Positions 1-64,000 of a stretch of 64,000 nt of DNA are shown here, piece by piece. The notes beneath the pieces are model-generated. The model worked only from the letters and a program-made list of their open reading frames with translations. It searched no databases and was not told the DNA's origin. Source of the stretch: Actinomyces sp. oral taxon 414 (GTDB lineage Bacteria; Actinomycetota; Actinomycetes; Actinomycetales; Actinomycetaceae). Each line of letters opens with the position of its first letter. Position 1 is the first letter of the stretch. The DNA lies in assembly GCF_001278845.1 (NCBI RefSeq), contig NZ_CP012590.1:1922001-1986000 (forward strand), written 5' to 3'. The translations under genes and the position numbers were made by a program.

Positions 1-34
1 CCGTCGCTCCCGGACGTCGCACCGGTCATCCGCG

Positions 35-655
35 TCAGGTCGTCCCGGGACGGTCCCAGGTCAGGCGGTAGCGCCAGTACATGCGCCGTCGCAGGCGGCA
101 GCCGGGCAGGACGCGCGCCGCGGCGGCGCGGATCTCGCGCAGCGACTCGCGCGGCGGCGCGACGGGCACGCCGATGTCCCGCGCCTCCCGGTGCCACCGG
201 CTCGCGACCCAGTTGGGGAGGACGCTCAGAGCGCTCAGCACCCGGTCCCCCGGCCCCTTGTCCGCGGCGAGCCCGACGACGCACAGCCGTCCGCCCGGCG
301 CGACGAATCCGGCCAGCGCCCTCAGCCCCTCCTCCAGCGGCAGGTGGTGGAGCACCGCCACGCAGGTGACGGTCCGGAAGACGCCGACTTCGCCGTGCAG
401 CGCCGGGTCGAGGGCGTCGGCCCGGTGCACGACGGCGCCCCGGACGCCCGCCAGGCGCGCCCGGGCGCGCTCCGCCGTGGCGGGGTCCGCCTCAATGCCG
501 ACCGCCTCCTCGCACACCCCCGCGAGCCGCTGGACCAGCAGCCCCTCCCCGCAGCCGACGTCGAGCGCCCGCCCGCCGCGCCTCGCGGCGTCGGCCACGA
601 GCTCGTCGTGGAAGGCCGCGTTGTGGTTCCAGTAGGTCGAGCCCGTCCCGCTCAC
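35..655 (-). CDS. class I SAM-dependent methyltransferase
   Basis: Small-molecule or lipid-type methyltransferase of 206 residues; the substrate cannot be told. Motif I of the SAM-binding Rossmann fold is clear (LDVGCGEG, residues 31-38), followed by the acidic strand-2 end in VGIEAD and a post-I motif in HRADALD. The VAVLHHLPLEEG stretch is typical of UbiE/Methyltransf_11 enzymes. The start is the GTG at 655-653, which overlaps the TGA of the upstream DNA glycosylase gene as GTGA, so the two are probably translationally coupled and lie in one transcript with argH. The reading frame is open well upstream of this GTG, but that part lies inside the glycosylase gene in another frame and looks non-coding. 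Family assignment is firm; biological role is unknown. Confidence 0.85.
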   Translation of the reverse strand: MSGTGSTYWNHNAAFHDELVADAARRGGRALDVGCGEGLLVQRLAGVCEEAVGIEADPATAERARARLAGVRGAVVHRADALDPALHGEVGVFRTVTCVAVLHHLPLEEGLRALAGFVAPGGRLCVVGLAADKGPGDRVLSALSVLPNWVASRWHREARDIGVPVAPPRESLREIRAAAARVLPGCRLRRRMYWRYRLTWDRPGTT

Positions 656-1332
656 CGGGCCCTCCTCCGCCGGGGCCGGGCGGCCCGGTAGGGGGAGACG
701 GTGGGGTCGCCGTCGATCCAGAAGCGCCAGGGGAAGCGCGTCCCGTCGCCGCCGGGCCCGGCCACGCCCGTGCGCGCCCCGGTGCGGATGAGCGAGTCGG
801 CCACGGGCGCCTCGGGCAGCGCGAGGCTCAGGCGGGCGCCCCGCGCCCCCAGGCGGACCCCGTCGTCGTCCCGGGTCAGGCCCAGGGCCCGGCACAGGCG
901 GGCCGGTCCGCGGGCCAGGTCCCGGTCGGCCCCGGCGGCGCCCCGACGGCGTCGGGCCAGGTCCGCCCCCGCGATCACCTCGCCGGCGCGCAGGAGCACG
1001 GCCCGCGACAGCCCCCGGGGCCCGCACACGATATTGGCGCAGTGATGCATGCCGTAGGTGAAGTAGACGTAAACCGCCCCGGCCGCCTCGAACATGGTCG
1101 CATTGCGGGCGGTGCGGCCGCGGAAGGCGTGAGAGCCGGGATCCTCCTCCCCGCGGTAGGCCTCCACCTCGGTGAGGCGCACGGCCACCGCGCCCTCGGA
1201 GTCCTCCGCCCGCAGGACCGCCCCGAGCAGGCGGGGGCACACCTCCAGCGGGTCGCCGGCGAGCAGGTCGAGGACCTTCCCCGGGGCGTCCGGCCCGCCG
1301 GCGCCGGGCCCGGCCTGCCGGGACGCAGTCAT
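652..1332 (-). CDS. 3-methyladenine DNA glycosylase (AAG/MPG family)
   Basis: Base-excision repair glycosylase of the mammalian AAG/MPG fold, 226 residues, removing alkylated purines such as 3-methyladenine and hypoxanthine. Family hallmarks are visible: the early TEVEAYRGEEDPGSHAFRG segment holding the catalytic glutamate, then YFTYGMHHCANIV and LARGPARLCRALG. The start is the ATG at 1332-1330, one base after the argH stop codon, which suggests translation coupled to argH. The frame stays open upstream inside argH but without conserved sequence. Downstream it overlaps the methyltransferase start by four bases. A proline/arginine-rich C-terminal tail (PRRRRAR) is slightly longer than usual. 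Why a repair gene is linked to argH is not evident from the sequence. Confidence 0.9.
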   Translation of the reverse strand: MTASRQAGPGAGGPDAPGKVLDLLAGDPLEVCPRLLGAVLRAEDSEGAVAVRLTEVEAYRGEEDPGSHAFRGRTARNATMFEAAGAVYVYFTYGMHHCANIVCGPRGLSRAVLLRAGEVIAGADLARRRRGAAGADRDLARGPARLCRALGLTRDDDGVRLGARGARLSLALPEAPVADSLIRTGARTGVAGPGGDGTRFPWRFWIDGDPTVSPYRAARPRRRRAR

Positions 1333-1333
1333 G

Positions 1334-3924
<2,591 letters not shown>

Positions 3925-3996
3925 TCCCGCGCCGCCGGCCCGGCGCCGTCGGGAGGGGCGGCGGGCCCGGCGTCGGCCGGTGCGACGGCGCACCGG

Positions 3997-5352
3997 TCAC
4001 CGTCCCCGCGGGGCGAGCGGACTCGCCCAGGGGTCGCTGCGCTCGAACTCGATCATGCGGTGCAGCCGGAGCCAGGTCTCCAGGGCGCACACCAACACCC
4101 AGTTGCCCTCGCTCAGCAGCCGCGACTCGGTGAATGACTGCACGACCAGCGCCGTCATGAGCAGCGCCGGCAGGAGCACGGAGGCGTCGAAGTCGAGATG
4201 GTCCGTGGCGAGGCGGAAGGACCAGTAGACGAGCATCACCACGAGGACGGCGATGAGCGCGCCGCCGACGACCCCCGTCTGGAAGAGCGCCTCGACGTAG
4301 GCGTTGTGGGCGCTCATCGTGGGCGTCCCGTCGGGGCGGACGACGAGCGTGCGGAACGGGGAGATCCACGGGGGCCAGTACATGACCCAGCCCCAGCCGA
4401 GAATGGTGTGCTGCTCCCACAAGCCCATCACCCTCGTCCAGATCTCCCACCGGCCGCTCAGGTCCGAGCTGCGGCCCAGCAGGTCCGTCACCTGCGAGTG
4501 CAGGCCGAGGCCGGCGGCGGCCAGGGCGACGCCCAGTGACAGGGCGACGCCGCTGACCAGCCGCCTGCGAGCGACGGGGACGTGGCGCATGAGCCACAGG
4601 ACGGCGGTGACGACGGCGCAGACGACGACGGCGACCAGGACCGTGGCGGAGGCGGTCAGGGCCAGGACGAGGACCGACAGGCCCGACCACACGATGAGGC
4701 CGGGGAGCCGCACGCGCCGATCCGCCCACCTGACCGCCGTGCACAGGAGGGTGAGCAGGGCGATGAAGGCGAGCGGGTTGCGGTTGCCGACAATGCCCTG
4801 GATCGGCCCGCCACGCAGGATCTCGCCGTTGACCCAGTAGTAGGAGATGGGCACCGCGTCCCAGTCCTGCATGTACACGGGGACCAGCGGATAGTGCAGG
4901 AAGAGGCCGACGTACAGCTCCAGCAGGATGCTCAGAACGAGGATCGCCTCCAGGGCCCGACTGAGGGCGTCGGTCATCTCCCGCAGGGACAGGCCGCAGG
5001 CCAGCAGGACGCCGGCCGCGGTGGTGGCCACCATGAGGGCTCCGGCGAGGGCCGTCGCAGTCGGGTACTGGGACCACAGGATGCTGGCCAGGCACAGCAC
5101 CGTGTAGGCGCTGGCGAGGGGCGGCAGCGCCCGCCGGGGTACCCGGTGCCCCTCGTAGAGGAAGACGAGGAGCAGAACGACTTCGCTCAGGGCGGCAATG
5201 ACCCCGAAGGCCCACCAGCCGACCACATTGCGCACGCCCTGGCCGGCGAAGGTGAGGAAGAACACCCATGTCCCCAGGGCGGGCAGGAGCCTGCGCCGGG
5301 ATCCGCCGACGGTCCTTCTGCGCGCCCGATCGGTCGTAATCGGGTCTCTCAT
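3997..5352 (-). CDS. O-antigen ligase/polymerase-like polytopic membrane protein
   Basis: Predicted multi-spanning membrane protein (451 residues, roughly ten to twelve hydrophobic segments) resembling the Wzy/WaaL O-antigen ligase superfamily. Features shared with that family are a large extracytoplasmic loop with SGRWEIWTRVMGLWEQHTILGWGWVMYWP, then MSAHNAYVEALFQTGVVGG, where the conserved arginine and histidine of WaaL-like proteins are found. The likely role is polymerising or attaching a cell-surface polysaccharide. The ATG at 5352 is preceded by a strong gcaggaggcggt Shine-Dalgarno, which settles the start. No glycosyltransferases or other polysaccharide genes are adjacent, so the glycan cannot be named. 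Its stop lies 72 bases from the convergent FNT gene. Confidence 0.75.
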   Translation of the reverse strand: MRDPITTDRARRRTVGGSRRRLLPALGTWVFFLTFAGQGVRNVVGWWAFGVIAALSEVVLLLVFLYEGHRVPRRALPPLASAYTVLCLASILWSQYPTATALAGALMVATTAAGVLLACGLSLREMTDALSRALEAILVLSILLELYVGLFLHYPLVPVYMQDWDAVPISYYWVNGEILRGGPIQGIVGNRNPLAFIALLTLLCTAVRWADRRVRLPGLIVWSGLSVLVLALTASATVLVAVVVCAVVTAVLWLMRHVPVARRRLVSGVALSLGVALAAAGLGLHSQVTDLLGRSSDLSGRWEIWTRVMGLWEQHTILGWGWVMYWPPWISPFRTLVVRPDGTPTMSAHNAYVEALFQTGVVGGALIAVLVVMLVYWSFRLATDHLDFDASVLLPALLMTALVVQSFTESRLLSEGNWVLVCALETWLRLHRMIEFERSDPWASPLAPRGR

Positions 5353-5554
5353 ACCGCCTCCTGCGGACCGGGACAATTCGCCGGAGCCTTCCTCCCGCGA
5401 GCGGGTTCGACCCCGGCGGGCAGCACGAGTGTCAACCGAACCGATCCACGCATAATGAAAACCTAGCATCTGCCCGCGCCCTTCACGCCAGTTGCCGCAA
5501 CGCAACCAGCAACGAGTGCGCGGTTCGCACCCGAGGATAACGGCATGGCAATGG

Positions 5555-5590
5555 GTCAGCCCCCGTGGCGCCGTGTCCACGGGGGCTGAC
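5555..5590 (-). terminator. hairpin terminator downstream of argG
   Basis: A perfect 14-bp stem (gtcagcccccgtgg at 5555-5568 pairing with 5577-5590) around an 8-nt loop lies 38 bases beyond the argG stop codon. It has no U-run on either strand, as is common for high-G+C actinobacterial hairpins. It most likely ends the arg operon transcript and insulates the membrane-protein gene whose start is at 5352. Confidence 0.7.
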
Positions 5591-5628
5591 GTCGTCGACC
5601 GGGTTCGATCCGGCCGGGGCGGGCCGGC

Positions 5629-6852
5629 TCAGAAACCGACTCCATTGCCCGCGCGCACATCGCGGGCGGCCGCGAGCTTGGACTGCATGCCGTAGATCTC
5701 GATGAAGCCGCGCGAGGAGGACTGGTCGAAGGTGTCGCCGGTCTCGTAGGTCGCCAGGTTGAAGTCGTACAGGCCGGTGTCGGTGCGGCGCCCGTCGACG
5801 GTGGCGCGCCCGCCGTGCAGAACCATGCGGATATCGCCGGAGACGTACCTCTGGGTGTCCTCGATGAAGGCGTCCATGGAGCGCTTGAGCGGGGAGTACC
5901 ACTGGGCCTCGTAGACGAGATCGCTCCAGGTCTGCTCCATCTGCCTCTTGTAGCGGCGCTGGAGGCGCTCCAGGGTCACCGCCTCCAGGGCCCGGTGGGC
6001 CTCGATGAGGGTCACGGCGCCGGGGGCCTCGTAGATCTCGCGCGACTTAATGCCCACGAGGCGGTCCTCGACCATATCGATGCGCCCCACGCCCTGGGCG
6101 CCGGCACGCCGGTTGAGCTCCTGAACGGCCTCCAGCGGGGTGACGTCCCGCCCGTCGATGGCCACCGGAATCCCCTCCTTGAAGGTGATGATCACCTCGT
6201 CGGGCAGTGGCGGGTAGGTGGGGTCGTCGGTGTAGACGTAGACGTCCTTGGTGGGGGCGTTCCACAGGTCCTCCAGGAACCCGGTCTCGACGGCCCGGCC
6301 CCACACGTTCTGGTCGATGGAGAAGGGGTTGTGCTTGGTGGTCTCAATGGGCAGGTGGTGCTTCTCGGCGTAGTCGATGGCCACGTCGCGGGTCAGCGCC
6401 AGGTCGCGCACCGGCGAGATGCAGTCCATGTCCGGGGCCATGGAGGTGATGGCCACCTCGAAGCGGACCTGGTCGTTGCCCTTGCCGGTGCAGCCGTGGG
6501 CCACCGTGGAGGCGCCGAATTCGCGCGCCGCCCGCACCAGGTGCTTGGCGATGAGCGGGCGGGACAGGGCCGACACGAGCGGGTACACGCCCTCGTACAG
6601 GGCGTTGGCCTTGAGGGCCGGCATGCAGTACTCGGCGGCGAACTCCTCGCGGGCGTCGGCCACGTAGGCCTCGACGGCGCCGCAGTCCAGGGCCCGTCGG
6701 CGGATGACCTCCAGGTCCTCTCCCCCCTGGCCGACGTCGACGGCCACGGTGATGACCTCCCGGCCGGTGGTCTCCCCGATCCAGCCGATGGCCACGGAGG
6801 TGTCCAGGCCCCCGGAGTAGGCGAGGACGACGCGGTCCTTGTGCTCGCTCAT
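5629..6852 (-). CDS. argG: argininosuccinate synthase
   Basis: Condenses citrulline and aspartate with ATP to argininosuccinate; 407 residues, normal for the family. The N-terminal ATP pyrophosphatase loop is clear ([12 protein letters not shown], about residues 10-21), and [13 protein letters not shown], the second ATP-site signature, follows near residue 120. The start at 6852 is the first Met before the conserved N-terminus. It lies 121 bases beyond the argR stop, so it may be read through from the argC-argR operon or have its own promoter in that gap. A 14-bp stem-loop closes the unit downstream. In most actinobacteria argH follows directly; here it is 2.7 kb further on. Confidence 0.97.
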
Positions 6853-6973
6853 GTGTTCTCTTTTCTTGTCATGGCGCCCGGGCCCGGGACGGGTCGTCCG
6901 GGGCCGACGGCGTGGGGGATGTGAGGTGAATGGGAGACGGGCGGGGCGGGCCCCGTCCGGAGGGCTGAGGGGT

Positions 6974-7525
6974 TCAGTGGCGCGCGGCCGGGTCGGCCAG
7001 GGCCAGCAGGTGCGCCGCGACGTCGGCGGTGACGTCCTGGGTCCGGGTGATGACGAGCACGGTGTCGTCCCCGGCGATGCAGCCCAGGACCCCGGGCAGC
7101 ATGGCGTCGTCGACGGCGCTGGCCAGCAGCTGGGCCGCGCCGGCGGGGGTGCGCAGCACGAGCTGCTGCCCGGCCCACTCGGCCGTGACCAGCAGGTCCG
7201 CGCACCAGCGCGCCAGGCGCGTCGTCGTGTGGTCGGCCAGGGAGCCCCCGGCGGGCGGGGGCGCGCCGACGTGGACCTGGCCGGGGGCGCCCGCCTCGGG
7301 GATGGCGTAGACCTGGGCGCCCCCGGCCGAGCGGATCTTGGTGGCCCGCAGTTCGACCAGGTCGCGCGACAGGGTCGCCTGCGTCGTGCTCATGCCCCGC
7401 GCGGCGAGCGCGTCGCGCAGTTCGGCCTGGGAGCGGATGCGCTCCTTGGCCAGGATCCGCATGATGAGCGCGTGGCGGGCCGCCTTGGTCTGCGGGGCCG
7501 CGTAGGAGGAGTCGTGATCGGTCAT
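6974..7525 (-). CDS. argR: arginine repressor ArgR
   Basis: Arginine-sensing hexameric transcription regulator that binds ARG boxes and represses arg genes when arginine is plentiful. In this 183-residue protein the N-terminal winged helix ([12 protein letters not shown] to [13 protein letters not shown], then [10 protein letters not shown], about residues 13-60) and the C-terminal oligomerisation/arginine-binding domain with [12 protein letters not shown] are both present. A proline/glycine-rich linker ([14 protein letters not shown]) joins them. The ATG at 7525 overlaps the argD stop as ATGA, giving argD-argR coupling; in related clusters argF would lie between these two genes. A candidate operator lies upstream of argC. 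Confidence 0.95.
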
Positions 7526-8832
7526 GCGGGGCCTGCCTGGGTCAGTCGGTCGGCGAGCACCCGGCGCAGGACCGCGGTGAAGCGGTCCGCGTCGGCGTCG
7601 GGGAGGATGAGGGGCGGCGCCAGACGGAGCGTGTCCGGGCGCGGCGCGTTGACGATGAAGCCCCGTTCCATGAGTTCGGCGGCGACGGCCGCGGCCGGGC
7701 CGACGGCGTCGGCCAGCCCCACCCCGCGCAGCAGCCCGCGCCCCCGCACGCCACTCACCCCGGGTACGGCGGCCAGCTCGGCCGACCAGCGCGCCCCGAG
7801 CGCGTCCGCCCGCTCCCGCAGGCCCTCGTCGCGGATGGTGGCGATGACGGCCAGGGCCGCCGCGCAGGCCACCGGGTTGCCCCCGAAGGTCGTCCCGTGC
7901 TGGCCGGGGCCGAGCAGTCCCGCCGCGGGCCCCGTGGCGACGACCGCCCCGATCGGCACGCCGCCGCCCAGACCCTTGGCCAGGGTGACGACGTCGGGGG
8001 TGACGGACGGGGCGAGCAGGTGGTGGGCCATCCAGGCCCCCGTGCGGCCCATGCCGGTCTGGACCTCGTCGATGATGAGCAGGGCGCCGGCGCGCCCGGT
8101 CAGCTCGCGGGCCGCCTCCAGGTAGCCGGGGGGCAGTTCGCGCACGCCCGCCTCGCCCTGGATGGGCTCGACGACGAGGGCGGCGACGTCGGGGCCCATG
8201 GCGGCGGCCAGGGCGGCCTCGTCCCCGGCGGGAACGAACTCCACCCCGCCGGGCAGCGGTTCGAAGGGTTCGCGGTAGGCGGCCTTGTGGGTCAGGGCCA
8301 GGGAGCCCATGGTGCGCCCGTGGAAGGCGTCGGTCAGGGCGAGGATGCGCGGGCGGGCCGCTCCCCCGTGGCGCCGCGCGATCTTGAAGGCCCCCTCGTT
8401 GGCCTCGGTGCCGGAGTTGGCCAGGAAGACCCTGGAGTCGGCCGGGTCGGCGTCGGGGAAGACGATTCCGATGAGCTCCTCGGCGAGGGTGATCTGCGCC
8501 GGGGTGGTGAAGAAGTTGGAGACGTGCCCGAGGGTGCTCAGCTGCGCGGTGACGGCCTCCACCACGGCCGGGTGGGCGTGGCCCAGGCAATTGACCGCGA
8601 TCCCGGCGAGCAGGTCGGTGTACTCGGCGCCGTCGGCGTCCCACACGCGGGCGCCGCGCCCGCGCACGAGGACGCGCTGCGGGGCGCCGAAGGTGTTCAT
8701 GACGGCCCGCCCGTAGCGCTGCACCCAGGCCCGCCCGGTCCCGGCGGCCGGCCGCTGCGCCGCGGTGTCGGCGGCTCCGCTCTCAGCGGCCCTGGCCGCG
8801 GCAGTCCCGTTCTCGGCGTCGACGGCGCTCAC
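7522..8832 (-). CDS. argD: acetylornithine aminotransferase
   Basis: PLP-dependent class III aminotransferase converting N-acetylglutamate semialdehyde to N-acetylornithine; 436 residues, about 35 longer than typical because of an alanine-rich N-terminus that has no family match. Class III hallmarks are visible: [21 protein letters not shown] segment ([12 protein letters not shown]), [13 protein letters not shown], the cofactor-contacting [15 protein letters not shown], and the Schiff-base lysine in [14 protein letters not shown]. The GTG at 8832 overlaps the argB TGA as GTGA. An internal start near [13 protein letters not shown] cannot be excluded since conservation begins there. Confidence 0.95.
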
Positions 8833-9791
8833 AGCGACTGCCCGCCCCTCGTGCGCGAGCACTTGGTGTGCTCGGGGTAGATGACCGTGCCCACGCCGTC
8901 GTCGGTGACGATCTCCAGGAGCATGGCATGGGGCTGGCACCCGTCGACGACGTGGGCCTGCCCCACTCCCCCGCGCACCGCCCGCAGGCAGGCCTCCATC
9001 TTGGGGATCATGCCGGAGTCGAGCTCGGGGATGAGCGCCTCGAGGGCGTCGACGCCGATGCGCGAGATGAGCGAGCTCCTGTCGGGCCAGTCGGAGTAGA
9101 GCCCCTCGACGTCGGTGAGCATAATGAGCTTCTGCGCGTCCAGGGCGACGGCGATGGCGGCGGCCGCGGTGTCGGCGTTGACGTTGAGGACCGTGGTCGG
9201 GTCGGCGAGGAGCGGGGCGACGGAGGAGATGACGGGGATGCGCCCTTGCTCCAGCAGCTCGGTCACCGAGCGGGGGTCGACTTCGACGACGTCGCCCACG
9301 AGCCCGACGTCGACGCTCTCGCCGTCGACCGTGGCCAGGCGCTGGCGCGCCCGCAGCAGGCCGCCGTCCTCCCCGGAGATGCCCACGGCGGCCGAGCCCG
9401 TCTCATTGAGCAGGGAGACGAGCTCGCGCTGGACCGACCCGGTCAGGACCATGCGGACCACGTCCATGACCTCGGGCGTGGTCACGCGCAGGCCGCCGCG
9501 GAACTCTGACTCAATGCCCAGGCGCTCGAGCATGGCATTGATCTGGGGGCCGCCGCCGTGGACGACGACGGGGCGCAGGCCCACCTGGTGGAGGAAAAGG
9601 ACGTCGGCGGCGAAGGCCCGCTTGAGGGAGTCGTCGATCATGGCGTTGCCGCCGTACTTGATGACGATGGTCGCCCCCTTGTAGGCGCGCAGCCACGGCA
9701 TGGCCTCCAGCAGGACGGAGGCCTTCTGCGTGGGGGTCAGGTGGGCGGGGACGGCGATGTGTGCGTGATCGGCGGAGTTCATGGCGCTCAT
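8829..9791 (-). CDS. argB: acetylglutamate kinase
   Basis: Phosphorylates N-acetylglutamate, usually the arginine-feedback-controlled step when ArgJ recycles the acetyl group. The 320 residues match the amino acid kinase fold: VIKYGGNAM near residue 44, [11 protein letters not shown] near 76, and the nucleotide site [15 protein letters not shown]. The N-terminal helix ([21 protein letters not shown]) is that of arginine-sensitive hexameric enzymes, so feedback inhibition is likely. The start ATG at 9791 overlaps the argJ stop as ATGA, and its own stop overlaps argD, making a tightly coupled chain. Confidence 0.96.
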
Positions 9792-10987
9792 GTGGTGTAG
9801 TCGGCGTTAATGGTGATGTATCCGTGGGTGAGGTCGTTGGTCCACACCGTCGCCTCGGCGGCGCCGGCGGACAGGTCGATGTCGATGCGGGTCTCGCGCG
9901 GGGTCATGTCGACCGCGTCCCGGTCCTCGCCCGGGGCCCCGTGTCGGAAGATGACGACCCCGTTGATGGCCACGTCGACCTCGTCGGGGTCGAAGGGGCA
10001 GACCTCGGCGGGGACCGTGCCCAGCTGGGCCAGGACCCTGCCCCAGTTCGGGTCCTGCCCGGCCACCGCGCACTTGAGGAGGTTGGAGGCGGACACGGTG
10101 CGGGCCGCGGCCTCGGCCGCCGCCTCGCTGACGGCGCCGGAGACGGTGATGGCGATGTCGTGGGTGGCGCCCTCGGCGTCGGCGACCAGGCGCCGGCCCA
10201 GGCGGGACAGGGTCTCGGTGAGGGCCCCGCCCAGTTCGGCGGGCGAGGGGCGCGCGCCCGAGGCCCCGGAGGCCAGCAGCAGGACCGTGTCGTTGGTGGA
10301 CATGCAGCCGTCGGAGTTGATCCGGTTGACGGTCCGCGCCACGGCCCCGCCCAGGGCCGCCTGCGCCGCGGCGGCGTCGACGACGGCGTCGGTGGTGATG
10401 ACGCACAGCATGGTGGCCAGGCCGGGGGCGAGCATGCCCACGCCCTTGATCATGCCGCCCACGGTCCAGGCGGCGCCGGCGGAGGTGCGCGAGACGGCGT
10501 CCTCCTTGGGGACCGTGTCGGTGGTCATAATGGCGAGGGCGGCGTCGCGGCCGGCCCCGGGCGTAGGGGCCAGCGCCCCGGCGGCCTGGCTGGCGCCGGC
10601 CAGGAGGGCGGGCATGTCGAGGGGCTCGCCAATGACGCCGGTGGAGCACACGAGGACGTCGTCGGGACGGACCGGGCGCTGCGGGTCGGCGGCGGTGAGC
10701 AGTTCGGCGACGCGCCCGGCGGTGGCGGCGGCGTCGTCGGCCCCCCGGGCGCCGGTGCAGGCGTTGGCGGAACCGGAGTTGAGAATGACCGCGCGGGCCC
10801 TGCCGTCGGCGACGGCGGCGCGCGACCACACGACGGGGGCGGCGACCACGCGGTTGGCGGTGAAGACCCCGGCGGCGACGTCGAGCGGGCCGTCATTGAC
10901 GACCAGGGCGAGATCGGGCCTGCCCGAGGCCTTGAGGCCCGCGCGCACGCCGGCGGCCCGGAATCCTGCAGGGGCGGTGACGCTCAC
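9788..10987 (-). CDS. argJ: bifunctional ornithine acetyltransferase / N-acetylglutamate synthase
   Basis: Transfers the acetyl group from N-acetylornithine to glutamate, making the arginine pathway cyclic. It has 399 residues. The self-cleavage site that yields alpha and beta chains is visible as [17 protein letters not shown], with cleavage expected before the Thr of [14 protein letters not shown] precedes it. The GTG start at 10987 overlaps the argC TGA (GTGA). A bifunctional ArgJ (also using acetyl-CoA) is possible; the sequence alone does not separate mono- from bifunctional forms. Confidence 0.95.
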
Positions 10988-12096
10988 GGGGCGACTCCTT
11001 CGGTGACGACGCCGGTGGTCTCGCCCAGGCCGAGGGCGAGGTTGAGGCACTGGACGGCGGCCGAGGCCGTGCCCTTGCCGAGGTTGTCAATGGCGCACAT
11101 CATGACGGCCGCGCCGGCGGCCCGGTCGTAGGCGACCTGGACGGTGGCCAGGCCGGAGCCCGCCACGGCGCCGGTGGTCGGCCAGACGCCCTCCGGCAGC
11201 AGATGGATCAGGGCCTCGCCCGCGCCGGGCCCGCCGTAGGCGCGCTCCCAGGCGCTGCGCAGGACCTCGCCGGGGTGCTCGGTGTTCAGCACGGCCTCGG
11301 TGACCGGGGCCGTGACGGTGGCGAGGATGCCGCGGCTCATCGGCACCAGGACGGGGGTGAAGGACAGGCGGACGGCGCCGGGCCGGGCGCCGGCGACCTC
11401 GAGGTTCTGGATGATCTCGGGGATGTGCCGGTGGGTGCCCCCGACGGCGTAGGGCTGGGCGGACCCCAGGGCCTCGGCGGCCGTCAGGTGGGGCTTGAGG
11501 GCCTTGCCCGCCCCGGAGTAGCCGACGGCGAGGACGGCGGTGACCTGGCCGGCGTCGATGAGCTCGGCGGCCACGCCGGGCTGGGCGGCCAGGGTCACGG
11601 CGGTGACGTTGCACCCGGGCACGGCGATCCGCCCGGCGGCGGCCAGCAGGTCGCGCTGCGCGCGGGCCTCGCGCTCGCCGTCGTGCAGGAGCTCGGGCAT
11701 GCCGTAGGTCCAGGCGCCGGCGTACTCGGTGCCGTAGAAGGCGCGCCAGGCGGCGGGGTCGGTCAGGCGGTGGTCGGCCCCGCAGTCGATGAGCAGGGGG
11801 GCGGCGCGGCCGGCGGCGGTCGCGCGGGCCTCCAGGGCGGCCGTGATCTCACCGGAGGCGCCGTGCGGCAGGGCCAGGACGACGATGTCGTGACCGGCCA
11901 GGCGCTCGACGTCGGTGGGCTCGATGGGGCGGTCCGCCAGGGCGATGAGGTGCGGGTGGTGTCGGCCCAGGACCGTTCCGGCCGAGGAGCCGGCGGTCAG
12001 GGCGCCGATCTCAATGCCGGGGTGGGCCGCCAGGAGGCGGAGGACCTCGCCTCCCGCGTATCCGGTCGCACCGGCGACCGCTGCTGTCCACGTCAT
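10984..12096 (-). CDS. argC: N-acetyl-gamma-glutamyl-phosphate reductase
   Basis: NADPH-dependent reduction of N-acetylglutamyl phosphate to the semialdehyde; first gene of the arg operon. The 370 residues begin with the dinucleotide-binding AAVAGATGYAGGEVLRLL, and the catalytic cysteine is in VPGCNVTAVTLA. The length is somewhat above the usual 345-350. The operon order from here is argC-J-B-D-R with 4-base overlaps throughout and then argG. A palindrome resembling an ARG box lies 20-37 bases upstream of the ATG. Confidence 0.96.
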   Translation of the reverse strand: MTWTAAVAGATGYAGGEVLRLLAAHPGIEIGALTAGSSAGTVLGRHHPHLIALADRPIEPTDVERLAGHDIVVLALPHGASGEITAALEARATAAGRAAPLLIDCGADHRLTDPAAWRAFYGTEYAGAWTYGMPELLHDGEREARAQRDLLAAAGRIAVPGCNVTAVTLAAQPGVAAELIDAGQVTAVLAVGYSGAGKALKPHLTAAEALGSAQPYAVGGTHRHIPEIIQNLEVAGARPGAVRLSFTPVLVPMSRGILATVTAPVTEAVLNTEHPGEVLRSAWERAYGGPGAGEALIHLLPEGVWPTTGAVAGSGLATVQVAYDRAAGAAVMMCAIDNLGKGTASAAVQCLNLALGLGETTGVVTEGVAP

Positions 12097-12115
12097 GCGG
12101 GAAGCATACGTGCGA

Positions 12116-12133
12116 GTGCATAGAAATACGAAA
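12116..12133 (-). promoter_or_regulatory. candidate ARG box upstream of argC
   Basis: The plus-strand sequence gtgcatagaaatacgaaa is an imperfect palindrome of the tgcat-N4-at(g/a)c type bound by ArgR in actinobacteria. A second gcata half-site lies 14 bases away at 12104-12108. It is 20 bases from the argC start, where a repressor would block transcription. Binding is inferred only from sequence and position; argR is the fifth gene of the same operon. Confidence 0.45.
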
Positions 12134-12207
12134 TGGGAGGGCGGGCCCGGGCCGTCGGCTTGCTCACACGCCGCCGGGGTCGGGGCTTCGCCGTCGGCCC
12201 TGGGTGG

Positions 12208-12702
12208 TCAGGCCTGGGCGATCAGCGTTGTGGCAATGGCGTCCGCCCATTCGCGCACGGCGTCGAGATCGAGGAAGTCGCCCTCCGAGGCTCCGCCCAT
12301 CCTGGCGATGGAGCGCTCGCGCCACGACAGCTCGGACGGGTCGAAGCGGCCGGGGAAGGTGATGTGGTCCTTCGGGTCCATGGACAGCAGGACAGGGCCG
12401 ATGCGACGGGGATCGGCGACCCTCCCCTTCGGAAGGCCGGACAGGCCGACGGAGAAGGCCCAGACCGGGTGGGCGACCAGCGCCTTGTGGAAGCGCTCGG
12501 TGAAGTCGACGGCCTCGTCGGTCCAGCGCGTCATGTAGATGGCGCTGCCGATGACGAAGGCGTCGTAGCCTTCGACGCTCGTCACGTCCTCGGGGCGCGC
12601 CCGGTCGACGTCGATCCCGAAGGCGCGCAGCCGCTCGGCGATGGCCCCGGCGACCTCATCGGTCGCGCCGTGACGGGAGGAGGAGGTGAGGAGGATCTTC
12701 AT
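12208..12702 (-). CDS. flavodoxin-like protein (HemG-type flavodoxin_5 domain)
   Basis: Soluble FMN-binding protein of 164 residues. The phosphate-binding loop of long-domain flavodoxins is seen at the N-terminus (TSSSRHGATDEVA, residues 6-18), followed by DAFVIGSAIYMTRWTDEAVDF, typical of the flavodoxin_5 family that includes menaquinone-dependent protoporphyrinogen IX dehydrogenase (HemG). A heme role is only one option; many actinobacterial members have no known substrate and no heme genes are nearby. It lies 111 bases upstream of argC on the same strand and is separated from pheT by a repeat-bearing gap. Confidence 0.75.
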   Translation of the reverse strand: MKILLTSSSRHGATDEVAGAIAERLRAFGIDVDRARPEDVTSVEGYDAFVIGSAIYMTRWTDEAVDFTERFHKALVAHPVWAFSVGLSGLPKGRVADPRRIGPVLLSMDPKDHITFPGRFDPSELSWRERSIARMGGASEGDFLDLDAVREWADAIATTLIAQA

Positions 12703-12876
12703 GGGTCAAGTATCGCCAAGCGCGGGCCCGCACGGGTCGAGACGGAGGCCGCGGATCCGACAGTGAGCACCAGCACACCGACTCCACAGCGGAACAGCGG
12801 AACCGGGGCGCATGGGGCTCCTGGGACGGTTCGAGGTGGTCCGGGGTGGCGGATCCCGCCGAGACGTCCCCCGATC

Positions 12877-12955
12877 CTCCGTGAGCGCGTAGGTTTCTAG
12901 TCGAACGCGCACCTCTTGCCTGCGCGTTCGACTAGAAACCTACGCGCTCACGGAG
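12877..12955. repeat. perfect 35-bp inverted repeat (long hairpin)
   Basis: The arms 12877-12911 and 12921-12955 are exact reverse complements over 35 bases (left arm begins ctccgtgagcgcgtagg), separated by a 9-base loop cctcttgcc. No mismatches are present, which is far more than a transcription terminator needs and implies recent formation or active maintenance. No flanking gene or target duplication is evident. Confidence 0.9.
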
Positions 12956-13006
12956 AACGGCTCGCGGAGAACGCGGGCCAGGGTCGTCGACCGGCCGCAA
13001 TGTGCA

Positions 13007-13044
13007 ACTTCCGCCGGTTTCGCGTGTCGTTTCCGCCGGTTTCG
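13007..13044 (+). repeat. stop-adjacent repeat, copy 1
   Basis: A 38-base sequence containing ccgccggtttcg twice, joined by cgtgtcgtt, sits 5 bases from the pheT stop codon. Near-identical copies occur at 34202-34239 (reverse orientation, 6 bases after the rdgB stop) and 34825-34863 (17 bases from the stop of the GNAT gene). Each copy lies at the 3' end of a gene, which suggests a REP-like sequence with a 3'-end role. Confidence 0.85.
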
Positions 13045-13049
13045 GCGAC

Positions 13050-15710
13050 TCAGGCGCGCAGCTCGGCCCCCAGGCGCTTGGCGGCGCGCTTGACCACGCG
13101 CTTGCGCACGCCCGCCAGCTCCCCGGCCGTCAGGGTCCGGTCGGATGCGCGCAAGCGCAGGGAGAAGGCCAGCGACTTGCGGCCCTCGCCCAGCTGGGGC
13201 CCGCGGAAGACATCGAACAGGCGCACCTCCTCGAGGAGGTCCCCCGCGGCTTCGCGGATGACCGCCTCGACGGCGGCGGCCGGGACGGCCTCGTCGACGA
13301 CGAGCGCAATGTCCTCCTTGCCCGCCGGGAAGGTCGACACCGCCCGCACCTGGAGCGTGCCCGCGGCCGCGACGGCCTCCAGCAGCGGCTCCAGGTCGAT
13401 CTCGAGCGCGCAGGCCCGCTCGGGCAGCCCGAGCGCGCGGACGACGCGCGGGTGGAGTTCGCCGGCGTGGCCGACGACAGCCCCGGGGACGACGTCCCGG
13501 CCCCGGCGCGCTCCCGGCAGACGCACCTCGGCGGTGCGCCCGGGGTGCCAGGGCGCGCGGGGCTCGGCGGGGGCCGCCACCTCAACGGCCACGCCCAGGG
13601 CGCGGGCCGCGGTCCGCACGACCTCGACGGCGTCCGCCCAGGTCCACGCCCGCGCCGGGCCGAGCACCCCGGCGCGCTCGCGCTCCCCGACCAGGACGGC
13701 GCCCACGTGAACCGGCTGGGCGGGGATGCCCGCTTCGAGGGCGGCGATCTCCTCCTCGCTGGGACGGCGGTCGACGCCGGGGATGGCGGCGGGGACGGTG
13801 CCCGCGGGGAGGGTCACGGCGCCGATCTCGTAGACGGCGACGTCGTCCAGGCCGCGCGAGACATTGCGGCGGGCGACCTCCACCAGGGAGTCGAGCACGG
13901 ACGTGCGCAGGTACGGCGCATCCTCGGCCAGGGGGTTGGCCAGGCGCACCGCATTCCGGCGCGGGTCGTCGGCGGGGATCTCGAACACGTCGTGCACGTC
14001 GCCGATGAAGGGGTAGGACAGCACCTGGGTGAGGCCGGCGTCGGCCAGGGCGCGCACCACGTCGCGGCGGGCGCGCTGGCGCGGCGTCAGCCCCCTCCCG
14101 GCCGGCGCGGCGGGCACGACCACGGGGATCGCGTCGTAGCCGTCGAGGCGGGCGATCTCCTCGACGAAGTGGGCGGCGCCGACCAGGTCGGGCCGCCAGG
14201 TGGGCGGGGTGACGGCGAGCAGCTCGCCGCCGTCGGCCTCATCGGCGCCGGCGGGCTCCACGACGCAGCCGATGGCCTCCAGCAGCTCGCGCACCCGCTC
14301 GGCGCTGTGGGCCACGCCCGTCAGACGCTGCGCGGCGTCGGCGCGGATGACGATCGGCTCGGGCGGGCGCGTGCGGTCCACGTCGGTGGCGACGGGGTCC
14401 GCGGTGCCGCCGCCGTACTCCACCAGCAGGTCGACGGCCCGCTGCGCGGCCACGGGCGCCAGGGCCGTGTCCACCCCGCGCTCGTTGCGCCGGGAGGACT
14501 CAGTGGGCAGCCGGTGGCGCCGGGCCGAGCGGGCGATGGACACCGGGTCGAAGTGGGCCGCCTCGATGAGGACGTCGGTGGTGCGCTCGTCGACCTCGGT
14601 GTCGGCCCCGCCGAAGACGCCGGCCAGCACCAGGGCGCGCGAGCCCTCTCCGTCCGGCGAGTCGGAGATGACCAGGTCCTCCACGTCCAGGGTGCGCGTA
14701 ACGCCGTCGAGGAAGGCGAGGGTCTCCCCCGCCCGGGCGCGGCGCACCACGATCGGCCCGCGCAGCTTGGCCAGGTCGAAGGCGTGCAGCGGCTGGCCCA
14801 GGTCGAGCATGACGTAGTTGGTCACGTCCACGGCCAGAGAGATGGGCCGCATGCCGGCGGCCGTGAGGCGCTCGCGCATCCAGGCGGGCGACGGCGCCGC
14901 CGGGTCGATGCCCCGCACGATGCGGGCGACGTAGCGGTCGCATCCGGGGCGCCCGTGGATGGGGCGGGGGTCGGTCGGCACGACGACGTCGAAGCCGCCC
15001 TCCCCGGCCCCCGCGACGCCGCGGGGGTACAGGTCCGCATTGGCGCCGTCGGCCGGGTCGGTGAAGCGCGCCCCGGTGGCGTGGGAGTACTCGCGGGCGA
15101 TGCCGCGCATGGAGAAGCAGTAGCCCCGGTCGGGGGTGATATTGATCTCCAGGACCTCCTCGCCCAGGCCGAGCAGCGCGATGGCGTCGGTGCCGGGGGC
15201 GGGCGGGGCCTCGTCGCCCCGGCCGTGGGCGGCGAGCCAACGGTCCAGCACGATAATGCCCGACTGGTCCTCGCCGATGCCCAGTTCGCGCTCGGAGCAG
15301 ATCATGCCGTCCGAAACGTGCCCGTAGGTCTTGCGCGCGGAGATGGCGAAGTCGCCCGGCAGCACGGCTCCCGGCAGGCAGACGACGACCGAGTCGCCGA
15401 CGTCGAAGTTGTGGGCGCCGCACACGATGCCGCGGCTGGGCAGCTCGGAGGGCTCCTTGCCGGTGCCGGGGGCGTCGTTGTACTCGGGGCCGACGTCGAC
15501 GCGGCAGTAGTTGATGACCTTGCCGTTGGACTGCTCCTTGGCCTGGCGGGTGAGGACCCGTCCGACGACGAGGGGGCCGGTGACGGGGGGCGGGACGATG
15601 CGCTCCTCCTCCAGGCCCACCCGCACCAGGTCGGCGGCGAGCCGGGCGGCCGTGGTGTTGGCGGGGACGTCGACGTGCTCGCGGAGCCACTCGATCGGGA
15701 CGTAGGGCAT
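13050..15710 (-). CDS. pheT: phenylalanine--tRNA ligase beta subunit
   Basis: Large subunit of the heterotetrameric phenylalanyl-tRNA synthetase; 886 residues, slightly long for the family. Domains in order: the N-terminal tRNA-binding EMAP-like OB domain (about 40-150), the B3/B4 editing domain (about 210-390), B5 with the DVDRTRPPEPIVIRADAAQRLTG region, the catalytic-core-like domain, and a C-terminal anticodon-binding FDX-ACB domain (STFPAGKEDIALVVDEAVP to the end). The start ATG at 15710 is one base after the pheS stop, so the two subunits are translationally coupled. Confidence 0.96.
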   Translation of the reverse strand: MPYVPIEWLREHVDVPANTTAARLAADLVRVGLEEERIVPPPVTGPLVVGRVLTRQAKEQSNGKVINYCRVDVGPEYNDAPGTGKEPSELPSRGIVCGAHNFDVGDSVVVCLPGAVLPGDFAISARKTYGHVSDGMICSERELGIGEDQSGIIVLDRWLAAHGRGDEAPPAPGTDAIALLGLGEEVLEINITPDRGYCFSMRGIAREYSHATGARFTDPADGANADLYPRGVAGAGEGGFDVVVPTDPRPIHGRPGCDRYVARIVRGIDPAAPSPAWMRERLTAAGMRPISLAVDVTNYVMLDLGQPLHAFDLAKLRGPIVVRRARAGETLAFLDGVTRTLDVEDLVISDSPDGEGSRALVLAGVFGGADTEVDERTTDVLIEAAHFDPVSIARSARRHRLPTESSRRNERGVDTALAPVAAQRAVDLLVEYGGGTADPVATDVDRTRPPEPIVIRADAAQRLTGVAHSAERVRELLEAIGCVVEPAGADEADGGELLAVTPPTWRPDLVGAAHFVEEIARLDGYDAIPVVVPAAPAGRGLTPRQRARRDVVRALADAGLTQVLSYPFIGDVHDVFEIPADDPRRNAVRLANPLAEDAPYLRTSVLDSLVEVARRNVSRGLDDVAVYEIGAVTLPAGTVPAAIPGVDRRPSEEEIAALEAGIPAQPVHVGAVLVGERERAGVLGPARAWTWADAVEVVRTAARALGVAVEVAAPAEPRAPWHPGRTAEVRLPGARRGRDVVPGAVVGHAGELHPRVVRALGLPERACALEIDLEPLLEAVAAAGTLQVRAVSTFPAGKEDIALVVDEAVPAAAVEAVIREAAGDLLEEVRLFDVFRGPQLGEGRKSLAFSLRLRASDRTLTAGELAGVRKRVVKRAAKRLGAELRA

Positions 15711-15711
15711 G

Positions 15712-16797
15712 TCAGATTCCCCTTCCGGTGGTGCCGAACTGCTGGGAGAAGCGGATATCGCCCTCGACGATGTCGTACATGTCGGCGATGCCGTGGCGCA
15801 GCATGAGGGTGCGCTCCAGGCCCATGCCGAAGGCGAAGCCGGTGTAGACCTCCGGGTCGATGCCGCAGGCGATGAGCACATTGGGGTTGACCATGCCGCA
15901 GCCGCACCACTCGATCCAGCCCGGGCCGCCCTTCTTCTGAGGGAACCACAGGTCCATCTCGGCGCTGGGCTCGGTGAAGGGGAAGAAGGAGGGGCGCAGG
16001 CGGGTGCGCGCCTCGGGGCCGAACATGGCCTTGGCGATGTGGTCCAGGGTGCCCTTGAGGTGGGCCATGGTCAGGCCCTCGTCAACCGCCAGGCCCTCGA
16101 CCTGGTGGAAGACCGGCGTGTGGGTCTGGTCGAGCTCGTCGGAGCGGAAGACCTTGCCGGGGCAGGCGACGTACAGCGGCGGGGGGGCGGCGAGCATGGC
16201 GCGGGCCTGCACCGGGGAGGTGTGGGTGCGCAGCACGAGGTTGGCCGTCGCCCCCGGCTCGCCGCCCACCGAGGCGCCGTCGACGTAGAAGGTGTCCTGC
16301 ATCTGCCGCGCCGGGTGGTCGGCGTCGAAGTTGAGGGCGTCGAAGTCGAACCACTCGTGCTCGAGCTCGGGGCCCTCGGCGATGGACCAGCCCATGGCGA
16401 CGAACAGGTCGGTGACCTCGTCGACCAGCACGTCGAGGGGATGACGGGCGCCGGCGGCCGCGCGCGCTGTGGGGACGGTGACGTCGACGGCCTCGGTGCG
16501 CAGCATCTTCTCCTCGGCGGCGGCCTCAAGGGCCTCCTGCCTGGCGGCTAGGGCCTTGGCGATGCGCCCGCGCGCGCCCCCCAGGAGCCTGCCGGCCGTG
16601 GGCTTGTCCGCCCCGTCGAGCGTGCCAATGAGTCGGTTGGCCAGGGTCAGGGCGGAGGCGTCCCCGGTGTAGGCCAGGCGCACCTCCTTGAGGGCGGGCA
16701 GGTCGGCGGCGCCGGCGACGGCGGCCAGCGCCTCCTCGACGAGGGCGCTGATACCCGCTTCGTCCAGCGGCGACAGCGCATCGGCAGTGTCAGTCAT
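15712..16797 (-). CDS. pheS: phenylalanine--tRNA ligase alpha subunit
   Basis: Catalytic subunit that charges tRNA-Phe; 361 residues. Class II synthetase motifs are visible: [11 protein letters not shown] and [14 protein letters not shown] (motif 2 region), [19 protein letters not shown], and motif 3 in [18 protein letters not shown] near the C-terminus. The N-terminal coiled coil spans about residues 1-90. The ATG at 16797 is the first Met before the coiled-coil region. No T-box or attenuator was recognised upstream, where instead a long inverted-repeat element begins 120 bases away. Confidence 0.96.
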
Positions 16798-17338
16798 CCG
16801 GGGGCCTTCCGATGATCGGGGCGGTGGTTCGGTGTCCGCGCCCAGGGTAGTCCGCGCCCGCCCGCGCCCGAAATCGCGGGGCCGGATGGCCCGGGAACTT
16901 CCGCCGCCCCGCCCCCGGGAGCCGGCTCGTTCTGGTGGTCGATGTCGTGGCCTCCGGTCTTCCGCCGTCGCCCCGCCCGCCAGCCTCCGCCGCCGGCTTC
17001 CACCGCCCCGGGGAATCCGCCCCGCCCGCCGGCTTCCACCGTCGGCTTCCACCGCCCCCCGGGGGGAGTCGATTCGGTGATGTCACCTCAGCTCACATTG
17101 TGCGAGCTGAGCTCGCACGAATCGAGCTGAGGTGGATTTTGTCGAGCTGAGCTCACATCGTGCGAGCTGAGCTCACATCGTGCGAGCTGAGGTGGATTTC
17201 GGCGAGCTGAGCCCACATTGTCCGAGCCGGACCGGCATCACCCTCGACCTTCTGACCAGATCTACGAAGGTTATTCTGGGTGCACCCGGGTTCTGGATGG
17301 TACTGGTGGGGCTCCTGTGGCGACCCAGGGCGGGGGCG

Positions 17339-17458
17339 TGTCCAAATCTGCCACAAAGGCGCCCCGGGCCGGGATCGGCCGCGAAGAAAAGCGCGGAATA
17401 TCAACGTTTCTTCTCGCGCGCTCCGGCTCGATCCGGACCTTTGTGGCAGATTTGGACA
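17339..17458 (+). repeat. 120-bp hairpin element, copy 1
   Basis: The ends form an exact inverted repeat of 21 bp (tgtccaaatctgccacaaag and onward, paired with 17438-17458). The interior contains a second nested inverted repeat around gcggaatatcaacg. Copies of exactly the same length lie at 42944-43063, 43627-43746 and 54036-54155. No coding potential is seen. Confidence 0.9.
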
Positions 17459-17644
17459 ACCCTCGCCGCTGCGGACCCCCGGGAACCCCCGGGAAGGGCG
17501 CCACGGACCGTTCGGTGGCCGGGACAGGCCTCTGGGAGGGTCGTCCCAGGCCGGGCGACGACCACAACGGGCACCCCGGCGAGCGAACAGGGCCCACAGG
17601 CCACGGAGACGGCCTCCCCGGACGACCCCCCCCCGGCTCCGAAA

Positions 17645-17708
17645 CGTGCACTTCGCACTCGAAAGTGCAGTTCCAACCGTCATTCTCGAGTGCAAAATGC
17701 ACCTCTCG
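17645..17708 (+). repeat. 64-bp palindromic repeat, copy 1
   Basis: An imperfect palindrome built from gtgcacttcgcactcgaaag and its mirror, ending in aaaatgcacctctcg. A near-identical copy in the opposite orientation, of the same 64-base length, lies at 53833-53896. Confidence 0.85.
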
Positions 17709-18137
17709 ACGAAGAAGCGGGCCGGCCGCAGCCGCCGCGGACCGCGACGACGACCCCGCGGTCCACGACGGCCCCGACCTCCAGGCCGCCGCTTCTGGCG
17801 AGAAAGGCTCAATGCGAGCTCAGCTTGCCAAAATCCACCTCAGCTCGCACGATGTGAGCTCAGCTCGACAAAATCCACCTCAGCTCGATTCGTGCGAGCT
17901 CAGCTCGCACAATGTGAGCTGAGGTGACATCACCGAATCGACTCCCCCCGGGGGGCGGTGGAAGCCGGGGTGTGGAAGCCGGCGGGCGGGGCGGATTCCC
18001 CGGGGCGGTGGAAGCCGGCGGCGGAGGCTGGCGGGCGGGGCGACGGCGGAAGACCGGAGGCCACGACGTCGACCACCAGAACGAGCCGGCTCCCCCGGAG
18101 CGGGTGCGGAGTCGGTGAAACAGCGATCACACCCGGA

Positions 18138-19322
18138 TCAGCCCTGCTCCTGCGCCATCTGACGGGCAATGTACTGGCCGAATCCGGGGACGGTGAAGGC
18201 GATCCGGCCCCGTTGCGGAGCGTAGATCAGACCCTTGTTGATGAGGTTCGCGCGCGCGGGCCCCAGGGACTGGGCGGATCTGTTGAGCCTGGCCGCTATG
18301 GCGGTGCTCGTCGGCGAGTCGTCGACCTCCTCCGCCATGGCGCCGAGGTACTCGCGTTCGGCCGGCGTGACGCGCTCCCACCGCGCGGCGAAGAACATCG
18401 CGTCGAGCTGCGCCAGGCCGACCGCCTCGGCTCGGCGCGCGTCCGCACCGGTGAACGGGGACCGGGGCGAGATCCTCCAGATCGCCGACCCGAATTCTTG
18501 CAGGAAATACGGGTACCGTCCGGAGATATTCACCAGGTGAGTCAACGCCGGCTCCTCGAAGGAGGCGCCCATGCGTTCCGCCGGTTCAACCAGCACCCGC
18601 CGTGACTCGGCCTCGTTCAGACGACCGATCCGCCGGACCAAAAACATTCTTTCCGCATATGACTTCGCTGTCGCGAGTTTTCCCGGCAGACTTGGAAGCC
18701 CCGCTCCGATCACATAGAAATTCCAGTCCCGCTGGCTTGCCTCGTGCTGCGTCGTTATGAGAGCCGACAGCAGCTCGCCGTCTAGGTCCTGCATCTCGTC
18801 GACCAGAATCACGAAGGCGACGCGCTCCTGCTCCAGTACCCCAGAGACGTCGGCCACCACGTCCTGAAGGTCCAGATCCAGGCTCCCCGTCGAGGCGCGG
18901 ACCGGATCCCGCTCGACGCCCAATGAGAACGAGTCGGCCCCGACCGAGACGGAGAAGGAGGACACGGTCGCGAGCATCCTGCCTACAGCCGCGACCGCGC
19001 TTCGCGCCCTGTAGGCCATGGAGGCCCGGACGAGCCCGGCCGCGATCGCGCGCCTGGCCCGAACCGCGCCGGCCTTCCCCCGAGACGCCTCGATCTTGAC
19101 CGTGAACCATTTCTCCGCCGCCGCCCTATCCATCATCGCATTGAGCAGAACGGTCTTCCCGACGCCTCTCAGACCGGTGAGCAGAATCGGGCGCGCGGGA
19201 CCGAGGCCGCGAGCAGCTCGCACAATAAGGGCGTCGAGGGCGTCGATATCATTATCGCGGCCGACGAGGGCCTGCGGGGGCTTTCCAGAGCCGGGGGTGT
19301 ACGGATCCAGTGCGGCCTGCAT
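18138..19322 (-). CDS. AAA/STAND-type ATP-binding protein with C-terminal winged helix
   Basis: P-loop ATPase of 394 residues. Walker A is GLRGVGKT (50-57) and Walker B is VILVDEMQD (171-179). Residues 15-30 (QALVGRDNDIDALD) match the entry to AAA_16 or Orc1/Cdc6-like ATPases, followed by LTGLRGVGKTVLLNAMMDRA. The C-terminal 110 residues contain helices and AIAARLNRSAQSLGPARANLINKGLI, which reads as a winged helix-turn-helix, so DNA binding is likely. Such stand-alone ATPases are common in actinobacterial genomes and their role is unsettled. The start is the ATG at 19322. It lies next to the 1.18-kb inverted-repeat element, but no partner gene is present to suggest a system. Confidence 0.75.
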   Translation of the reverse strand: MQAALDPYTPGSGKPPQALVGRDNDIDALDALIVRAARGLGPARPILLTGLRGVGKTVLLNAMMDRAAAEKWFTVKIEASRGKAGAVRARRAIAAGLVRASMAYRARSAVAAVGRMLATVSSFSVSVGADSFSLGVERDPVRASTGSLDLDLQDVVADVSGVLEQERVAFVILVDEMQDLDGELLSALITTQHEASQRDWNFYVIGAGLPSLPGKLATAKSYAERMFLVRRIGRLNEAESRRVLVEPAERMGASFEEPALTHLVNISGRYPYFLQEFGSAIWRISPRSPFTGADARRAEAVGLAQLDAMFFAARWERVTPAEREYLGAMAEEVDDSPTSTAIAARLNRSAQSLGPARANLINKGLIYAPQRGRIAFTVPGFGQYIARQMAQEQG

Positions 19323-19522
19323 GTCACCGACTATAACGGCGCCGACCGGCGCCCGCCAGCCCCGCCGCCGCCCGGGGCGGCCCCTCCCACCGGCTCCGGC
19401 GCGACTCCGGCGCAGATCCGGCGCAGATCCGGCGGTGGGCCAGCGGTGGGCCAGCGGTGGTCCGGCGGTGGGACGACGGTCACGCTTGACGGTGACGTTA
19501 CGTCACCTGCTGGGATGGGCTC

Positions 19523-20455
19523 ATGCGAGTCACTCAGATCGCCGACCTGGCCGGCACCACGCCGCGGGCCGTGCGCCACTACCACCGCCTGGGCCTGCTC
19601 GACATCCCGCCGACCGTGCGCGGCAGGCGCGAGTACGGGGTGGAGCACCTGGCCCGGCTCCTGCGCATCCGGTGGCTGGCCGACGGCGGCCTGTCGCTGC
19701 GCCAGGTCGCCGAGATCCTCGACTCCGATCCCGCCCCGGCCGAATCCGCCAACTCGGCAGGCCCGCCCGGCCCGTCCGGCCCTTCCGGCCCGCCCGGCCC
19801 GGTCGGCTCGGCCAATGACGCGCACCGGCAGGTGGTGCTGCGCGACCTGCGCGCCGCCCGGGGCACGATCGAGGCCCAGCGCCGCAGCCTGGACGAGCAG
19901 GCCCGGCGCGTCGACGAGCTCATCGCCCGCGTGGAGGCCGGGGAGGCCCTGGCCCCGGTGCCGGCGGCCCTGACCCGCTTCTACGACGCGATCGAGGCCC
20001 GGGTCCGGGCGCTGGGCGGGGATCTGCGCGCCCTGCGCACGGAGCGTCAGATGATGCAGATCCTGGGGTCGCTGGGCATGGTGCCGGCCAGCGTCGTCCC
20101 CTTCGTCGAGGCCTTCGACGACGCCGAGATCGATATGTGCGCCCGCCAGATCATCGGCTTCTCCCACCTGACGCGGCTGCACGGCCAGGAGGGCGTCGCG
20201 GCCGCGCACGCCCTGGCCGAGCGCACCGTCGAACTGGCCGGCCGCCACAAGGAGCTCACCCTGGCGGTCCTCGACGACCTGCCGGGCGGGGCCATGGGCC
20301 GCGCCATGTGGCGCCTGACCCACATCCTGTCCGTCGCCGGCTACCCGCACCCGACCCAACGGGCCTTCGCCGCCCGCCTGCTCGAGCTCCTGCTGGCCGA
20401 CCCCGATTTCGCCACCACGATCCGCCGCACGGCGGGGAAGGACCCTGTGCTATGA
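19523..20455 (+). CDS. MerR-family transcriptional regulator
   Basis: Regulator of 310 residues with an N-terminal MerR winged helix (MRVTQIADLAGTTPRAVRHYHRLGLL, residues 1-26, then GRREYGVEHLARLLRIRWLADGG). A Gly/Pro/Ser linker (about 78-96) precedes a dimerisation helix (RAARGTIEAQRRSLDEQARRVDEL) and a helical C-terminal domain of about 170 residues that could sense a ligand. The stop overlaps the ATG of the downstream ABC ATPase as ATGA, so it is the first gene of a regulator-exporter operon and very likely controls the exporter. The inducing compound is not evident. Confidence 0.88.
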   Translation: MRVTQIADLAGTTPRAVRHYHRLGLLDIPPTVRGRREYGVEHLARLLRIRWLADGGLSLRQVAEILDSDPAPAESANSAGPPGPSGPSGPPGPVGSANDAHRQVVLRDLRAARGTIEAQRRSLDEQARRVDELIARVEAGEALAPVPAALTRFYDAIEARVRALGGDLRALRTERQMMQILGSLGMVPASVVPFVEAFDDAEIDMCARQIIGFSHLTRLHGQEGVAAAHALAERTVELAGRHKELTLAVLDDLPGGAMGRAMWRLTHILSVAGYPHPTQRAFAARLLELLLADPDFATTIRRTAGKDPVL

Positions 20456-21423
20456 CCACCACGACCATGCCGACCGGCCTCGCGCCGGCCCCGCGCGACG
20501 CCGCACCCGGTGCGGGGGCGCCCGACGACGACGCACCCGTCCGCGTCCGCGGCCTGGTCAAGCGCTTCGGACGCCTGACCGCCCTGGACGGGCTGGACCT
20601 GACCGTCGCGCCCGGCTCCGTTCACGGCTTCCTCGGTCCCAACGGCGCCGGCAAGTCCACCACCATCCGCATTCTGCTGGGCCTGTACCGGCCCGACGCC
20701 GGGAAGGTGCGCGTGCTCGGCCGCGACCCGGTGCACGAGGCCCCGGCCATCAACCGGGAGGTCTCCTACGTGCCCGGCGATGTGGCCCTGTGGCCGAACC
20801 TGACCGGCGGCCAGGTCCTCGACGCTCTGGCGGGCCTGCGCGGGACGCGCGACCGCGCCCGGGAGGACGCCCTCATTGAGCGCTTCGACCTGGACCCGGG
20901 CAAGAAGGTGCGCGCCTACTCCAAGGGCAACCGGCAGAAGGTGGCGCTCGTGGCCGCCCTGGCCGCCCCCACCCGCCTGCTCATCCTCGACGAGCCGACC
21001 AGCGGGCTCGACCCGCTCATGGAGCGGGTGTTCACCGAGGAGGTCGCCGCGGCCGCGGCCGCGGGGCGCACCGTGCTGCTCTCCAGCCACATCCTGGCCG
21101 AGGTGCAGCGCCTGTGCAGCGCCGTGACCATTATTAAGGACGGGCGGGTCGTCGAGGACGGCGACCTGGAGCACCTGCAGTCCCTGGCGGCCACCCGCAT
21201 CGAGTTGCGCGCCGACCCCGAGCGGCTGGAGCCGCTGAGCGCCGCGCTGGCGCCCCTGGGCGCCGCTCCCGAGCGCGACGGGGACCGGCTGGTCCTGCAG
21301 GTCGGCTCGCAGCGGGTGCCCGCGGTCCTGGGCGTGCTCGCCGAGCACCGGATCGCGGACGTGACCTGCGAGCCGGCGAGCCTGGAGGACCTGTTCCTGC
21401 GCCACTACGAGGACGCCCGATGA
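20452..21423 (+). CDS. ABC exporter ATP-binding protein
   Basis: ATPase subunit of a drug- or lipid-type ABC-2 exporter, 323 residues. Walker A is GPNGAGKST, the signature motif is the variant YSKGNRQKVAL, Walker B is LLILDEPTSGLD, and the H-loop is SSHILAE. The C-terminal 90 residues are the accessory region seen in DrrA-like transporters. It is coupled on both sides by ATGA overlaps, to the MerR regulator upstream and to the permease downstream. The family includes tetronasin- and daunorubicin-type self-resistance exporters; the substrate here is unknown. Confidence 0.92.
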   Translation: MTTTTMPTGLAPAPRDAAPGAGAPDDDAPVRVRGLVKRFGRLTALDGLDLTVAPGSVHGFLGPNGAGKSTTIRILLGLYRPDAGKVRVLGRDPVHEAPAINREVSYVPGDVALWPNLTGGQVLDALAGLRGTRDRAREDALIERFDLDPGKKVRAYSKGNRQKVALVAALAAPTRLLILDEPTSGLDPLMERVFTEEVAAAAAAGRTVLLSSHILAEVQRLCSAVTIIKDGRVVEDGDLEHLQSLAATRIELRADPERLEPLSAALAPLGAAPERDGDRLVLQVGSQRVPAVLGVLAEHRIADVTCEPASLEDLFLRHYEDAR

Positions 21424-23189
21424 GCGCGGCAGCGGGAACAACGCCGGACGCGACGGCGCGGACGGCGGCGAGTGCGACGGCGCGGACGGCGCGGGCGACG
21501 GCGAGTGCGACGGCGCGGACGGCGCGGGCGACGGCGGGCGCCGCGGGGAGGACGCCGTCGGACGGGAGACCGGCGCGGACCCGGACCGGCGCGACCCGGG
21601 CCCTGGGCGGGCTGGGCCGGGCCCTGGGTCTGACGCTGCGGCGGCTGCGCGTCCAGGCCCCCGCCTGGTTGCTGCCCCTGTGGGCGCTGGCGGCGTCGAC
21701 GCCGAGCTATGAGAGCGTCTACCCCTCGCTGGCGTCGAGAACCATGCTCATCGAGTCGATGCGCGCCACCGCCGGCACGCGCCTGCTCTACGGCGTCCTG
21801 CCGCTGCCCGGGACGATCGGCCAGCTCGCCCAGTGGGAGATCGGCACCTACCTGGTGATGTGCACCGCCCTGATGGCCGTGCTCATGACCTGCCGGACGC
21901 TGCGGGCCGACGAGGACGAGGGCCTGGTGGAGCTCATCCGGGGCGCGGGCGCCGGACGGTGGACGCCCCTGCTGGCCCCTCTCGGCGCGGTGATCGGGAT
22001 CGTGGCGCTGGAGGCGGCCGGGATCGGCGTGATCATGACGGCCCTGACCGGGCAGGTGGCGGAGCTGACGGTCTCGGGCGCCTGGGCCCTGGCGGGCGTG
22101 GTGGCGGTGGTCGGCTGGGCCCTGGCGGGCACGGCCGCGGTGGCGTGCCAGCTGGCCCGCGACGCGGGAACGGCGCGGGGGGCCTCCCTGGGCGCGCTGG
22201 GGGTCGCCTTCGCGCTGCGGGTCGCGGCCGACGAGGCCGACTCCCCCCGGCTGCGCTGGCTCAGCCCCATCGCGTGGCGGGATCTGGTCGAGCCCTACAC
22301 CGCCGACCGCCCCGTGCCCCTGGCCGTGTGCGCCGGCCTCTGCCTGGCGCTGATGGCGGCGGCCGGGGCCCTGTACGCCCGCCGGGAGTACCTGGGCGGC
22401 TACCTGCCGGACCGCTCGACCAGCCGACGGCGGTGGCGGGTGCGCGGGCACGCCGGCCTGGTGGCGCGCCTGGACCGGCGGCCCCTGGCCGCCTGGGCGG
22501 TGGCGGCGGCGTGCGTCTCGGCCCTGTTCGGGGCCATGTCCGGCAGCATTACGGAACTGCTCAAGCCGGGGTCGCCCACGGCCCAGATGGTGGACAAGAT
22601 GGCGGCCGGCAGCCCGATGTCCCAATTCATGGGCCTGCTCACCGTCTTCACCGTCCTGCTGGTCGTAGTGGCGGCGGTCGGCCGGGCGGGGGCGCTGGCC
22701 GGCGACGAGCGCCGGGGGCTGGTGGAGGCCGAGGCCGCGGCGGGTGTGAGCCGGACCCGGTTGTTCGTCGTGCAGGCCGGGGCCGCGGTGATCGAGGCGG
22801 CCCTCCTCCTGCTCATCTCTGGCGGCGTGCTCGCCGCGACGACGGCGGTGCAGGTCACCGAGGACCACGCGGTGGCGCGCGCCTTCGTCTACACGGTCAG
22901 CCAGCTGCCGGGGGCGTTGGCCGCCATCGGCCTGGCCCTGGCCCTGGTGGGCCTGGCGCCGCGGCGGTGGCCGCTGGTGTGGGCGGTGGTGGCCTGGAGC
23001 GCCTTCGCCCAGTTCCTCGGCGGGCTCGTCGAGCTGCCCGACTGGGCGCAGGATCTGAGCGTCATCGGCCACCATCTCGACGTCGTCGGCCCGGTGGACT
23101 GGAAGCCCCTGGCGATCCAGACGGCGGTGGGCCTGGCGGGGGCCGTCGTCGGGCTGCTCGCCTACCGACGGCGGGACCTGGGCGCCTGA
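21420..23189 (+). CDS. ABC exporter permease, tetronasin-exporter type
   Basis: Polytopic permease partner of the preceding ATPase; 589 residues with two related halves of about six hydrophobic segments each, starting near residues 80 and 350. The layout matches double-length ABC-2 permeases of the tetronasin TnrB3 type. The start ATG overlaps the ATPase stop (ATGA). The first 60 residues are a low-complexity Ala/Thr/Arg stretch (TASATARTARATASATARTA), encoded by direct repeats and possibly not conserved. Its 3' end overlaps the convergent sugar permease gene by 128 bases. Confidence 0.85.
   Translation: MSAAAGTTPDATARTAASATARTARATASATARTARATAGAAGRTPSDGRPARTRTGATRALGGLGRALGLTLRRLRVQAPAWLLPLWALAASTPSYESVYPSLASRTMLIESMRATAGTRLLYGVLPLPGTIGQLAQWEIGTYLVMCTALMAVLMTCRTLRADEDEGLVELIRGAGAGRWTPLLAPLGAVIGIVALEAAGIGVIMTALTGQVAELTVSGAWALAGVVAVVGWALAGTAAVACQLARDAGTARGASLGALGVAFALRVAADEADSPRLRWLSPIAWRDLVEPYTADRPVPLAVCAGLCLALMAAAGALYARREYLGGYLPDRSTSRRRWRVRGHAGLVARLDRRPLAAWAVAAACVSALFGAMSGSITELLKPGSPTAQMVDKMAAGSPMSQFMGLLTVFTVLLVVVAAVGRAGALAGDERRGLVEAEAAAGVSRTRLFVVQAGAAVIEAALLLLISGGVLAATTAVQVTEDHAVARAFVYTVSQLPGALAAIGLALALVGLAPRRWPLVWAVVAWSAFAQFLGGLVELPDWAQDLSVIGHHLDVVGPVDWKPLAIQTAVGLAGAVVGLLAYRRRDLGA
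21433..21545 (+). repeat. direct repeats encoding the Ala/Thr/Arg-rich permease N-terminus
   Basis: Imperfect tandem copies of agtgcgacggcgcggacggc and related units encode alternating Ala-Thr-Arg residues at the start of the exporter permease. The pattern looks like slippage expansion and could vary in length between strains. Confidence 0.7.
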
Positions 23190-24090
23190 CCGCCCGCCGG
23201 CGCCCCATCGCCCGGGCGACGGCGGCGCCCCGCTCAACGCCGAGCAGGGCGCCGCCGCCGACCCGTCCCCGGAGGACGAGGAGGAGGACGACGACCGGGA
23301 TCAGGACGAGGGCGGCGGCCGCCATCATGTGGGCCCGGCCCGCATTGTGGTGGAATTGCAGGGCGGCGGCCGCCACGGTGACGACCCGGGGGCTCTGGTT
23401 GGCGATAATGCGCGGCCACATGAAGGAATTCCACTGGTTGACGGCGGTAATGAGGACCAGGGCGGCCAGGGTCGGTCTTGAGGCCGGCAGAACGATCCGC
23501 GTGAGAATGCGCATATGGCCCGCCCCGTCGATCCTCGCCGCGTCAATGAGCTCGCGGGGCACGGACCGGAAACTCTCTCGCAGGAGGAGGACGGCGCCAG
23601 GCGAGGCCAGCATGAAGGGGACGACGACGCCCCAGAACGTGTTCCTCAGCCCCGCTCCGGCGGTCATGAGGTAGAGCGGAACGAGGAGCGCCGGCGTCGG
23701 GATCGTCATGGCGACCAGGAAGAGCCGGAAGAGCGGCTCACGCCCGGGAAACCTCAGCCTCGCGAAGGCGTAGGCCGCCAAGACCGAGGAGGTCACCTGC
23801 GCTCCGGTCACCACGGCCACCGCGGCCAGCGTGGTGCCGATCGCGCCCGCGAGGTCGGCCGGACCCCCCAGCACGGCGCCGAAGGAGTCCACCGGCCGGG
23901 GGCCGGACGGAGCGAGCGGGGAGCGGTGGGCGGGGTCCGGGGAGGCGAAGGCGGTCATGAGACTGAACGCGAAGGGCAGGAGCGCGATCGCCGCCGCCGC
24001 GACGAGCCCCAGGTAGATGCCGAGGAGGGCGAGCGGGGCCCGCCGCGCCCTCCCGCCGCCCGGGGCCGCGGGCGTCTCAGTCGGACTCAT
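23062..24090 (-). CDS. carbohydrate ABC transporter permease (MalG-type), abnormal C-terminus
   Basis: Second inner-membrane permease of a CUT1-type sugar importer, 342 residues. The EAA loop that docks the ATPase is seen as ELIDAARIDGAGHMRILTRIVLPASRP, and six hydrophobic segments are evident. The family usually ends soon after a motif equivalent to GGALLGVERG; here 54 further Arg/Pro-rich residues follow, encoded antisense to the end of the exporter permease gene, as if the original stop was lost. The start overlaps the first permease gene by 14 bases. No substrate-binding protein or dedicated ATPase is adjacent, so it may be a remnant or may use distant partners. Confidence 0.8.
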   Translation of the reverse strand: MSPTETPAAPGGGRARRAPLALLGIYLGLVAAAAIALLPFAFSLMTAFASPDPAHRSPLAPSGPRPVDSFGAVLGGPADLAGAIGTTLAAVAVVTGAQVTSSVLAAYAFARLRFPGREPLFRLFLVAMTIPTPALLVPLYLMTAGAGLRNTFWGVVVPFMLASPGAVLLLRESFRSVPRELIDAARIDGAGHMRILTRIVLPASRPTLAALVLITAVNQWNSFMWPRIIANQSPRVVTVAAAALQFHHNAGRAHMMAAAALVLIPVVVLLLVLRGRVGGGALLGVERGAAVARAMGRRRAVRRPGPAVGRRAARRRPPPGPPPSGSPGASSPPGRRRRDGGR

Positions 24091-24946
24091 GCGCCGACAT
24101 CCCGCGCAGACAGAGCCTCTGGGCCCCTGTGACGAGCAGCAGCATGACCGTCATGACTAGCGCCATGACGGCGGCCTCGCCCATATTCCAGTTGACGAAA
24201 GCCCGTTCGTAGATGGTGTACGCGAGCACCCCGGTGGCTCTGTCCGGGCCGCCGCGGGTCAGGGCGTAGACCTGGTCGAAGGTGTTGAGGACCGCGATGA
24301 GCGCGGCCGTCGCGACGAGCAGGAGGGTCGGACGCAGCAGGGGCGCCTCAATGCTCCAGAAGATCTGGCGGGCGGTGGCGCCGTCGAGGCGGGCGGCCTC
24401 GACGAGTTCGCGCGGGATCGACGCCAGTCCGGCGGCGAGGAGCAGCGAAGTGTGGCCGGCGCCGGTCCAGATGACCACGAGGGCCACGGCCGGCAGCGCC
24501 CAGGTCGGCGAGGCGAGGACCCCGGTGCTCGCGCCGGCCGGCCCGGCCGGCGGACCGCCGTCGGGCGCGAAGATCCAGGACCACACGACGCCCAGGGCGA
24601 GCGGGGAGGAGGCCCAGGGGATAATGAGGAGCGCGCGGAGGAGACCGGTGCCCCGCAGCCCTTTGGTGAGCAGGACGGCCAGGAGGAGGCCGAGCGCGAT
24701 CTGGGCGGGGACGACGAGGAGGGCCAGCAGGAGCGTGACCCTGAGCGAGCCGAGGAACTCGGGGTCGGCGAGCACCCGGCCCACCTGGGACGGACCGACG
24801 AACTCGGGGGCGGACAGCAGGCTCCACCTGCGGGTGCTCAGCCAGACGAGGGCCCCCGCCGGGACGATCACGAACAGCAGGACGCCGATCAAGCCGGGGG
24901 CCAGCAGGGCGTAACCGGTCAGGGCCTCCCGCGCTCGCGCCGCCAT
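24077..24946 (-). CDS. carbohydrate ABC transporter permease (MalF-type)
   Basis: First permease of the CUT1-type pair, 289 residues with six hydrophobic segments. The EAA motif is in ELVEAARLDGATARQIFWSIEAPLLRP, and LLPGLIGVLLF-like and NTFDQVYALTRGGP segments are typical of sugar permeases. The ATG at 24946 is preceded by ggagga at good spacing, which decides the start over an upstream in-frame Met. It sits 25 bases after the small membrane protein gene on the same strand. An extracellular binding protein would be expected just upstream and is not there. Confidence 0.85.
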   Translation of the reverse strand: MAARAREALTGYALLAPGLIGVLLFVIVPAGALVWLSTRRWSLLSAPEFVGPSQVGRVLADPEFLGSLRVTLLLALLVVPAQIALGLLLAVLLTKGLRGTGLLRALLIIPWASSPLALGVVWSWIFAPDGGPPAGPAGASTGVLASPTWALPAVALVVIWTGAGHTSLLLAAGLASIPRELVEAARLDGATARQIFWSIEAPLLRPTLLLVATAALIAVLNTFDQVYALTRGGPDRATGVLAYTIYERAFVNWNMGEAAVMALVMTVMLLLVTGAQRLCLRGMSAHESD

Positions 24947-24971
24947 GCGCCGTCCTCCGCCCCCGCCAGCC

Positions 24972-25442
24972 TCAGGCGAGCGCCGCCGCCAGCGCAATGA
25001 GGGCCGACGCCGCGTACACGCAGGCGTAGATCACGTGCAGGGGCAGGTTCAGGCGCAGGTAGCGGGCGAGCTCCGCGTCGGTCAGGTCCTGGCCGCTCAC
25101 CAGCTTCTCCTCGGGGCCGGTGAAGCCCGTGAGCGCGTGCACCACGAGCAGGAACGGCAGCGAGCAGGCGGCCGGGATGAGGCCGAGGGGCCCGGAGCCC
25201 CAGCCGGCCGCCAGCGCGACGAGGGCGATGACGAATTGCAGGAGCATCGCCAGGGCGTAGACCAGCTTCAGGCGGGTGCGGCGTCGGAAGACGGGATAGG
25301 AGCGCTGGAACTCGTCGATCCGACCGGTGCGCACCATGAACGTGAAGTAGCCGCCAATCGTGAGGCAATACATGGTGAGGAAGCCCGCGATCATGGCGGT
25401 GGCGAGCACATCACAGGCGATGAGGATGGTGAGTGCCGGCAT
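24972..25442 (-). CDS. small four-helix membrane protein of unknown function
   Basis: This 156-residue protein was not recognised. It has hydrophobic segments at about residues 3-25, 57-80, 85-103 and 133-153, and a polar central loop (TGPEEKLVSGQDLTDAELARYLRL) between the third and fourth. The ATG at 25442 has an aaggg-type Shine-Dalgarno. It is divergent from the HEAT-like gene and lies directly upstream of the sugar permeases, so it may be co-transcribed with them. No catalytic motif or signal-peptidase site is visible. Confidence 0.6.
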   Translation of the reverse strand: MPALTILIACDVLATAMIAGFLTMYCLTIGGYFTFMVRTGRIDEFQRSYPVFRRRTRLKLVYALAMLLQFVIALVALAAGWGSGPLGLIPAACSLPFLLVVHALTGFTGPEEKLVSGQDLTDAELARYLRLNLPLHVIYACVYAASALIALAAALA

Positions 25443-25705
25443 GTCCGATCCCTTCGTCGTTCCCGGCCGGGGCGGGCCCGCCCCGCACACCGACGCGACG
25501 AAGCATGACATACGGGGCGGGCGGCCCGGGCGCGTCTTGGGGGACGGACCCGAACCGCGGACTGCGCGGCGCGCCGACTCCGATCCTTCTAGCATCGGCC
25601 CATGAGGTCCTTCATCGGAGCACCGCTACTCGACGACGCCGACCCGCCCCCCGACCCGCCCCCCGACCCGGTCCCCGGCCCGGCACCCCGGCCGGAGGCG
25701 GGCTC

Positions 25706-28264
25706 ATGACCGCCGCAGCGCCGACGGCGGATCAGGAGGACCTTCTCTCCCTAGTCCTGGACTCCACCAGCACCGAGCAGCTGGCCCACCAACTGGCGAC
25801 CCGCACGGCCGAGCAGTGCACCCGCATGCTGCACGCCCTCAAGGACTTCCTGAGCACGCTCAGCCGGAAGGCCGGCGTCGGCGCCCCCAAGGCCCACCTG
25901 GCGATGCTCGTGGCCGCCCTGGAGACCACGCCCACCCAGGTCGCCTCCGTCCTGGACCTGTTCGCCTGCTCGGAGCTGTCCCGCGACCACGAGGCCCTCG
26001 ACGCCGTGACCGCCTCGCTCATCGCCCGCGGGCCGCAGTGGTGCGAGCAGCTCGTCTCGCACCTGCTGTCCCGGCGCGACCGGCGGATCGAGGCCCTCGC
26101 CCCCGTGCTCCACCCCCTGCTGGCGGCCCACGACCTGCCCCTGCCGGAACATTGCGGGTACTGGGCGGGCTGGGTGAGGCTGGAGGCCCAGCACGTCGAC
26201 TCCCCGCGGTGGGCCGAGAGCTTCCTGGCCGCCTGCGCCGCCTCCGGCGCGTTCGCGGCGATCCCCACCGCCGCCGCGCAGCACTACGCCGAGACCGCCT
26301 CCAGCGCCCTGGCGCGCGTGCGCGCCCGGGAGGGCCTGGACGACGTCGCGCTCCTGCGGGCCCTGCTGCTCGTCTTCGAGCGCGGCGACCGCCCCGGCGC
26401 GCAGAGGGGGGCCCTCATCTGGTTCAGGCTCCTGGGACTGACGAAGCACCTGTGGACCGAGCGCGCCCGCCTGTTCGCCGCACTGCCCGGGGCGAGCGGA
26501 TCCGTCATTGAGATGGCCGTCGACTCGCTTCTGGCGGGCGGGCCCGACGGCGAGCCCCTGACGGGCGCCGAACTGACCGCTCTGGCCCTGGAGGTGCTCC
26601 CCCGCAAGGAGAAGAGGCCCAGGCGGGCCGTTCTGGAGGCCCTGAGGCGGGCGGACCCGCCCCCCTCCCCCGAACTGACGGATGTGCTCCGGGTCCTGGC
26701 GGCGGGCACGGACACGATGACGGCGGTGCTGGCTCAGGTGATCCTGGTCCACTGGGGTCACCAGGCGCCGGCCGCGGGCCCGCGCGCCGGGGTCCTGGGG
26801 CTGTGGCGCGAACCCGAGGGCATTGCCCCGGAACCGCTCACGGAGCTCGACGACGCGGCCCTGGTCGGTGACGAACCGGGGCTCATCGGTCTGCTGGAGC
26901 GGGCCGGACGGGGCTGGGGCGTCAACGCCATGGTCCTGGAGCATTGCCTGGCGGCCCTGGTGGCGGTGGCGCGCAGGGAGGGCCCGCAGGAGCTGCGCCG
27001 GATCCTGGCCGGGACGGGTCCCCATCATTCGCGCGAGATCCTGGCCCGGTCGCTGCGGGATTTCGTCGAGGGCCGTATCGAGCCGGGGACGGAGCCCCGG
27101 CCCGCGACCACCGACACCGGCCCCCTGTCCTTCCTCACGGCCCAGCGGATCCGGGACGTGATCGGGCTGCTCGGCACGATCCCGTGCCTCCTGTCCACCC
27201 CGAGCCACACGGACTGGTCCGTGTCCTGGGAGGTCTTCGCCCGGCGGGCCCGCCGCTACCAGCAGGAGGGCACCGCGCTCATGCCGACCGACGTCGCCAT
27301 CGCGCTGGCCCGCCTGGACCGCCGTCGTACGCCGTCCGACCTCGCCAACTTCGCCCAGCCCATATACGGCCGCGCGGTCACCCTCGAGCGGGTCCTAGAG
27401 CACTGGCGGACCCACCCGGCCCGACGGGGCGACCTGGAACTCATGCCGTCGAGGCGCAATACGGACGGGCGGTCGATCATGCCCGCCGACCAGCGGCTCA
27501 TCGCCGAGGGGGACGAGCCCGCCGTCTTCGAGCTCCTCGGGCTGCGCAACGCCTGGTCGCTGCCCTACCACGTGCGCAGTGTCTTCGCCCGGCACGAACT
27601 GGCCGATCTGGGCGGGGTCTTCTGGTCGCCCCGGGGCGGGGACCTGATCGTCGCCCCCGAGTGGGAGTCGACCAGGCTGCTGCTGCCCGAGCACCCCACG
27701 CGCCCTGCCGCCGTCTTCCTCGGGGAGTTCCTCCACGCCGAGATCGTCGAGGCGATCGCCCACGCCGGGCAGCTGACCGCTGTGGCGCGCCCCCTGGGGT
27801 CGGTCCTCACCTTCGGTCTGCTCGCCCTGGCCTGCGGCGCGCCCGCACAGCACCGCGAGGCGGTCGCCGAGATGCTCCTGGTGGCCTGGGACGAGGAGCG
27901 CCTGACGCCGTCGGACCTCCTGGCGGCGTGGCAGAGCCCCTGGTGGGACGCCGACTGGGGCCACGGGCTCAAGCCGCGGGCGCACTCGGCCGCCAGAGTC
28001 GTCGCCACGCTGGGCATGGTGGCCCGGGCCGGGGGACTGGCCCTGGTCTGGCCGCTGCTGACGGCCATCGCCGAGGAGCTCGCCGGGGCCGACAGGCTGC
28101 CCGCCGCGACATCGGACGTCCTGAAGACCGTGCTGGAGCTGTTGACGGAGGTGCGGGCCGCGGGCGTTTCCGTTGAGCTGCCGAACGTGACCGCCCTGGC
28201 CGCCCGCGGGGGCTCGTCCGGGGCCGTGCGCGCGGCGCGGCTGGTCGTTTCCCGCCTCACTTGA
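25706..28264 (+). CDS. large helical (HEAT-like) protein, DUF6493-type
   Basis: Cytoplasmic protein of 852 residues, rich in Leu and Ala and made mostly of short paired helices, as in HEAT/armadillo solenoids. The C-terminal part (SAARVVATLGMVARAGGLALVWPLLTAIAEEL, then LTEVRAAGVSVELPNVTALAARGGSSGAVRAARLV) resembles the end of actinobacterial DUF6493-family proteins, which are often found beside SWIM zinc-finger proteins and MoxR/VWA genes. None of those partners is present here. The start is the ATG at 25706 after gccggaggcgggctc. The function is unknown; a scaffold role is inferred from the repeat architecture only. Confidence 0.6.
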   Translation: MTAAAPTADQEDLLSLVLDSTSTEQLAHQLATRTAEQCTRMLHALKDFLSTLSRKAGVGAPKAHLAMLVAALETTPTQVASVLDLFACSELSRDHEALDAVTASLIARGPQWCEQLVSHLLSRRDRRIEALAPVLHPLLAAHDLPLPEHCGYWAGWVRLEAQHVDSPRWAESFLAACAASGAFAAIPTAAAQHYAETASSALARVRAREGLDDVALLRALLLVFERGDRPGAQRGALIWFRLLGLTKHLWTERARLFAALPGASGSVIEMAVDSLLAGGPDGEPLTGAELTALALEVLPRKEKRPRRAVLEALRRADPPPSPELTDVLRVLAAGTDTMTAVLAQVILVHWGHQAPAAGPRAGVLGLWREPEGIAPEPLTELDDAALVGDEPGLIGLLERAGRGWGVNAMVLEHCLAALVAVARREGPQELRRILAGTGPHHSREILARSLRDFVEGRIEPGTEPRPATTDTGPLSFLTAQRIRDVIGLLGTIPCLLSTPSHTDWSVSWEVFARRARRYQQEGTALMPTDVAIALARLDRRRTPSDLANFAQPIYGRAVTLERVLEHWRTHPARRGDLELMPSRRNTDGRSIMPADQRLIAEGDEPAVFELLGLRNAWSLPYHVRSVFARHELADLGGVFWSPRGGDLIVAPEWESTRLLLPEHPTRPAAVFLGEFLHAEIVEAIAHAGQLTAVARPLGSVLTFGLLALACGAPAQHREAVAEMLLVAWDEERLTPSDLLAAWQSPWWDADWGHGLKPRAHSAARVVATLGMVARAGGLALVWPLLTAIAEELAGADRLPAATSDVLKTVLELLTEVRAAGVSVELPNVTALAARGGSSGAVRAARLVVSRLT

Positions 28265-28280
28265 TCTCCGTCTGCGCGTT

Positions 28281-28450
28281 CCCGCCCCGGGGGAGTCGAT
28301 TCAATGATGTTAGCTCGGCTCGCATTGTGCCAGGCGAGCCGGCGCGGATTGAACCGGGGCGGATTTCGTCGAGCTGAGCTCACATCGCGTGAGCCGAGGC
28401 GGATTTCGTCGAGCTGAGCTCGCATCGCGTGAGCCGAGGCGGATTTCGTT
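28281..28450 (+). repeat. degenerate copy of the long inverted-repeat arm, with 40-bp tandem units
   Basis: Starting from gggggagtcgattcaatgat, this stretch aligns with the inner part of the 17061-17220 arm, but with many substitutions. It contains an almost exact 40-bp tandem duplication (28361-28400 and 28401-28440, each beginning ggatttcgtcgagctgagct) and a partial third unit. No inverted partner lies nearby. Confidence 0.8.
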
Positions 28451-29314
28451 GCGCAGATCTCGTTGCGCAGGCCCGGAATCGCGTGAGCCAGCTCAACATG
28501 CGCCGGCCGGACCGCGCCGGCGGATTTGTCGGGTGCGACCCCGCCGTCGGACGCGAGCCCGCAGTCGTCGGCCCCCGGCCATTCACAACGGGGGTTAGCC
28601 CGTGAGGACGTATGCCAGACTCTCGTTCTCATGGGCTAACCTCCGTTGTCATTGATCTGCGTCCCGACGGATCCCCTGATGAGAAAAGCCTGTTGAGTCC
28701 TTCTCGCCGGAGTTGGCGGCTCGACAACCTGATCTCTTCGGACGAGGAATGCTCGCCGGTATCGCGTTCCGATGCGTATACGCGCATCAGAATTGGTCGT
28801 CGTGCGGAGGACGGCTCCTCGAAATAAGTCCAGACGCCTCACTGAATTATTTCCTCGGCGCGCAGAATGCCCGACGGCGGTCTCGTGCGGGTCCTCCGGA
28901 ATAGTCTTCGGGTCCTCCGGAATGGTCGGGGGATTGTGCTCGTTCCGGTCGGAGCTCAGGGCCAGGCTCGTTCCGGCCCGGGCGTCTGCGTCGGGTCCAG
29001 CCGGGGTGCGGGGTATTCTTGGCGGGGCTGGCCCGGTTGGTGCTGGAGGTGTTGTTGTGGCTGGTGGGGCGGTATAGTGAACAGGGTGTCATGTTACATG
29101 TTTGCAAGATGGTGCTCCGACACCGACTTTTCCGCATGACCTGGTTGAAAGTTGGCGCGCGGAGGGCTCTGAGGGCCGTCGGTGGCGCTTGGCGTGATTG
29201 CGCCACTATGTGCTAGTCTGAGCCTGGTGCTGGCCGGTCCGCAGGGGTGCTCCCGGGGCCGGTGGCGCTCCGGGCCCTCGAAGTGGCGTCATACCGCCAC
29301 TCCCGAGAGCAGGG
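28451..29314. other. gene-free stretch before the CRISPR array, probable leader at its right end
   Basis: No supported gene is seen in these 860 bases. They hold an imperfect hairpin with 26-base arms (28584-28609 and 28625-28650) and a short direct repeat of gggtcctccggaat near 28900. The last 250 bases directly before the first CRISPR repeat should be the leader: a -10-like tatagt lies at 29073-29078, and a small palindrome (agtggcgtcataccgccact, 29282-29301) ends 13 bases before the array. Confidence 0.55.
28584..28650. repeat. imperfect hairpin of the gggttagcccgtgag family
   Basis: Arms 28584-28609 and 28625-28650 pair with four mismatches; the core is gggggttagcccgtgagg on the left. 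A related hairpin with the same core (gggggttgacccatgagc) lies at 43374-43431. Confidence 0.75.
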
Positions 29315-29720
29315 GTCAGGGAGCACCACGCACCTGTAGGTGCATTGAGACCATCCCCAGGAAAACGACCCTAACGCCGATGGGCTCCTGTCAGGGAGCA
29401 CCACGCACCTGTAGGTGCATTGAGACAACGGGTGCTCATCGTTGAAACGAGCCTTCTTGTTCTGTCAGGGAGCACCACGCACCTGTAGGTGCATTGAGAC
29501 TGGACAGACCCCTTGTCGCACACGGTAACAATTTTTGTCAGGGAGCACCACGCACCTGTAGGTGCATTGAGACGTGGCGCTGTCGCCCCTTGTTGATATT
29601 CTCTCTATACGTCAGGGAGCACCACGCACCTGTAGGTGCATTGAGACACTCAAACATCATCTCCTGGGTGAATTCCAGGAGGTGTCAGGGAGCACCACGC
29701 ACCTGTAGGTGCATTGAGAC
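29315..29720 (+). CRISPR. CRISPR array, 6 repeats and 5 spacers, no cas genes in the window
   Basis: Six identical 37-nt repeats start at 29315, 29390, 29464, 29537, 29611 and 29684, separated by unique spacers of 38, 37, 36, 37 and 36 nt. Each repeat begins gtcagggagcaccacg, contains the perfect 6-bp stem gcacctgtaggtgc, and ends attgagac. An 8-nt attgagac tail immediately after the stem is just what Cas6-type cleavage would leave as a 5' handle, so transcription is inferred to run on the plus strand. Repeat and spacer sizes fit type I or III, not type II. No degenerate final repeat is seen, and no cas gene lies within 29 kb to the left or 34 kb to the right. Confidence 0.97.
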
Positions 29721-29947
29721 ATAGCGAGGCCAAGCAGACGCTTGACCTCAGTGGGTCGGGGGCGCCGCGCTTATGTTTTCTCGGGCGGTGCGGGGGCGGG
29801 GGTTATACGTCTGCTTTTCCGGTCCAGTCATCGGGGTCAGGTCAGGTGGTCCCTTCGGGGGCGAGCTCGTCCGCCCCCGGCGGTGGTATCCGGTGATCCC
29901 GGGTTGTCTTGTTGTAGCCGTTTCAGTTGTGAAGGAAGGAGGGGCTG

Positions 29948-31414
29948 GTGGCGCTTCATGATTTCTATTCGCCGGGTGAGCGCGAGCGCATAGCCCGGGG
30001 CGAGTTCAACAGCACGCGGGTTCAGTTGCGCGAGTTGCTGGAGGGGACGGGTGCGCGGCGGGTGGAGGTGGAGTGCGGCGGGGTGGGCCTGTGCCAGTTC
30101 ATCAGGCCGTGGCTGGTCGAGGAGGGCGGGCGGCGCAGGTTGGTGGATGTCGATGAGGCCTGTCCCTCGGCCGAGTCGTTGCGGGAGTGGCAGGCGCTGC
30201 CGGGCCGGGGGGCGTGGTTCCGCTCCCGGCTGTGGATGGACGCCGGTGAGAAGGTGCTGCATCAGGAGTCGGACTGGATGGGCGAGCCGGTCTTCGACCC
30301 GGGGCAGGAGCCGGACTTGTACCACTACTGGGCGGAGCTGGACTACTTCCCCCGTGATGAGGAGCTCGTCCCCCACTGGCTGCGCCGGAGGCTGGAGCGG
30401 TGGGAGGCCGAGCGCGCTCCGGCGTTCAATGGGCGCATCGCCGAGTTGGAGGAGGAGTTCTACGCGCTGACCCACGGCCCGCGCGGCTCGCAGCAGGAGC
30501 GGGAGGCCGCCCGCACCGGGAGGCTGCCCCGGTTGAGGGGCGGGGCGGAGTTCGACCTGGTCCGGGACCGGGTGGGGGCCTGGCTGGCGGACAGCGGCGC
30601 CGAGCGCGTCGACATCCGCATCGAGTGGCTGGGCTCCTCCCAGCGCATCGACTACCAGCTGACCACAGGTGGCGAGAGCAGGCCGGTGCGGGCCGGTGGG
30701 GGCGTGGCGGAGGCCGTGGAGCGGCTGCGCGGGGCTCAGGCGTCGCCCCGGTACGGGGCCTGGGTGCGCTCGCATCTGTGGATGGACGCCGAGATCGACG
30801 CCGACAGGGGCGTGCTGCATCAGCAGTCGCAGTGGGAGGACGAACCCGACAAGCGTCCCGCTCGCAATGCCGTCGATGAAGGGCTGACCCAGGAGCAGGC
30901 CCTGGAGCGGGCCCGGGCCCTCATGAGGAAGTGGCTGGAGGACAACGGCGGGACGCGACTGGACATCGACTGCAATTCGATCGGCCCCGGCGGCCGTCAC
31001 GTCACCCACCGGGTGACGGTCGGAGGCGAGCGGAAGAAGGCGGATGTGGACGTCGCCGTCGATTCCGCAGTGAGAAGACTCCGCAGGATGCAGGTCATCC
31101 CCGGGCGCGGCGCGTGGTTCTACTCGCACGTGTGGCTGGAGCTGCCCGAGGACGTGCTGCACCAGGAGTCCGACTGGATGTGCGAGCCGGAGATCGACCC
31201 GGACGGCCTGTGCACCACCCCCGACGGGCTGGACTTCCGCCACGGCGACCTGGACCCGGGCGAGTACAAGACGGAGGTGGAGTGGCATCCGCGCGACCAG
31301 GAGTTCATCCCCGACTGGCTGCGCGACAGGCTCGAGCAGTGGCGCCTGGAAGCAGGCCACATCGTGGCCAGGCGCATCACCCAGCTGGAGGAGGAACGCC
31401 GACTCGGAATCTGA
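29948..31414 (+). CDS. protein of three tandem related units, YezG/DUF600-like
   Basis: This 488-residue protein consists of three homologous units: residues 22-155, 203-305 and 321-468. Shared landmarks are PGRGAWFRSRLWMDAGEKVL in unit 1 and close variants in the others, then VLHQESDWM.EP. Units 1 and 3 also end in FPRDEELVPHWLRRRLE-like segments; unit 2 lacks that ending. The EP...FPRD...P.WL pattern resembles YezG/DUF600-type immunity proteins, so it may be a polyimmunity-like protein; this is a weak inference. There is no signal peptide or membrane segment. The GTG at 29948 has an aaggagg sequence at good spacing. It is 228 bases downstream of the CRISPR array on the same strand, and no toxin gene is adjacent. 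Confidence 0.7.
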   Translation: MALHDFYSPGERERIARGEFNSTRVQLRELLEGTGARRVEVECGGVGLCQFIRPWLVEEGGRRRLVDVDEACPSAESLREWQALPGRGAWFRSRLWMDAGEKVLHQESDWMGEPVFDPGQEPDLYHYWAELDYFPRDEELVPHWLRRRLERWEAERAPAFNGRIAELEEEFYALTHGPRGSQQEREAARTGRLPRLRGGAEFDLVRDRVGAWLADSGAERVDIRIEWLGSSQRIDYQLTTGGESRPVRAGGGVAEAVERLRGAQASPRYGAWVRSHLWMDAEIDADRGVLHQQSQWEDEPDKRPARNAVDEGLTQEQALERARALMRKWLEDNGGTRLDIDCNSIGPGGRHVTHRVTVGGERKKADVDVAVDSAVRRLRRMQVIPGRGAWFYSHVWLELPEDVLHQESDWMCEPEIDPDGLCTTPDGLDFRHGDLDPGEYKTEVEWHPRDQEFIPDWLRDRLEQWRLEAGHIVARRITQLEEERRLGI

Positions 31415-31528
31415 TGGCATCGCCACCCATGGGATGAGACACCACCCCGACCCGGATCACGACTCCCGACGAGATGACGAGATAAGGCTCAGCACGTCAT
31501 TCCGCACCGGGCGCGCGACGGCGACGGC

Positions 31529-32443
31529 TCACTTCCGCTCGCAGGCGATCCCGTCGTTGTCGCGGTCCAGCCCGGAGCGGTAGCCGGGCTCGCCCCGGTA
31601 GATCGGGGCCGCCCCCGCGGCCCGCGCCTCCGCGCAGTTCTTGTAGTACGTTCCACTCGACCCGTCCGACTGCTCCTGAACCTGAGTCTGGTCGGATTCA
31701 GTTCGGGCCGGCTTCCACTCGCAGGCGATCCCGTCGTTGTCGCGGTCCAGCCCGGAGCGGTAGCCGGGCTCACCCTGATGCAGCGGAGCCGCCCCCGCGG
31801 CCCATGCATCCGCGCAGTCCGCGTAGTACGTTCCGCTCGACCCGTCCGACTGTTCCTGAGTCTGGCTCTGCTCGGTCTGGGCCTCCTGCTGCGCCTGCTG
31901 CTGGGCCTGCTCCTCCGCGGCACGGGCCGCCTCCTGCCGAGCCTGCTCCTCCGCGGCCGCCGCCGCGGACGCCGACGCCGATGCCTGGGCCGCCGCGGAC
32001 GCCGACGCCCTGGCCGAGGCGGCCGCCTTGGCGGAGTCGTGGTTGACGGTCAGGGTGATCGCCTGATCCGCCGGGACCTGCGTGCCGGCCACTGGATCCT
32101 GGGCGGTCACGGACCAGTTGCTCGGCTTCCACACGGACTCCTTGCCGTCGACATCCGTGTAACTCGGCGTCTGGGTGAGCCCGGCCTTCTCGAGGGCCTC
32201 GGTCGCGACGTCGCCCTTCATGCCGACGACGTCGGGAACCGTGACGAGGGCCTGGGTCGTGGCGGCCCCCGTGGGCGTGCTGCCCTGCGCGGCGGCCCCG
32301 TCGCACCCGGCGAGCACCGGGGTCAGGACGAGGACCAGGGCGACGAGGCATCCGCCGGCGGACAGCATCCTGCGGCGCGGACGCAACGGGGCGGACTGCG
32401 ACGGAACGGGGCGGACGCAGGCAGGGCGAGACATGATCGGCAC
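31529..32443 (-). CDS. lipoprotein with one PASTA and two excalibur domains
   Basis: Secreted lipoprotein of 304 residues. An N-terminal hydrophobic segment ends in the lipobox LAGC, so the mature protein should be lipid-anchored. A PASTA domain follows (TVPDVVGMKGDVATEALEKAGL to ITLTVNH), then an Ala/Gln/Glu-rich spacer likely to be coiled coil, then two copies of the excalibur calcium-binding domain, each with a calcium-loop motif (DRDNDGIACE). PASTA domains bind peptidoglycan or beta-lactams, and excalibur domains resemble surface nuclease calcium loops, so a wall-associated role is likely. The GTG at 32443 has aagga at good spacing; an ATG at 32434 is an alternative. Confidence 0.88.
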   Translation of the reverse strand: MPIMSRPACVRPVPSQSAPLRPRRRMLSAGGCLVALVLVLTPVLAGCDGAAAQGSTPTGAATTQALVTVPDVVGMKGDVATEALEKAGLTQTPSYTDVDGKESVWKPSNWSVTAQDPVAGTQVPADQAITLTVNHDSAKAAASARASASAAAQASASASAAAAAEEQARQEAARAAEEQAQQQAQQEAQTEQSQTQEQSDGSSGTYYADCADAWAAGAAPLHQGEPGYRSGLDRDNDGIACEWKPARTESDQTQVQEQSDGSSGTYYKNCAEARAAGAAPIYRGEPGYRSGLDRDNDGIACERK

Positions 32444-32644
32444 GATGGGATCCTTAAGGGGGTGGGGAGTGTGCAGAACCTCCTCAGGTATACGCGCCCG
32501 CAGCGCGGAGACAACCCCGCCTGCGTCTTTGCAACCATACGGTTATCTACCGCCCCGCGCCCCGGCGAACACCACGGCCCCGGCGCCGCCCGGAGCGCCG
32601 TCGGCGCGAACGCGCACCGTCCGCCCGGCGGGTAGCCTGACGCC

Positions 32645-33430
<786 letters not shown>

Positions 33431-33433
33431 GCA

Positions 33434-34195
33434 ATGGGTCGGAGCCGGAAGGAGGATGCGGAGGAGCGCCAGGCCGGGGAGGAGCGGCCGGGGTCGGCGT
33501 CGTCGAGGCCGGAACCACTGGCACGGATGGCGCCGCCGACGGCGTCGGTCGCGGTCCCGCCCGGCGCCCACCTGGTCCTGGCCACCCGCAACCCCGGCAA
33601 GCTCGCCGAGCTGCAGGCCATTCTCGCCCCGCTCGTGCCCGGCTTGGCCCCGGAGACGATTATTTCGGCGGCCGCGCTGAACGTGCCCGCGCCGGTCGAG
33701 AACGGGCTCACCTTCGCGGCCAACGCGCGGATCAAGGCCCGGGCCCTGGCGGAGGCGAGCGGGCTGCCCGCCGTCGCCGACGACTCGGGGCTGTGCGTGG
33801 ACGTGCTCGGCGGGGCACCGGGGGTCTTCTCGGCGCGCTGGTGCGGCCGTCACGGCGACGACGACGCCAACCTGCGGCTCCTGCTCGCCCAGATCGCCGA
33901 CGTCGCCGACGAGCACCGCGGGGCGCGCTTCACCTGCGCGGCGGTGCTCGTGCGCCCCGGCGCCGCCGACGACCTCGTCGTCGAGCGCTCGATGGAGGGC
34001 CGGATCCTGCGCTCGCCGCGCGGCGAGGGCGGCTTCGGCTACGACCCCGTTTTCGTGCCCGCGGCGGAGGACGCGCCGGGCGGCGCCGGGCGGACGACGG
34101 CGCAGATGAGCGCGCGGGAGAAGAACGCGATCTCCCACCGCGGCCGGGCCTTCCGCGCCCTCGCCCCCGCCCTGGTCGAACTCCTCACCGCCTGA
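33434..34195 (+). CDS. rdgB: dITP/XTP pyrophosphatase (RdgB/HAM1)
   Basis: House-cleaning nucleotidase that hydrolyses dITP and XTP to monophosphates. Family motifs are VLATRNPGKLAELQ, ALAEASGLPAVADDSGLCVDVLGGAPGVFSAR (in part), and GEGGFGYDPVF near the end. At 253 residues it is about 50 longer than typical because of a charged N-terminal extension; an ATG at 33527 (residue 32) is a possible real start, since conservation begins after it. It forms a unit with rph. The stop-adjacent repeat lies 6 bases downstream. Confidence 0.93.
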   Translation: MGRSRKEDAEERQAGEERPGSASSRPEPLARMAPPTASVAVPPGAHLVLATRNPGKLAELQAILAPLVPGLAPETIISAAALNVPAPVENGLTFAANARIKARALAEASGLPAVADDSGLCVDVLGGAPGVFSARWCGRHGDDDANLRLLLAQIADVADEHRGARFTCAAVLVRPGAADDLVVERSMEGRILRSPRGEGGFGYDPVFVPAAEDAPGGAGRTTAQMSAREKNAISHRGRAFRALAPALVELLTA

Positions 34196-34201
34196 CTCCG
34201 C

Positions 34202-34239
34202 CGAGACCGGCGGAAACGACACGCGAAACCGGCGGAAGT
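34202..34239 (-). repeat. stop-adjacent repeat, copy 2
   Basis: Reverse-orientation copy of the 38-base repeat with two ccgccggtttcg units, beginning 6 bases after the rdgB stop codon. It differs from copy 1 by only one or two bases. Confidence 0.85.
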
Positions 34240-34474
34240 AACATACGATTCGATGTATCGGTTGCCCGCCGCCGCGCTCGCTTCACCCTCTACTACGCTC
34301 CTTTCCGTCTGCTACGCCTCTTAGCCCTCTGCTGCGCTCCTTTTTCTCGTACAGTGAAGGGCGAAGGGGCGTAGCAGACGCGGGTCCGCGCTCCTGTGGT
34401 CGACGGGTCGATCGGCGGGGTCGGTCTTCGTGGGCGCGCGGGGTCGATCGGCGGGCTCCATCGGATCCTGGTTC

Positions 34475-34596
34475 TGGCGCCCTGGGAGGATCGTTCGGGC
34501 GGACACCCCGGATGCGCTCGGCGATTTCCGCATGATTCCGCGGTTGTGGCGCCAACGCGCTGGGGTGCCGACGCGAACGATCCTCCCAGGGCGCCA
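34475..34596. repeat. hairpin with perfect 23-bp arms
   Basis: Arms 34475-34497 and 34574-34596 are exact reverse complements (tggcgccctgggaggatcgt at the outside). The pairing continues imperfectly for about 12 more bases inward around a roughly 50-base loop. The same gctcctgggac-like edge occurs in other repeat islands of the window. Confidence 0.85.
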
Positions 34597-34824
34597 CTTC
34601 CCGCCCCGAGCGGGCTCCGCGGGAGCCGCCTTCTCCGCGTGGGCCGCGCGGTCCTGCGAGCCGCCGGGTGGGAGCCCCGCGGGAATTGCCGCCATGCCAA
34701 GAGCCGCACCCGGGACGCCGGGGACGACGTGCACGGCGCCAGCTGTATCCGCCAGGTCGCGGGCCGCACCCGGGACGCCGGGGACGACGAGGAGGATCCG
34801 GCCCGCGAGAAGAGCCCGATGTGC

Positions 34825-34863
34825 ACTTTCCGCCGGTTTCGCGTGTCGTTTCCGCCGGTTTCG
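34825..34863 (+). repeat. stop-adjacent repeat, copy 3
   Basis: Third copy of the double ccgccggtttcg repeat, 17 bases from the stop codon of the GNAT gene that ends at 34881. With copies 1 and 2 it establishes the 3'-end preference. Confidence 0.85.
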
Positions 34864-34880
34864 CGGTCCGGGTCCGCCCC

Positions 34881-35846
34881 TCACAGGAGCACGGTGGCGA
34901 AGGTGCCCGCGCGCTCGAACCCCAGCCGCCCGTACAGGCCCAGGGCTGCCGTGTTGAAGTCGTTGACGTACAGGCTCACGGTCCCCCGGGCCCCGACGTG
35001 CCGGGCCCGCACCGCCTCGATCGCGGCCGCCAGGGCCACCGAGGCCAACCCCCTGCCGCGCAGGTCCGACCTGGTCCACACCCCCGTCAGCTGGGCGACG
35101 CCGCCTTCCCGCCCGGGCACCGGGTTCCACAGGGCCCCGACGTCGACCTTGAAGGCCACCCGGCGGGGTCCGCCGGGCAGCGGCGGATGCCCCTCGCCGT
35201 CGTCGACGACGATGTAACTGCGCCGTGCGGCCACGAGCCAGTTCACGTGCCGGGCGTAGGCGCCCCCCGCGGAGGTGGGGTCGTAGCCGACCTCTCCGGT
35301 AAACATGTCGATGGAGGCCGGCAGGACGAGTTCCTCCTCGCCCAGGGTCGCGGCGTGAAGGCTCTCGGCCGCCCAGCCCACGGCCGGGTGGCGCCGCACG
35401 GCGTCCCGGATCAGCGCCCCGGTCTCCTGCGGGGCCACTAGGAGCGGCTGGACCCAGCGCTCCTCGCGCGAACGCAGACCGCAGTCGGCCAGGTGCGGCC
35501 ACACCGCGGCCACGTCCGCGGCGGGCCCGTAGACCGAGCCGTTGCGGGTCAGGCGCGCCCCGGCGTGCTCGGCCAGGGCCTGCACCTGCCGGCGGGCGGC
35601 GCCGTCGTGGCCGAGCCCGGGCCGGGGCGCCAGGCCGAAGGGCAGGAGCGAGCCGGTGGCCCAGGCGGCGCCGGCCGGGCGCGCGGGCCGGCCCAACGCG
35701 ACGACGTCGCCGTCGTTCCAGGAGCGCCAGCGCCCCACCTGCTGGGCCAGGCACACGCCGCTGACCGGGTCGAGGGCGCACAGCGCGAGCAGCCCCCCGG
35801 TGTGCGCGGGGGCGACGCAGGTCAGGTGCCGGGCCGGGATCCTCAT
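34881..35846 (-). CDS. DUF4081 / GNAT-family N-acetyltransferase
   Basis: Protein of 321 residues: an N-terminal DUF4081 domain (about 1-115) followed by a GNAT acetyltransferase domain (about 150-321). The acetyl-CoA loop is seen in TRSDLRGRGLASVALAAAIEAV, with VSLYVNDFNTAALGLYGRLGFERAG after it. It is the counterpart of the acetyltransferase gene that follows ispG in mycobacteria (Rv2867c position), so its placement 81 bases after ispG is part of the conserved dxr-rip1-ispG-GNAT order. The acceptor is unknown. Confidence 0.88.
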   Translation of the reverse strand: MRIPARHLTCVAPAHTGGLLALCALDPVSGVCLAQQVGRWRSWNDGDVVALGRPARPAGAAWATGSLLPFGLAPRPGLGHDGAARRQVQALAEHAGARLTRNGSVYGPAADVAAVWPHLADCGLRSREERWVQPLLVAPQETGALIRDAVRRHPAVGWAAESLHAATLGEEELVLPASIDMFTGEVGYDPTSAGGAYARHVNWLVAARRSYIVVDDGEGHPPLPGGPRRVAFKVDVGALWNPVPGREGGVAQLTGVWTRSDLRGRGLASVALAAAIEAVRARHVGARGTVSLYVNDFNTAALGLYGRLGFERAGTFATVLL

Positions 35847-35927
35847 GGCGAAGCGGGGCGGGGGCGGTCGGGGCGCGCGGCCCTGCGGGGGCGGTCGGGA
35901 TGCGCGGCCCTCACTGACACACCGGGC

Positions 35928-37109
35928 CTACGCGCTTGCGACGACGGCGGGGCGGGTGCCGGCCAGGGCCTCCTCGCCGAGTTCGGCCGTGAGGGTGTCG
36001 GCCATGTCCTGGGCGTGCCGCAGGAGGGTCTCGACCACCCGAGCCTCGGGGACGGTCTCGACGACCTTGCCGTGCACGAAGATCTGGCCCTTGCCGTTGC
36101 CCGAGGCGCAGCCCAGGTCGGCCTCGCGCGCCTCGCCGGGCCCGTTGACGACGCAGCCCATGACGGCCACGCGCAGAGGCGCCTTGACGTCCTTGAGCCC
36201 CGCCTCGACCTCCTCGGCCAGGGTCCACACGTCCACCTGGGCGCGCCCGCACGACGGGCAGGAGACGATCTCGAGCTTGCGCTCGCGCAGGCCCATGAAC
36301 TCCAGCAGCTTGGTGCCGACCTTGACCTCCTCCACCGGCGGGGCGGACAGGGAGACCCGGATCGTGTCGCCGATGCCCTGGGCGAGCAGCGTGCCGAAGG
36401 CGGCGCAGGACTTGATGGTGCCCTGGAAGGCGGGGCCGGCCTCGGTCACCCCCAGGTGCAGGGGCCAGTCGCCCCTCTCGGACAGCAACTGGTAGGCCTG
36501 GACCATGGTGACCACGTCGTGGTGCTTGACGGAGATCTTGAAGTCGTGGAAGCCGCACTCCTCGAACAGTCCGGCCTCCCACACGGCCGACTCGACCAGC
36601 GCCTCGGGCGTGGCCCGGCCGTACTTCTTGAGCAGGCGCCTGTCGAGGCTGCCGGCGTTGACGCCGATGCGCAGGGAGACGCCGTGGTCGGAGGCCGCCT
36701 TGCAGATCTCGGCGACCTGGTCGTCGAATTTGCGGATATTGCCCGGGTTGACGCGCACCGCCCCGCACCCGGCCTCAATGGCCGCGAAGACGTATTTGGG
36801 ATTGAAGTGGATGTCGGCGATGACCGGGATGCGGGACTGCTTGGCGATGACGGGCAGGGCGGCGGCGTCCTTGTCCGTGGGGCAGGCCACGCGCACAATG
36901 TCGCAGCCGGCTGCCGTCAGTTCGGCGATCTGCTGGAGGGTGGCGCCGATGTCGTGGGTCTTGGTGGTCGTCATGGACTGGACCGTGATCGGTGCATCGC
37001 CGCCCACGTACCGGTCCCCCACCTTGATCTTGCGGGTGGGCCTGCGCGGCGCCAGAACGGGACGCTCCTCGCGAATGGTAGGGATGCCAAGGGCGATCGC
37101 TTGAGTCAC
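35928..37109 (-). CDS. ispG: 4-hydroxy-3-methylbut-2-en-1-yl diphosphate synthase (MEP pathway)
   Basis: [4Fe-4S] enzyme of the MEP route that reduces MEcPP to HMBPP; 393 residues. The cluster ligands are visible in [14 protein letters not shown] ([10 protein letters not shown]) and [15 protein letters not shown], and the N-terminal TIM-barrel part starts at [20 protein letters not shown]. The start is the ATG at 37109. It is divergent from the mevalonate operon, with 293 bases between the two starts. In related genomes rip1 lies directly upstream; here 8.7 kb of other DNA intervenes. Confidence 0.97.
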
Positions 37110-37402
37110 GACGCCCAGTATGGCACCTGGATCCGGGGCCGCGGCCCGGCGAGAACCCTCTCACTCGTGAAAGGCGACACCCGCGCCCGCCCGGGCGGCG
37201 CCACCGGCCGACGCCGCCCGCGCCGTCGATCTGACAGTCGATCTGACAAGGCTTGCGGCTGAGCGGACGGGGTCGATACGCTCTTCCCCGCTCGCCGTCG
37301 ATCCTGAGAGTCGAGGGTCATCAACGGCTTCGCGGAGCAGCATCACACCCCTCAACCCGGCCCGGACCCTCCCGCGCTCTCAGACCACAGGCAAGGAAAA
37401 AC

Positions 37403-38365
37403 ATGGACAGGCACTCCCCCGCTCGCGAGGGGCACGGCCGCACCTGGGCGAAGGCCATCCTCCTGGGCGAGCACTCCGTCGTGTACGGGCACCCCGCCGT
37501 GGCCCTGCCGCTGCACGATCTGCGGATGCGGGCCACGGCCGTCCCCGTCCACGGCCCTTCGAGGCTGCGCAGCCTCGACTACTGCGGCCCCATCGACCGG
37601 GCCGGGCCCCGGTTCGCCTGCATTGTGAAGGCCTTCGAGGTGGCCCGGGAGTTCTCCGGGCGCCTGGACCAGTCCTTCGAGGTCACCACCCGCAGCGACT
37701 TCCCCCACGAGCGCGGACTGGGCTCGTCGGCCGCCGCCGCGGGCGCCATTATCCGCGCCGTCCTGGACGCCTGTCGGCGCGAGGCCACCGCCAGCGAGCT
37801 GTTCGCGCTCACGCAGACGGCCGAGAAGGTCGCCCACGGCAGGCCGTCCGGACTGGATGCGGCCGCGACCTGCTCCCCCTGCCCCATCTGGTTCCAGGGC
37901 GGCCAGATGCGCCCCCTGTCCCAACGCATCGAGGACGCCCGCCTGGTCATCGCCGACTCGGGCGTTCACGGCAGCACCCGCGAGGCCGTCGGCGGCCTGC
38001 GCCGGCGCTACGAGGAGGACACCGGGACCGTCGGCCCGCTCATCGGCGCCCTGGGTGCACTCGCCCGCACGGCGATCGCGGCACTGAACGACGGCGACGC
38101 CCCCGCCCTGGGGGCGGCCATGGACCGGGCGCACGCGGTGCTCGCCGAGCTCGGCCTGAGCCTGCCGGTCCTCGACGATCTCACCGGGGCCGCCCGCCGG
38201 GCCGGGGCGCTGGGAGCCAAGCTCACCGGCGGGGGGCTGGGCGGATGCACGATCGCGCTGGCGGACGGCCCACGGGCCGCCGACCGCATCCGCGCCGCAC
38301 TGGAGCACGCCGGGGCAGCGGCGACGTGGACCTACCGCATGCGCGTCAGCGAGGTGGACGGATGA
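37403..38365 (+). CDS. mvk: mevalonate kinase
   Basis: GHMP kinase that phosphorylates mevalonate at the 5 position; 320 residues. The N-terminal KAILLGEHSVVYGHPAVALP, the phosphate loop ERGLGSSAAAAGAIIRAV and the C-terminal KLTGGGLGGCTIAL are the three GHMP motifs, and the first is diagnostic of mevalonate kinase. The ATG at 37403 is preceded by aagga at good spacing; the upstream in-frame extension looks non-coding. The stop overlaps the decarboxylase start (ATGA), so this is the first gene of a three-gene lower-mevalonate operon. Confidence 0.95.
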   Translation: MDRHSPAREGHGRTWAKAILLGEHSVVYGHPAVALPLHDLRMRATAVPVHGPSRLRSLDYCGPIDRAGPRFACIVKAFEVAREFSGRLDQSFEVTTRSDFPHERGLGSSAAAAGAIIRAVLDACRREATASELFALTQTAEKVAHGRPSGLDAAATCSPCPIWFQGGQMRPLSQRIEDARLVIADSGVHGSTREAVGGLRRRYEEDTGTVGPLIGALGALARTAIAALNDGDAPALGAAMDRAHAVLAELGLSLPVLDDLTGAARRAGALGAKLTGGGLGGCTIALADGPRAADRIRAALEHAGAAATWTYRMRVSEVDG

Positions 38366-39366
38366 CCCCTGCCCCCGCCGCGACGGCCAGCGCCAACACC
38401 AATATCGCCCTTATCAAGTACTGGGGCAAGGCGGACGAGTCGCTGACGATCCCCACCGCCTCGAGCCTGTCCCTCACCCTGGGCGGTACCCGGACCACCA
38501 CCACGGTCTCCTTCGACGATGGCGCCGACGGCGCCGACGCCGTGACTATCAACGGCGCGGCCCCCGGCGGGACGGCCCGGGCCCGGGTGACCCGCTTCCT
38601 CGATCTCGTGCGCGCGCGGGCGGGCCTGACGGCCGCGGCGAGCGTCGTCTCCTCCTCCGTGGTGCCGCTGGCGGCCGGCCTGGCGAGTTCGGCGGCGGGC
38701 TTCGCCGCGCTCGCCGCGGCCGCCTCGCGGGCGGCGGGCATGGACCTGGACGACCGCGCGCTGTCCCGGCTCGCCCGGCGCGGCTCGGGCTCGGCCGCAC
38801 GCTCGGTCTTCGGCGGGCTGGTGCTGTGGAACGCCGGCGTCGATGACGCCACCTCCTACGCCGAGCCCGTCGAGACCGCCGGGGCCGTCGGGGCCGGCCT
38901 GGACCCGGCCATGGTCGTGATTGTGCTCTGCGAGGGACGCAAGACCATCGGCAGCACCGAGGCCATGCGGGCGACCATGCGCACCTCCCCGCTCTACCCC
39001 GCCTGGGTCGAGGCCGGCCGCGAGGACCTGCGCTCGGCGCTGGCGGCGGTGCGCGAGCGCGACCTGCCGCGCCTGGGCGAGGTCGTCGAGGCCAACGCCC
39101 TGGGGATGCACGCCGCCATGATCGCCTCCCGCCCCTCCATTATGTACTGGCTGCCGCGCACGATCGAGGCGCTGCACGCGGTCCGCGCCGTGCGCGAGGA
39201 GGGACTGCCCGCCTGGGCGACCATTGACGCCGGCCCGAACGTGAAGGTCCTGACCCGCGGCGCCGACGCCGACGCCGTCGCCGCCGCCCTGCGCGACCGC
39301 CTCCCCGGCGCGGCGGTGTCGGTCAGACGCCCGGGCGGCGGCGTGCGCATCGAGGACACCCCGTGA
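38362..39366 (+). CDS. mvaD: diphosphomevalonate decarboxylase
   Basis: ATP-dependent decarboxylation of mevalonate 5-diphosphate to isopentenyl diphosphate; 334 residues. Hallmarks: SANTNIALIKYWGKADESL near the N-terminus, PLAAGLASSAAGFAALA as the phosphate loop, RRGSGSAARSVFGG, and WATIDAGPNVKVL at the C-terminus with the conserved aspartate. The ATG overlaps the mevalonate kinase stop and the TGA overlaps the next GTG, so the whole operon is translationally coupled. Confidence 0.96.
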   Translation: MTPAPAATASANTNIALIKYWGKADESLTIPTASSLSLTLGGTRTTTTVSFDDGADGADAVTINGAAPGGTARARVTRFLDLVRARAGLTAAASVVSSSVVPLAAGLASSAAGFAALAAAASRAAGMDLDDRALSRLARRGSGSAARSVFGGLVLWNAGVDDATSYAEPVETAGAVGAGLDPAMVVIVLCEGRKTIGSTEAMRATMRTSPLYPAWVEAGREDLRSALAAVRERDLPRLGEVVEANALGMHAAMIASRPSIMYWLPRTIEALHAVRAVREEGLPAWATIDAGPNVKVLTRGADADAVAAALRDRLPGAAVSVRRPGGGVRIEDTP

Positions 39367-41687
39367 CCCCGCCCGGCCCGGCGGAGCCCGGCGTGACGCG
39401 CAGTACGGCGCTCGGCCCGGCGGAGCCCGACGTGACGCGCAGCGCCCCCGGCAAGCTCTATATCGCCGGCGAGTACGCCGTCGTCGAGCCCGGCCACCGG
39501 GCGGTGCTGGTCGCCGTCGACCGCTTCATCACCGTGCGGGCCTCGCCCGCCGAAGGATCCGGCCGCATCAGCTCCGACCTGTACAGGACCGGCCCCCTGA
39601 CCTGGCGTCGCCGCCCGGAGGACGGGGCGGTGCAGGTGCCGGGGCGGTCGGGCGACTACGTGGTCTCGGCCATCCGCGCCGTCGAGCGGATGGTGCGGGA
39701 GGCTGGCGGGACGCCGCGGTTCTTCGACCTGGACATCTCCAGCGAGCTGGACGGTGCCGGCGGGCGCAAACTCGGCCTGGGCTCCTCCTCGGCGGTGACT
39801 GTGGCCGCGGTGCGGGCCGTGGCGGGCCTCTACGGTCTGCCCCTGGACGACACGGCCGTCTACAAGCTGGCCATGCTGGCCTCCGACGCCGTCCAGCCCA
39901 TCGGGTCCGGGGGCGATATCGCCGCCGCCGCCTTCACCGGCTGGGTCGGCTACGCCTCCCCCGACCGCGCGTGGCTGCGCCGGGCGCGCACCCGCATGAG
40001 CGCGGGCGAACTGGTGCGCGCGGACTGGCCGGGCCTGGTCATCCGCCGCCTGCCCGCCCCGGGGCTGGACCTGCGCGCAGGATGGACCGGCGCCCCCGCC
40101 TCCACCCCGCGCCTGGTGGCGGGCGTCCGGGCCGGCGCGCACGGGGACGACGCCGCCTACGCCGACTTCCTGCGGGGCAGCGAGGCCTGCCTGGACTGCC
40201 TGACGCGGGCGATCGAGGAGGACGACTCCCGGGGGGTCATGGATCTGATCGGGCAGAGCCGCCGGCTCCTGCTGGGCCTGGCCCGCACCAGCGGCATCAC
40301 CATCGAGACCCCCCAGTTGGGCCGACTCGTGGACATCGCCCGGGAGCACGGGGCGGCGGCCAAGAGCTCGGGCGCCGGGGGCGGGGACTGCGGCATCGCC
40401 CTGTGCCCGCCGACCGTGGACGCGCCCGCCATGTGCGCGGCCTGGGAGGCGGCGGGCATCGCGCCCCTGGACCTGGCGGTCCACTCGCGTCCGGAGGGCC
40501 GCCTCATAAACCGGCCCGCCAGCCCCGCGGAGTCGGAGCGCGCCTCCCGCAAGGACGAGCACCTGGAGCTGGCCATGCGCCTGCACGGGACGGACCGGCC
40601 CAACGCCTTCGACGACGTGGCCTTCGTCCACCACGCCCTGCCGGGCACCGGCACCGAGGCGGTCGACACGGGCACGACCGTGTGCGGCGCGCGCTGGCCG
40701 GTCCCCTTCTACATCAACGCGATGACCGGGGGCACGCGGGCCACGGCGGCCGTCAACGCCGACCTGGCCGGGGCGGCCGCCGACGCGGGCGTCGCCATCG
40801 CCTGCGGCTCCCAGCACATCGCCCTGAGGGATCCGGAGCGCGCCGAAGGCTTCCGTGTCATCCGCCGGGAGGCGCCGAACGCCTTCGTCCTGGCCAATGT
40901 GGGACCGACGCTCGCCCCGGAGCAGGCGGTGCGCGCCGTCGAGATGCTCCGGGCCGACGCCCTGCAGATCCACCTCAATGCGGCCCAGGAGCTGGTCATG
41001 CCCGAGGGCGACCGGGACTTCCGCGGCTGGACCGAGCGAATCGCCGCCATCGTCGCGGCCGTGGACGTGCCGGTGGTGGTCAAGGAGGTGGGGTTCGGAC
41101 TCTCGCGCCGCACGATCGCGGAGCTGGAGCGGACCGGCGTCGGGGCCGTCGACGTGGCCGGCGCCGGCGGCACGGACTTCATCGCCATCGAGAACGAGCG
41201 GCGCCCCCGCCGGGACTACTCCTACCTGACCGGCTGGGGCCAGTCGACGGCGCTGTGCCTCCTGGAGGCGCTGGGCGGCGGCGAGCCCGTCGGCCTGCCG
41301 GTGCTCGCCTCGGGGGGCGTGCGCCACCCCCTCGACGTCGTGCGCGCGCTCGCGCTGGGGGCGGATGCGGTCGGCGTCTCGGGGCACTTCCTGCGCACCC
41401 TGGTCGAGACCGGTGCCGACGGGCTGCGGCGCGAGCTGCGCACGTGGACCGACCATGTGCGCACGCTCATGACCCTGCTGGGAGCATCCGACGTCGAGCA
41501 GCTGCGCCGTACGGACGTGCTGGTGACGGGGCGCACCGCCGAGCAGGCGCGTCTGTTCGGCGTGGACCCGGGGCGCCTCGCCCACCGCTCGGCGCGCCGC
41601 ACTTCGATGACACTCGGCGCGACCAGTGCCGATGCCGCCGGCTCGGCACCGCACGCCTGTACCGATGACGCACACACTCACTCGTAA
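39363..41687 (+). CDS. fused phosphomevalonate kinase - type 2 isopentenyl-diphosphate delta-isomerase
   Basis: One open frame of 774 residues contains two complete enzymes. Residues 27 to about 385 are phosphomevalonate kinase: SAPGKLYIAGEYAVVEPG (27-44), KLGLGSSSAV (136-145) and SSGAGGGDCG (335-344). Residues 396 to about 755 are FMN-dependent type 2 IPP isomerase (fni/idi-2): RKDEH (396-400), NAMTGGT (452-458), HLNAAQE (537-543), then DVAGAGGTDFIAIE and ASGGVRHPLDV. The linker is only about ten residues, and no stop, frameshift or internal Shine-Dalgarno separates them. The GTG at 39363 overlaps the decarboxylase stop; in-frame GTGs at 39393 and 39432, in two copies of a 39-bp repeat, are alternatives, and conservation starts just after the last. 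The fusion would couple phosphorylation of mevalonate phosphate with IPP-DMAPP interconversion. Confidence 0.93.
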   Translation: MTPPGPAEPGVTRSTALGPAEPDVTRSAPGKLYIAGEYAVVEPGHRAVLVAVDRFITVRASPAEGSGRISSDLYRTGPLTWRRRPEDGAVQVPGRSGDYVVSAIRAVERMVREAGGTPRFFDLDISSELDGAGGRKLGLGSSSAVTVAAVRAVAGLYGLPLDDTAVYKLAMLASDAVQPIGSGGDIAAAAFTGWVGYASPDRAWLRRARTRMSAGELVRADWPGLVIRRLPAPGLDLRAGWTGAPASTPRLVAGVRAGAHGDDAAYADFLRGSEACLDCLTRAIEEDDSRGVMDLIGQSRRLLLGLARTSGITIETPQLGRLVDIAREHGAAAKSSGAGGGDCGIALCPPTVDAPAMCAAWEAAGIAPLDLAVHSRPEGRLINRPASPAESERASRKDEHLELAMRLHGTDRPNAFDDVAFVHHALPGTGTEAVDTGTTVCGARWPVPFYINAMTGGTRATAAVNADLAGAAADAGVAIACGSQHIALRDPERAEGFRVIRREAPNAFVLANVGPTLAPEQAVRAVEMLRADALQIHLNAAQELVMPEGDRDFRGWTERIAAIVAAVDVPVVVKEVGFGLSRRTIAELERTGVGAVDVAGAGGTDFIAIENERRPRRDYSYLTGWGQSTALCLLEALGGGEPVGLPVLASGGVRHPLDVVRALALGADAVGVSGHFLRTLVETGADGLRRELRTWTDHVRTLMTLLGASDVEQLRRTDVLVTGRTAEQARLFGVDPGRLAHRSARRTSMTLGATSADAAGSAPHACTDDAHTHS
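39374..39442 (+). repeat. in-frame tandem duplication (39-bp period) around the fusion-gene start
   Basis: The 30-base segments 39374-39403 and 39413-39442 are identical except for one base (cggcccggcggagcccg shared, then gcgtg or acgtg). Each copy carries ggcggag followed by a GTG, so the duplication copied a possible ribosome-binding site and start codon. The encoded repeat is GPAEPGVTRS and GPAEPDVTRS. Confidence 0.85.
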
Positions 41688-41744
41688 CCGTCGGTCGCGC
41701 ACTACTGTAGAATCTCGTTGAGGCAGTCCGACGGGAGGACAATC

Positions 41745-41951
41745 ATGCCGACGACGCAGATGGGCGGCCTCGTCCGCACATTCACCGAGGATGAACTCCT
41801 GGAGCGGAGATCAGAGGTCGTCAAGAAGTTGGAGCACCGCTTCGGTAGCCTGGAGCGCGCGCTCGAACGCGAGCAGGATTGGAACTATGACGAGGAGGAG
41901 AGCATGCTCTTCTCTGAATACCATGCCGTCACCTTCCTGCTTTTCAAATGA
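41745..41951 (+). CDS. small acidic protein of unknown function
   Basis: Hypothetical protein of 68 residues (begins MPTTQMGGLVRTFTEDELL). It is charged and mostly helical, with the segment ERRSEVVKKLEHRFGSLERALERE likely a coiled coil. The start is the ATG at 41745 after gggagg; a TTG at 41718 in frame is unlikely. A -10-like tagaat lies at 41708-41713. The stop overlaps the next small gene as ATGA. G+C content is clearly below that of the neighbours. The two-gene layout is like a toxin-antitoxin pair, but no family was recognised. Confidence 0.6.
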   Translation: MPTTQMGGLVRTFTEDELLERRSEVVKKLEHRFGSLERALEREQDWNYDEEESMLFSEYHAVTFLLFK

Positions 41952-42205
41952 TGAGCACATTATCACAGCAGGTCCGAGAGGCTCGCGAATTCGCAGATCA
42001 AACGACCCGAACGATCCGCACCGTGTACGAGTCGGCACCCGACTGCATAGTCGATGAAAGCACCAAAGGAAATGTTTGGAGGGCGATAATCGCACCTCCG
42101 AACAATAAACCCGCACCCTTGACAGTCAACGGCGCACAAGTTCTCAAACTGCCGGTCAACTATGCCGAACATCGTAGCGGACGCTCGTCGCGACGAAGGA
42201 TATAA
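41948..42205 (+). CDS. small protein of unknown function, coupled to the preceding gene
   Basis: Hypothetical protein of 85 residues starting MMSTLSQQVREAREFADQT and translationally coupled to the preceding gene (ATGA). G+C is about half by eye, and the codons used (aaa, aat, gga, ata) are unlike the surrounding genes, which points to acquisition from elsewhere. The last residues (HRSGRSSRRRI) do not look like a natural ending: a second frame opens at 42162 and runs to 42269. The role is unknown. Confidence 0.5.
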   Translation: MMSTLSQQVREAREFADQTTRTIRTVYESAPDCIVDESTKGNVWRAIIAPPNNKPAPLTVNGAQVLKLPVNYAEHRSGRSSRRRI

Positions 42206-42269
42206 GGTCATCTCACCTGCTGATTCCGAATCGACGAACCAGCCACCTCCTTGGATCCACAGTTATTGA
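42162..42269 (+). CDS. 35-residue overlapping frame, possible frameshifted continuation
   Basis: A short frame beginning MPNIVADARRDEGYKVIS and ending PPWIHSY overlaps the end of the previous gene in the +1 frame. It could be the original C-terminus of that protein after a one-base change, or a small separate peptide. No convincing Shine-Dalgarno precedes it. It is reported with low confidence because length alone does not support it. Confidence 0.25.
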   Translation: MPNIVADARRDEGYKVISPADSESTNQPPPWIHSY

Positions 42270-42420
42270 CGCACGCCCCCAAGAACTCGGCCGGTCCAAG
42301 CGGATCGGCGGCGTCACGACAGGTGAGACGCCGTCCCGCCATGCGGAATGATCGACGGGACGGGACCCTCGCGGCGATTGCCCGCGACCTGGCCCCTGTG
42401 CTCGGGAAAGGATGGTTGAG

Positions 42421-42798
42421 ATGAGCACCTACACCGTCACCGTCACCCGCGAAGCGGACGCATGGCTCGCCCAGTGCGACCAGGAGCCCACCGCCCACAC
42501 CTGGGCTCCCACTCTGGTCGCGCTGCGTCACGCGATCATTGACGCCATCATCCTGGCTGCCGATCTGCCCGACGACGCCGTCGTTGATATGCGCCTGACC
42601 GCCGGAGATGATCTGGGGGATGACGTCGTCCGGGCCATCGAACTGGGCAACCGTCGAGCCGACCTGCACGCCGCCCAGGTCGCGCTGCGCGAGGACACCC
42701 TGGCCTCCGTCCGCGATCTCCTCGACGCCGGCTACTCCGTGCGCGACGTCGCCGGCGCAGTCGGTCTTTCTCCCGGACGCGTCACCCAAATCGCCTGA
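42421..42798 (+). CDS. HicB-like protein with C-terminal helix-turn-helix
   Basis: 125-residue protein. The N-terminal half (YTVTVTREADAWLAQCDQEP to AIIDAIILAADLPDD) has the HicB/UPF0150 fold pattern of type II antitoxins, and the C-terminal AGYSVRDVAGAVGLSPGRVTQIA is a helix-turn-helix. HicB proteins bind DNA and neutralise the HicA mRNA nuclease. No HicA was found on either side, so it is an orphan or the toxin gene has been lost. The start at 42421 is chosen over the ATG at 42412 because aaagga is then properly spaced. A 1.2-kb gene-free repeat island follows. Confidence 0.7.
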   Translation: MSTYTVTVTREADAWLAQCDQEPTAHTWAPTLVALRHAIIDAIILAADLPDDAVVDMRLTAGDDLGDDVVRAIELGNRRADLHAAQVALREDTLASVRDLLDAGYSVRDVAGAVGLSPGRVTQIA

Positions 42799-42943
42799 CC
42801 CGCCATGAACGAGACGCGGATCGTTCCGGAAGGTTATTCAGCGGGCGTCTTGGTGCATTTCTGGGAAGCGATATTATGAAGGTTATTCTGGGATCGTCCG
42901 AGTGGTGCTGGTGAGGCTCCTGAGACAACCCGGGGCGGGAACG

Positions 42944-43063
42944 TGTCCAAATCTGCCACAAAGGCGCCCCGCGGCGAGGTCGGCCGCGAATGAAACCGCG
43001 GAATATCAACGATTCTCTTCCGGCGCTCCGGCCCGATCCGGGCCTTTGTGGCAGATTTGGACA
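42944..43063 (+). repeat. 120-bp hairpin element, copy 2
   Basis: Same length and end sequences as copy 1 (tgtccaaatctgccacaaag at the left, its complement at the right) with about a fifth of interior bases changed. It has the same orientation, judged by ggaatatcaac in the middle. The preceding ggttattctggg block is also shared with copy 1. Confidence 0.9.
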
Positions 43064-43373
43064 ACCGGCGCCGCCGCGGGTCCCGTGGGGAGGGCGGTCA
43101 CCCGCCTCGGCGAGGTCCATGATGTCAACACCGGCGCGGACACCGGCGAGGCGGACGGTCGCAGACCGGGCGGACGCCCCGTTCGACCGCGCCGGCCCCG
43201 CCCGAGCGCCGCCGCGGGGCCGGCTCAGGCGCCCCGATCCGCGAGAACGTCACTTAACCGCCGAGAACGTCTGCTAGAGGTACGTTCTCGCGGGTTACCC
43301 GGCGATCTCGCGGGTTACCCGGCGATCTCGCGGACCGCGGCGGCCGCCGCCGCGCCGCCCCCGGCCCGTGAGC

Positions 43374-43431
43374 ACGGGGGTTGACCCATGAGCACGAGGG
43401 TTTAGCACCCGTGCTCACGGGTCAACCCCGT
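43374..43431. repeat. imperfect hairpin, second member of the gggttagcccgtgag family
   Basis: Left arm 43374-43401 and right arm 43407-43431 pair with few mismatches around a loop of about five bases. The arms contain gggggttgacccatgagcac and its complement. It is related to the hairpin at 28584-28650. Confidence 0.8.
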
Positions 43432-43626
43432 CGTCATCGGGCCCTTCTCGTCCGAAGGCGGTGGCCGGGGGTCGGGATCGGCATAATGGCGCGCAAGGGG
43501 CGGCACCCCCGCGGGACCCGTGGGACCCGCGAGACCCGCGGGACCGGCGCCCGCCTGGACGACCCCGTCGGGCCCGCGGGAGCGCCGGCCCATGACGCCC
43601 CGCCCGGGGCCCGCGGTGGCGCCGGT

Positions 43627-43746
43627 TGTCCAAATCTGCCACAAAGACCCCGATCGGGCCGGAGCGCGCGAGAAGAATCGTTGATATTCCGCGCTTCTCC
43701 TCACGGCCGATCCCGGCCCGAAGCGCCTTTGTGGCAGATTTGGACA
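43627..43746 (-). repeat. 120-bp hairpin element, copy 3
   Basis: Reverse-orientation copy (cgttgatattccgcgcttct in the interior). The terminal arms pair with one mismatch (aaagac at the left against gcgcctttg at the right). It faces copy 2 across about 560 bases. Confidence 0.9.
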
Positions 43747-44001
43747 CACCCCCGCCCCGACTCGCCACAGGAGCCCCACCCGCCCCACACAGACACCCCA
43801 GAATAAGCTTCCGGGTGCAGTGGAGGGTCTGAATCCGCGGAAGGATGAGGATTGCGCCCGCGCCACCGCGCCGACCCGAACCACCGCTCCCGACGAGAAA
43901 GACAGTGGCCGGGTCGGGCGATCGTGTTGGCGCCGAGCGCTTCGGCTGGTCCCGGTTGACTCCGGCCGATCCTGGCCGACCCCGGATGGCCCGGGAGGAT
44001 A

Positions 44002-45366
44002 TCAGGCCAGGGAGGCCAGGGCCGTGACGATCCCGGGTGCGGCGTAGAGCGTCATGAATTGCACGCCGTAGGAGACCCCGAGGCGGTTGAACGCCCCGCA
44101 CACCACGCCGACGAGCAGCACCCCGAACATATTCGGGACGCCCGCGTCGATATAGGCCAGCAGCAGGATGAACGCCGCGAACAGCGCCAGCACCGCCTCG
44201 TGGGGAATGCGCCGCATGACGAAATAGGTGATCTGCGAGGACCAGCGGACCGCGATGACGTAGGTGATGGCGACGGAGATCAGCGCGCCCAGGGCGACGA
44301 CTCCGATGAAATCGATCATCTGCAGCTGGTGGTGCAGATTATTGTCCAGGTCGTAGACGGGCGGCGCCTTGAACAGCGGTCCCGCGGGCCCCGCAGAGAC
44401 CCCCGAAACGGGAATTCCCAGCGCCACGAGCGGGATAATGACGCCGGCGAGATACGTCGAGTGCGTCAGCGCGCTCATGACGGTCACGGCGCGCTGGGCG
44501 CGCAGCACGGGATCCTTCTTCTGGCGGGCCGCGGAGGCCTCCCCCAGCAGGAAGGTCAGGCCGACGGGGCTCAGGACGAACAGGGGCGTCGAGACCGCCG
44601 CCATGGCGGCGCTCCACAGGCCCTCGGAGCCGGAGATCAGGCGGGCGGGCACCAGCTCCTGCGAGTCGAATCCGGAGCGCAGGAGCGTCGCCCTCGTGCG
44701 GCTGCCGTGCGGGAGGGCCGCGCGGCGCTTGGCGTTGAGCAGTTCGAGCAGGGTGATGAGCATGGGCCCCACCGTGATCCCCAGGAAGAAGGAGATGTTC
44801 ACGCTGTCGTCCTCGGAGATGACGCCGGTCGAGCGGTAGAGCGCCGGAAGCGCCTGGAACATGAGCGCCAGGGGGATGATCGCCACCAGCGAGAGGATCC
44901 GGTTCTTGCCGAGCAGCGCCAGGAGCACCGCCCCCGCCGCCAGGATGACGGGGGTCTGGGCTTTGATCGGCGCGGCGAAGGGGGCGAGCATTCCCGCCAG
45001 GGCGAAGCTGAGAGGAATGGAGACCAGGGTCCCTATGGCGGAGCCGACCGCCATCTTCCTGATGGTGCTCGAGGCCAGGCCCTTGCCGCGCAGGAGCACG
45101 GAGTGGTCCATGAGCGGGGCCGACATCACCCCGCCCGGAAGGCCCACCAGCGCCGTGGGTATGCCGTTCATGAGATTGAGCGTGACCACCGCCGAGATGA
45201 AGAAGGCGAGCACCACCTGCGGCGGGGCGCCGGCCAGGACGATGGCCAGGGTGACGGGCGCGAGCACGCTCGTCTCGTCGGTGCCGGGGACGAATCCGAT
45301 GAAGGTGTAGAGCACGACGGCGCCGAGCACCGCCGCCAGCATCATGAGAACGAGCTGCGCGGTCAT
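44002..45366 (-). CDS. tripartite tricarboxylate transporter permease TctA-family
   Basis: Large membrane subunit (454 residues, about twelve hydrophobic segments) of a tripartite tricarboxylate-type transporter. The TctA half-repeat features are visible: an N-terminal GFVPGTDETSVLAPVTLA, GIPTALVGLPGGVMSAPLMDHSVLLRGKGLA, and the later matching GIPVSGVSAGPAGPLFKAPPVYD. The family takes up citrate or other carboxylates with a periplasmic TctC binding protein and a small TctB; no TctC is adjacent here. The start overlaps the small membrane protein gene (ATGA), which may stand in for TctB. Confidence 0.85.
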   Translation of the reverse strand: MTAQLVLMMLAAVLGAVVLYTFIGFVPGTDETSVLAPVTLAIVLAGAPPQVVLAFFISAVVTLNLMNGIPTALVGLPGGVMSAPLMDHSVLLRGKGLASSTIRKMAVGSAIGTLVSIPLSFALAGMLAPFAAPIKAQTPVILAAGAVLLALLGKNRILSLVAIIPLALMFQALPALYRSTGVISEDDSVNISFFLGITVGPMLITLLELLNAKRRAALPHGSRTRATLLRSGFDSQELVPARLISGSEGLWSAAMAAVSTPLFVLSPVGLTFLLGEASAARQKKDPVLRAQRAVTVMSALTHSTYLAGVIIPLVALGIPVSGVSAGPAGPLFKAPPVYDLDNNLHHQLQMIDFIGVVALGALISVAITYVIAVRWSSQITYFVMRRIPHEAVLALFAAFILLLAYIDAGVPNMFGVLLVGVVCGAFNRLGVSYGVQFMTLYAAPGIVTALASLA

Positions 45367-45716
45367 TCGTCGTCACCGCCTCCGCTGACTCCGATGGGAG
45401 CCGCATCGTCGACGTCGACAATATCCGCGTCATCGGCGCCATTCGCAACGTCGGCGCCATCCGCGTCGTCGACGATGACGACCTCCCGCTTGGGGGTCAC
45501 AAGAAGACAATTCACAATGAAACCGGCGGCCGACGCCCCCAGCCCCCAGAAAAGCGCCTCCCCGCCGACACGGGCGGAGACGAGCACCGCCGCGGCGGCG
45601 CAGGCCACAGATATCAGCAGGCAGATCACCAGGTCCCGGGGCGAGACGAGGTCATTCCAGACCTCGATATTCTGACGCCCCGTGCCCTCGGAACCGGATT
45701 CGGGAATATCGCGCAC
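45363..45716 (-). CDS. small two-helix membrane protein, possible TctB-like partner
   Basis: 117-residue protein with two hydrophobic segments (about 31-48 and 54-72) and an acidic tail of Asp/Ala/Gly repeats (DDADGADVANGADDADIVDV). It overlaps the start of the TctA-family permease gene by four bases, so they are co-translated. TctB proteins have four helices, so the match is positional rather than structural. The aspartate repeats are encoded by direct repeats and may be variable. Confidence 0.6.
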   Translation of the reverse strand: MRDIPESGSEGTGRQNIEVWNDLVSPRDLVICLLISVACAAAAVLVSARVGGEALFWGLGASAAGFIVNCLLVTPKREVVIVDDADGADVANGADDADIVDVDDAAPIGVSGGGDDE

Positions 45717-45793
45717 GGTCGCCGATGGTATGTCAATCCCCTCGGGCGCACTATATGTCGTTGGTCATGACCGGGCGGGCGCCCGTCCGGCAC

Positions 45794-47107
45794 TCACAGC
45801 GGCGCCACGACGTCGACCCACACGAGCACCAGGGTCATAATGATGAGCAGGACGAAGACGACCTGACCCACTGGCAGCATGCGCGCGGTATCGACGTAGC
45901 CGGGGTCGGGACGGCCGCGCCGACGCGCGATCCGCCGTCGGGCCCCCTCCCACAGGGCCCCGGCGACGTGCCCGCCGTCCAGAGGCAGCAGGGGGATGAG
46001 GTTGAAGGCGAACAGTGCCAGGTTGAGCGAACCCAGGAGGCTGAGCATGGAGAACAGGCGCGCGCTGAAGGGCACGGTGCCCGAGCCCGCGCCCGCGCTG
46101 GAGACCTCGCCCGCGATCCTGCCCACGCCGACCAGGCTGACGAGCCCCTCCGGGTTGCGCTTCTCCACCCCCAGCCCGGCGGCGACGGAGTGGTAGAGCC
46201 CGACGGGCAGAGTCACGATAGCCCTGAGGGTCTGTCCGACGGCGGTGCCCACGACCGCGGGGATCTGGCTCGGAGGAGTGCGCTGAGCGCCCAGGGCCGG
46301 CCCGATGCCCACGTAGGGGCGCTGCTCGGTGAGCGGCGCGCCGTCGGCCCCGGTGACGACGCCGCCGTCGGCGTCGTAGACCGTGCGGGTCACCTCGACG
46401 GCGGTGACCGTCAGGGTCAGCTCCTGCCCGTCGCGCTCGACGACGACGGAGGCCGGGGCGGTCCCCGAGGCGCGAATGGCCCCCTGGACCTGCGCCCACG
46501 TGGTGGTGGGGGTCCCGTTCCAGGAGCGGATCTCGTCGCCGACCCTCAGGCCCGCGGCGGCGGCCGGCGAGGGGGCGTCCGCATCGGTGCAGGCGCTGGC
46601 GGCGTCGACGTCGGCGGGCACGCAGGCGGCGACGGAGGCCAGCGTGGAGGTGTAGGCGCTCTGCCCGACGACGCCCAGGGCGAGGGCGAGCAGAATAATG
46701 CCCAGCGCCAGGTTGGTCAGGATCCCCCCGGCCATGACGACCAGCTTCTTGGGCACGCTCAGCCGGTAGAAGGCGCGGTGCTGCTCGTCAGGCCCGAGCT
46801 CGGCCAGGGACTCGGCGCGGGCGTCGGCCACCATGGAGTCGGGCTTGTCGACGCGCCCGGGCTTGGCCGGGGGCACCATGCCCAGGAGCTTGACGTAGCC
46901 GCCCAGCCAGATCGCCTTGACGCCGTATTCGGTCTCGCCGCGCTTGACGGACCAGAGTCTGGGCCCGAAGCCGATGAAGTACTCCGGAACCTTCACCCCG
47001 AAGCGCTTGGCCGGGATCATGTGCCCCAGTTCGTGGAGGGCGACCGACAGGCCGATCCCGATAATGAGAACGACGATGCCGAGGACGTAGGCGACGGTCT
47101 GGCTCAC
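45794..47107 (-). CDS. rip1: site-2 intramembrane zinc protease Rip1/RseP family
   Basis: M50 intramembrane protease that cleaves anti-sigma factors within the membrane; 437 residues. The zinc motif HELGH is at residues 25-29 in the first membrane helix, a PDZ domain follows (about 180-260, RVGDEIRSWNGTPTTTW), and the second metal-site motif LPLDGGH is near residue 385. It lies 74 bases after dxr, exactly as in mycobacteria, where Rip1 controls envelope stress responses. ispG, which should follow, is displaced by 8.7 kb. Confidence 0.93.
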   Translation of the reverse strand: MSQTVAYVLGIVVLIIGIGLSVALHELGHMIPAKRFGVKVPEYFIGFGPRLWSVKRGETEYGVKAIWLGGYVKLLGMVPPAKPGRVDKPDSMVADARAESLAELGPDEQHRAFYRLSVPKKLVVMAGGILTNLALGIILLALALGVVGQSAYTSTLASVAACVPADVDAASACTDADAPSPAAAAGLRVGDEIRSWNGTPTTTWAQVQGAIRASGTAPASVVVERDGQELTLTVTAVEVTRTVYDADGGVVTGADGAPLTEQRPYVGIGPALGAQRTPPSQIPAVVGTAVGQTLRAIVTLPVGLYHSVAAGLGVEKRNPEGLVSLVGVGRIAGEVSSAGAGSGTVPFSARLFSMLSLLGSLNLALFAFNLIPLLPLDGGHVAGALWEGARRRIARRRGRPDPGYVDTARMLPVGQVVFVLLIIMTLVLVWVDVVAPL

Positions 47108-47181
47108 GAAACGGCCTCCCTGGGATTGTGTGCGGCGGCGGTGGATCGGCGCGGTGGATCGGCGCAGGGGACCAGTGTGCC

Positions 47182-48573
47182 CTACCGCGGGCCTCCGGCG
47201 GCAGCGGCAATGATCTCATCGGCGCGGGCACGGGCCCAGGCCTCGGCGGCCAGGACGTCGTCGAGACCGGGGGGCGGATCGTCTCCCCGCGCGGTGTGCT
47301 CGGCGAGGACGGCGGCGTCGACCTCGACAATGCCCGCCCAGTCGAGGCGGCCGGCCAGGAAGGCGCCGACGGCCTGCTCGTTGGCGGCGTTGAGGACGGC
47401 CGGGTGGGTGGCGGAGGCGGCCACGGCCGAGCGGGCCAGATCGACCGCGGGGAAGGTCCGCGCGTCCAGCGGCTCGAAATCCCAGGAGACGGGCGCGGCC
47501 CAGGTGTTGGGGGTCACGAGGCCGGACAGGTCCGCTCGGGCGGGCCAGGTCAGGCCCAGGGCGATGGGCAGGCGCATATCGGGCGGGGAGGCCTGGGCCA
47601 GGGTGGCGCCGTCAATGAATTCGACCATGGAGTGAATGACGGACTGCGGGTGGACGACGACGACGATGTCGGCCGGATCGATGTCGAAGAGCAGGTGCGC
47701 CTCGATGAGTTCCAGCCCCTTGTTGATCAGGGTCGAGGAGTTGACCGTGACGACCGGGCCCATGGCCCAGGTGGGGTGGGCCAGGGCCTGCGCGGCGGTC
47801 ACGCCGGTCAGTTCGGCCCGGCTGCGGCCGCGGAAGGGCCCGCCCGAGGCGGTGAGGATGAGGCGGCGCACCTCGGTGCGCCCGGTCTGGACGGAGCTGG
47901 TCAGTCCCTTCTCGTGGACGCCCGAGCGCAGCGCCTGGGCGATGGCCGAGTGCTCGGAGTCCACGGGCACGACCTGCCCGGGGCGCACCAGGGCCCGCCG
48001 GACCAGGGCCCCGCCCACCACGAGGGACTCCTTGTTGGCCAGGGCGAGGGTGGCGCCGCCGGCGAGGGCCGCCAGGGTGGGCCGCAGCCCCACGGAGCCG
48101 GTAATGCCGTTGAGGACCGTGTCCCCCGGCCCGACCCCGGCGGCCTCGACGACGTCGGCGGCCGCGGTGGGGCCGGTGAGGATCCGCCGGACGGGGTCGG
48201 GACGCCCGAGGCGCTCGGCCGCCTCGGCCAGGTGGGCGCGCAGGCGGGAGGCGGCGTCGTCGGAGGCGCTGACGGCCAACAGCGGCACCTCGTGGCGCAC
48301 GGCCTGCTCGGCGAGCTCGGCCAGTCTGGAGCCGCCGGCGGCCAGGGCCGCGACGCGCGGGGCGCTCACGCCCTCGGGCCGACCGGCGGCCAGGCGCCCG
48401 ACGACGTCGAGGGTCTGGACGCCAATGGAGCCGGTGGAGCCGAGCAGGACGAGGCGCGGGTCCGCGGAGGCCGGGGCGGGGTCGGGACCGGTCGGGGCGG
48501 GGGCGGCCGGGGCCGGACCGGCGGGGACGGGATTGAACGGAACGGGATCGGCGGGGGGATTCGACTGCGTCAT
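47182..48573 (-). CDS. dxr: 1-deoxy-D-xylulose 5-phosphate reductoisomerase (MEP pathway)
   Basis: NADPH-dependent conversion of DXP to MEP, the committed step of the MEP route and the fosmidomycin target. 463 residues; a Pro/Ala-rich N-terminal 35 residues are extra. Signatures: VLLGSTGSIGVQTLDVV (NADPH site), ANKESLVVGG, the metal/substrate motif VDSEHSAI, ASGGPFRG and HPTWAMGPVVTVNSSTLINKG (in part). With ispG in the same window this shows a working MEP route is likely. It is downstream of the DivIVA-domain gene on the same strand. Confidence 0.97.
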   Translation of the reverse strand: MTQSNPPADPVPFNPVPAGPAPAAPAPTGPDPAPASADPRLVLLGSTGSIGVQTLDVVGRLAAGRPEGVSAPRVAALAAGGSRLAELAEQAVRHEVPLLAVSASDDAASRLRAHLAEAAERLGRPDPVRRILTGPTAAADVVEAAGVGPGDTVLNGITGSVGLRPTLAALAGGATLALANKESLVVGGALVRRALVRPGQVVPVDSEHSAIAQALRSGVHEKGLTSSVQTGRTEVRRLILTASGGPFRGRSRAELTGVTAAQALAHPTWAMGPVVTVNSSTLINKGLELIEAHLLFDIDPADIVVVVHPQSVIHSMVEFIDGATLAQASPPDMRLPIALGLTWPARADLSGLVTPNTWAAPVSWDFEPLDARTFPAVDLARSAVAASATHPAVLNAANEQAVGAFLAGRLDWAGIVEVDAAVLAEHTARGDDPPPGLDDVLAAEAWARARADEIIAAAAGGPR

Positions 48574-48639
48574 TGTGGTCGCCTGGGCTCCTCGGCGGCG
48601 GGATTCGGGGGTGGGCGGCGGGTCCGGCGGGGCGGGGCC

Positions 48640-49185
48640 CTACTCGACGGACAGGAGGACCTCGACGACGCGGGCCAGATAGCGGTCGACGCTGGTCTCC
48701 TCGTAGGCCCTGTCCCGCTTGGCCGACCCGAAGGTCGCCGAGCGGACCTCGTCGGAGGTGACGGCGCCGTCGGAGTCGAAGTAGGCGGCGATGCGGTCCA
48801 TGAGGGTGTCGACGTCCTGCTTGGAGTAGCCGACCTTGGGCGCCGGGGCGAAGCGCTCGCCCACGGGGCGCAGCAGGCGTGGGTAGAGGCTGGTGGCAAG
48901 CTCGGCGACTTGGTCCATCCAGGCCTGGCGGCCGTTGGCGGCCACGAACTCGGCCCGGCGGCGCTGGAGGAAGGCGGCTTCGAGTCGGTCGAGCGCGGAG
49001 TCGACGGCGTCGGGCTGGTAGCCGCCGCGCACGACGTCGAAGGCGACGGTGCGCACCCCCTCGGAGTCCATCTCCTCCAACTCGCCGGCGTCGTAGATCT
49101 CGTGGGCGATCTCGAAGTAGCGGTCGACCTGCTCGACGCGGTAACCCTGCTGCAGGGGTCCGACTCTGGGGAACAGTTCGCTCAT
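48640..49185 (-). CDS. DivIVA-domain-containing protein
   Basis: 181-residue protein with three short DivIVA-type segments: [21 protein letters not shown] (residues 14-34, in part), [17 protein letters not shown], and [17 protein letters not shown]. It is shorter than true DivIVA/Wag31 and lacks a long coiled coil, so it is the small actinobacterial type found between rlmN and dxr. The ATG at 49185 overlaps the rlmN stop (ATGA) and is preceded by ggaggag. A role near the cell pole or division site is inferred from the family only. Confidence 0.85.
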
Positions 49186-50471
49186 CGGCTCCTCCTCGCC
49201 GTTTCCTGATTGAGCACCTCGGCGGCCAGCTGACCGCAGGCGCCGTCGATATCGCTGCCGCGCGTATCGCGCACAGTGGTGGTGATGCCCGCGCGCCGCA
49301 GTGTATCCACGAAGCGGTCCTGCACGTCGGGTTCCGAGCAGGTCCAGATGGAGCCGGGCGTGGGATTGAGTGGGATGGGGTTGACATGGGCCCAGCCGCG
49401 GCCGCGGGCGTTGAGCTCGTCGGCCAGGCGCTGGGCGCGCCAGGCGTGATCGTTCATATCCTTGATAAGAGCGTACTCGATGGACACGCGCCGGCCGGTA
49501 ACGCGGAAGTAGTCGTGGGCGGCGTCGAGGAGCTCGCCGACCTTCCACCTGGAGTTGACGGGAATGAGACTGTCGCGCAGCTCATCATCGGGGGCGTGGA
49601 GGGAGACGGCGAGCGTGACCGCCATCCCCTCCCCCGCCAGCTTGCGGATGAGCGGCACCAGGCCCACGGTGGAGACGGTGATGGCGCGGGCGGACAGGCC
49701 GAATCCCTCCGGGGCGGGATCGGTGAGGCGGCGGAGGGCGGCGACGACGTTCCGGTAATTGACCATGGGCTCGCCCATACCCATGAACACGACATTGCTC
49801 AGCCGGACGGGGTCCCCGCCCAGTTCGCCCTCCCGACAGGCCCGGGCGGCGCGGCGGACCTGCTCGATAATCTCGCCGGTGGACAGGTTCCGGGTCAGGC
49901 CCATCTGGCCGGTGGCGCAGAAGGGACAGGCCATGCCGCAGCCGGCCTGGGAGGACACGCACAGGGTGGTGCGGTCCCGGTAGCGCATGAGGACGGACTC
50001 CACGCGCACGCCGTCGTGCAGCTCCCACAGGTGCTTGACGGTCCGTCCGCCGTCGGCCCGCAGGGTGCGCACGACGGTAATGAGCTCGGGCAGGAGCTCG
50101 GCGACGAGCCGGTCGCGCCCGCCTGCGGGCAGATCGGTCATATCGGCGGCGTCGCGGGTGAGGCGGGTGAAGTAGTGGCGGGAGATCTGGCCGGCCCGGA
50201 AGGCCGGCAGCCCGGCCTCGGCCAGGACCGCCTTGCGCCCGGCCAGGTCGAGGTCGGCCAGGTGGCGCGGCGCCTTGCCCCGGGCCGGCGGCACCGCGAA
50301 AGACAGGCGGGGGCGCGCGTCGGGACTGGCGGCGCCCTCCGGCGGCTGGTCGGTGGGCAGCACCTGGACCTCGCCGGGTGGGGGTCCGACGGGGCCGGAC
50401 GCGGGACGTCGGATCGCGACGGGCTCGGCCCGCGCCGGACGGCGGCGGGTCTGCTCGGGTGCGGGGCTCAC
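49182..50471 (-). CDS. rlmN: 23S rRNA (adenine2503-C2) methyltransferase
   Basis: Radical-SAM enzyme that methylates A2503 of 23S rRNA and A37 of some tRNAs. The cluster cysteines are in [11 protein letters not shown] contacts in [10 protein letters not shown], and [14 protein letters not shown] at the C-terminus carries the catalytic cysteine. The start at 50471 (GTG) gives 429 residues and follows a ggaagg; a GTG at 50516 would add 15 residues. An unusually long Pro/Ala-rich N-terminus precedes the conserved part. It sits between cdsA and the DivIVA gene as in other actinobacteria. Confidence 0.95.
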
Positions 50472-50637
50472 GTGGGTGCGTTTCCTTCCTTTCACGGGAC
50501 GCGCGGCAATGCGCACTCACGAGGGTACCGCCCGGAGCGGTTCGGCGCCGCAGCAGGAGGCGCCCGGGCGGGTTCTCCCGTCCGCGGGCGCGCGAGGCGG
50601 ACCCGCGCCCCCGGACGGGCTCCGGCCAACCGCCCCT

Positions 50638-51590
50638 TTACAGCATAATGAGGCTGAAAACGTAGACGACGGGCGCGGCCACGAGGATGGAGTCGAGGCG
50701 GTCCATGAGGCCGCCGTGCCCCGGCAGGAGCGTGCCCATGTCCTTCAGGCCCAGGTCCCGTTTAAGCAACGATTCCCCCAGGTCCCCAGAGTGGACACAA
50801 TGACGACGACGATCCCCAGCAGCGCCCCGGCCGGTATGCACGCCGCCGTCCGCCCGCCGAGCACCCACACGCAGCCCGCGCCGACGACGACGGCCGCCGC
50901 CATGGACCCGGCGAATCCCTCCCAGGACTTCTTGGGGGACACGCTCGGCGCCATGGGGTGCTTGCCGAAGATAATGCCCGCGAGCCAGCCGCCGGTGTCA
51001 TTGGCCACGGGCAGGGCGATGAGCATGACGACCTTGCCGACCCCGTGGTCCTGCGCCACGAGCAGCACGGCGAAGCCGGCGAGGAAAGGCAAGTAGGTGG
51101 CGGCGAAGACGGCCGCCGAGGCGGTGACGGAGCGGGAGCGGCGCACCTCGTCGTGGATATTGGTCCGCGGGACGTCGTCGTGCTCGGCGGACTCCAGCGC
51201 GGTGCCGGTCTCCGCCTCGGCCTGGTCCATGAAGCTCCACAGCGCGCAGGCCCCCGCGGTGGCGATGTAGGCGCCGAAGGCCGACTCCGCGCCCACCGTC
51301 CAGGCGGATACGGCGATGCCGATCGTGCCCAGCCACAGGGGCGCCAGCGGCAGGCGGATGCCCTTGCGGGCGAAGGCGCCGGCCAGCTCCCACAGGGCCC
51401 CGCACACGGCCAGGACCACCACGCCGACGAAGGCGACCTTATTGAACATGAGGGAGGCCAGGATGGCCCCCACGAGGATCACGGCGACCCCGATCGCGGC
51501 GGGCAGGTTGCGCCCCGCGCGCCCGGTGGCGGGCAGTGGGGTGTGGTTGCGGGTGGGCGGCGGGGACAGCAGCGCGGTGAACGGGCTCAC
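50638..51590 (-). CDS. cdsA: phosphatidate cytidylyltransferase, apparent one-base frameshift
   Basis: Makes CDP-diacylglycerol, the precursor of acidic phospholipids; polytopic inner-membrane enzyme. The first frame (51590 to a stop at 50745) covers the hydrophobic helices and ends [16 protein letters not shown], after which the sequence makes no sense. The family signature continues in another frame to 50638 as [20 protein letters not shown] and [19 protein letters not shown]. The shift falls at a run of four Gs (minus strand; cccc at 50784-50787 on plus). One extra G would give [15 protein letters not shown], which is the family sequence. cdsA is normally essential, so a sequencing error in the run, or a programmed or phase-variable shift, is more likely than real loss. 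Confidence 0.9.
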
Positions 51591-51651
51591 GGGTCAGCGG
51601 GTGGGCGGCAGGCGGCGGGCGGCGGTGCGGCGGAGGACGGGCCCGGGGGCC

Positions 51652-52209
51652 TCAAACCTCCATCAGCTCCGACTCCTTGGCGGCCAGGGCGGTGTCAATG
51701 GCCTCGACGAAGCGCCTGGTGAGGGTGTCAAGCTCGGTCTCGGCGCGCTTGACGTCGTCCTCGCCGGCCTCGCCCGCCCGCTTAATGGCCTCGAGCTCCT
51801 TCTTGGACCTGCCGCGGATGCCGCGCACCTGCACGCGGGACTCCTCGGCGCGCGACTTGGCGAGCTTGACGTAGTCGCGCCGGCGCTCCTCGGTCAGGGC
51901 GGGCAGGGTCACCCGGATGATCGTGCCGTCGTCGGTGGGGTTGACGCCCAGGTCGGACTCGCGGATGGCGGTGGTGATGGCCTTCATGGCGCTGCGGTCG
52001 TAGGGGCTGACAATGACGGTGCGGGCCTCGGGGATGGTGATGCCCGCCAGCTGCTGGAGGGCGGTGGGGGCGCCGTAGTAGTCGACCAGGATCGAGTTGA
52101 ACATGGAGGGGTTGGCGCGGCCGGTGCGGATGGAGGCGAGCTCACGCTTGGCGGCCTCCAGGGCCTGCTCCATCTTCTCCTCGGCCTCGAGCATGACGTC
52201 GTCGATCAT
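51652..52209 (-). CDS. frr: ribosome recycling factor
   Basis: Splits the post-termination ribosome together with EF-G; 185 residues, the standard length. The three-helix-bundle sequence is fully recognisable: ALEAAKRELASIRTGRANPSM near residues 16-36, VDYYGAPTALQQLAGI, and LTEERRRDYVKLAKSRAEESRVQVR near the C-terminal third. It lies between pyrH and cdsA in the normal order, with 48 bases to the pyrH stop. Confidence 0.98.
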   Translation of the reverse strand: MIDDVMLEAEEKMEQALEAAKRELASIRTGRANPSMFNSILVDYYGAPTALQQLAGITIPEARTVIVSPYDRSAMKAITTAIRESDLGVNPTDDGTIIRVTLPALTEERRRDYVKLAKSRAEESRVQVRGIRGRSKKELEAIKRAGEAGEDDVKRAETELDTLTRRFVEAIDTALAAKESELMEV

Positions 52210-52257
52210 AGTGGTTCGGTTCCTTACCTTGATGGTGCGGTGTGGTGGCGGATGCGC

Positions 52258-53004
52258 TCAGACGGCGGTGACCAGAGTGCCGATCTTCTCACCGAGGAGG
52301 GCACGAGTGATGTTACCGGGCTCGCCCATGCCGAACACGCGCATTGTCAGACCGTTGTCGCGGCACAGGGCGAAGGCGGAGGCGTCGACGACCTTGAGCC
52401 CCTCGGCCAGGGCCCGGGCGTAGGTCAGGTGGTCCAGCCGCTCGGCGTCGGGGTCGGTGCGCGGATCGGCGGTGTAGACGCCGTCGACGCCGTTCTTGCC
52501 CACGAGGAGCTCGTCGCAGTGCGTCTCCAGCGCCCGCTGGGCCGAGACCGTGTCGGTGGAGAAGTAGGGCAGGCCCGCGCCGGCGCCGAAGATGACCACG
52601 CGACCCTTCTCCAGGTGCCGGATGGCGCGCAGCGGCACGTAGGGCTCGGCGACCTGCGTCATGGCGATGGCGGACTGGACGCGCGCGGGCACCCCGGCCT
52701 TCTCAATGAAGTCCTGCAGGGCCAGGGCGTTCATGACGGTGCCGAGCATGCCCATGTAGTCGGCGCGGGCCCGGTCCAGGCCGCGCTCGGACAGCTCAGC
52801 GCCGCGGAAGAAGTTGCCCCCGCCCACGACGACCGCCACCTGCACGCCCTGACGGACGGCCCGGGCGATCTGGCGGGCGGCGTCGGCCACGACGTCGGGG
52901 GCCAGGCCGACGGCGCCGCCGCCGAACACCTCACCGGAGAGCTTGAGCAGAATGCGACGGGGACGTCCCGAGGGAGTGGCGGTGTCCTGCGGCTGTGCGG
53001 TCAT
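52258..53004 (-). CDS. pyrH: uridylate kinase
   Basis: Phosphorylates UMP to UDP; hexameric amino-acid-kinase-fold enzyme of 248 residues, usually activated by GTP and inhibited by UTP. Motifs: [48 protein letters not shown], and [19 protein letters not shown]. The ATG at 53004 is preceded by ggagag; upstream in-frame sequence is repeat DNA and non-coding. A 1.5-kb gene-free island separates it from tsf, where these genes are usually close. Confidence 0.97.
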
Positions 53005-53184
53005 ACAAGGCTCTCCTCGCTCGTCGGCGCGCGTCGGCTGTCGGCGCGCCGGCGCGCGCCTTGGCAGAGGGTACAGCACGCGGCCGGAGGCGGGGGCGGG
53101 CCAGCGCCGGGAGCGGGGCCGGTCGCGCGCACCGCCCCCGGGTGCGGAAGGTCGGGGCCGGCGCCGGGAGCGGGGACCGGGCAC

Positions 53185-53270
53185 GGGCTGGGGCGCATGG
53201 GGCTCCTGGGACGGTCCGGGGCGCCTGGGACCACCTGAGACCGCCCCGGGAGCCCCATGCGCCCCAGCCC
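53185..53270. repeat. perfect 22-bp inverted repeat
   Basis: Arms 53185-53206 and 53249-53270 are exact complements, separated by 42 bases. One half of the pattern recurs alone at about 12808-12830 next to pheT. Confidence 0.85.
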
Positions 53271-53550
53271 ACGCCCACTCATCCGCACCATTATGACGAT
53301 CCCGGTTCACGAGCCGCCGTTCCCGGTGAGAAAGACTCAATCTTCGTTGTGGACGCCGGCATCGGAGCCGGTGCCGACGGCGAGCTTTTCCGTGAGCGAC
53401 ACGAGAACCTCCTGAGAGTGGTCTCATCGTGCAGCGCCGCGCCCCGCGGGCGGGAGCGTGACGAGAATACCGACAATGAGACTTCCTCGTTGTCTGCTAC
53501 GCCTCTTTTCGTCTGCTACGCACTTTTACCCTCTACTGTACGAGAAAAAG

Positions 53551-53643
53551 GAGCGTAGCAGAGGATGAAGGAGCGTAGCAGAGGATGAAGGGGCGTAGCA
53601 GAGGATGAAGGGGCGTAGCATACGGAAAAGGGCGTAGCAGACG
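53551..53643 (+). repeat. 20-bp tandem repeat array
   Basis: Four full units and a partial one with a 20-base period, at 53551, 53571, 53591, 53611 and 53631. Units 1 and 2 are identical (gagcgtagcagaggatgaag), unit 3 differs by one base and unit 4 is diverged. The reversed motif ctgctacgc precedes the array, as it also does near 34280-34320. Confidence 0.9.
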
Positions 53644-53832
53644 TGGTTGGACCGGCGGGTGGGGCGGCCCGGCGGCTCAAAGAGGTGGCTGGCGCATGCT
53701 TGTCGCCTTCCAGCCCGTGCTCCTCTCGTCCCGACGTGTCTCACGGTGAGCCTTTCTCACCGGCTCACTGGAGAGGTTCCAGGACGGGGTCGTCGCCGCG
53801 GTCCGCGACGACCGCGACCGGCCCCTCCTCGT

Positions 53833-53896
53833 CGAGAGGTGCATTTTGCACTCGAAAGTGACAGTTGGAACTGCACTTTCGAGTGCAAAGTGCACG
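53833..53896 (-). repeat. 64-bp palindromic repeat, copy 2
   Basis: Reverse-complement copy of 17645-17708, with about five differences over 64 bases. Both halves contain gcactcgaaagtg-like sequence, so a hairpin is preserved. Confidence 0.85.
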
Positions 53897-54035
53897 TCTC
53901 GGCGTTTTTCGGTGTCGGGGGTTGTCCGAGGAGGCCGGCGCCGCGGCCCGCGGGCCCCGTTCGCTCGCCGGGGCGCCCGCCCGGGCCGCCGCCCGGCCCG
54001 CGGACGCCCTCCCCGGCCGGTCTGCGGCGGCGGAT

Positions 54036-54155
54036 TGTCAAAATCTGCCACAAAGGCCCCGATCGAGCCGGGGCACGCGAGAAGAATCGTTGATATTCCG
54101 CGCTTCTTCTCGCCGCCGATCCCGGCCCGGAGCGCCTTTGTGGCAGATTTTGACA
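54036..54155 (-). repeat. 120-bp hairpin element, copy 4
   Basis: The arms carry a paired change relative to copies 1-3: the left end reads tgtcaaaatc instead of tgtccaaatc and the right end reads gattttgaca instead of gatttggaca, so base pairing is kept. The interior cgttgatattccgcgcttct matches copy 3. Confidence 0.9.
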
Positions 54156-54526
54156 CTCCCCCGCCCCGAACCGTCCCAGGAGCCCCACCAGCACCACACC
54201 ACGCCCGCCCACTCGCGCCATCGTGACGATCAGGGCCACTGAAGCCGTCAGCTCTGATGAGAAAGGATCAATGCCGCGGCGGTCAGAGAGTACGGCGTGA
54301 CGGGGCGGGCCGGTAGGAGGAGGCCGAGGCGTCCACCGCCCGGCGTGCGGCACGTGACGGGGCGGGCGGGCCAGCGCCAGAGCGCCTACTGCGCCCCTTC
54401 CAGCCGTGCAGCAGAGGGCTGAGGGGGCGCAGTAGGGGAAGAGGCGCAGTAGCAAGGCTAACGCCGCGCTCGGGGCCAGCGATACCCGGCTCGGCCGGCT
54501 CAGGCCCGGCGGCGGCACCGCCGCAC

Positions 54527-55366
54527 TCAAGCGCCGACGCGGAAGCGCAAGAAGCCGGTGATCGTGCCGCCGGCGGCCTTGACGACCTTGCCGACCGTGG
54601 TCTTGAGGTCCTTGGCGTAGGGCTGGTCGACCAGGCAGTTCTCCCTGAAGTAGCCGTTCAGCCGGCCCTCGACGATCCGGGGGATGGCCTTCTCGGGCTT
54701 GCCCTCGGCGCGGGTGGTCTCCTCGGCGATGGCGCGCTCCTTGGCGACCGTCTCGGCGGGGACGTCCTCGCGGCTGAGGTAGAGCGGGGAGTAGGCCGCG
54801 ATGTGCATGGCGACGTCGTGGGCGACCTCGGCGCCGGCGGCGTCGGTGCCCAGGAGGACCGCGACCTGCGCCGGCAGGTCGGGGCTGGTGCGGTGGAGGT
54901 AGAGCTCGACCTTCGGGGCGACCAGGCGGCCCAGGCGGCGCACGACGATCTTCTCGCCGATGACGGCCTGCATGGAGTCGGTCAGGTCCTTGACGGTGGT
55001 GCCGTCGACGTCGGCCTCGGCGAGGGCCTCGGCGGTCTCGGCGTCGGAGTCGACGGCGGCGGTCAGGACCCGGTCGGCGAAGTCGAGGAACTTCTCGTTC
55101 TTGGCCACGAAGTCGGTCTCGGCGTTGATCTCGACCATGACGCCGATCTGGCCGTCGCCGGAGTCGACGACCCTGGCGACGATGAGGCCGGCGGAGGCGG
55201 AGCGGCCCTCGCGCTTGGCGATGCCCTTGAGCCCCTTGACGCGGATGATCTCGATGGCCTTCTCGACGTCGCCGTCGGCCTCGTCGAGGGCCTTCTTGAC
55301 GTCGAGCATGCCGGCACCGGTCTTCTCGCGCAGCGCCTTGATGTCGGCGGTGGTGTAGTTCGCCAT
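54527..55366 (-). CDS. tsf: translation elongation factor Ts
   Basis: Nucleotide exchange factor for EF-Tu; 279 residues. The N-terminal UBA-like part (TTADIKALREKTGAGMLDVKKALDEADGD) and the signature TDFVAKNEKFLDFADRV are present. The ATG at 55366 is preceded by aaggaagga. It follows rpsB after 53 bases. A repeat island, rather than pyrH, comes next. Confidence 0.98.
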   Translation of the reverse strand: MANYTTADIKALREKTGAGMLDVKKALDEADGDVEKAIEIIRVKGLKGIAKREGRSASAGLIVARVVDSGDGQIGVMVEINAETDFVAKNEKFLDFADRVLTAAVDSDAETAEALAEADVDGTTVKDLTDSMQAVIGEKIVVRRLGRLVAPKVELYLHRTSPDLPAQVAVLLGTDAAGAEVAHDVAMHIAAYSPLYLSREDVPAETVAKERAIAEETTRAEGKPEKAIPRIVEGRLNGYFRENCLVDQPYAKDLKTTVGKVVKAAGGTITGFLRFRVGA

Positions 55367-55419
55367 GGATGTCCTTCCTTGGAAGCTGTGTTGAACGTGG
55401 GCGGGTGGTCGGCGAGGGC

Positions 55420-56250
55420 TCAGGCCTGCTCGGCGGCCTCGACGGCCTGGGCCGAAGCGGCCTCCTCGGCGCCGGCGAGGAGGGCAGCCTCCCACTCGGG
55501 CAGCGGCTCGGCGTCGGCGGTGCCCGCCTCGGCCTCCTCGCCCGTGCGGCGCAGACCGGCGGAGCGGGCCACGAGGCCGTCGGCGACGGCGTCGGCCACG
55601 ACGCGGGTCAGCAGCGTCACGGCGCGGATGGCGTCGTCATTGCCGGGGACGCCGTAGGTGACCTCATCGGGGTCGCAGTTGGTGTCCAGGATCGCAATGA
55701 CCGGGATGCCCAGCTTCTGGGCCTCGGAGACCGCCAGGTGCTCCTTCTTGGTGTCCACGACCCACAGGGCCGCGGGCAGCTTGGACATGTCGCGGATACC
55801 GCCGAGGGTCTTGACCAGCTTGTCCTTCTCGCGGCGCATCATGAGCAGCTCCTTCTTGGTGCGCCCGGAGCCGGCCACGTCGTCGAAGTCGATCTGCTCG
55901 AGCTCCTTCATGCGGTCCAGACGGGCGTGCACGGTGGAGAAGTTGGTGAGCATGCCGCCCAGCCAGCGCTGGCTGACGTAGGGCATGCCCACGCGCTGGG
56001 CCTGCTCGGCCACGGCGGCCTGGGCCTGCTTCTTGGTGCCGACGAACAGGATGTTGCCGCCGCGGGCGACGGTCTCCTTGACGAAGTCGTAGGCGGTGTT
56101 GATGCCGGAGACGGTCTGGTTGAGGTCGATGACGTAGATGCCGTTGCGCTCGGTGAGGATGAATCGCTTCATCTTCGGGTTCCAGCGGCGGGTCTGGTGG
56201 CCGAAGTGGACGCCGGACTCCAGGAGCTGACGCATGGTGACAGTGGCCAT
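55420..56250 (-). CDS. rpsB: 30S ribosomal protein S2
   Basis: Small-subunit protein; 276 residues with an Ala/Glu-rich tail typical of actinobacteria. The conserved start ([27 protein letters not shown], in part), [13 protein letters not shown] and [15 protein letters not shown] are clear. The ATG at 56250 follows ggaagga. The 670-base gap to the divergent M23 peptidase gene must contain its promoter. Confidence 0.98.
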
Positions 56251-56921
56251 GACGGTCCTTCCGTGCGCGTGCGGAGATCACCTCACGCGCGTTCTTCTCG
56301 GGGGGCGGACGCCGGTCCGACGCCGCCCCGAACGGTGGTTCTCCCCCTGGCCGCCGACCAGACCGGGCGGCGGCTCCGCCTCGCGGAAGGCGGATGGGGC
56401 CTGGTGCCCGCGACGCCCGGCCACCCTCCGCCCGCTGGGGCGGCAGGGACCTCGACCGTGGCGCCCGAAAGGACGGCCCGGCGCCCCGTGGCGGAGGGCC
56501 CCGCCCGGGCCGCGGGTGCGGACACGCGAAGTCAGCCGCCGACCGCCGACCCGGAACAACCGGCTCGGCCTACAGGCGACTGCGTACGCGACGGTATCAC
56601 ACGGGACGGATCTTCCGGCGTCCCGGTGGGGGAATCCGGGGGCCGGGGCCGTGTCGCGCACGTCACCCCGGTCCCGGTTCCCCGGCTCCCGGTCCGACCT
56701 ATGGGCGGCGGGTTGTCTCATGGGCGGGGCCCGGCCCCGGTCGGCCTCATGGGCGACGTCCGACCCCGGTCGACCTCATGGGCGGGACCCGATCTTGTGT
56801 GCGGCGGGCGCGCGACGCGAAGCGGCGCCCCGGGCTCCACAACCGACGGCGGCGACGGGGCCCTCCACAGGGCTCGCGCGGCCGGGATGCGCGGCCCGCC
56901 GCCCCGCCCCAGCCTGGGGGC
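56251..56921. other. divergent intergenic region of rpsB and the M23 peptidase
   Basis: No gene is supported in these 670 bases. Four imperfect direct copies of an atgggcgg unit with flanking ggtcggcctc or ggtcgacctc lie at about 56690-56790, spaced 20-40 bases apart. No -35/-10 pair was assigned with confidence. The rpsB leader could hold an S2 autoregulatory structure, but none was recognised. Confidence 0.5.
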
Positions 56922-57608
56922 ATGAGCGCCACCGTCCCCTCCCCCGCCCCGAGCGCGGCCCCGCGCCCCCTGCGCTCCCCCGTCCCGAGTGCGGCCCGGT
57001 GCACAGCGCGGGGCGCGCCGCACCGGCTCGTCGCGGTCGCGGCCGCCCTGGCGCTGTGCACCTGCCCCCTATCACCGGCCCCCGCGAGCGCCGCCGCCGT
57101 CGTCCTTCCGGCCGCCGGGGGCCCTTCGGCCGCCGTCGTCCTTCTGGCCGGGGCCGCGCCGCCCGCGGGGGCCGCCGCCGATGGTCGCACGCCGCGATCG
57201 GACTACACCTGGCCCACGGGCGGTCCCGCCGCGGTCCTGGAGGACTTCGACCCGCCGGCCGTGGTGTGGGGGTCCGGCCACCGGGGCGTGGATCTGGCCC
57301 TGTCGGCCGGCTCCCCGGTCCTGGCCGCCGGCGCCGGCACGGTGGTCTTCGCCGGGATGGTGGCGGGCCGGCCCGTGGTCTCGATCGACCACTCCGACGG
57401 AATCCGCACCACCTACGAGCCGGTGGAGGCGTGCGTGAGCGCCGGGGACGCCGTCGGGCGCGGCCAGGTCATCGGCACACTGGTGGCGGGGCACCGCTCC
57501 GACGGCGTTGACGCCCTGCACTGGGGGGCGCGCACGGGCCCGAAGACCTATGTCAACCCCCTGCGGCTGCTCCGACCGGCCGTCATCCGGCTCAAGCCGG
57601 TCCAGTAG
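56922..57608 (+). CDS. secreted M23-family peptidase
   Basis: Secreted protein of 228 residues with a signal sequence ending near CTCPLSPAPASAAA and an M23 (lysostaphin-type) domain from about residue 95. The zinc ligands are partly visible: GHRGVDLALSAGSPVLAAGAG (His and Asp of the first motif) and LHWGA near the end, where most family members have HxH. The loss of the first His of that HxH means it may be a degenerate, regulatory homologue rather than an active peptidase. It lies opposite rpsB, as the M23 gene does in mycobacteria (Rv2891 position). Confidence 0.85.
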   Translation: MSATVPSPAPSAAPRPLRSPVPSAARCTARGAPHRLVAVAAALALCTCPLSPAPASAAAVVLPAAGGPSAAVVLLAGAAPPAGAAADGRTPRSDYTWPTGGPAAVLEDFDPPAVVWGSGHRGVDLALSAGSPVLAAGAGTVVFAGMVAGRPVVSIDHSDGIRTTYEPVEACVSAGDAVGRGQVIGTLVAGHRSDGVDALHWGARTGPKTYVNPLRLLRPAVIRLKPVQ

Positions 57609-57785
57609 GGCCGGCAAGGGACCGTTTCGTGGCCTCGCTCTCCGAAAGGTTATTCCGGAGGCGTCTGAGCGCGTTTGTGTGATGCGGGTCATTGGAGGGT
57701 GGGGCCGGGATCGGCATGATGACGCGGCGGGGCCCGCGGCCGGGCTCGCCGGGGCCCGCGGCCGGGCTCGCCGGGGCCCGGTGGC
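57609..57785. other. short gap between convergent M23 and xerC genes
   Basis: 177 bases without a gene. It contains a ggttattccgg motif of the kind seen at the edge of the composite repeats and a tandem duplication of ggggcccgcggccgggctcg (about 57728-57777). No hairpin with a terminator-like loop was identified with confidence. Confidence 0.5.
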
Positions 57786-58772
57786 TCAGGCCCGCGGGAA
57801 GGCCCGGGCGTAGACGGCGCGCAGGCGGTCGGTGGAGACGTGGGTGTAGCGCTGGGTGGTGGCCAGCGAGGCGTGGCCCAGCAGCTCCTGGATGACGCGC
57901 AGGTCCGCCCCGCCGCTCAGGACGTGCGTGGCCGCCGAGTGGCGCAGCCCGTGCGGGCCGAGGTCGGGCACGCCCGCCTCCGCCGCGGCCCGGTGGACGA
58001 CGCCCCGCACGATGCGCGGGTCGACGCGCCCGCCGCGCGCCCCCAGGAAGAGGGCGTTCGCTGAGGCGCCCGAGGTCAGGCGCCCGCGCACGGCCAGCCA
58101 CCCGTCCAGGGCCCGGGCCGCGGGCTCCCCGTAAGGCACCATGCGCTCCTTGTCGCCCTTGCCGATGACGCGCACCGTGCGCTGGGAGACGTCGACGTCG
58201 CCCAGGTCCAGGCCGCACAATTCCGCTACGCGCGCGCCCGTGGCGTAGAGCAGCTCCAAGATCGCCAGGTCGCGGCGGGCCAGGGCGCCGGTCGTGCCGG
58301 GCCGGACGGTGCGCCGGGAGGGGGGCGGCGCCTCGCGCTCGGCCCGCTCGGCCCGCTGCGCGGCGGCGGCCAGCAGGTCGCGGGCCTGCTCGACGGTCAG
58401 GACGGCGGGCAGGCGGTTGTCCACGCGCGGGGAGTGCAGGCGCAGGGCGACGTCGCGCCCGAGCAGCCCGGAGCGGAAGGCCCACGTGGAGAAGGTGCGC
58501 ATGGCGGCGCTGCGCCGGGCCAGGGTGGCGCGGGCGTGCCCGGAGGCGGCCAGGTCGGCGAGCCAGGCGCGCAGGTCGGCCAGGGTCAGGGCGCGCAGGA
58601 CGGGCCCCACGGGCGCCGATTCGTCCGGGCCGACGCCGAGAAAGCCGAGCAGGTCCTCCAGGTCCCCGGTGTAGGCGCGCACCGTGTGCTCGGACAGGCC
58701 CCGCCGCAGGCCCAGGTGCCTCGCCCAAGCGTCGAGGAGCTCGCCGCGGGTGTCGGGCCGGTCCTGGTTCAC
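57786..58772 (-). CDS. xerC: tyrosine recombinase XerC
   Basis: Chromosome-dimer resolving recombinase (acts at dif with XerD); 328 residues, slightly longer than usual because of an insert (about 145-165). The N-terminal SAM-like DNA-binding domain covers residues 10-110. Catalytic residues are in place: Arg in YATGARVAELCGL, HGLRHSAATHVLSGG, LGHASLATTQRYTH with the tyrosine nucleophile. The GTG start at 58772 overlaps the dprA stop. The operon runs comM-dprA-xerC with 4-base overlaps. Confidence 0.95.
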   Translation of the reverse strand: MNQDRPDTRGELLDAWARHLGLRRGLSEHTVRAYTGDLEDLLGFLGVGPDESAPVGPVLRALTLADLRAWLADLAASGHARATLARRSAAMRTFSTWAFRSGLLGRDVALRLHSPRVDNRLPAVLTVEQARDLLAAAAQRAERAEREAPPPSRRTVRPGTTGALARRDLAILELLYATGARVAELCGLDLGDVDVSQRTVRVIGKGDKERMVPYGEPAARALDGWLAVRGRLTSGASANALFLGARGGRVDPRIVRGVVHRAAAEAGVPDLGPHGLRHSAATHVLSGGADLRVIQELLGHASLATTQRYTHVSTDRLRAVYARAFPRA

Positions 58773-60220
58773 GCGTCCAGGCTAGACGCCCGGCGCCCCG
58801 ATGCCCGCGCACGGCGCCAGGACTCGCCCTCGCGTCCGACCCGTCCGGCCAGTTCGAGCAGCCCCAGGGCGGAGACGACCTCCCGTTCGCTCAGCCCGGC
58901 GACCCGGGCCAGGGCGGCGGCGCCGGTGGCGCCGCGCGCGGGCATGGCGTCCAGGACGGCCGCGGGCAGTTCGTCCAGCCCGTCGAGCAGGCCGCCGCCG
59001 CGCTCCTCGGCCCGGCGGGCCTTGAGGGCGTCGGGGTCGCTGGCGCCCACGGGCTCGATGAGCTCCATGACTTCGTCGGCGTCGGTGACGCACACGGCGC
59101 CCTCGCGCAGGAGCCGGTGGCATCCAGCCGAGGCCATGGAGGTTACCGGGCCGGGCACCGCGCCCAGCGCCCGGCCGAGGTCGCGGGCGTGGCGGGCGGT
59201 GGACAGGGCCCCGGAGCGCCAGGCGGCCTCGACGACGACGGTCCCCCCGGTCATGGCGGCGATGAGCCGGTTGCGCGACAGGAAGCGGTGGCGCCCGGGC
59301 TGGCAGCCCGGGGGCACCTCGGCGACGAGGGCGCCGTCGGACACGATCTCCTCCAGGAGAGCGGTGTTGCCCGCCGGGTAGAGGCGGTCGACGCCCCCGG
59401 CGGACACCGACAGGGTCCTGCCGCCCTGCTGGGCGCCGCGGTGGGCGGCGGCGTCAATGCCGTAGGCGCCGCCCGAGACAATGAGGACGCCGCGGGCGGC
59501 GAGCTCGCGCCCCAGGTCCCGGGCGACGCCCTCCCCGTAGGCGGTCGAGGCCCGCGAGCCGACCAGGGCGACCGCCAGGCCGGTGCCGGGTCCGGCGGGG
59601 ACGCGGTCCTGGCGGCCGGGCGGGGGCCGGTCCGCCCCGGGCTCCGGCTCGCCGCGGGGGGCCAGCAGCGCGGGGTCGCCGCGCACCCACAGGCAGAAGG
59701 GCGGCTGCTCGAGCTCGTCCAGGCCCGGGGGCCACCACGGGTCCCCGGGGACGACGAGGCTTCCGCCCAGGCGTTCAAGGGTCTCGAGCTCGCGGCGCAG
59801 GTCGAGGCCCTCCAGGCGCGGCGTCCACCGGGCGACGGCGCCCGCCCAGGCCGCGGCGGCCCGGGCGGGGTCGGGCCCGGTGGGCAGGGGCGGGTCGGGC
59901 GCGGCCGGGTGCGCGCCGTCGGCCCTGCGCGCCTGCTCCAAGACCCAGTCGAGTGCGGCGACCGGGCCGAGTCCCGCCACGAGGGCGGCGGCGGCCTTGT
60001 CGGCGGGTTCGGCGAGCCGCGACCAGGTGACGCGGGCCATGACCGGGTCGCGGTGGTCGTAGGGGAGGGCGCCCGCGCCCGGTCCCGGACGCGGGTCCGG
60101 CCCGGGCGCTCCCCCGGACCGCGGGCCGGGGGCGGGGACGACGGCGGGGTCGGGGTCGGTCGGGACGACGGGATCGGGGACGACGGGGACGTGGGGATCG
60201 ATCGGTGCGGCGGCGGTCAC
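58769..60220 (-). CDS. dprA: DNA-processing protein DprA
   Basis: Loads RecA onto incoming single-stranded DNA in transformation; 483 residues, long for the family because of an extended Pro/Asp-rich N-terminus. The Rossmann domain is unmistakable: VALVGSRASTAYGEGVARDLGRELA (in part), GVLIVSGGAYGIDAAAHRGA, FLSRNRLIAAMTGGTVVVEA. A C-terminal winged helix follows (GATGAAALARVAGLSEREVVSAL). The GTG at 60220 overlaps the comM stop. Whether the organism is transformable is not shown by this window. Confidence 0.94.
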   Translation of the reverse strand: MTAAAPIDPHVPVVPDPVVPTDPDPAVVPAPGPRSGGAPGPDPRPGPGAGALPYDHRDPVMARVTWSRLAEPADKAAAALVAGLGPVAALDWVLEQARRADGAHPAAPDPPLPTGPDPARAAAAWAGAVARWTPRLEGLDLRRELETLERLGGSLVVPGDPWWPPGLDELEQPPFCLWVRGDPALLAPRGEPEPGADRPPPGRQDRVPAGPGTGLAVALVGSRASTAYGEGVARDLGRELAARGVLIVSGGAYGIDAAAHRGAQQGGRTLSVSAGGVDRLYPAGNTALLEEIVSDGALVAEVPPGCQPGRHRFLSRNRLIAAMTGGTVVVEAAWRSGALSTARHARDLGRALGAVPGPVTSMASAGCHRLLREGAVCVTDADEVMELIEPVGASDPDALKARRAEERGGGLLDGLDELPAAVLDAMPARGATGAAALARVAGLSEREVVSALGLLELAGRVGREGESWRRARASGRRASSLDA

Positions 60221-61788
60221 GGGCGGGCTCCTCTCGTGCGCAGGGCCAGGGCGGTGCCCAGGTGGGTCGGGTCGGGGGCGTCGGATCCGTCCAGATCCGC
60301 CAGGGTCCAGGCCAGGCGCAGGACCCGGTCGACGCCACGCAGGCTCAGATCGCCCCGGTCGAGCGCCCCCATGAGGCGGTTCACCAGGGCGGGGTCGGTG
60401 CCCGAGGCCTCGGAGCGGATCCACGGGCCGGGCACCTGGCTCATGAGGCTCCACGGGGTGTTCTTCAGGCGCCTGGCGGCGCGGCGGCGGGCGGAGGCCA
60501 CCCGGGCGGCGACCGTCCGGCTGCTCTCCCCCGGGACGGCGCGGGACAGCTCGGCGGCGCTGACGGCCCCGACCTCCACCTGGATGTCGACCCGGTCCAG
60601 GAGCGGGCCCGACAGCCGGGAGAAGTAGCGGCGCCGCTGCAAAGAGGTGCAGGTGCACCCCCGGCCCTGCCCCGTGGCCCTCCCGCAGGGGCAGGGGTTG
60701 GCGGCCAGGACGAGCTGGAAGGCCGCCGGGTAGGTCGCCCGCCCGCCGATCCGGTCAATGGTCACCTCGCCGGACTCCAGGGGCTGGCGCAGACAGTCCA
60801 GGACGCCGGCGGGGAACTCGGGGGCCTCGTCGAGCAGGAGCACGCCGCAGTGCGCCAGGGACGCGTCGCCGGGGCGGGGCATCCCGCTGCCCCCGCCGAT
60901 GACGGCGGCCCGCGTGGCCGTGTGGTGGGGGCTGCGCAACGGCGGGGTGGTCACCAGGCCCCGCTCGGCGTCGAGGATGCCGGCCACCGAGTGGATGGAG
61001 GTGACCGTCACGGCGTCGGCGGGGCCCAGCGGTGGGAGGATCGAGGGCAGACGCTCGGCGAGCATGGTCTTGCCGGCCCCGGGCGGGCCGACGAGCAGGA
61101 TGTGGTGGCCTCCGGCGGCGGCGACCTCGAGGGCGTGGCGGGCCCCGTCCTGACCGACGACGTCGGCCAGATCGGGCACCGGCGCGCGGTCGGCAGACCC
61201 GGCCGGCTCGTGACGGCGCCGACCCCGGGCCCCCTCCACGAGGCCGGCGACGGCGGCGGGGACCTCGCCCCCCAGGGCGGCAATGAGCTCGCCCAAGTGG
61301 CTGACGGCCAGGATCCGCATGCCGGGCACGAGCCCGGCCTCGGCCCGAGCCTCGGCGGGGACGACGACCCGCCCGACGCCGGCGCGCGCCGCGGCGTGGA
61401 CGGCCGGCAGGACGCCGCGCACCGGCCGGACGGAGGCGTCCAGGCCGAGCTCGCCAATGAGGACGGTGTCCGCCAGGGACGCCAGGGCGCGCCGCGGCAG
61501 CTCCCCGCGGGCCGCCAGGACCGCGAGCGCGAGGCTCACGTCGAAACCGGTGCCCGTCTTGGGCAGGTCCGCCGGGGAGAGGTTGACGGTCAGGCGCCTC
61601 TCCCCCCAGGTGACGCCGCAGGTCGACAAGGCGGCCCGCACCCGTTCGCGCGACTCCCTCACGGCGGCGTCGGGCAGGCCCACGAGCGTGAAGGCGGGCA
61701 GGCCGGGGGCGCAGTGGGCCTCGACCTCGACGATGTGCCCCGTCAAGCCGGTGAGGGTGACGGCGAGGGTGCGCGCCAGTCCGCTCAC
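60217..61788 (-). CDS. comM: ComM/YifB-family Mg-chelatase-like AAA ATPase
   Basis: AAA+ ATPase with an N-terminal ChlI/Lon-protease-like domain (about 20-150) and a Mg-chelatase-type ATPase core. Walker A is GPPGAGKT, Walker B is LLLDEAPEF, and the C-terminal helical part has the family's cysteine cluster (NPCPCGRATGQGRGCTC). ComM homologues promote branch migration during natural transformation; in actinobacteria the role is less clear. 523 residues; start GTG at 61788 overlapping the yraN stop. It shares an operon with dprA and xerC. Confidence 0.93.
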   Translation of the reverse strand: MSGLARTLAVTLTGLTGHIVEVEAHCAPGLPAFTLVGLPDAAVRESRERVRAALSTCGVTWGERRLTVNLSPADLPKTGTGFDVSLALAVLAARGELPRRALASLADTVLIGELGLDASVRPVRGVLPAVHAAARAGVGRVVVPAEARAEAGLVPGMRILAVSHLGELIAALGGEVPAAVAGLVEGARGRRRHEPAGSADRAPVPDLADVVGQDGARHALEVAAAGGHHILLVGPPGAGKTMLAERLPSILPPLGPADAVTVTSIHSVAGILDAERGLVTTPPLRSPHHTATRAAVIGGGSGMPRPGDASLAHCGVLLLDEAPEFPAGVLDCLRQPLESGEVTIDRIGGRATYPAAFQLVLAANPCPCGRATGQGRGCTCTSLQRRRYFSRLSGPLLDRVDIQVEVGAVSAAELSRAVPGESSRTVAARVASARRRAARRLKNTPWSLMSQVPGPWIRSEASGTDPALVNRLMGALDRGDLSLRGVDRVLRLAWTLADLDGSDAPDPTHLGTALALRTRGARP

Positions 61789-62264
61789 AGTCCCACCCCC
61801 CGGTGGTGGCGCAGCACGGCGGGCAGGCCGGGGCGCAGCTCGATGGAGACGACGTCGATGCGCAGCCCGCAGTGGGCGACCTCGTGCGAGGCGGCCCAGG
61901 CGCCGGTCAGGGCGCGCAGTCGGGCGAGTTTGGCGGCGGTGACGGCCGCCGCGGGCGGGCCGGCGGCCCGGGAGGCGCGGGTCTTGACCTCGACGGACAC
62001 GAGGGCGGGGCGGGGCGCCCCCGTCGTCGGGTCGAGGGCGACCAGGTCGAGTTCGCCGCGCAGTCCGGCGCCCGGCCTCCAGTTGCGCTCGAGCACCCGC
62101 CAGCCGGAGTCGGCGAGGTAGCGCGCGGCAATGAGCTCGCCCAGGCGGCCCGTCTCCCGCCGGTGCTGCGCGGCGGATGCGCCCCGGCCGCCGGGCGGGC
62201 GCCCCGCGCCGGGCGGCACCGTGGCCGGGCTCGTGCGCCTTGGTGCCGGGCGTTTCGGGTTCAT
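61785..62264 (-). CDS. YraN-family putative endonuclease (UPF0102)
   Basis: Predicted PD-(D/E)xK-fold protein of 159 residues. Characteristic sequence: GRLGELIAARYLADSGWRVLERNWR, then the presumed active site GELDLVALD and VSVEVKTRAS. Members are widely conserved next to rnhB and comM, and their exact role is unsettled. The ATG at 62264 is preceded by ggaggtgatcgcc, an almost ideal Shine-Dalgarno, which overrules the in-frame Met 25 codons upstream. Confidence 0.9.
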   Translation of the reverse strand: MNPKRPAPRRTSPATVPPGAGRPPGGRGASAAQHRRETGRLGELIAARYLADSGWRVLERNWRPGAGLRGELDLVALDPTTGAPRPALVSVEVKTRASRAAGPPAAAVTAAKLARLRALTGAWAASHEVAHCGLRIDVVSIELRPGLPAVLRHHRGVGL

Positions 62265-62462
62265 GGCGATCACCTCCGCCACCAGAGTGCGCCCCGGGAC
62301 GCTCGCGGCCAAGGGACGCCGTCGAGGGCTGTGGATCACCTCCTCATGGGGGCGGCCTGTGGTGCCCGGCGGGGCGCGCGAAACCGGGGAATCCCCCCGG
62401 CGGGCCTGCCGGGGGGACTCGTGCGGGGGTCGGGAGGCGCCGGCGATCGGGCGCCGCGGCGC

Positions 62463-62768
62463 TCAGGAGGGTATGTCCATCTCGGGCTTGGTCAGCTCCT
62501 CGACGTTGACGTCCTTGAAGGTGACCACGTGGACGGATTTGACGAAGCGGGAGGAGCGGTAGATGTCCCAGACCCAGGCGTCCTCAAGGGTGAGTTCGAA
62601 GAAGACCTCGCCGCCGTTGGTGCGCACCTGGACGTCGACGGCGTTGGCGAGGTAGAAACGCCGCTCGGTCTCGACGACGTAGGAGAAGAGGGAGACGACG
62701 TCGCGGTACTCGCGGTACAGGTCGAGCTCCAGATCGTTCTCGTAGGCCTCAATGTCTTCAGCACTCAC
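62463..62768 (-). CDS. DUF2469 family protein
   Basis: 101-residue protein beginning SAEDIEAYENDLELDLYREYRDV, closely following the DUF2469 pattern found almost only in actinobacteria. Other conserved blocks are VVETERRFYLAN, WVWDIYRSSRFVK and VTFKDVNVEEL. The function is unknown; no catalytic motif is seen. The GTG at 62768 is the start by family length. It lies between rnhB and yraN, its normal position. Confidence 0.93.
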   Translation of the reverse strand: MSAEDIEAYENDLELDLYREYRDVVSLFSYVVETERRFYLANAVDVQVRTNGGEVFFELTLEDAWVWDIYRSSRFVKSVHVVTFKDVNVEELTKPEMDIPS

Positions 62769-62830
62769 CGGCACATCATGCCCCGGGGCCGGTGGGCCGC
62801 GCATCCAGGTGCGCGGGGCGCGTCGGCGCC

Positions 62831-63577
62831 TCAGCCCGTGGCGAAGGACGTGAGGCCGGGCAGGCGCCAGGAGCGGCGATGCTGATCACAGGCGCCCAGG
62901 CGCTCGAGCCCCGCCACGTGGGAGGGCGTGGCGTAGCCCTTGTTGGAGGCCCAGTCGTAGCCGGGGTCGGCCAGGCCCGTCATGAGGGCGTCGCGCTCGA
63001 CCTTGGCCAGCACGGAGGCCGCCGCGACGACGGCGCAGCGGGCGTCCGCCCCGATCTGCGTGCGCACCGGCGGGATCTGCCGCGGGCCCTCCTGCGGGGC
63101 GTCCTGCGGGACGTCCGGCCCGGCGGGGTCGGGCCGGAGCGCCGTGAGCAGGTCCGCGTCGGGGCGGGTCAGCCAGTCGACGGATCCGTCGAGGATGACG
63201 ATTCCGGGGGCGTGGCCGCGTTCGCCGACTTGGGCCAGTGCTCGCGCGCCTGCCAGGCGCAGGGCGCCGACGATGCCCAGGGCGTCGATCTCCGCCGGCT
63301 GGGCGTGGGCGACGGCGCTGTCGATCAGCCAGGCGCGGCAGGGTTCGACGAGCGCCTCGCGGCGGGCGGGGGACAGCTGCTTGGAGTCGGCCAGGCCCCG
63401 GGGGAAGGCGTCGGGGGTGGCGGCGCCGACAATGGCCAGGCCCACGCTCACGGGTCCGGCCAGGGCGCCGCGCCCCACCTCGTCCATGCCGCCGACCAGG
63501 GTGTGGGAGGCCAGGAGCTCGGTCTCGGTCCGCCGGTCGGGTCGGGTGTGCGGGCGCGGGCGGCGGGCCGGGCTCAC
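62831..63577 (-). CDS. rnhB: ribonuclease HII
   Basis: Removes ribonucleotides and RNA primers from DNA; 248 residues. The type 2 RNase H signature GGMDEVGRGALAGPVSVGLAIV carries the first metal-binding acidic pair; LADSKQLSPARREALV and VILDGSVDWL hold the others. The GTG at 63577 overlaps the lepB stop as GTGA. The insertion rich in Asp/Pro/Gln (about 155-180, DVPQDAPQEGPRQIP) is longer than usual. Confidence 0.95.
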   Translation of the reverse strand: MSPARRPRPHTRPDRRTETELLASHTLVGGMDEVGRGALAGPVSVGLAIVGAATPDAFPRGLADSKQLSPARREALVEPCRAWLIDSAVAHAQPAEIDALGIVGALRLAGARALAQVGERGHAPGIVILDGSVDWLTRPDADLLTALRPDPAGPDVPQDAPQEGPRQIPPVRTQIGADARCAVVAAASVLAKVERDALMTGLADPGYDWASNKGYATPSHVAGLERLGACDQHRRSWRLPGLTSFATG

Positions 63578-64000
63578 GCGCCGTCCTCCGGGGCGGGGGC
63601 GGCCGGCGCGGGGGCGCGTTCGGGTTCGGGGACGTCCTTGAAGGCCTCGTGGCCGCCGCCCAGGCCGCGCCAGTGGCTGATGGGCCACACCACGACCTTG
63701 GCGACGCCGGCGACGTCGGCGATGGGCACGAAGCCGCCGTGGGCGTCGTCCTGGTGGTAGCGCGAGTCGGCCGAGTTGGCGCGGTTGTCCCCCATGACCC
63801 AGATGAAGCCCTCGGGCACGACGACGTCGAAGGCCACGTCGGAGGGGGAGGCGTCGTCCTTGAGGTAGGGCTCGTTCAGGGGCGTGCCGTTGACGGTGAG
63901 GGAGCCCCGGCCGTCGGCGACGATGTGGTCCCCGGCCACGCCGATGACCCGCTTAATGAGGTAGTGGCCGGTGTTCTCGGGTAGGAGGTGGATGAGGACG
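63574..64000 (-). CDS. lepB: signal peptidase I, 5' part outside the window
   Basis: C-terminal part (about 140 codons) of a type I signal peptidase, which removes signal peptides from secreted proteins. The window end cuts the N-terminus and the transmembrane anchor with the catalytic serine. The general-base lysine region is present as LIKRVIGVAGD, followed by the conserved WVMGDNRANSADSR box. The C-terminal Ala/Pro/Glu tail is typical of actinobacteria. The stop overlaps the rnhB start. Confidence 0.95.
   Translation of the reverse strand, partial: VLIHLLPENTGHYLIKRVIGVAGDHIVADGRGSLTVNGTPLNEPYLKDDASPSDVAFDVVVPEGFIWVMGDNRANSADSRYHQDDAHGGFVPIADVAGVAKVVVWPISHWRGLGGGHEAFKDVPEPERAPAPAAPAPEDGA

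Follow-up and report, generated by a model that had tools for sequence, protein, structure and literature searches.

IspDF, which PMC13001223 describes as a bifunctional fusion of the MEP pathway, joins non-consecutive steps of isoprenoid synthesis. The locus analysed here likewise joins non-consecutive steps, but in another pathway and with other enzymes, phosphomevalonate kinase (PMK) and type 2 IPP isomerase (FNI). Proteins with the same two domains in the same order in one chain occur in Bifidobacterium and Gardnerella, but they have a separate origin, and the fusion described here is nested in unfused Actinomyces. In Actinomyces dentalis PMK and FNI are two genes, alike to our locus in operon order, neighbours and domain identity (84 and 92%), but there the stop of PMK and the start of FNI overlap as ATGA across different frames, whereas our locus has a single frame. 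Actinomyces oris likewise keeps the two genes apart. A literature search, with subscription papers mostly outside its scope, returned no paper on a PMK-FNI fusion as judged by title and start of abstract.

With respect to transport, a 2025 paper (PMC12405511) states that bacterial mevalonate import systems exist, and the only previously known importer it names is a mutant mammalian MCT1. The permease near our locus belongs to the TctA family (PF01970), as in the tripartite tricarboxylate transporters TctABC, but where TctB would stand there is a small protein of two helices that matches nothing in Pfam, TctC is missing from the genus, and the predicted substrate is mevalonate. Crystals of TRAP-type binding proteins with mevalonate have been obtained, so another family may carry it too. 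In Pseudomonas mevalonii mevalonate is degraded by a cluster with a degradative HMG-CoA reductase and HMG-CoA lyase.

The window, a stretch of 64,000 nucleotides from Actinomyces sp. oral taxon 414, contains the fusion gene with the following parts:

39363 to 41687, plus strand: PMK-FNI fusion gene, 774 aa; its GTG start overlaps the stop of the preceding decarboxylase gene (GTGA)
39435 to 40484, plus strand: PMK domain, residues 25-374, TIGR01220
40485 to 40547, plus strand: linker between the two profile matches, with a low-confidence core at residues 377-391
40548 to 41528, plus strand: FNI domain, residues 396-722, TIGR02151; starts at the RKDEH motif

No stop codon interrupts the frame over its 774 residues, a length that corresponds to about 80 kDa, and in a profile search the protein scored 366.9 bits with the PMK equivalog TIGR01220 (cut-off 165.7) and 372.4 bits with the FNI equivalog TIGR02151 (cut-off 281.3). 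The AlphaFold model shows two confident domains, one matching 3k17 (TM 0.93, by target) and the other 1p0k (TM 0.95). The GLGSS and KSSGAGGGD motifs, glycine-rich motifs of GHMP kinases, are common to the fusion and the unfused A. dentalis PMK, and their columns are invariant or nearly so among 29 fused proteins, including that of the window. RK..H, HLN..QE and MPEG, motifs of type 2 IPP isomerases, are common to the window FNI and 1p0k in the alignment, and are invariant columns in the same 29 proteins. The first-pass annotation of a continuous frame with a full kinase and a full isomerase was thereby borne out: two complete domains, PMK and FNI, stand in one stop-free frame. It put the linker at about ten residues; the low model confidence of residues 377-391 indicates a flexible linker of about 15.

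The same annotation held that the fusion couples the two enzymes physically and fixes their ratio. Nothing in the analysis shows coupling or channelling, and we do not claim it: the steps are non-consecutive, and with a pTM of 0.52 the model does not fix the relative placement of the domains. A likely effect of the fusion would be that translational coupling was replaced by a fixed 1:1 ratio, but this would hold only as long as translation does not also begin internally and yield isomerase alone. Two features at the junction bear on this:

40493 to 40498, plus strand: GGAGGG, Shine-Dalgarno-like, 7 nt ahead of the former isomerase start
40506 to 40508, plus strand: ATA, replacing the isomerase start ATG of A. 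dentalis (sequence comparison)

We regard it as rather unlikely, albeit compatible with our preferred explanation, that a free isomerase is produced alongside the fusion, with translation starting at the ATA (40506) or at one of two codons that could in principle serve, GTG 40416 and ATG 40431. The GGAGGG sequence 7 nt ahead of the ATA would favour it, but ATA is a poor start codon and the stretch from 40434 to the RKDEH motif contains no in-frame ATG, GTG or TTG.

The fusion gene belongs to a cluster of mevalonate genes, with a permease and genes of the MEP pathway in the same window:

37403 to 38365, plus strand: mevalonate kinase (MVK), TIGR00549; start taken from the gene call
38362 to 39366, plus strand: diphosphomevalonate decarboxylase (MVD), TIGR01240; ATGA overlap with MVK
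44002 to 45366, minus strand: TctA-family permease, predicted mevalonate importer, PF01970
45363 to 45716, minus strand: small membrane protein with two helices, positioned where TctB would be; overlaps TctA at ATGA and matches no Pfam family
35928 to 37109, minus strand: IspG (MEP pathway)
47182 to 48573, minus strand: Dxr (MEP pathway)

All four lower-mevalonate activities are encoded in the window in open frames that exceed the family cut-offs in the profile search. The upper pathway is missing: neither HMG-CoA reductase (HMGR, PF00368) nor HMG-CoA synthase (HMGS, PF08540) had a match in the genome of the organism (one contig, completeness 100), while control genomes were positive for both. 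The genome accordingly lacks a complete mevalonate pathway, and MEP genes are present. Among 49 genomes of the genus, PMK and FNI were present in 24. Four of the 49 had HMGR over the cut-off, and the same four also had HMGS; IspG was missing in exactly these four. The lower pathway together with IspG, but without the upper pathway, was found in 20 of the 49. One relative (G176, apparently Schaalia vaccimaxillae) has the lower pathway and TctA but neither IspG nor HMGR, and is therefore predicted to require mevalonate.

The permease scored 94.2 bits with PF01970 (cut-off 28.9). At E values up to 1e-20, TctA was found in the same 24 genus genomes as PMK and FNI and in no others, at a distance of 0.1-2.4 kb from the operon in all of them. 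At three loci (L139-L141) TctA directly precedes MVK within one operon, and at L139 and L141 the two genes, as called, overlap as GTGA. The 117-aa neighbour of TctA had no Pfam match, and a simple scan of its hydropathy shows two helices, while the usual TctB has four. The binding protein TctC (PF03401) was found in none of the 49 genus genomes, compared with 5 of 14 controls. Judged by title and start of abstract, our search of a literature with few subscription papers gave no paper that connects mevalonate with TctA or with tripartite transporters.

What the data show are the domains, the gene order, the lack of HMGR and HMGS matches in the genome, its MEP genes, and the fact that permease and operon occur together; which substrate the permease carries and in which direction, and that both fused domains are active, we infer. 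The 774-residue frame is PMK joined to FNI, and the lower-only cluster beside TctA probably serves to salvage mevalonate: TctA, judged by its gene neighbourhood, would import mevalonate, which the four enzyme activities would then convert to IPP and DMAPP. Import of ready-made mevalonate is likely because the upper pathway is missing while the permease is kept; the first-pass annotation does not deal with either feature of the setting.

Absence of HMGR is no strict companion of the permease, since 7 of the 30 genomes with operon-linked TctA have that enzyme (G013, G028, G029, G038, G416, G481 and G499); G214, G480 and G542 lack both HMGR and a linked TctA. HMGR was absent from 23 of 30 genomes with linked TctA versus 3 of 72 without (Fisher p 1e-13), a comparison that ignores kinship; with kinship taken into account the tree offers only 3-4 independent pairs, and the test then gives no support either way.

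An unlikely alternative is that a full mevalonate pathway once existed here, of which the operon is what decay has left, and that TctA was kept by linkage and transports some unrelated acid, for instance citrate. The upper genes were not found in 20 of the 24 genus genomes, HMGR does occur in the seven genomes listed above, and PMK is fast-evolving, with a dN/dS of 0.69 in the comparison with A. dentalis (six other genes 0.11-0.35). On the other hand, the four lower activities remain open and over their cut-offs, FNI, MVK and MVD have dN/dS values of 0.27-0.35 and TctA has 0.13, TctA directly precedes or overlaps MVK at L139-L141, and distant TctA relatives adjoin HMGR.

These distant relatives, only 34-39% identical, were within 2.1 kb of HMGR on the same strand in 22 of 25 genome matches (exceptions G425, G480 and G918); any grouping of the two TctA sets apart from all others is judged here by search results. 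The adjoining HMGR was of the degradative type wherever typed, by a model that is not wholly specific: 1 of 14 control genomes also scored above the threshold. HMG-CoA lyase lay between the TctA relative and HMGR at all four such loci inspected. All six plasmid relatives, found at E values up to 10, follow HMGR; four of these HMGRs are annotated as degradative and two resemble those at 53%. Such clusters share a related TctA and small partner with the window, but there mevalonate would be broken down, whereas in the window its phosphorylation would lead to isoprenoid precursors.

Export of mevalonate, or movement of another pathway acid such as 3-hydroxy-3-methylglutarate, with mevalonate made inside by unrecognised enzymes, is improbable. 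Direction cannot be read from sequence, and four genus genomes have HMGR, HMGS and TctA together; however, the 20 other genus genomes with the operon have neither HMGR over the cut-off nor HMGS, and import is the sensible direction for the degradative clusters because their first enzyme would consume mevalonate. On balance we favour the wider reading that TctA and its two-helix partner, without a binding protein, form a mevalonate importer serving two fates, isoprenoid salvage in Actinomyces and its kin and degradation in other actinobacteria, alphaproteobacteria and Burkholderia. Imported mevalonate would be the sole isoprenoid source in at least one species (G176), and the window species has fused two of the predicted salvage enzymes.

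The first-pass annotation considered the two genes to be separate elsewhere. This is the rule in the genus, where 23 of the 24 genomes with both genes keep them separate and only the window genome has them fused, and among the best 80 named loci of the locus search (74 unfused). Fusions are nevertheless already in the databases: of the best 120 of 511 database matches, 118 carry both domains in one chain. The named ones are mostly from Bifidobacterium and Gardnerella; fusions also occur in Sporolactobacillus and Actinosynnema, and P0033 and P0042 are labelled as both enzymes by JGI. One protein counted within the 118 (P0006) was rejected because its PMK end is frameshifted and it looks like an artefact. 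G041 and G002, which seemed fused from a single match each, were rejected for a stop codon between the genes.

In a quick tree, for which SH-aLRT was the sole measure of branch support, fused and unfused states changed at least six times, all forced by starred branches, and a single inherited fusion was rejected on this basis. The window protein and P0002, a metagenomic protein (an ENA cluster of 95 member sequences) 96% identical to it, group with unfused A. dentalis (support 100, starred) inside a starred set of 16 rows, the other 14 of which are unfused. Reconstructed in this way, the tree shows that the window fusion is recent and separate in origin from the others, and that the pair was joined several times.

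As to how the window fusion arose, the ancestor would have had the arrangement that A. dentalis still has, with the PMK stop and the FNI start sharing an ATGA while the genes lay in different frames. Compared with that species the window has one inserted base at the frame change, which merges the two frames. One extra upstream base would have shifted PMK into the FNI frame, and the FNI start codon would have become ATA; either change could have come first. A sequencing or assembly slip across two separate genes is very improbable, even though a single inserted base separates the window from A. dentalis and P0006 shows that frameshift pseudo-fusions exist in databases, because P0002 shares the junction with a linker longer by 24 residues and the ATA at the isomerase start is a second change.

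The window fusion thus offers a clear case of overlapping operon genes turning into one protein, and the gene neighbourhoods point to one directly testable permease family as a candidate bacterial mevalonate importer. If this is true, metabolic engineers would gain a transporter candidate, some relatives of Actinomyces would be mevalonate auxotrophs, and oral Actinomyces could take isoprenoid precursors from their neighbours or host.

The first-pass annotation had proposed that phosphomevalonate kinase (PMK) and type 2 IPP isomerase (FNI) are joined in one polypeptide, and this was borne out. A stop-free frame of 774 residues on the + strand holds a PMK domain (residues 25-374, TIGR01220) and an FNI domain (residues 396-722, TIGR02151), both well above cut-off in NCBIfam profile searches. 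The genes discussed below are:

35928..37109, - strand, ispG of the MEP pathway
39363..41687, + strand, the fused PMK-FNI gene
44002..45366, - strand, TctA-family permease gene, a predicted mevalonate importer
47182..48573, - strand, dxr of the MEP pathway

The fusion gene is preceded by the genes for mevalonate kinase (MVK) and then diphosphomevalonate decarboxylase (MVD), each overlapping the next gene by 4 bases. Sequence searches of the PDB returned relatives including 3k17 and 1k47 for the PMK half and 1p0k for the FNI half. The AlphaFold model, built with 29 sequences, consists of two confident domains (mean pLDDT 82.1, pTM 0.52) with confidence below 50 in segments 1-20, 377-391 and 744-774, and Foldseek with this model gave TM scores by target of 0.93 for 3k17 and 0.95 for 1p0k. 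In alignments, the isomerase motif residues are common to 1p0k, and the kinase motif residues to the unfused PMK of A. dentalis. A short sequence recurs almost unchanged in the N-terminal extension at 39363-39440 (GPAEPGVTRS / GPAEPDVTRS), so translation may begin either at GTG 39363 or at a GTG further downstream.

The separate A. dentalis genes (L026; identity to the window 84% for PMK and 92% for FNI) meet at an ATGA that combines the PMK stop and the FNI start in different frames, whereas in the window both are in one frame, with one additional base upstream and ATA in place of the FNI ATG. A GGAGGG stands 7 nt 5' of this ATA. A scan of the window sequence found no in-frame ATG, GTG or TTG from 40434 to the RKDEH motif; GTG 40416 and ATG 40431 both lie within the kinase part. 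The database protein P0002 (95 member sequences), 96% identical to the window fusion, has the same junction but a linker longer by 24 residues so that, judged by sequence, the fusion exists in at least two variants. The dN/dS values against A. dentalis, which cover the whole divergence before and after fusion together, were 0.69 for PMK, 0.27 for FNI, 0.35 for MVK, 0.29 for MVD, 0.13 for TctA, 0.11 for IspG and 0.25 for RseP. The PMK domain (39435-40484) thus exceeds six neighbouring genes; its glycine-rich motifs are kept.

The same annotation had taken the two genes to be separate in the organisms familiar to it that have this operon, which is correct for the genus but not for the protein databases. 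PMK and FNI are both present in 24 of 49 genomes of the genus (leaving out G003 and G018, with weak, partial matches) and fused in the window genome only. At E up to 0.001 the database search gave 511 proteins; of the best 120, which were examined, 118 hold both domains in one chain; P0006, counted among the 118, was rejected as a true fusion since it has the appearance of a frameshift artefact. Among the matches listed, the named fusion proteins belong to Bifidobacterium, Gardnerella, Sporolactobacillus vineae, one Actinosynnema and a small number of other organisms. At the locus level, fusions were found in 6 of 80 loci (the best 80 of 545), all Bifidobacteriaceae. A quick tree was built from 76 rows, chosen from 269, over 696 columns, with SH-aLRT as its sole measure of support; 26 of the rows have an odd letter composition and one has a long branch. 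It required at least six changes of the fused state, all forced by starred branches: the window with P0002, Bifidobacterium, a Gardnerella group, a Sporolactobacillus group, an Actinosynnema group, and the unfused genome G214 nested in Bifidobacterium. L067, filed as a Bifidobacteriaceae MAG, grouped with Lactobacillus kullabergensis and is perhaps a misbinned contig. No report of a PMK-FNI fusion was found in the literature searched; bacteria with both mevalonate and MEP pathways are reviewed in PMC13001223, the main text of which lacks the words Actinomyces, Bifidobacter- and fused, its sole "fusion" referring to IspDF.

The window genome (one contig, 100% completeness) gave no match for HMG-CoA reductase (HMGR) or HMG-CoA synthase (HMGS), and the window also carries ispG and dxr. 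The mevalonate and TctA genes sit between these two (35928-48573), likewise in A. dentalis. At E up to 1e-20, TctA was found in exactly the 24 genus genomes with PMK and FNI, 96-2387 bases from the PMK or FNI match in all 24; TctC is absent from all 49. HMGR exceeded the cut-off in four of the 49 (G016 gave a further, weak match that fell short of it), HMGS was found in these four plus G008 and G044, and IspG in 45, being absent in exactly the four with HMGR. G008 and G044 lack PMK, FNI and HMGR. If IspG is used to indicate the MEP pathway, 25 genomes have MEP without PMK and FNI, 20 have MEP, the lower mevalonate genes and TctA, and four have HMGR, HMGS, the lower genes and TctA without IspG. 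Stretches from three of these four (L145-L147) carry thiolase, HMGR and HMGS beside TctA; Dxr and IspG were not found in their RseP/GNAT neighbourhood, the place of these genes in the window, and GNAT is adjoined by the mevalonate cluster instead. In L147 (genome G013, 4252-6837, - strand) HMGR and thiolase form one 861-aa frame, unlike the two overlapping genes of L145 and L146; this is another fusion of overlapping genes within the same cluster.

A wider survey covered 78 further genomes of the family and order with a PMK or FNI match. HMGR (E up to 1e-10) was present in 72 and absent in G058, G167, G176, G214, G480 and G542, and TctA (58-75% identity) adjoined the operon in G058, G167, G176, G416, G481 and G499. 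Altogether, 30 genomes have a linked TctA and 23 of them lack HMGR, against 3 of the 72 genomes that have no linked TctA. Fisher's test gives p 1e-13 with kinship ignored; with kinship considered only 3-4 independent pairs are left, and these are uninformative about the link. The gene order in L139, L140 and L141 is small protein, TctA, MVK, MVD, PMK, FNI; in L139 and L141 the called TctA and MVK genes overlap at GTGA, and L140 likewise has the GTGA, but its called MVK start lies a few bases downstream. G176 has all four lower genes and TctA, and genome searches gave no IspG or HMGR match. G214 and G542 (L149, L150), from family f3, which the tree places with Bifidobacterium, carry PMK and FNI without a match to HMGR, IspG or TctA, and are possible mevalonate auxotrophs using another importer.

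More distant TctA relatives, with 34-39% identity, are present in 17 of 80 genomes from the wider TctA search and in 8 of 393 other class-set genomes (the latter at E up to 1e-60). HMGR lies on the same strand within 2.1 kb of 22 of these 25, and not in G425, G480 and G918. Seven class-set relatives adjoin an HMGR above the cut-off of the degradative model TIGR00532, which was also exceeded in 1 of 14 control genomes, and the model is therefore not fully specific. The HMGR of L137 reached 405.5 bits with this model, and those of L135, L136 and L148 resemble it at 56-70%; the remaining 11 were identified by PF00368 only. HMG-CoA lyase sits between HMGR and TctA in L135, L136, L137 and L148, and neither lyase nor HMGR was found in L138. 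A search of 72,556 plasmid records with TctA of the window gave six matches, even at E up to 10, and a Roseomonas TctA query gave the identical six. All six are preceded by HMGR, four annotated as degradative and two, from unannotated Burkholderia stretches, with 53% resemblance to the Roseomonas HMGR; a lyase lies within 5 kb in four. The small protein 5' of TctA was found in both TctA groups, with two helices in seven examples by a simple hydropathy scan. In a tree of 32 TctA proteins, long branches part the operon-linked from the HMGR-linked group. Close relatives, among the names listed, are called tripartite tricarboxylate transporter permease or hypothetical protein and nothing else. PMC12405511 states that bacterial mevalonate import systems exist, yet names a mutant MCT1 as the sole importer known before; no report linking TctA to mevalonate was found in the literature searched.

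Since the family accompanies either degradative HMGR or mevalonate kinase, enzymes that share mevalonate as a substrate, these gene neighbourhoods are best explained by TctA being a mevalonate carrier. For cells that lack the upper pathway, import would be the direction that makes sense. In G176 imported mevalonate would be the sole isoprenoid source. The window species would still obtain isoprenoids through its MEP pathway, and salvage would therefore be a supplement there. In the salvage route the fused enzyme would catalyze step two and the final isomerisation, with the still separate decarboxylase acting between them.
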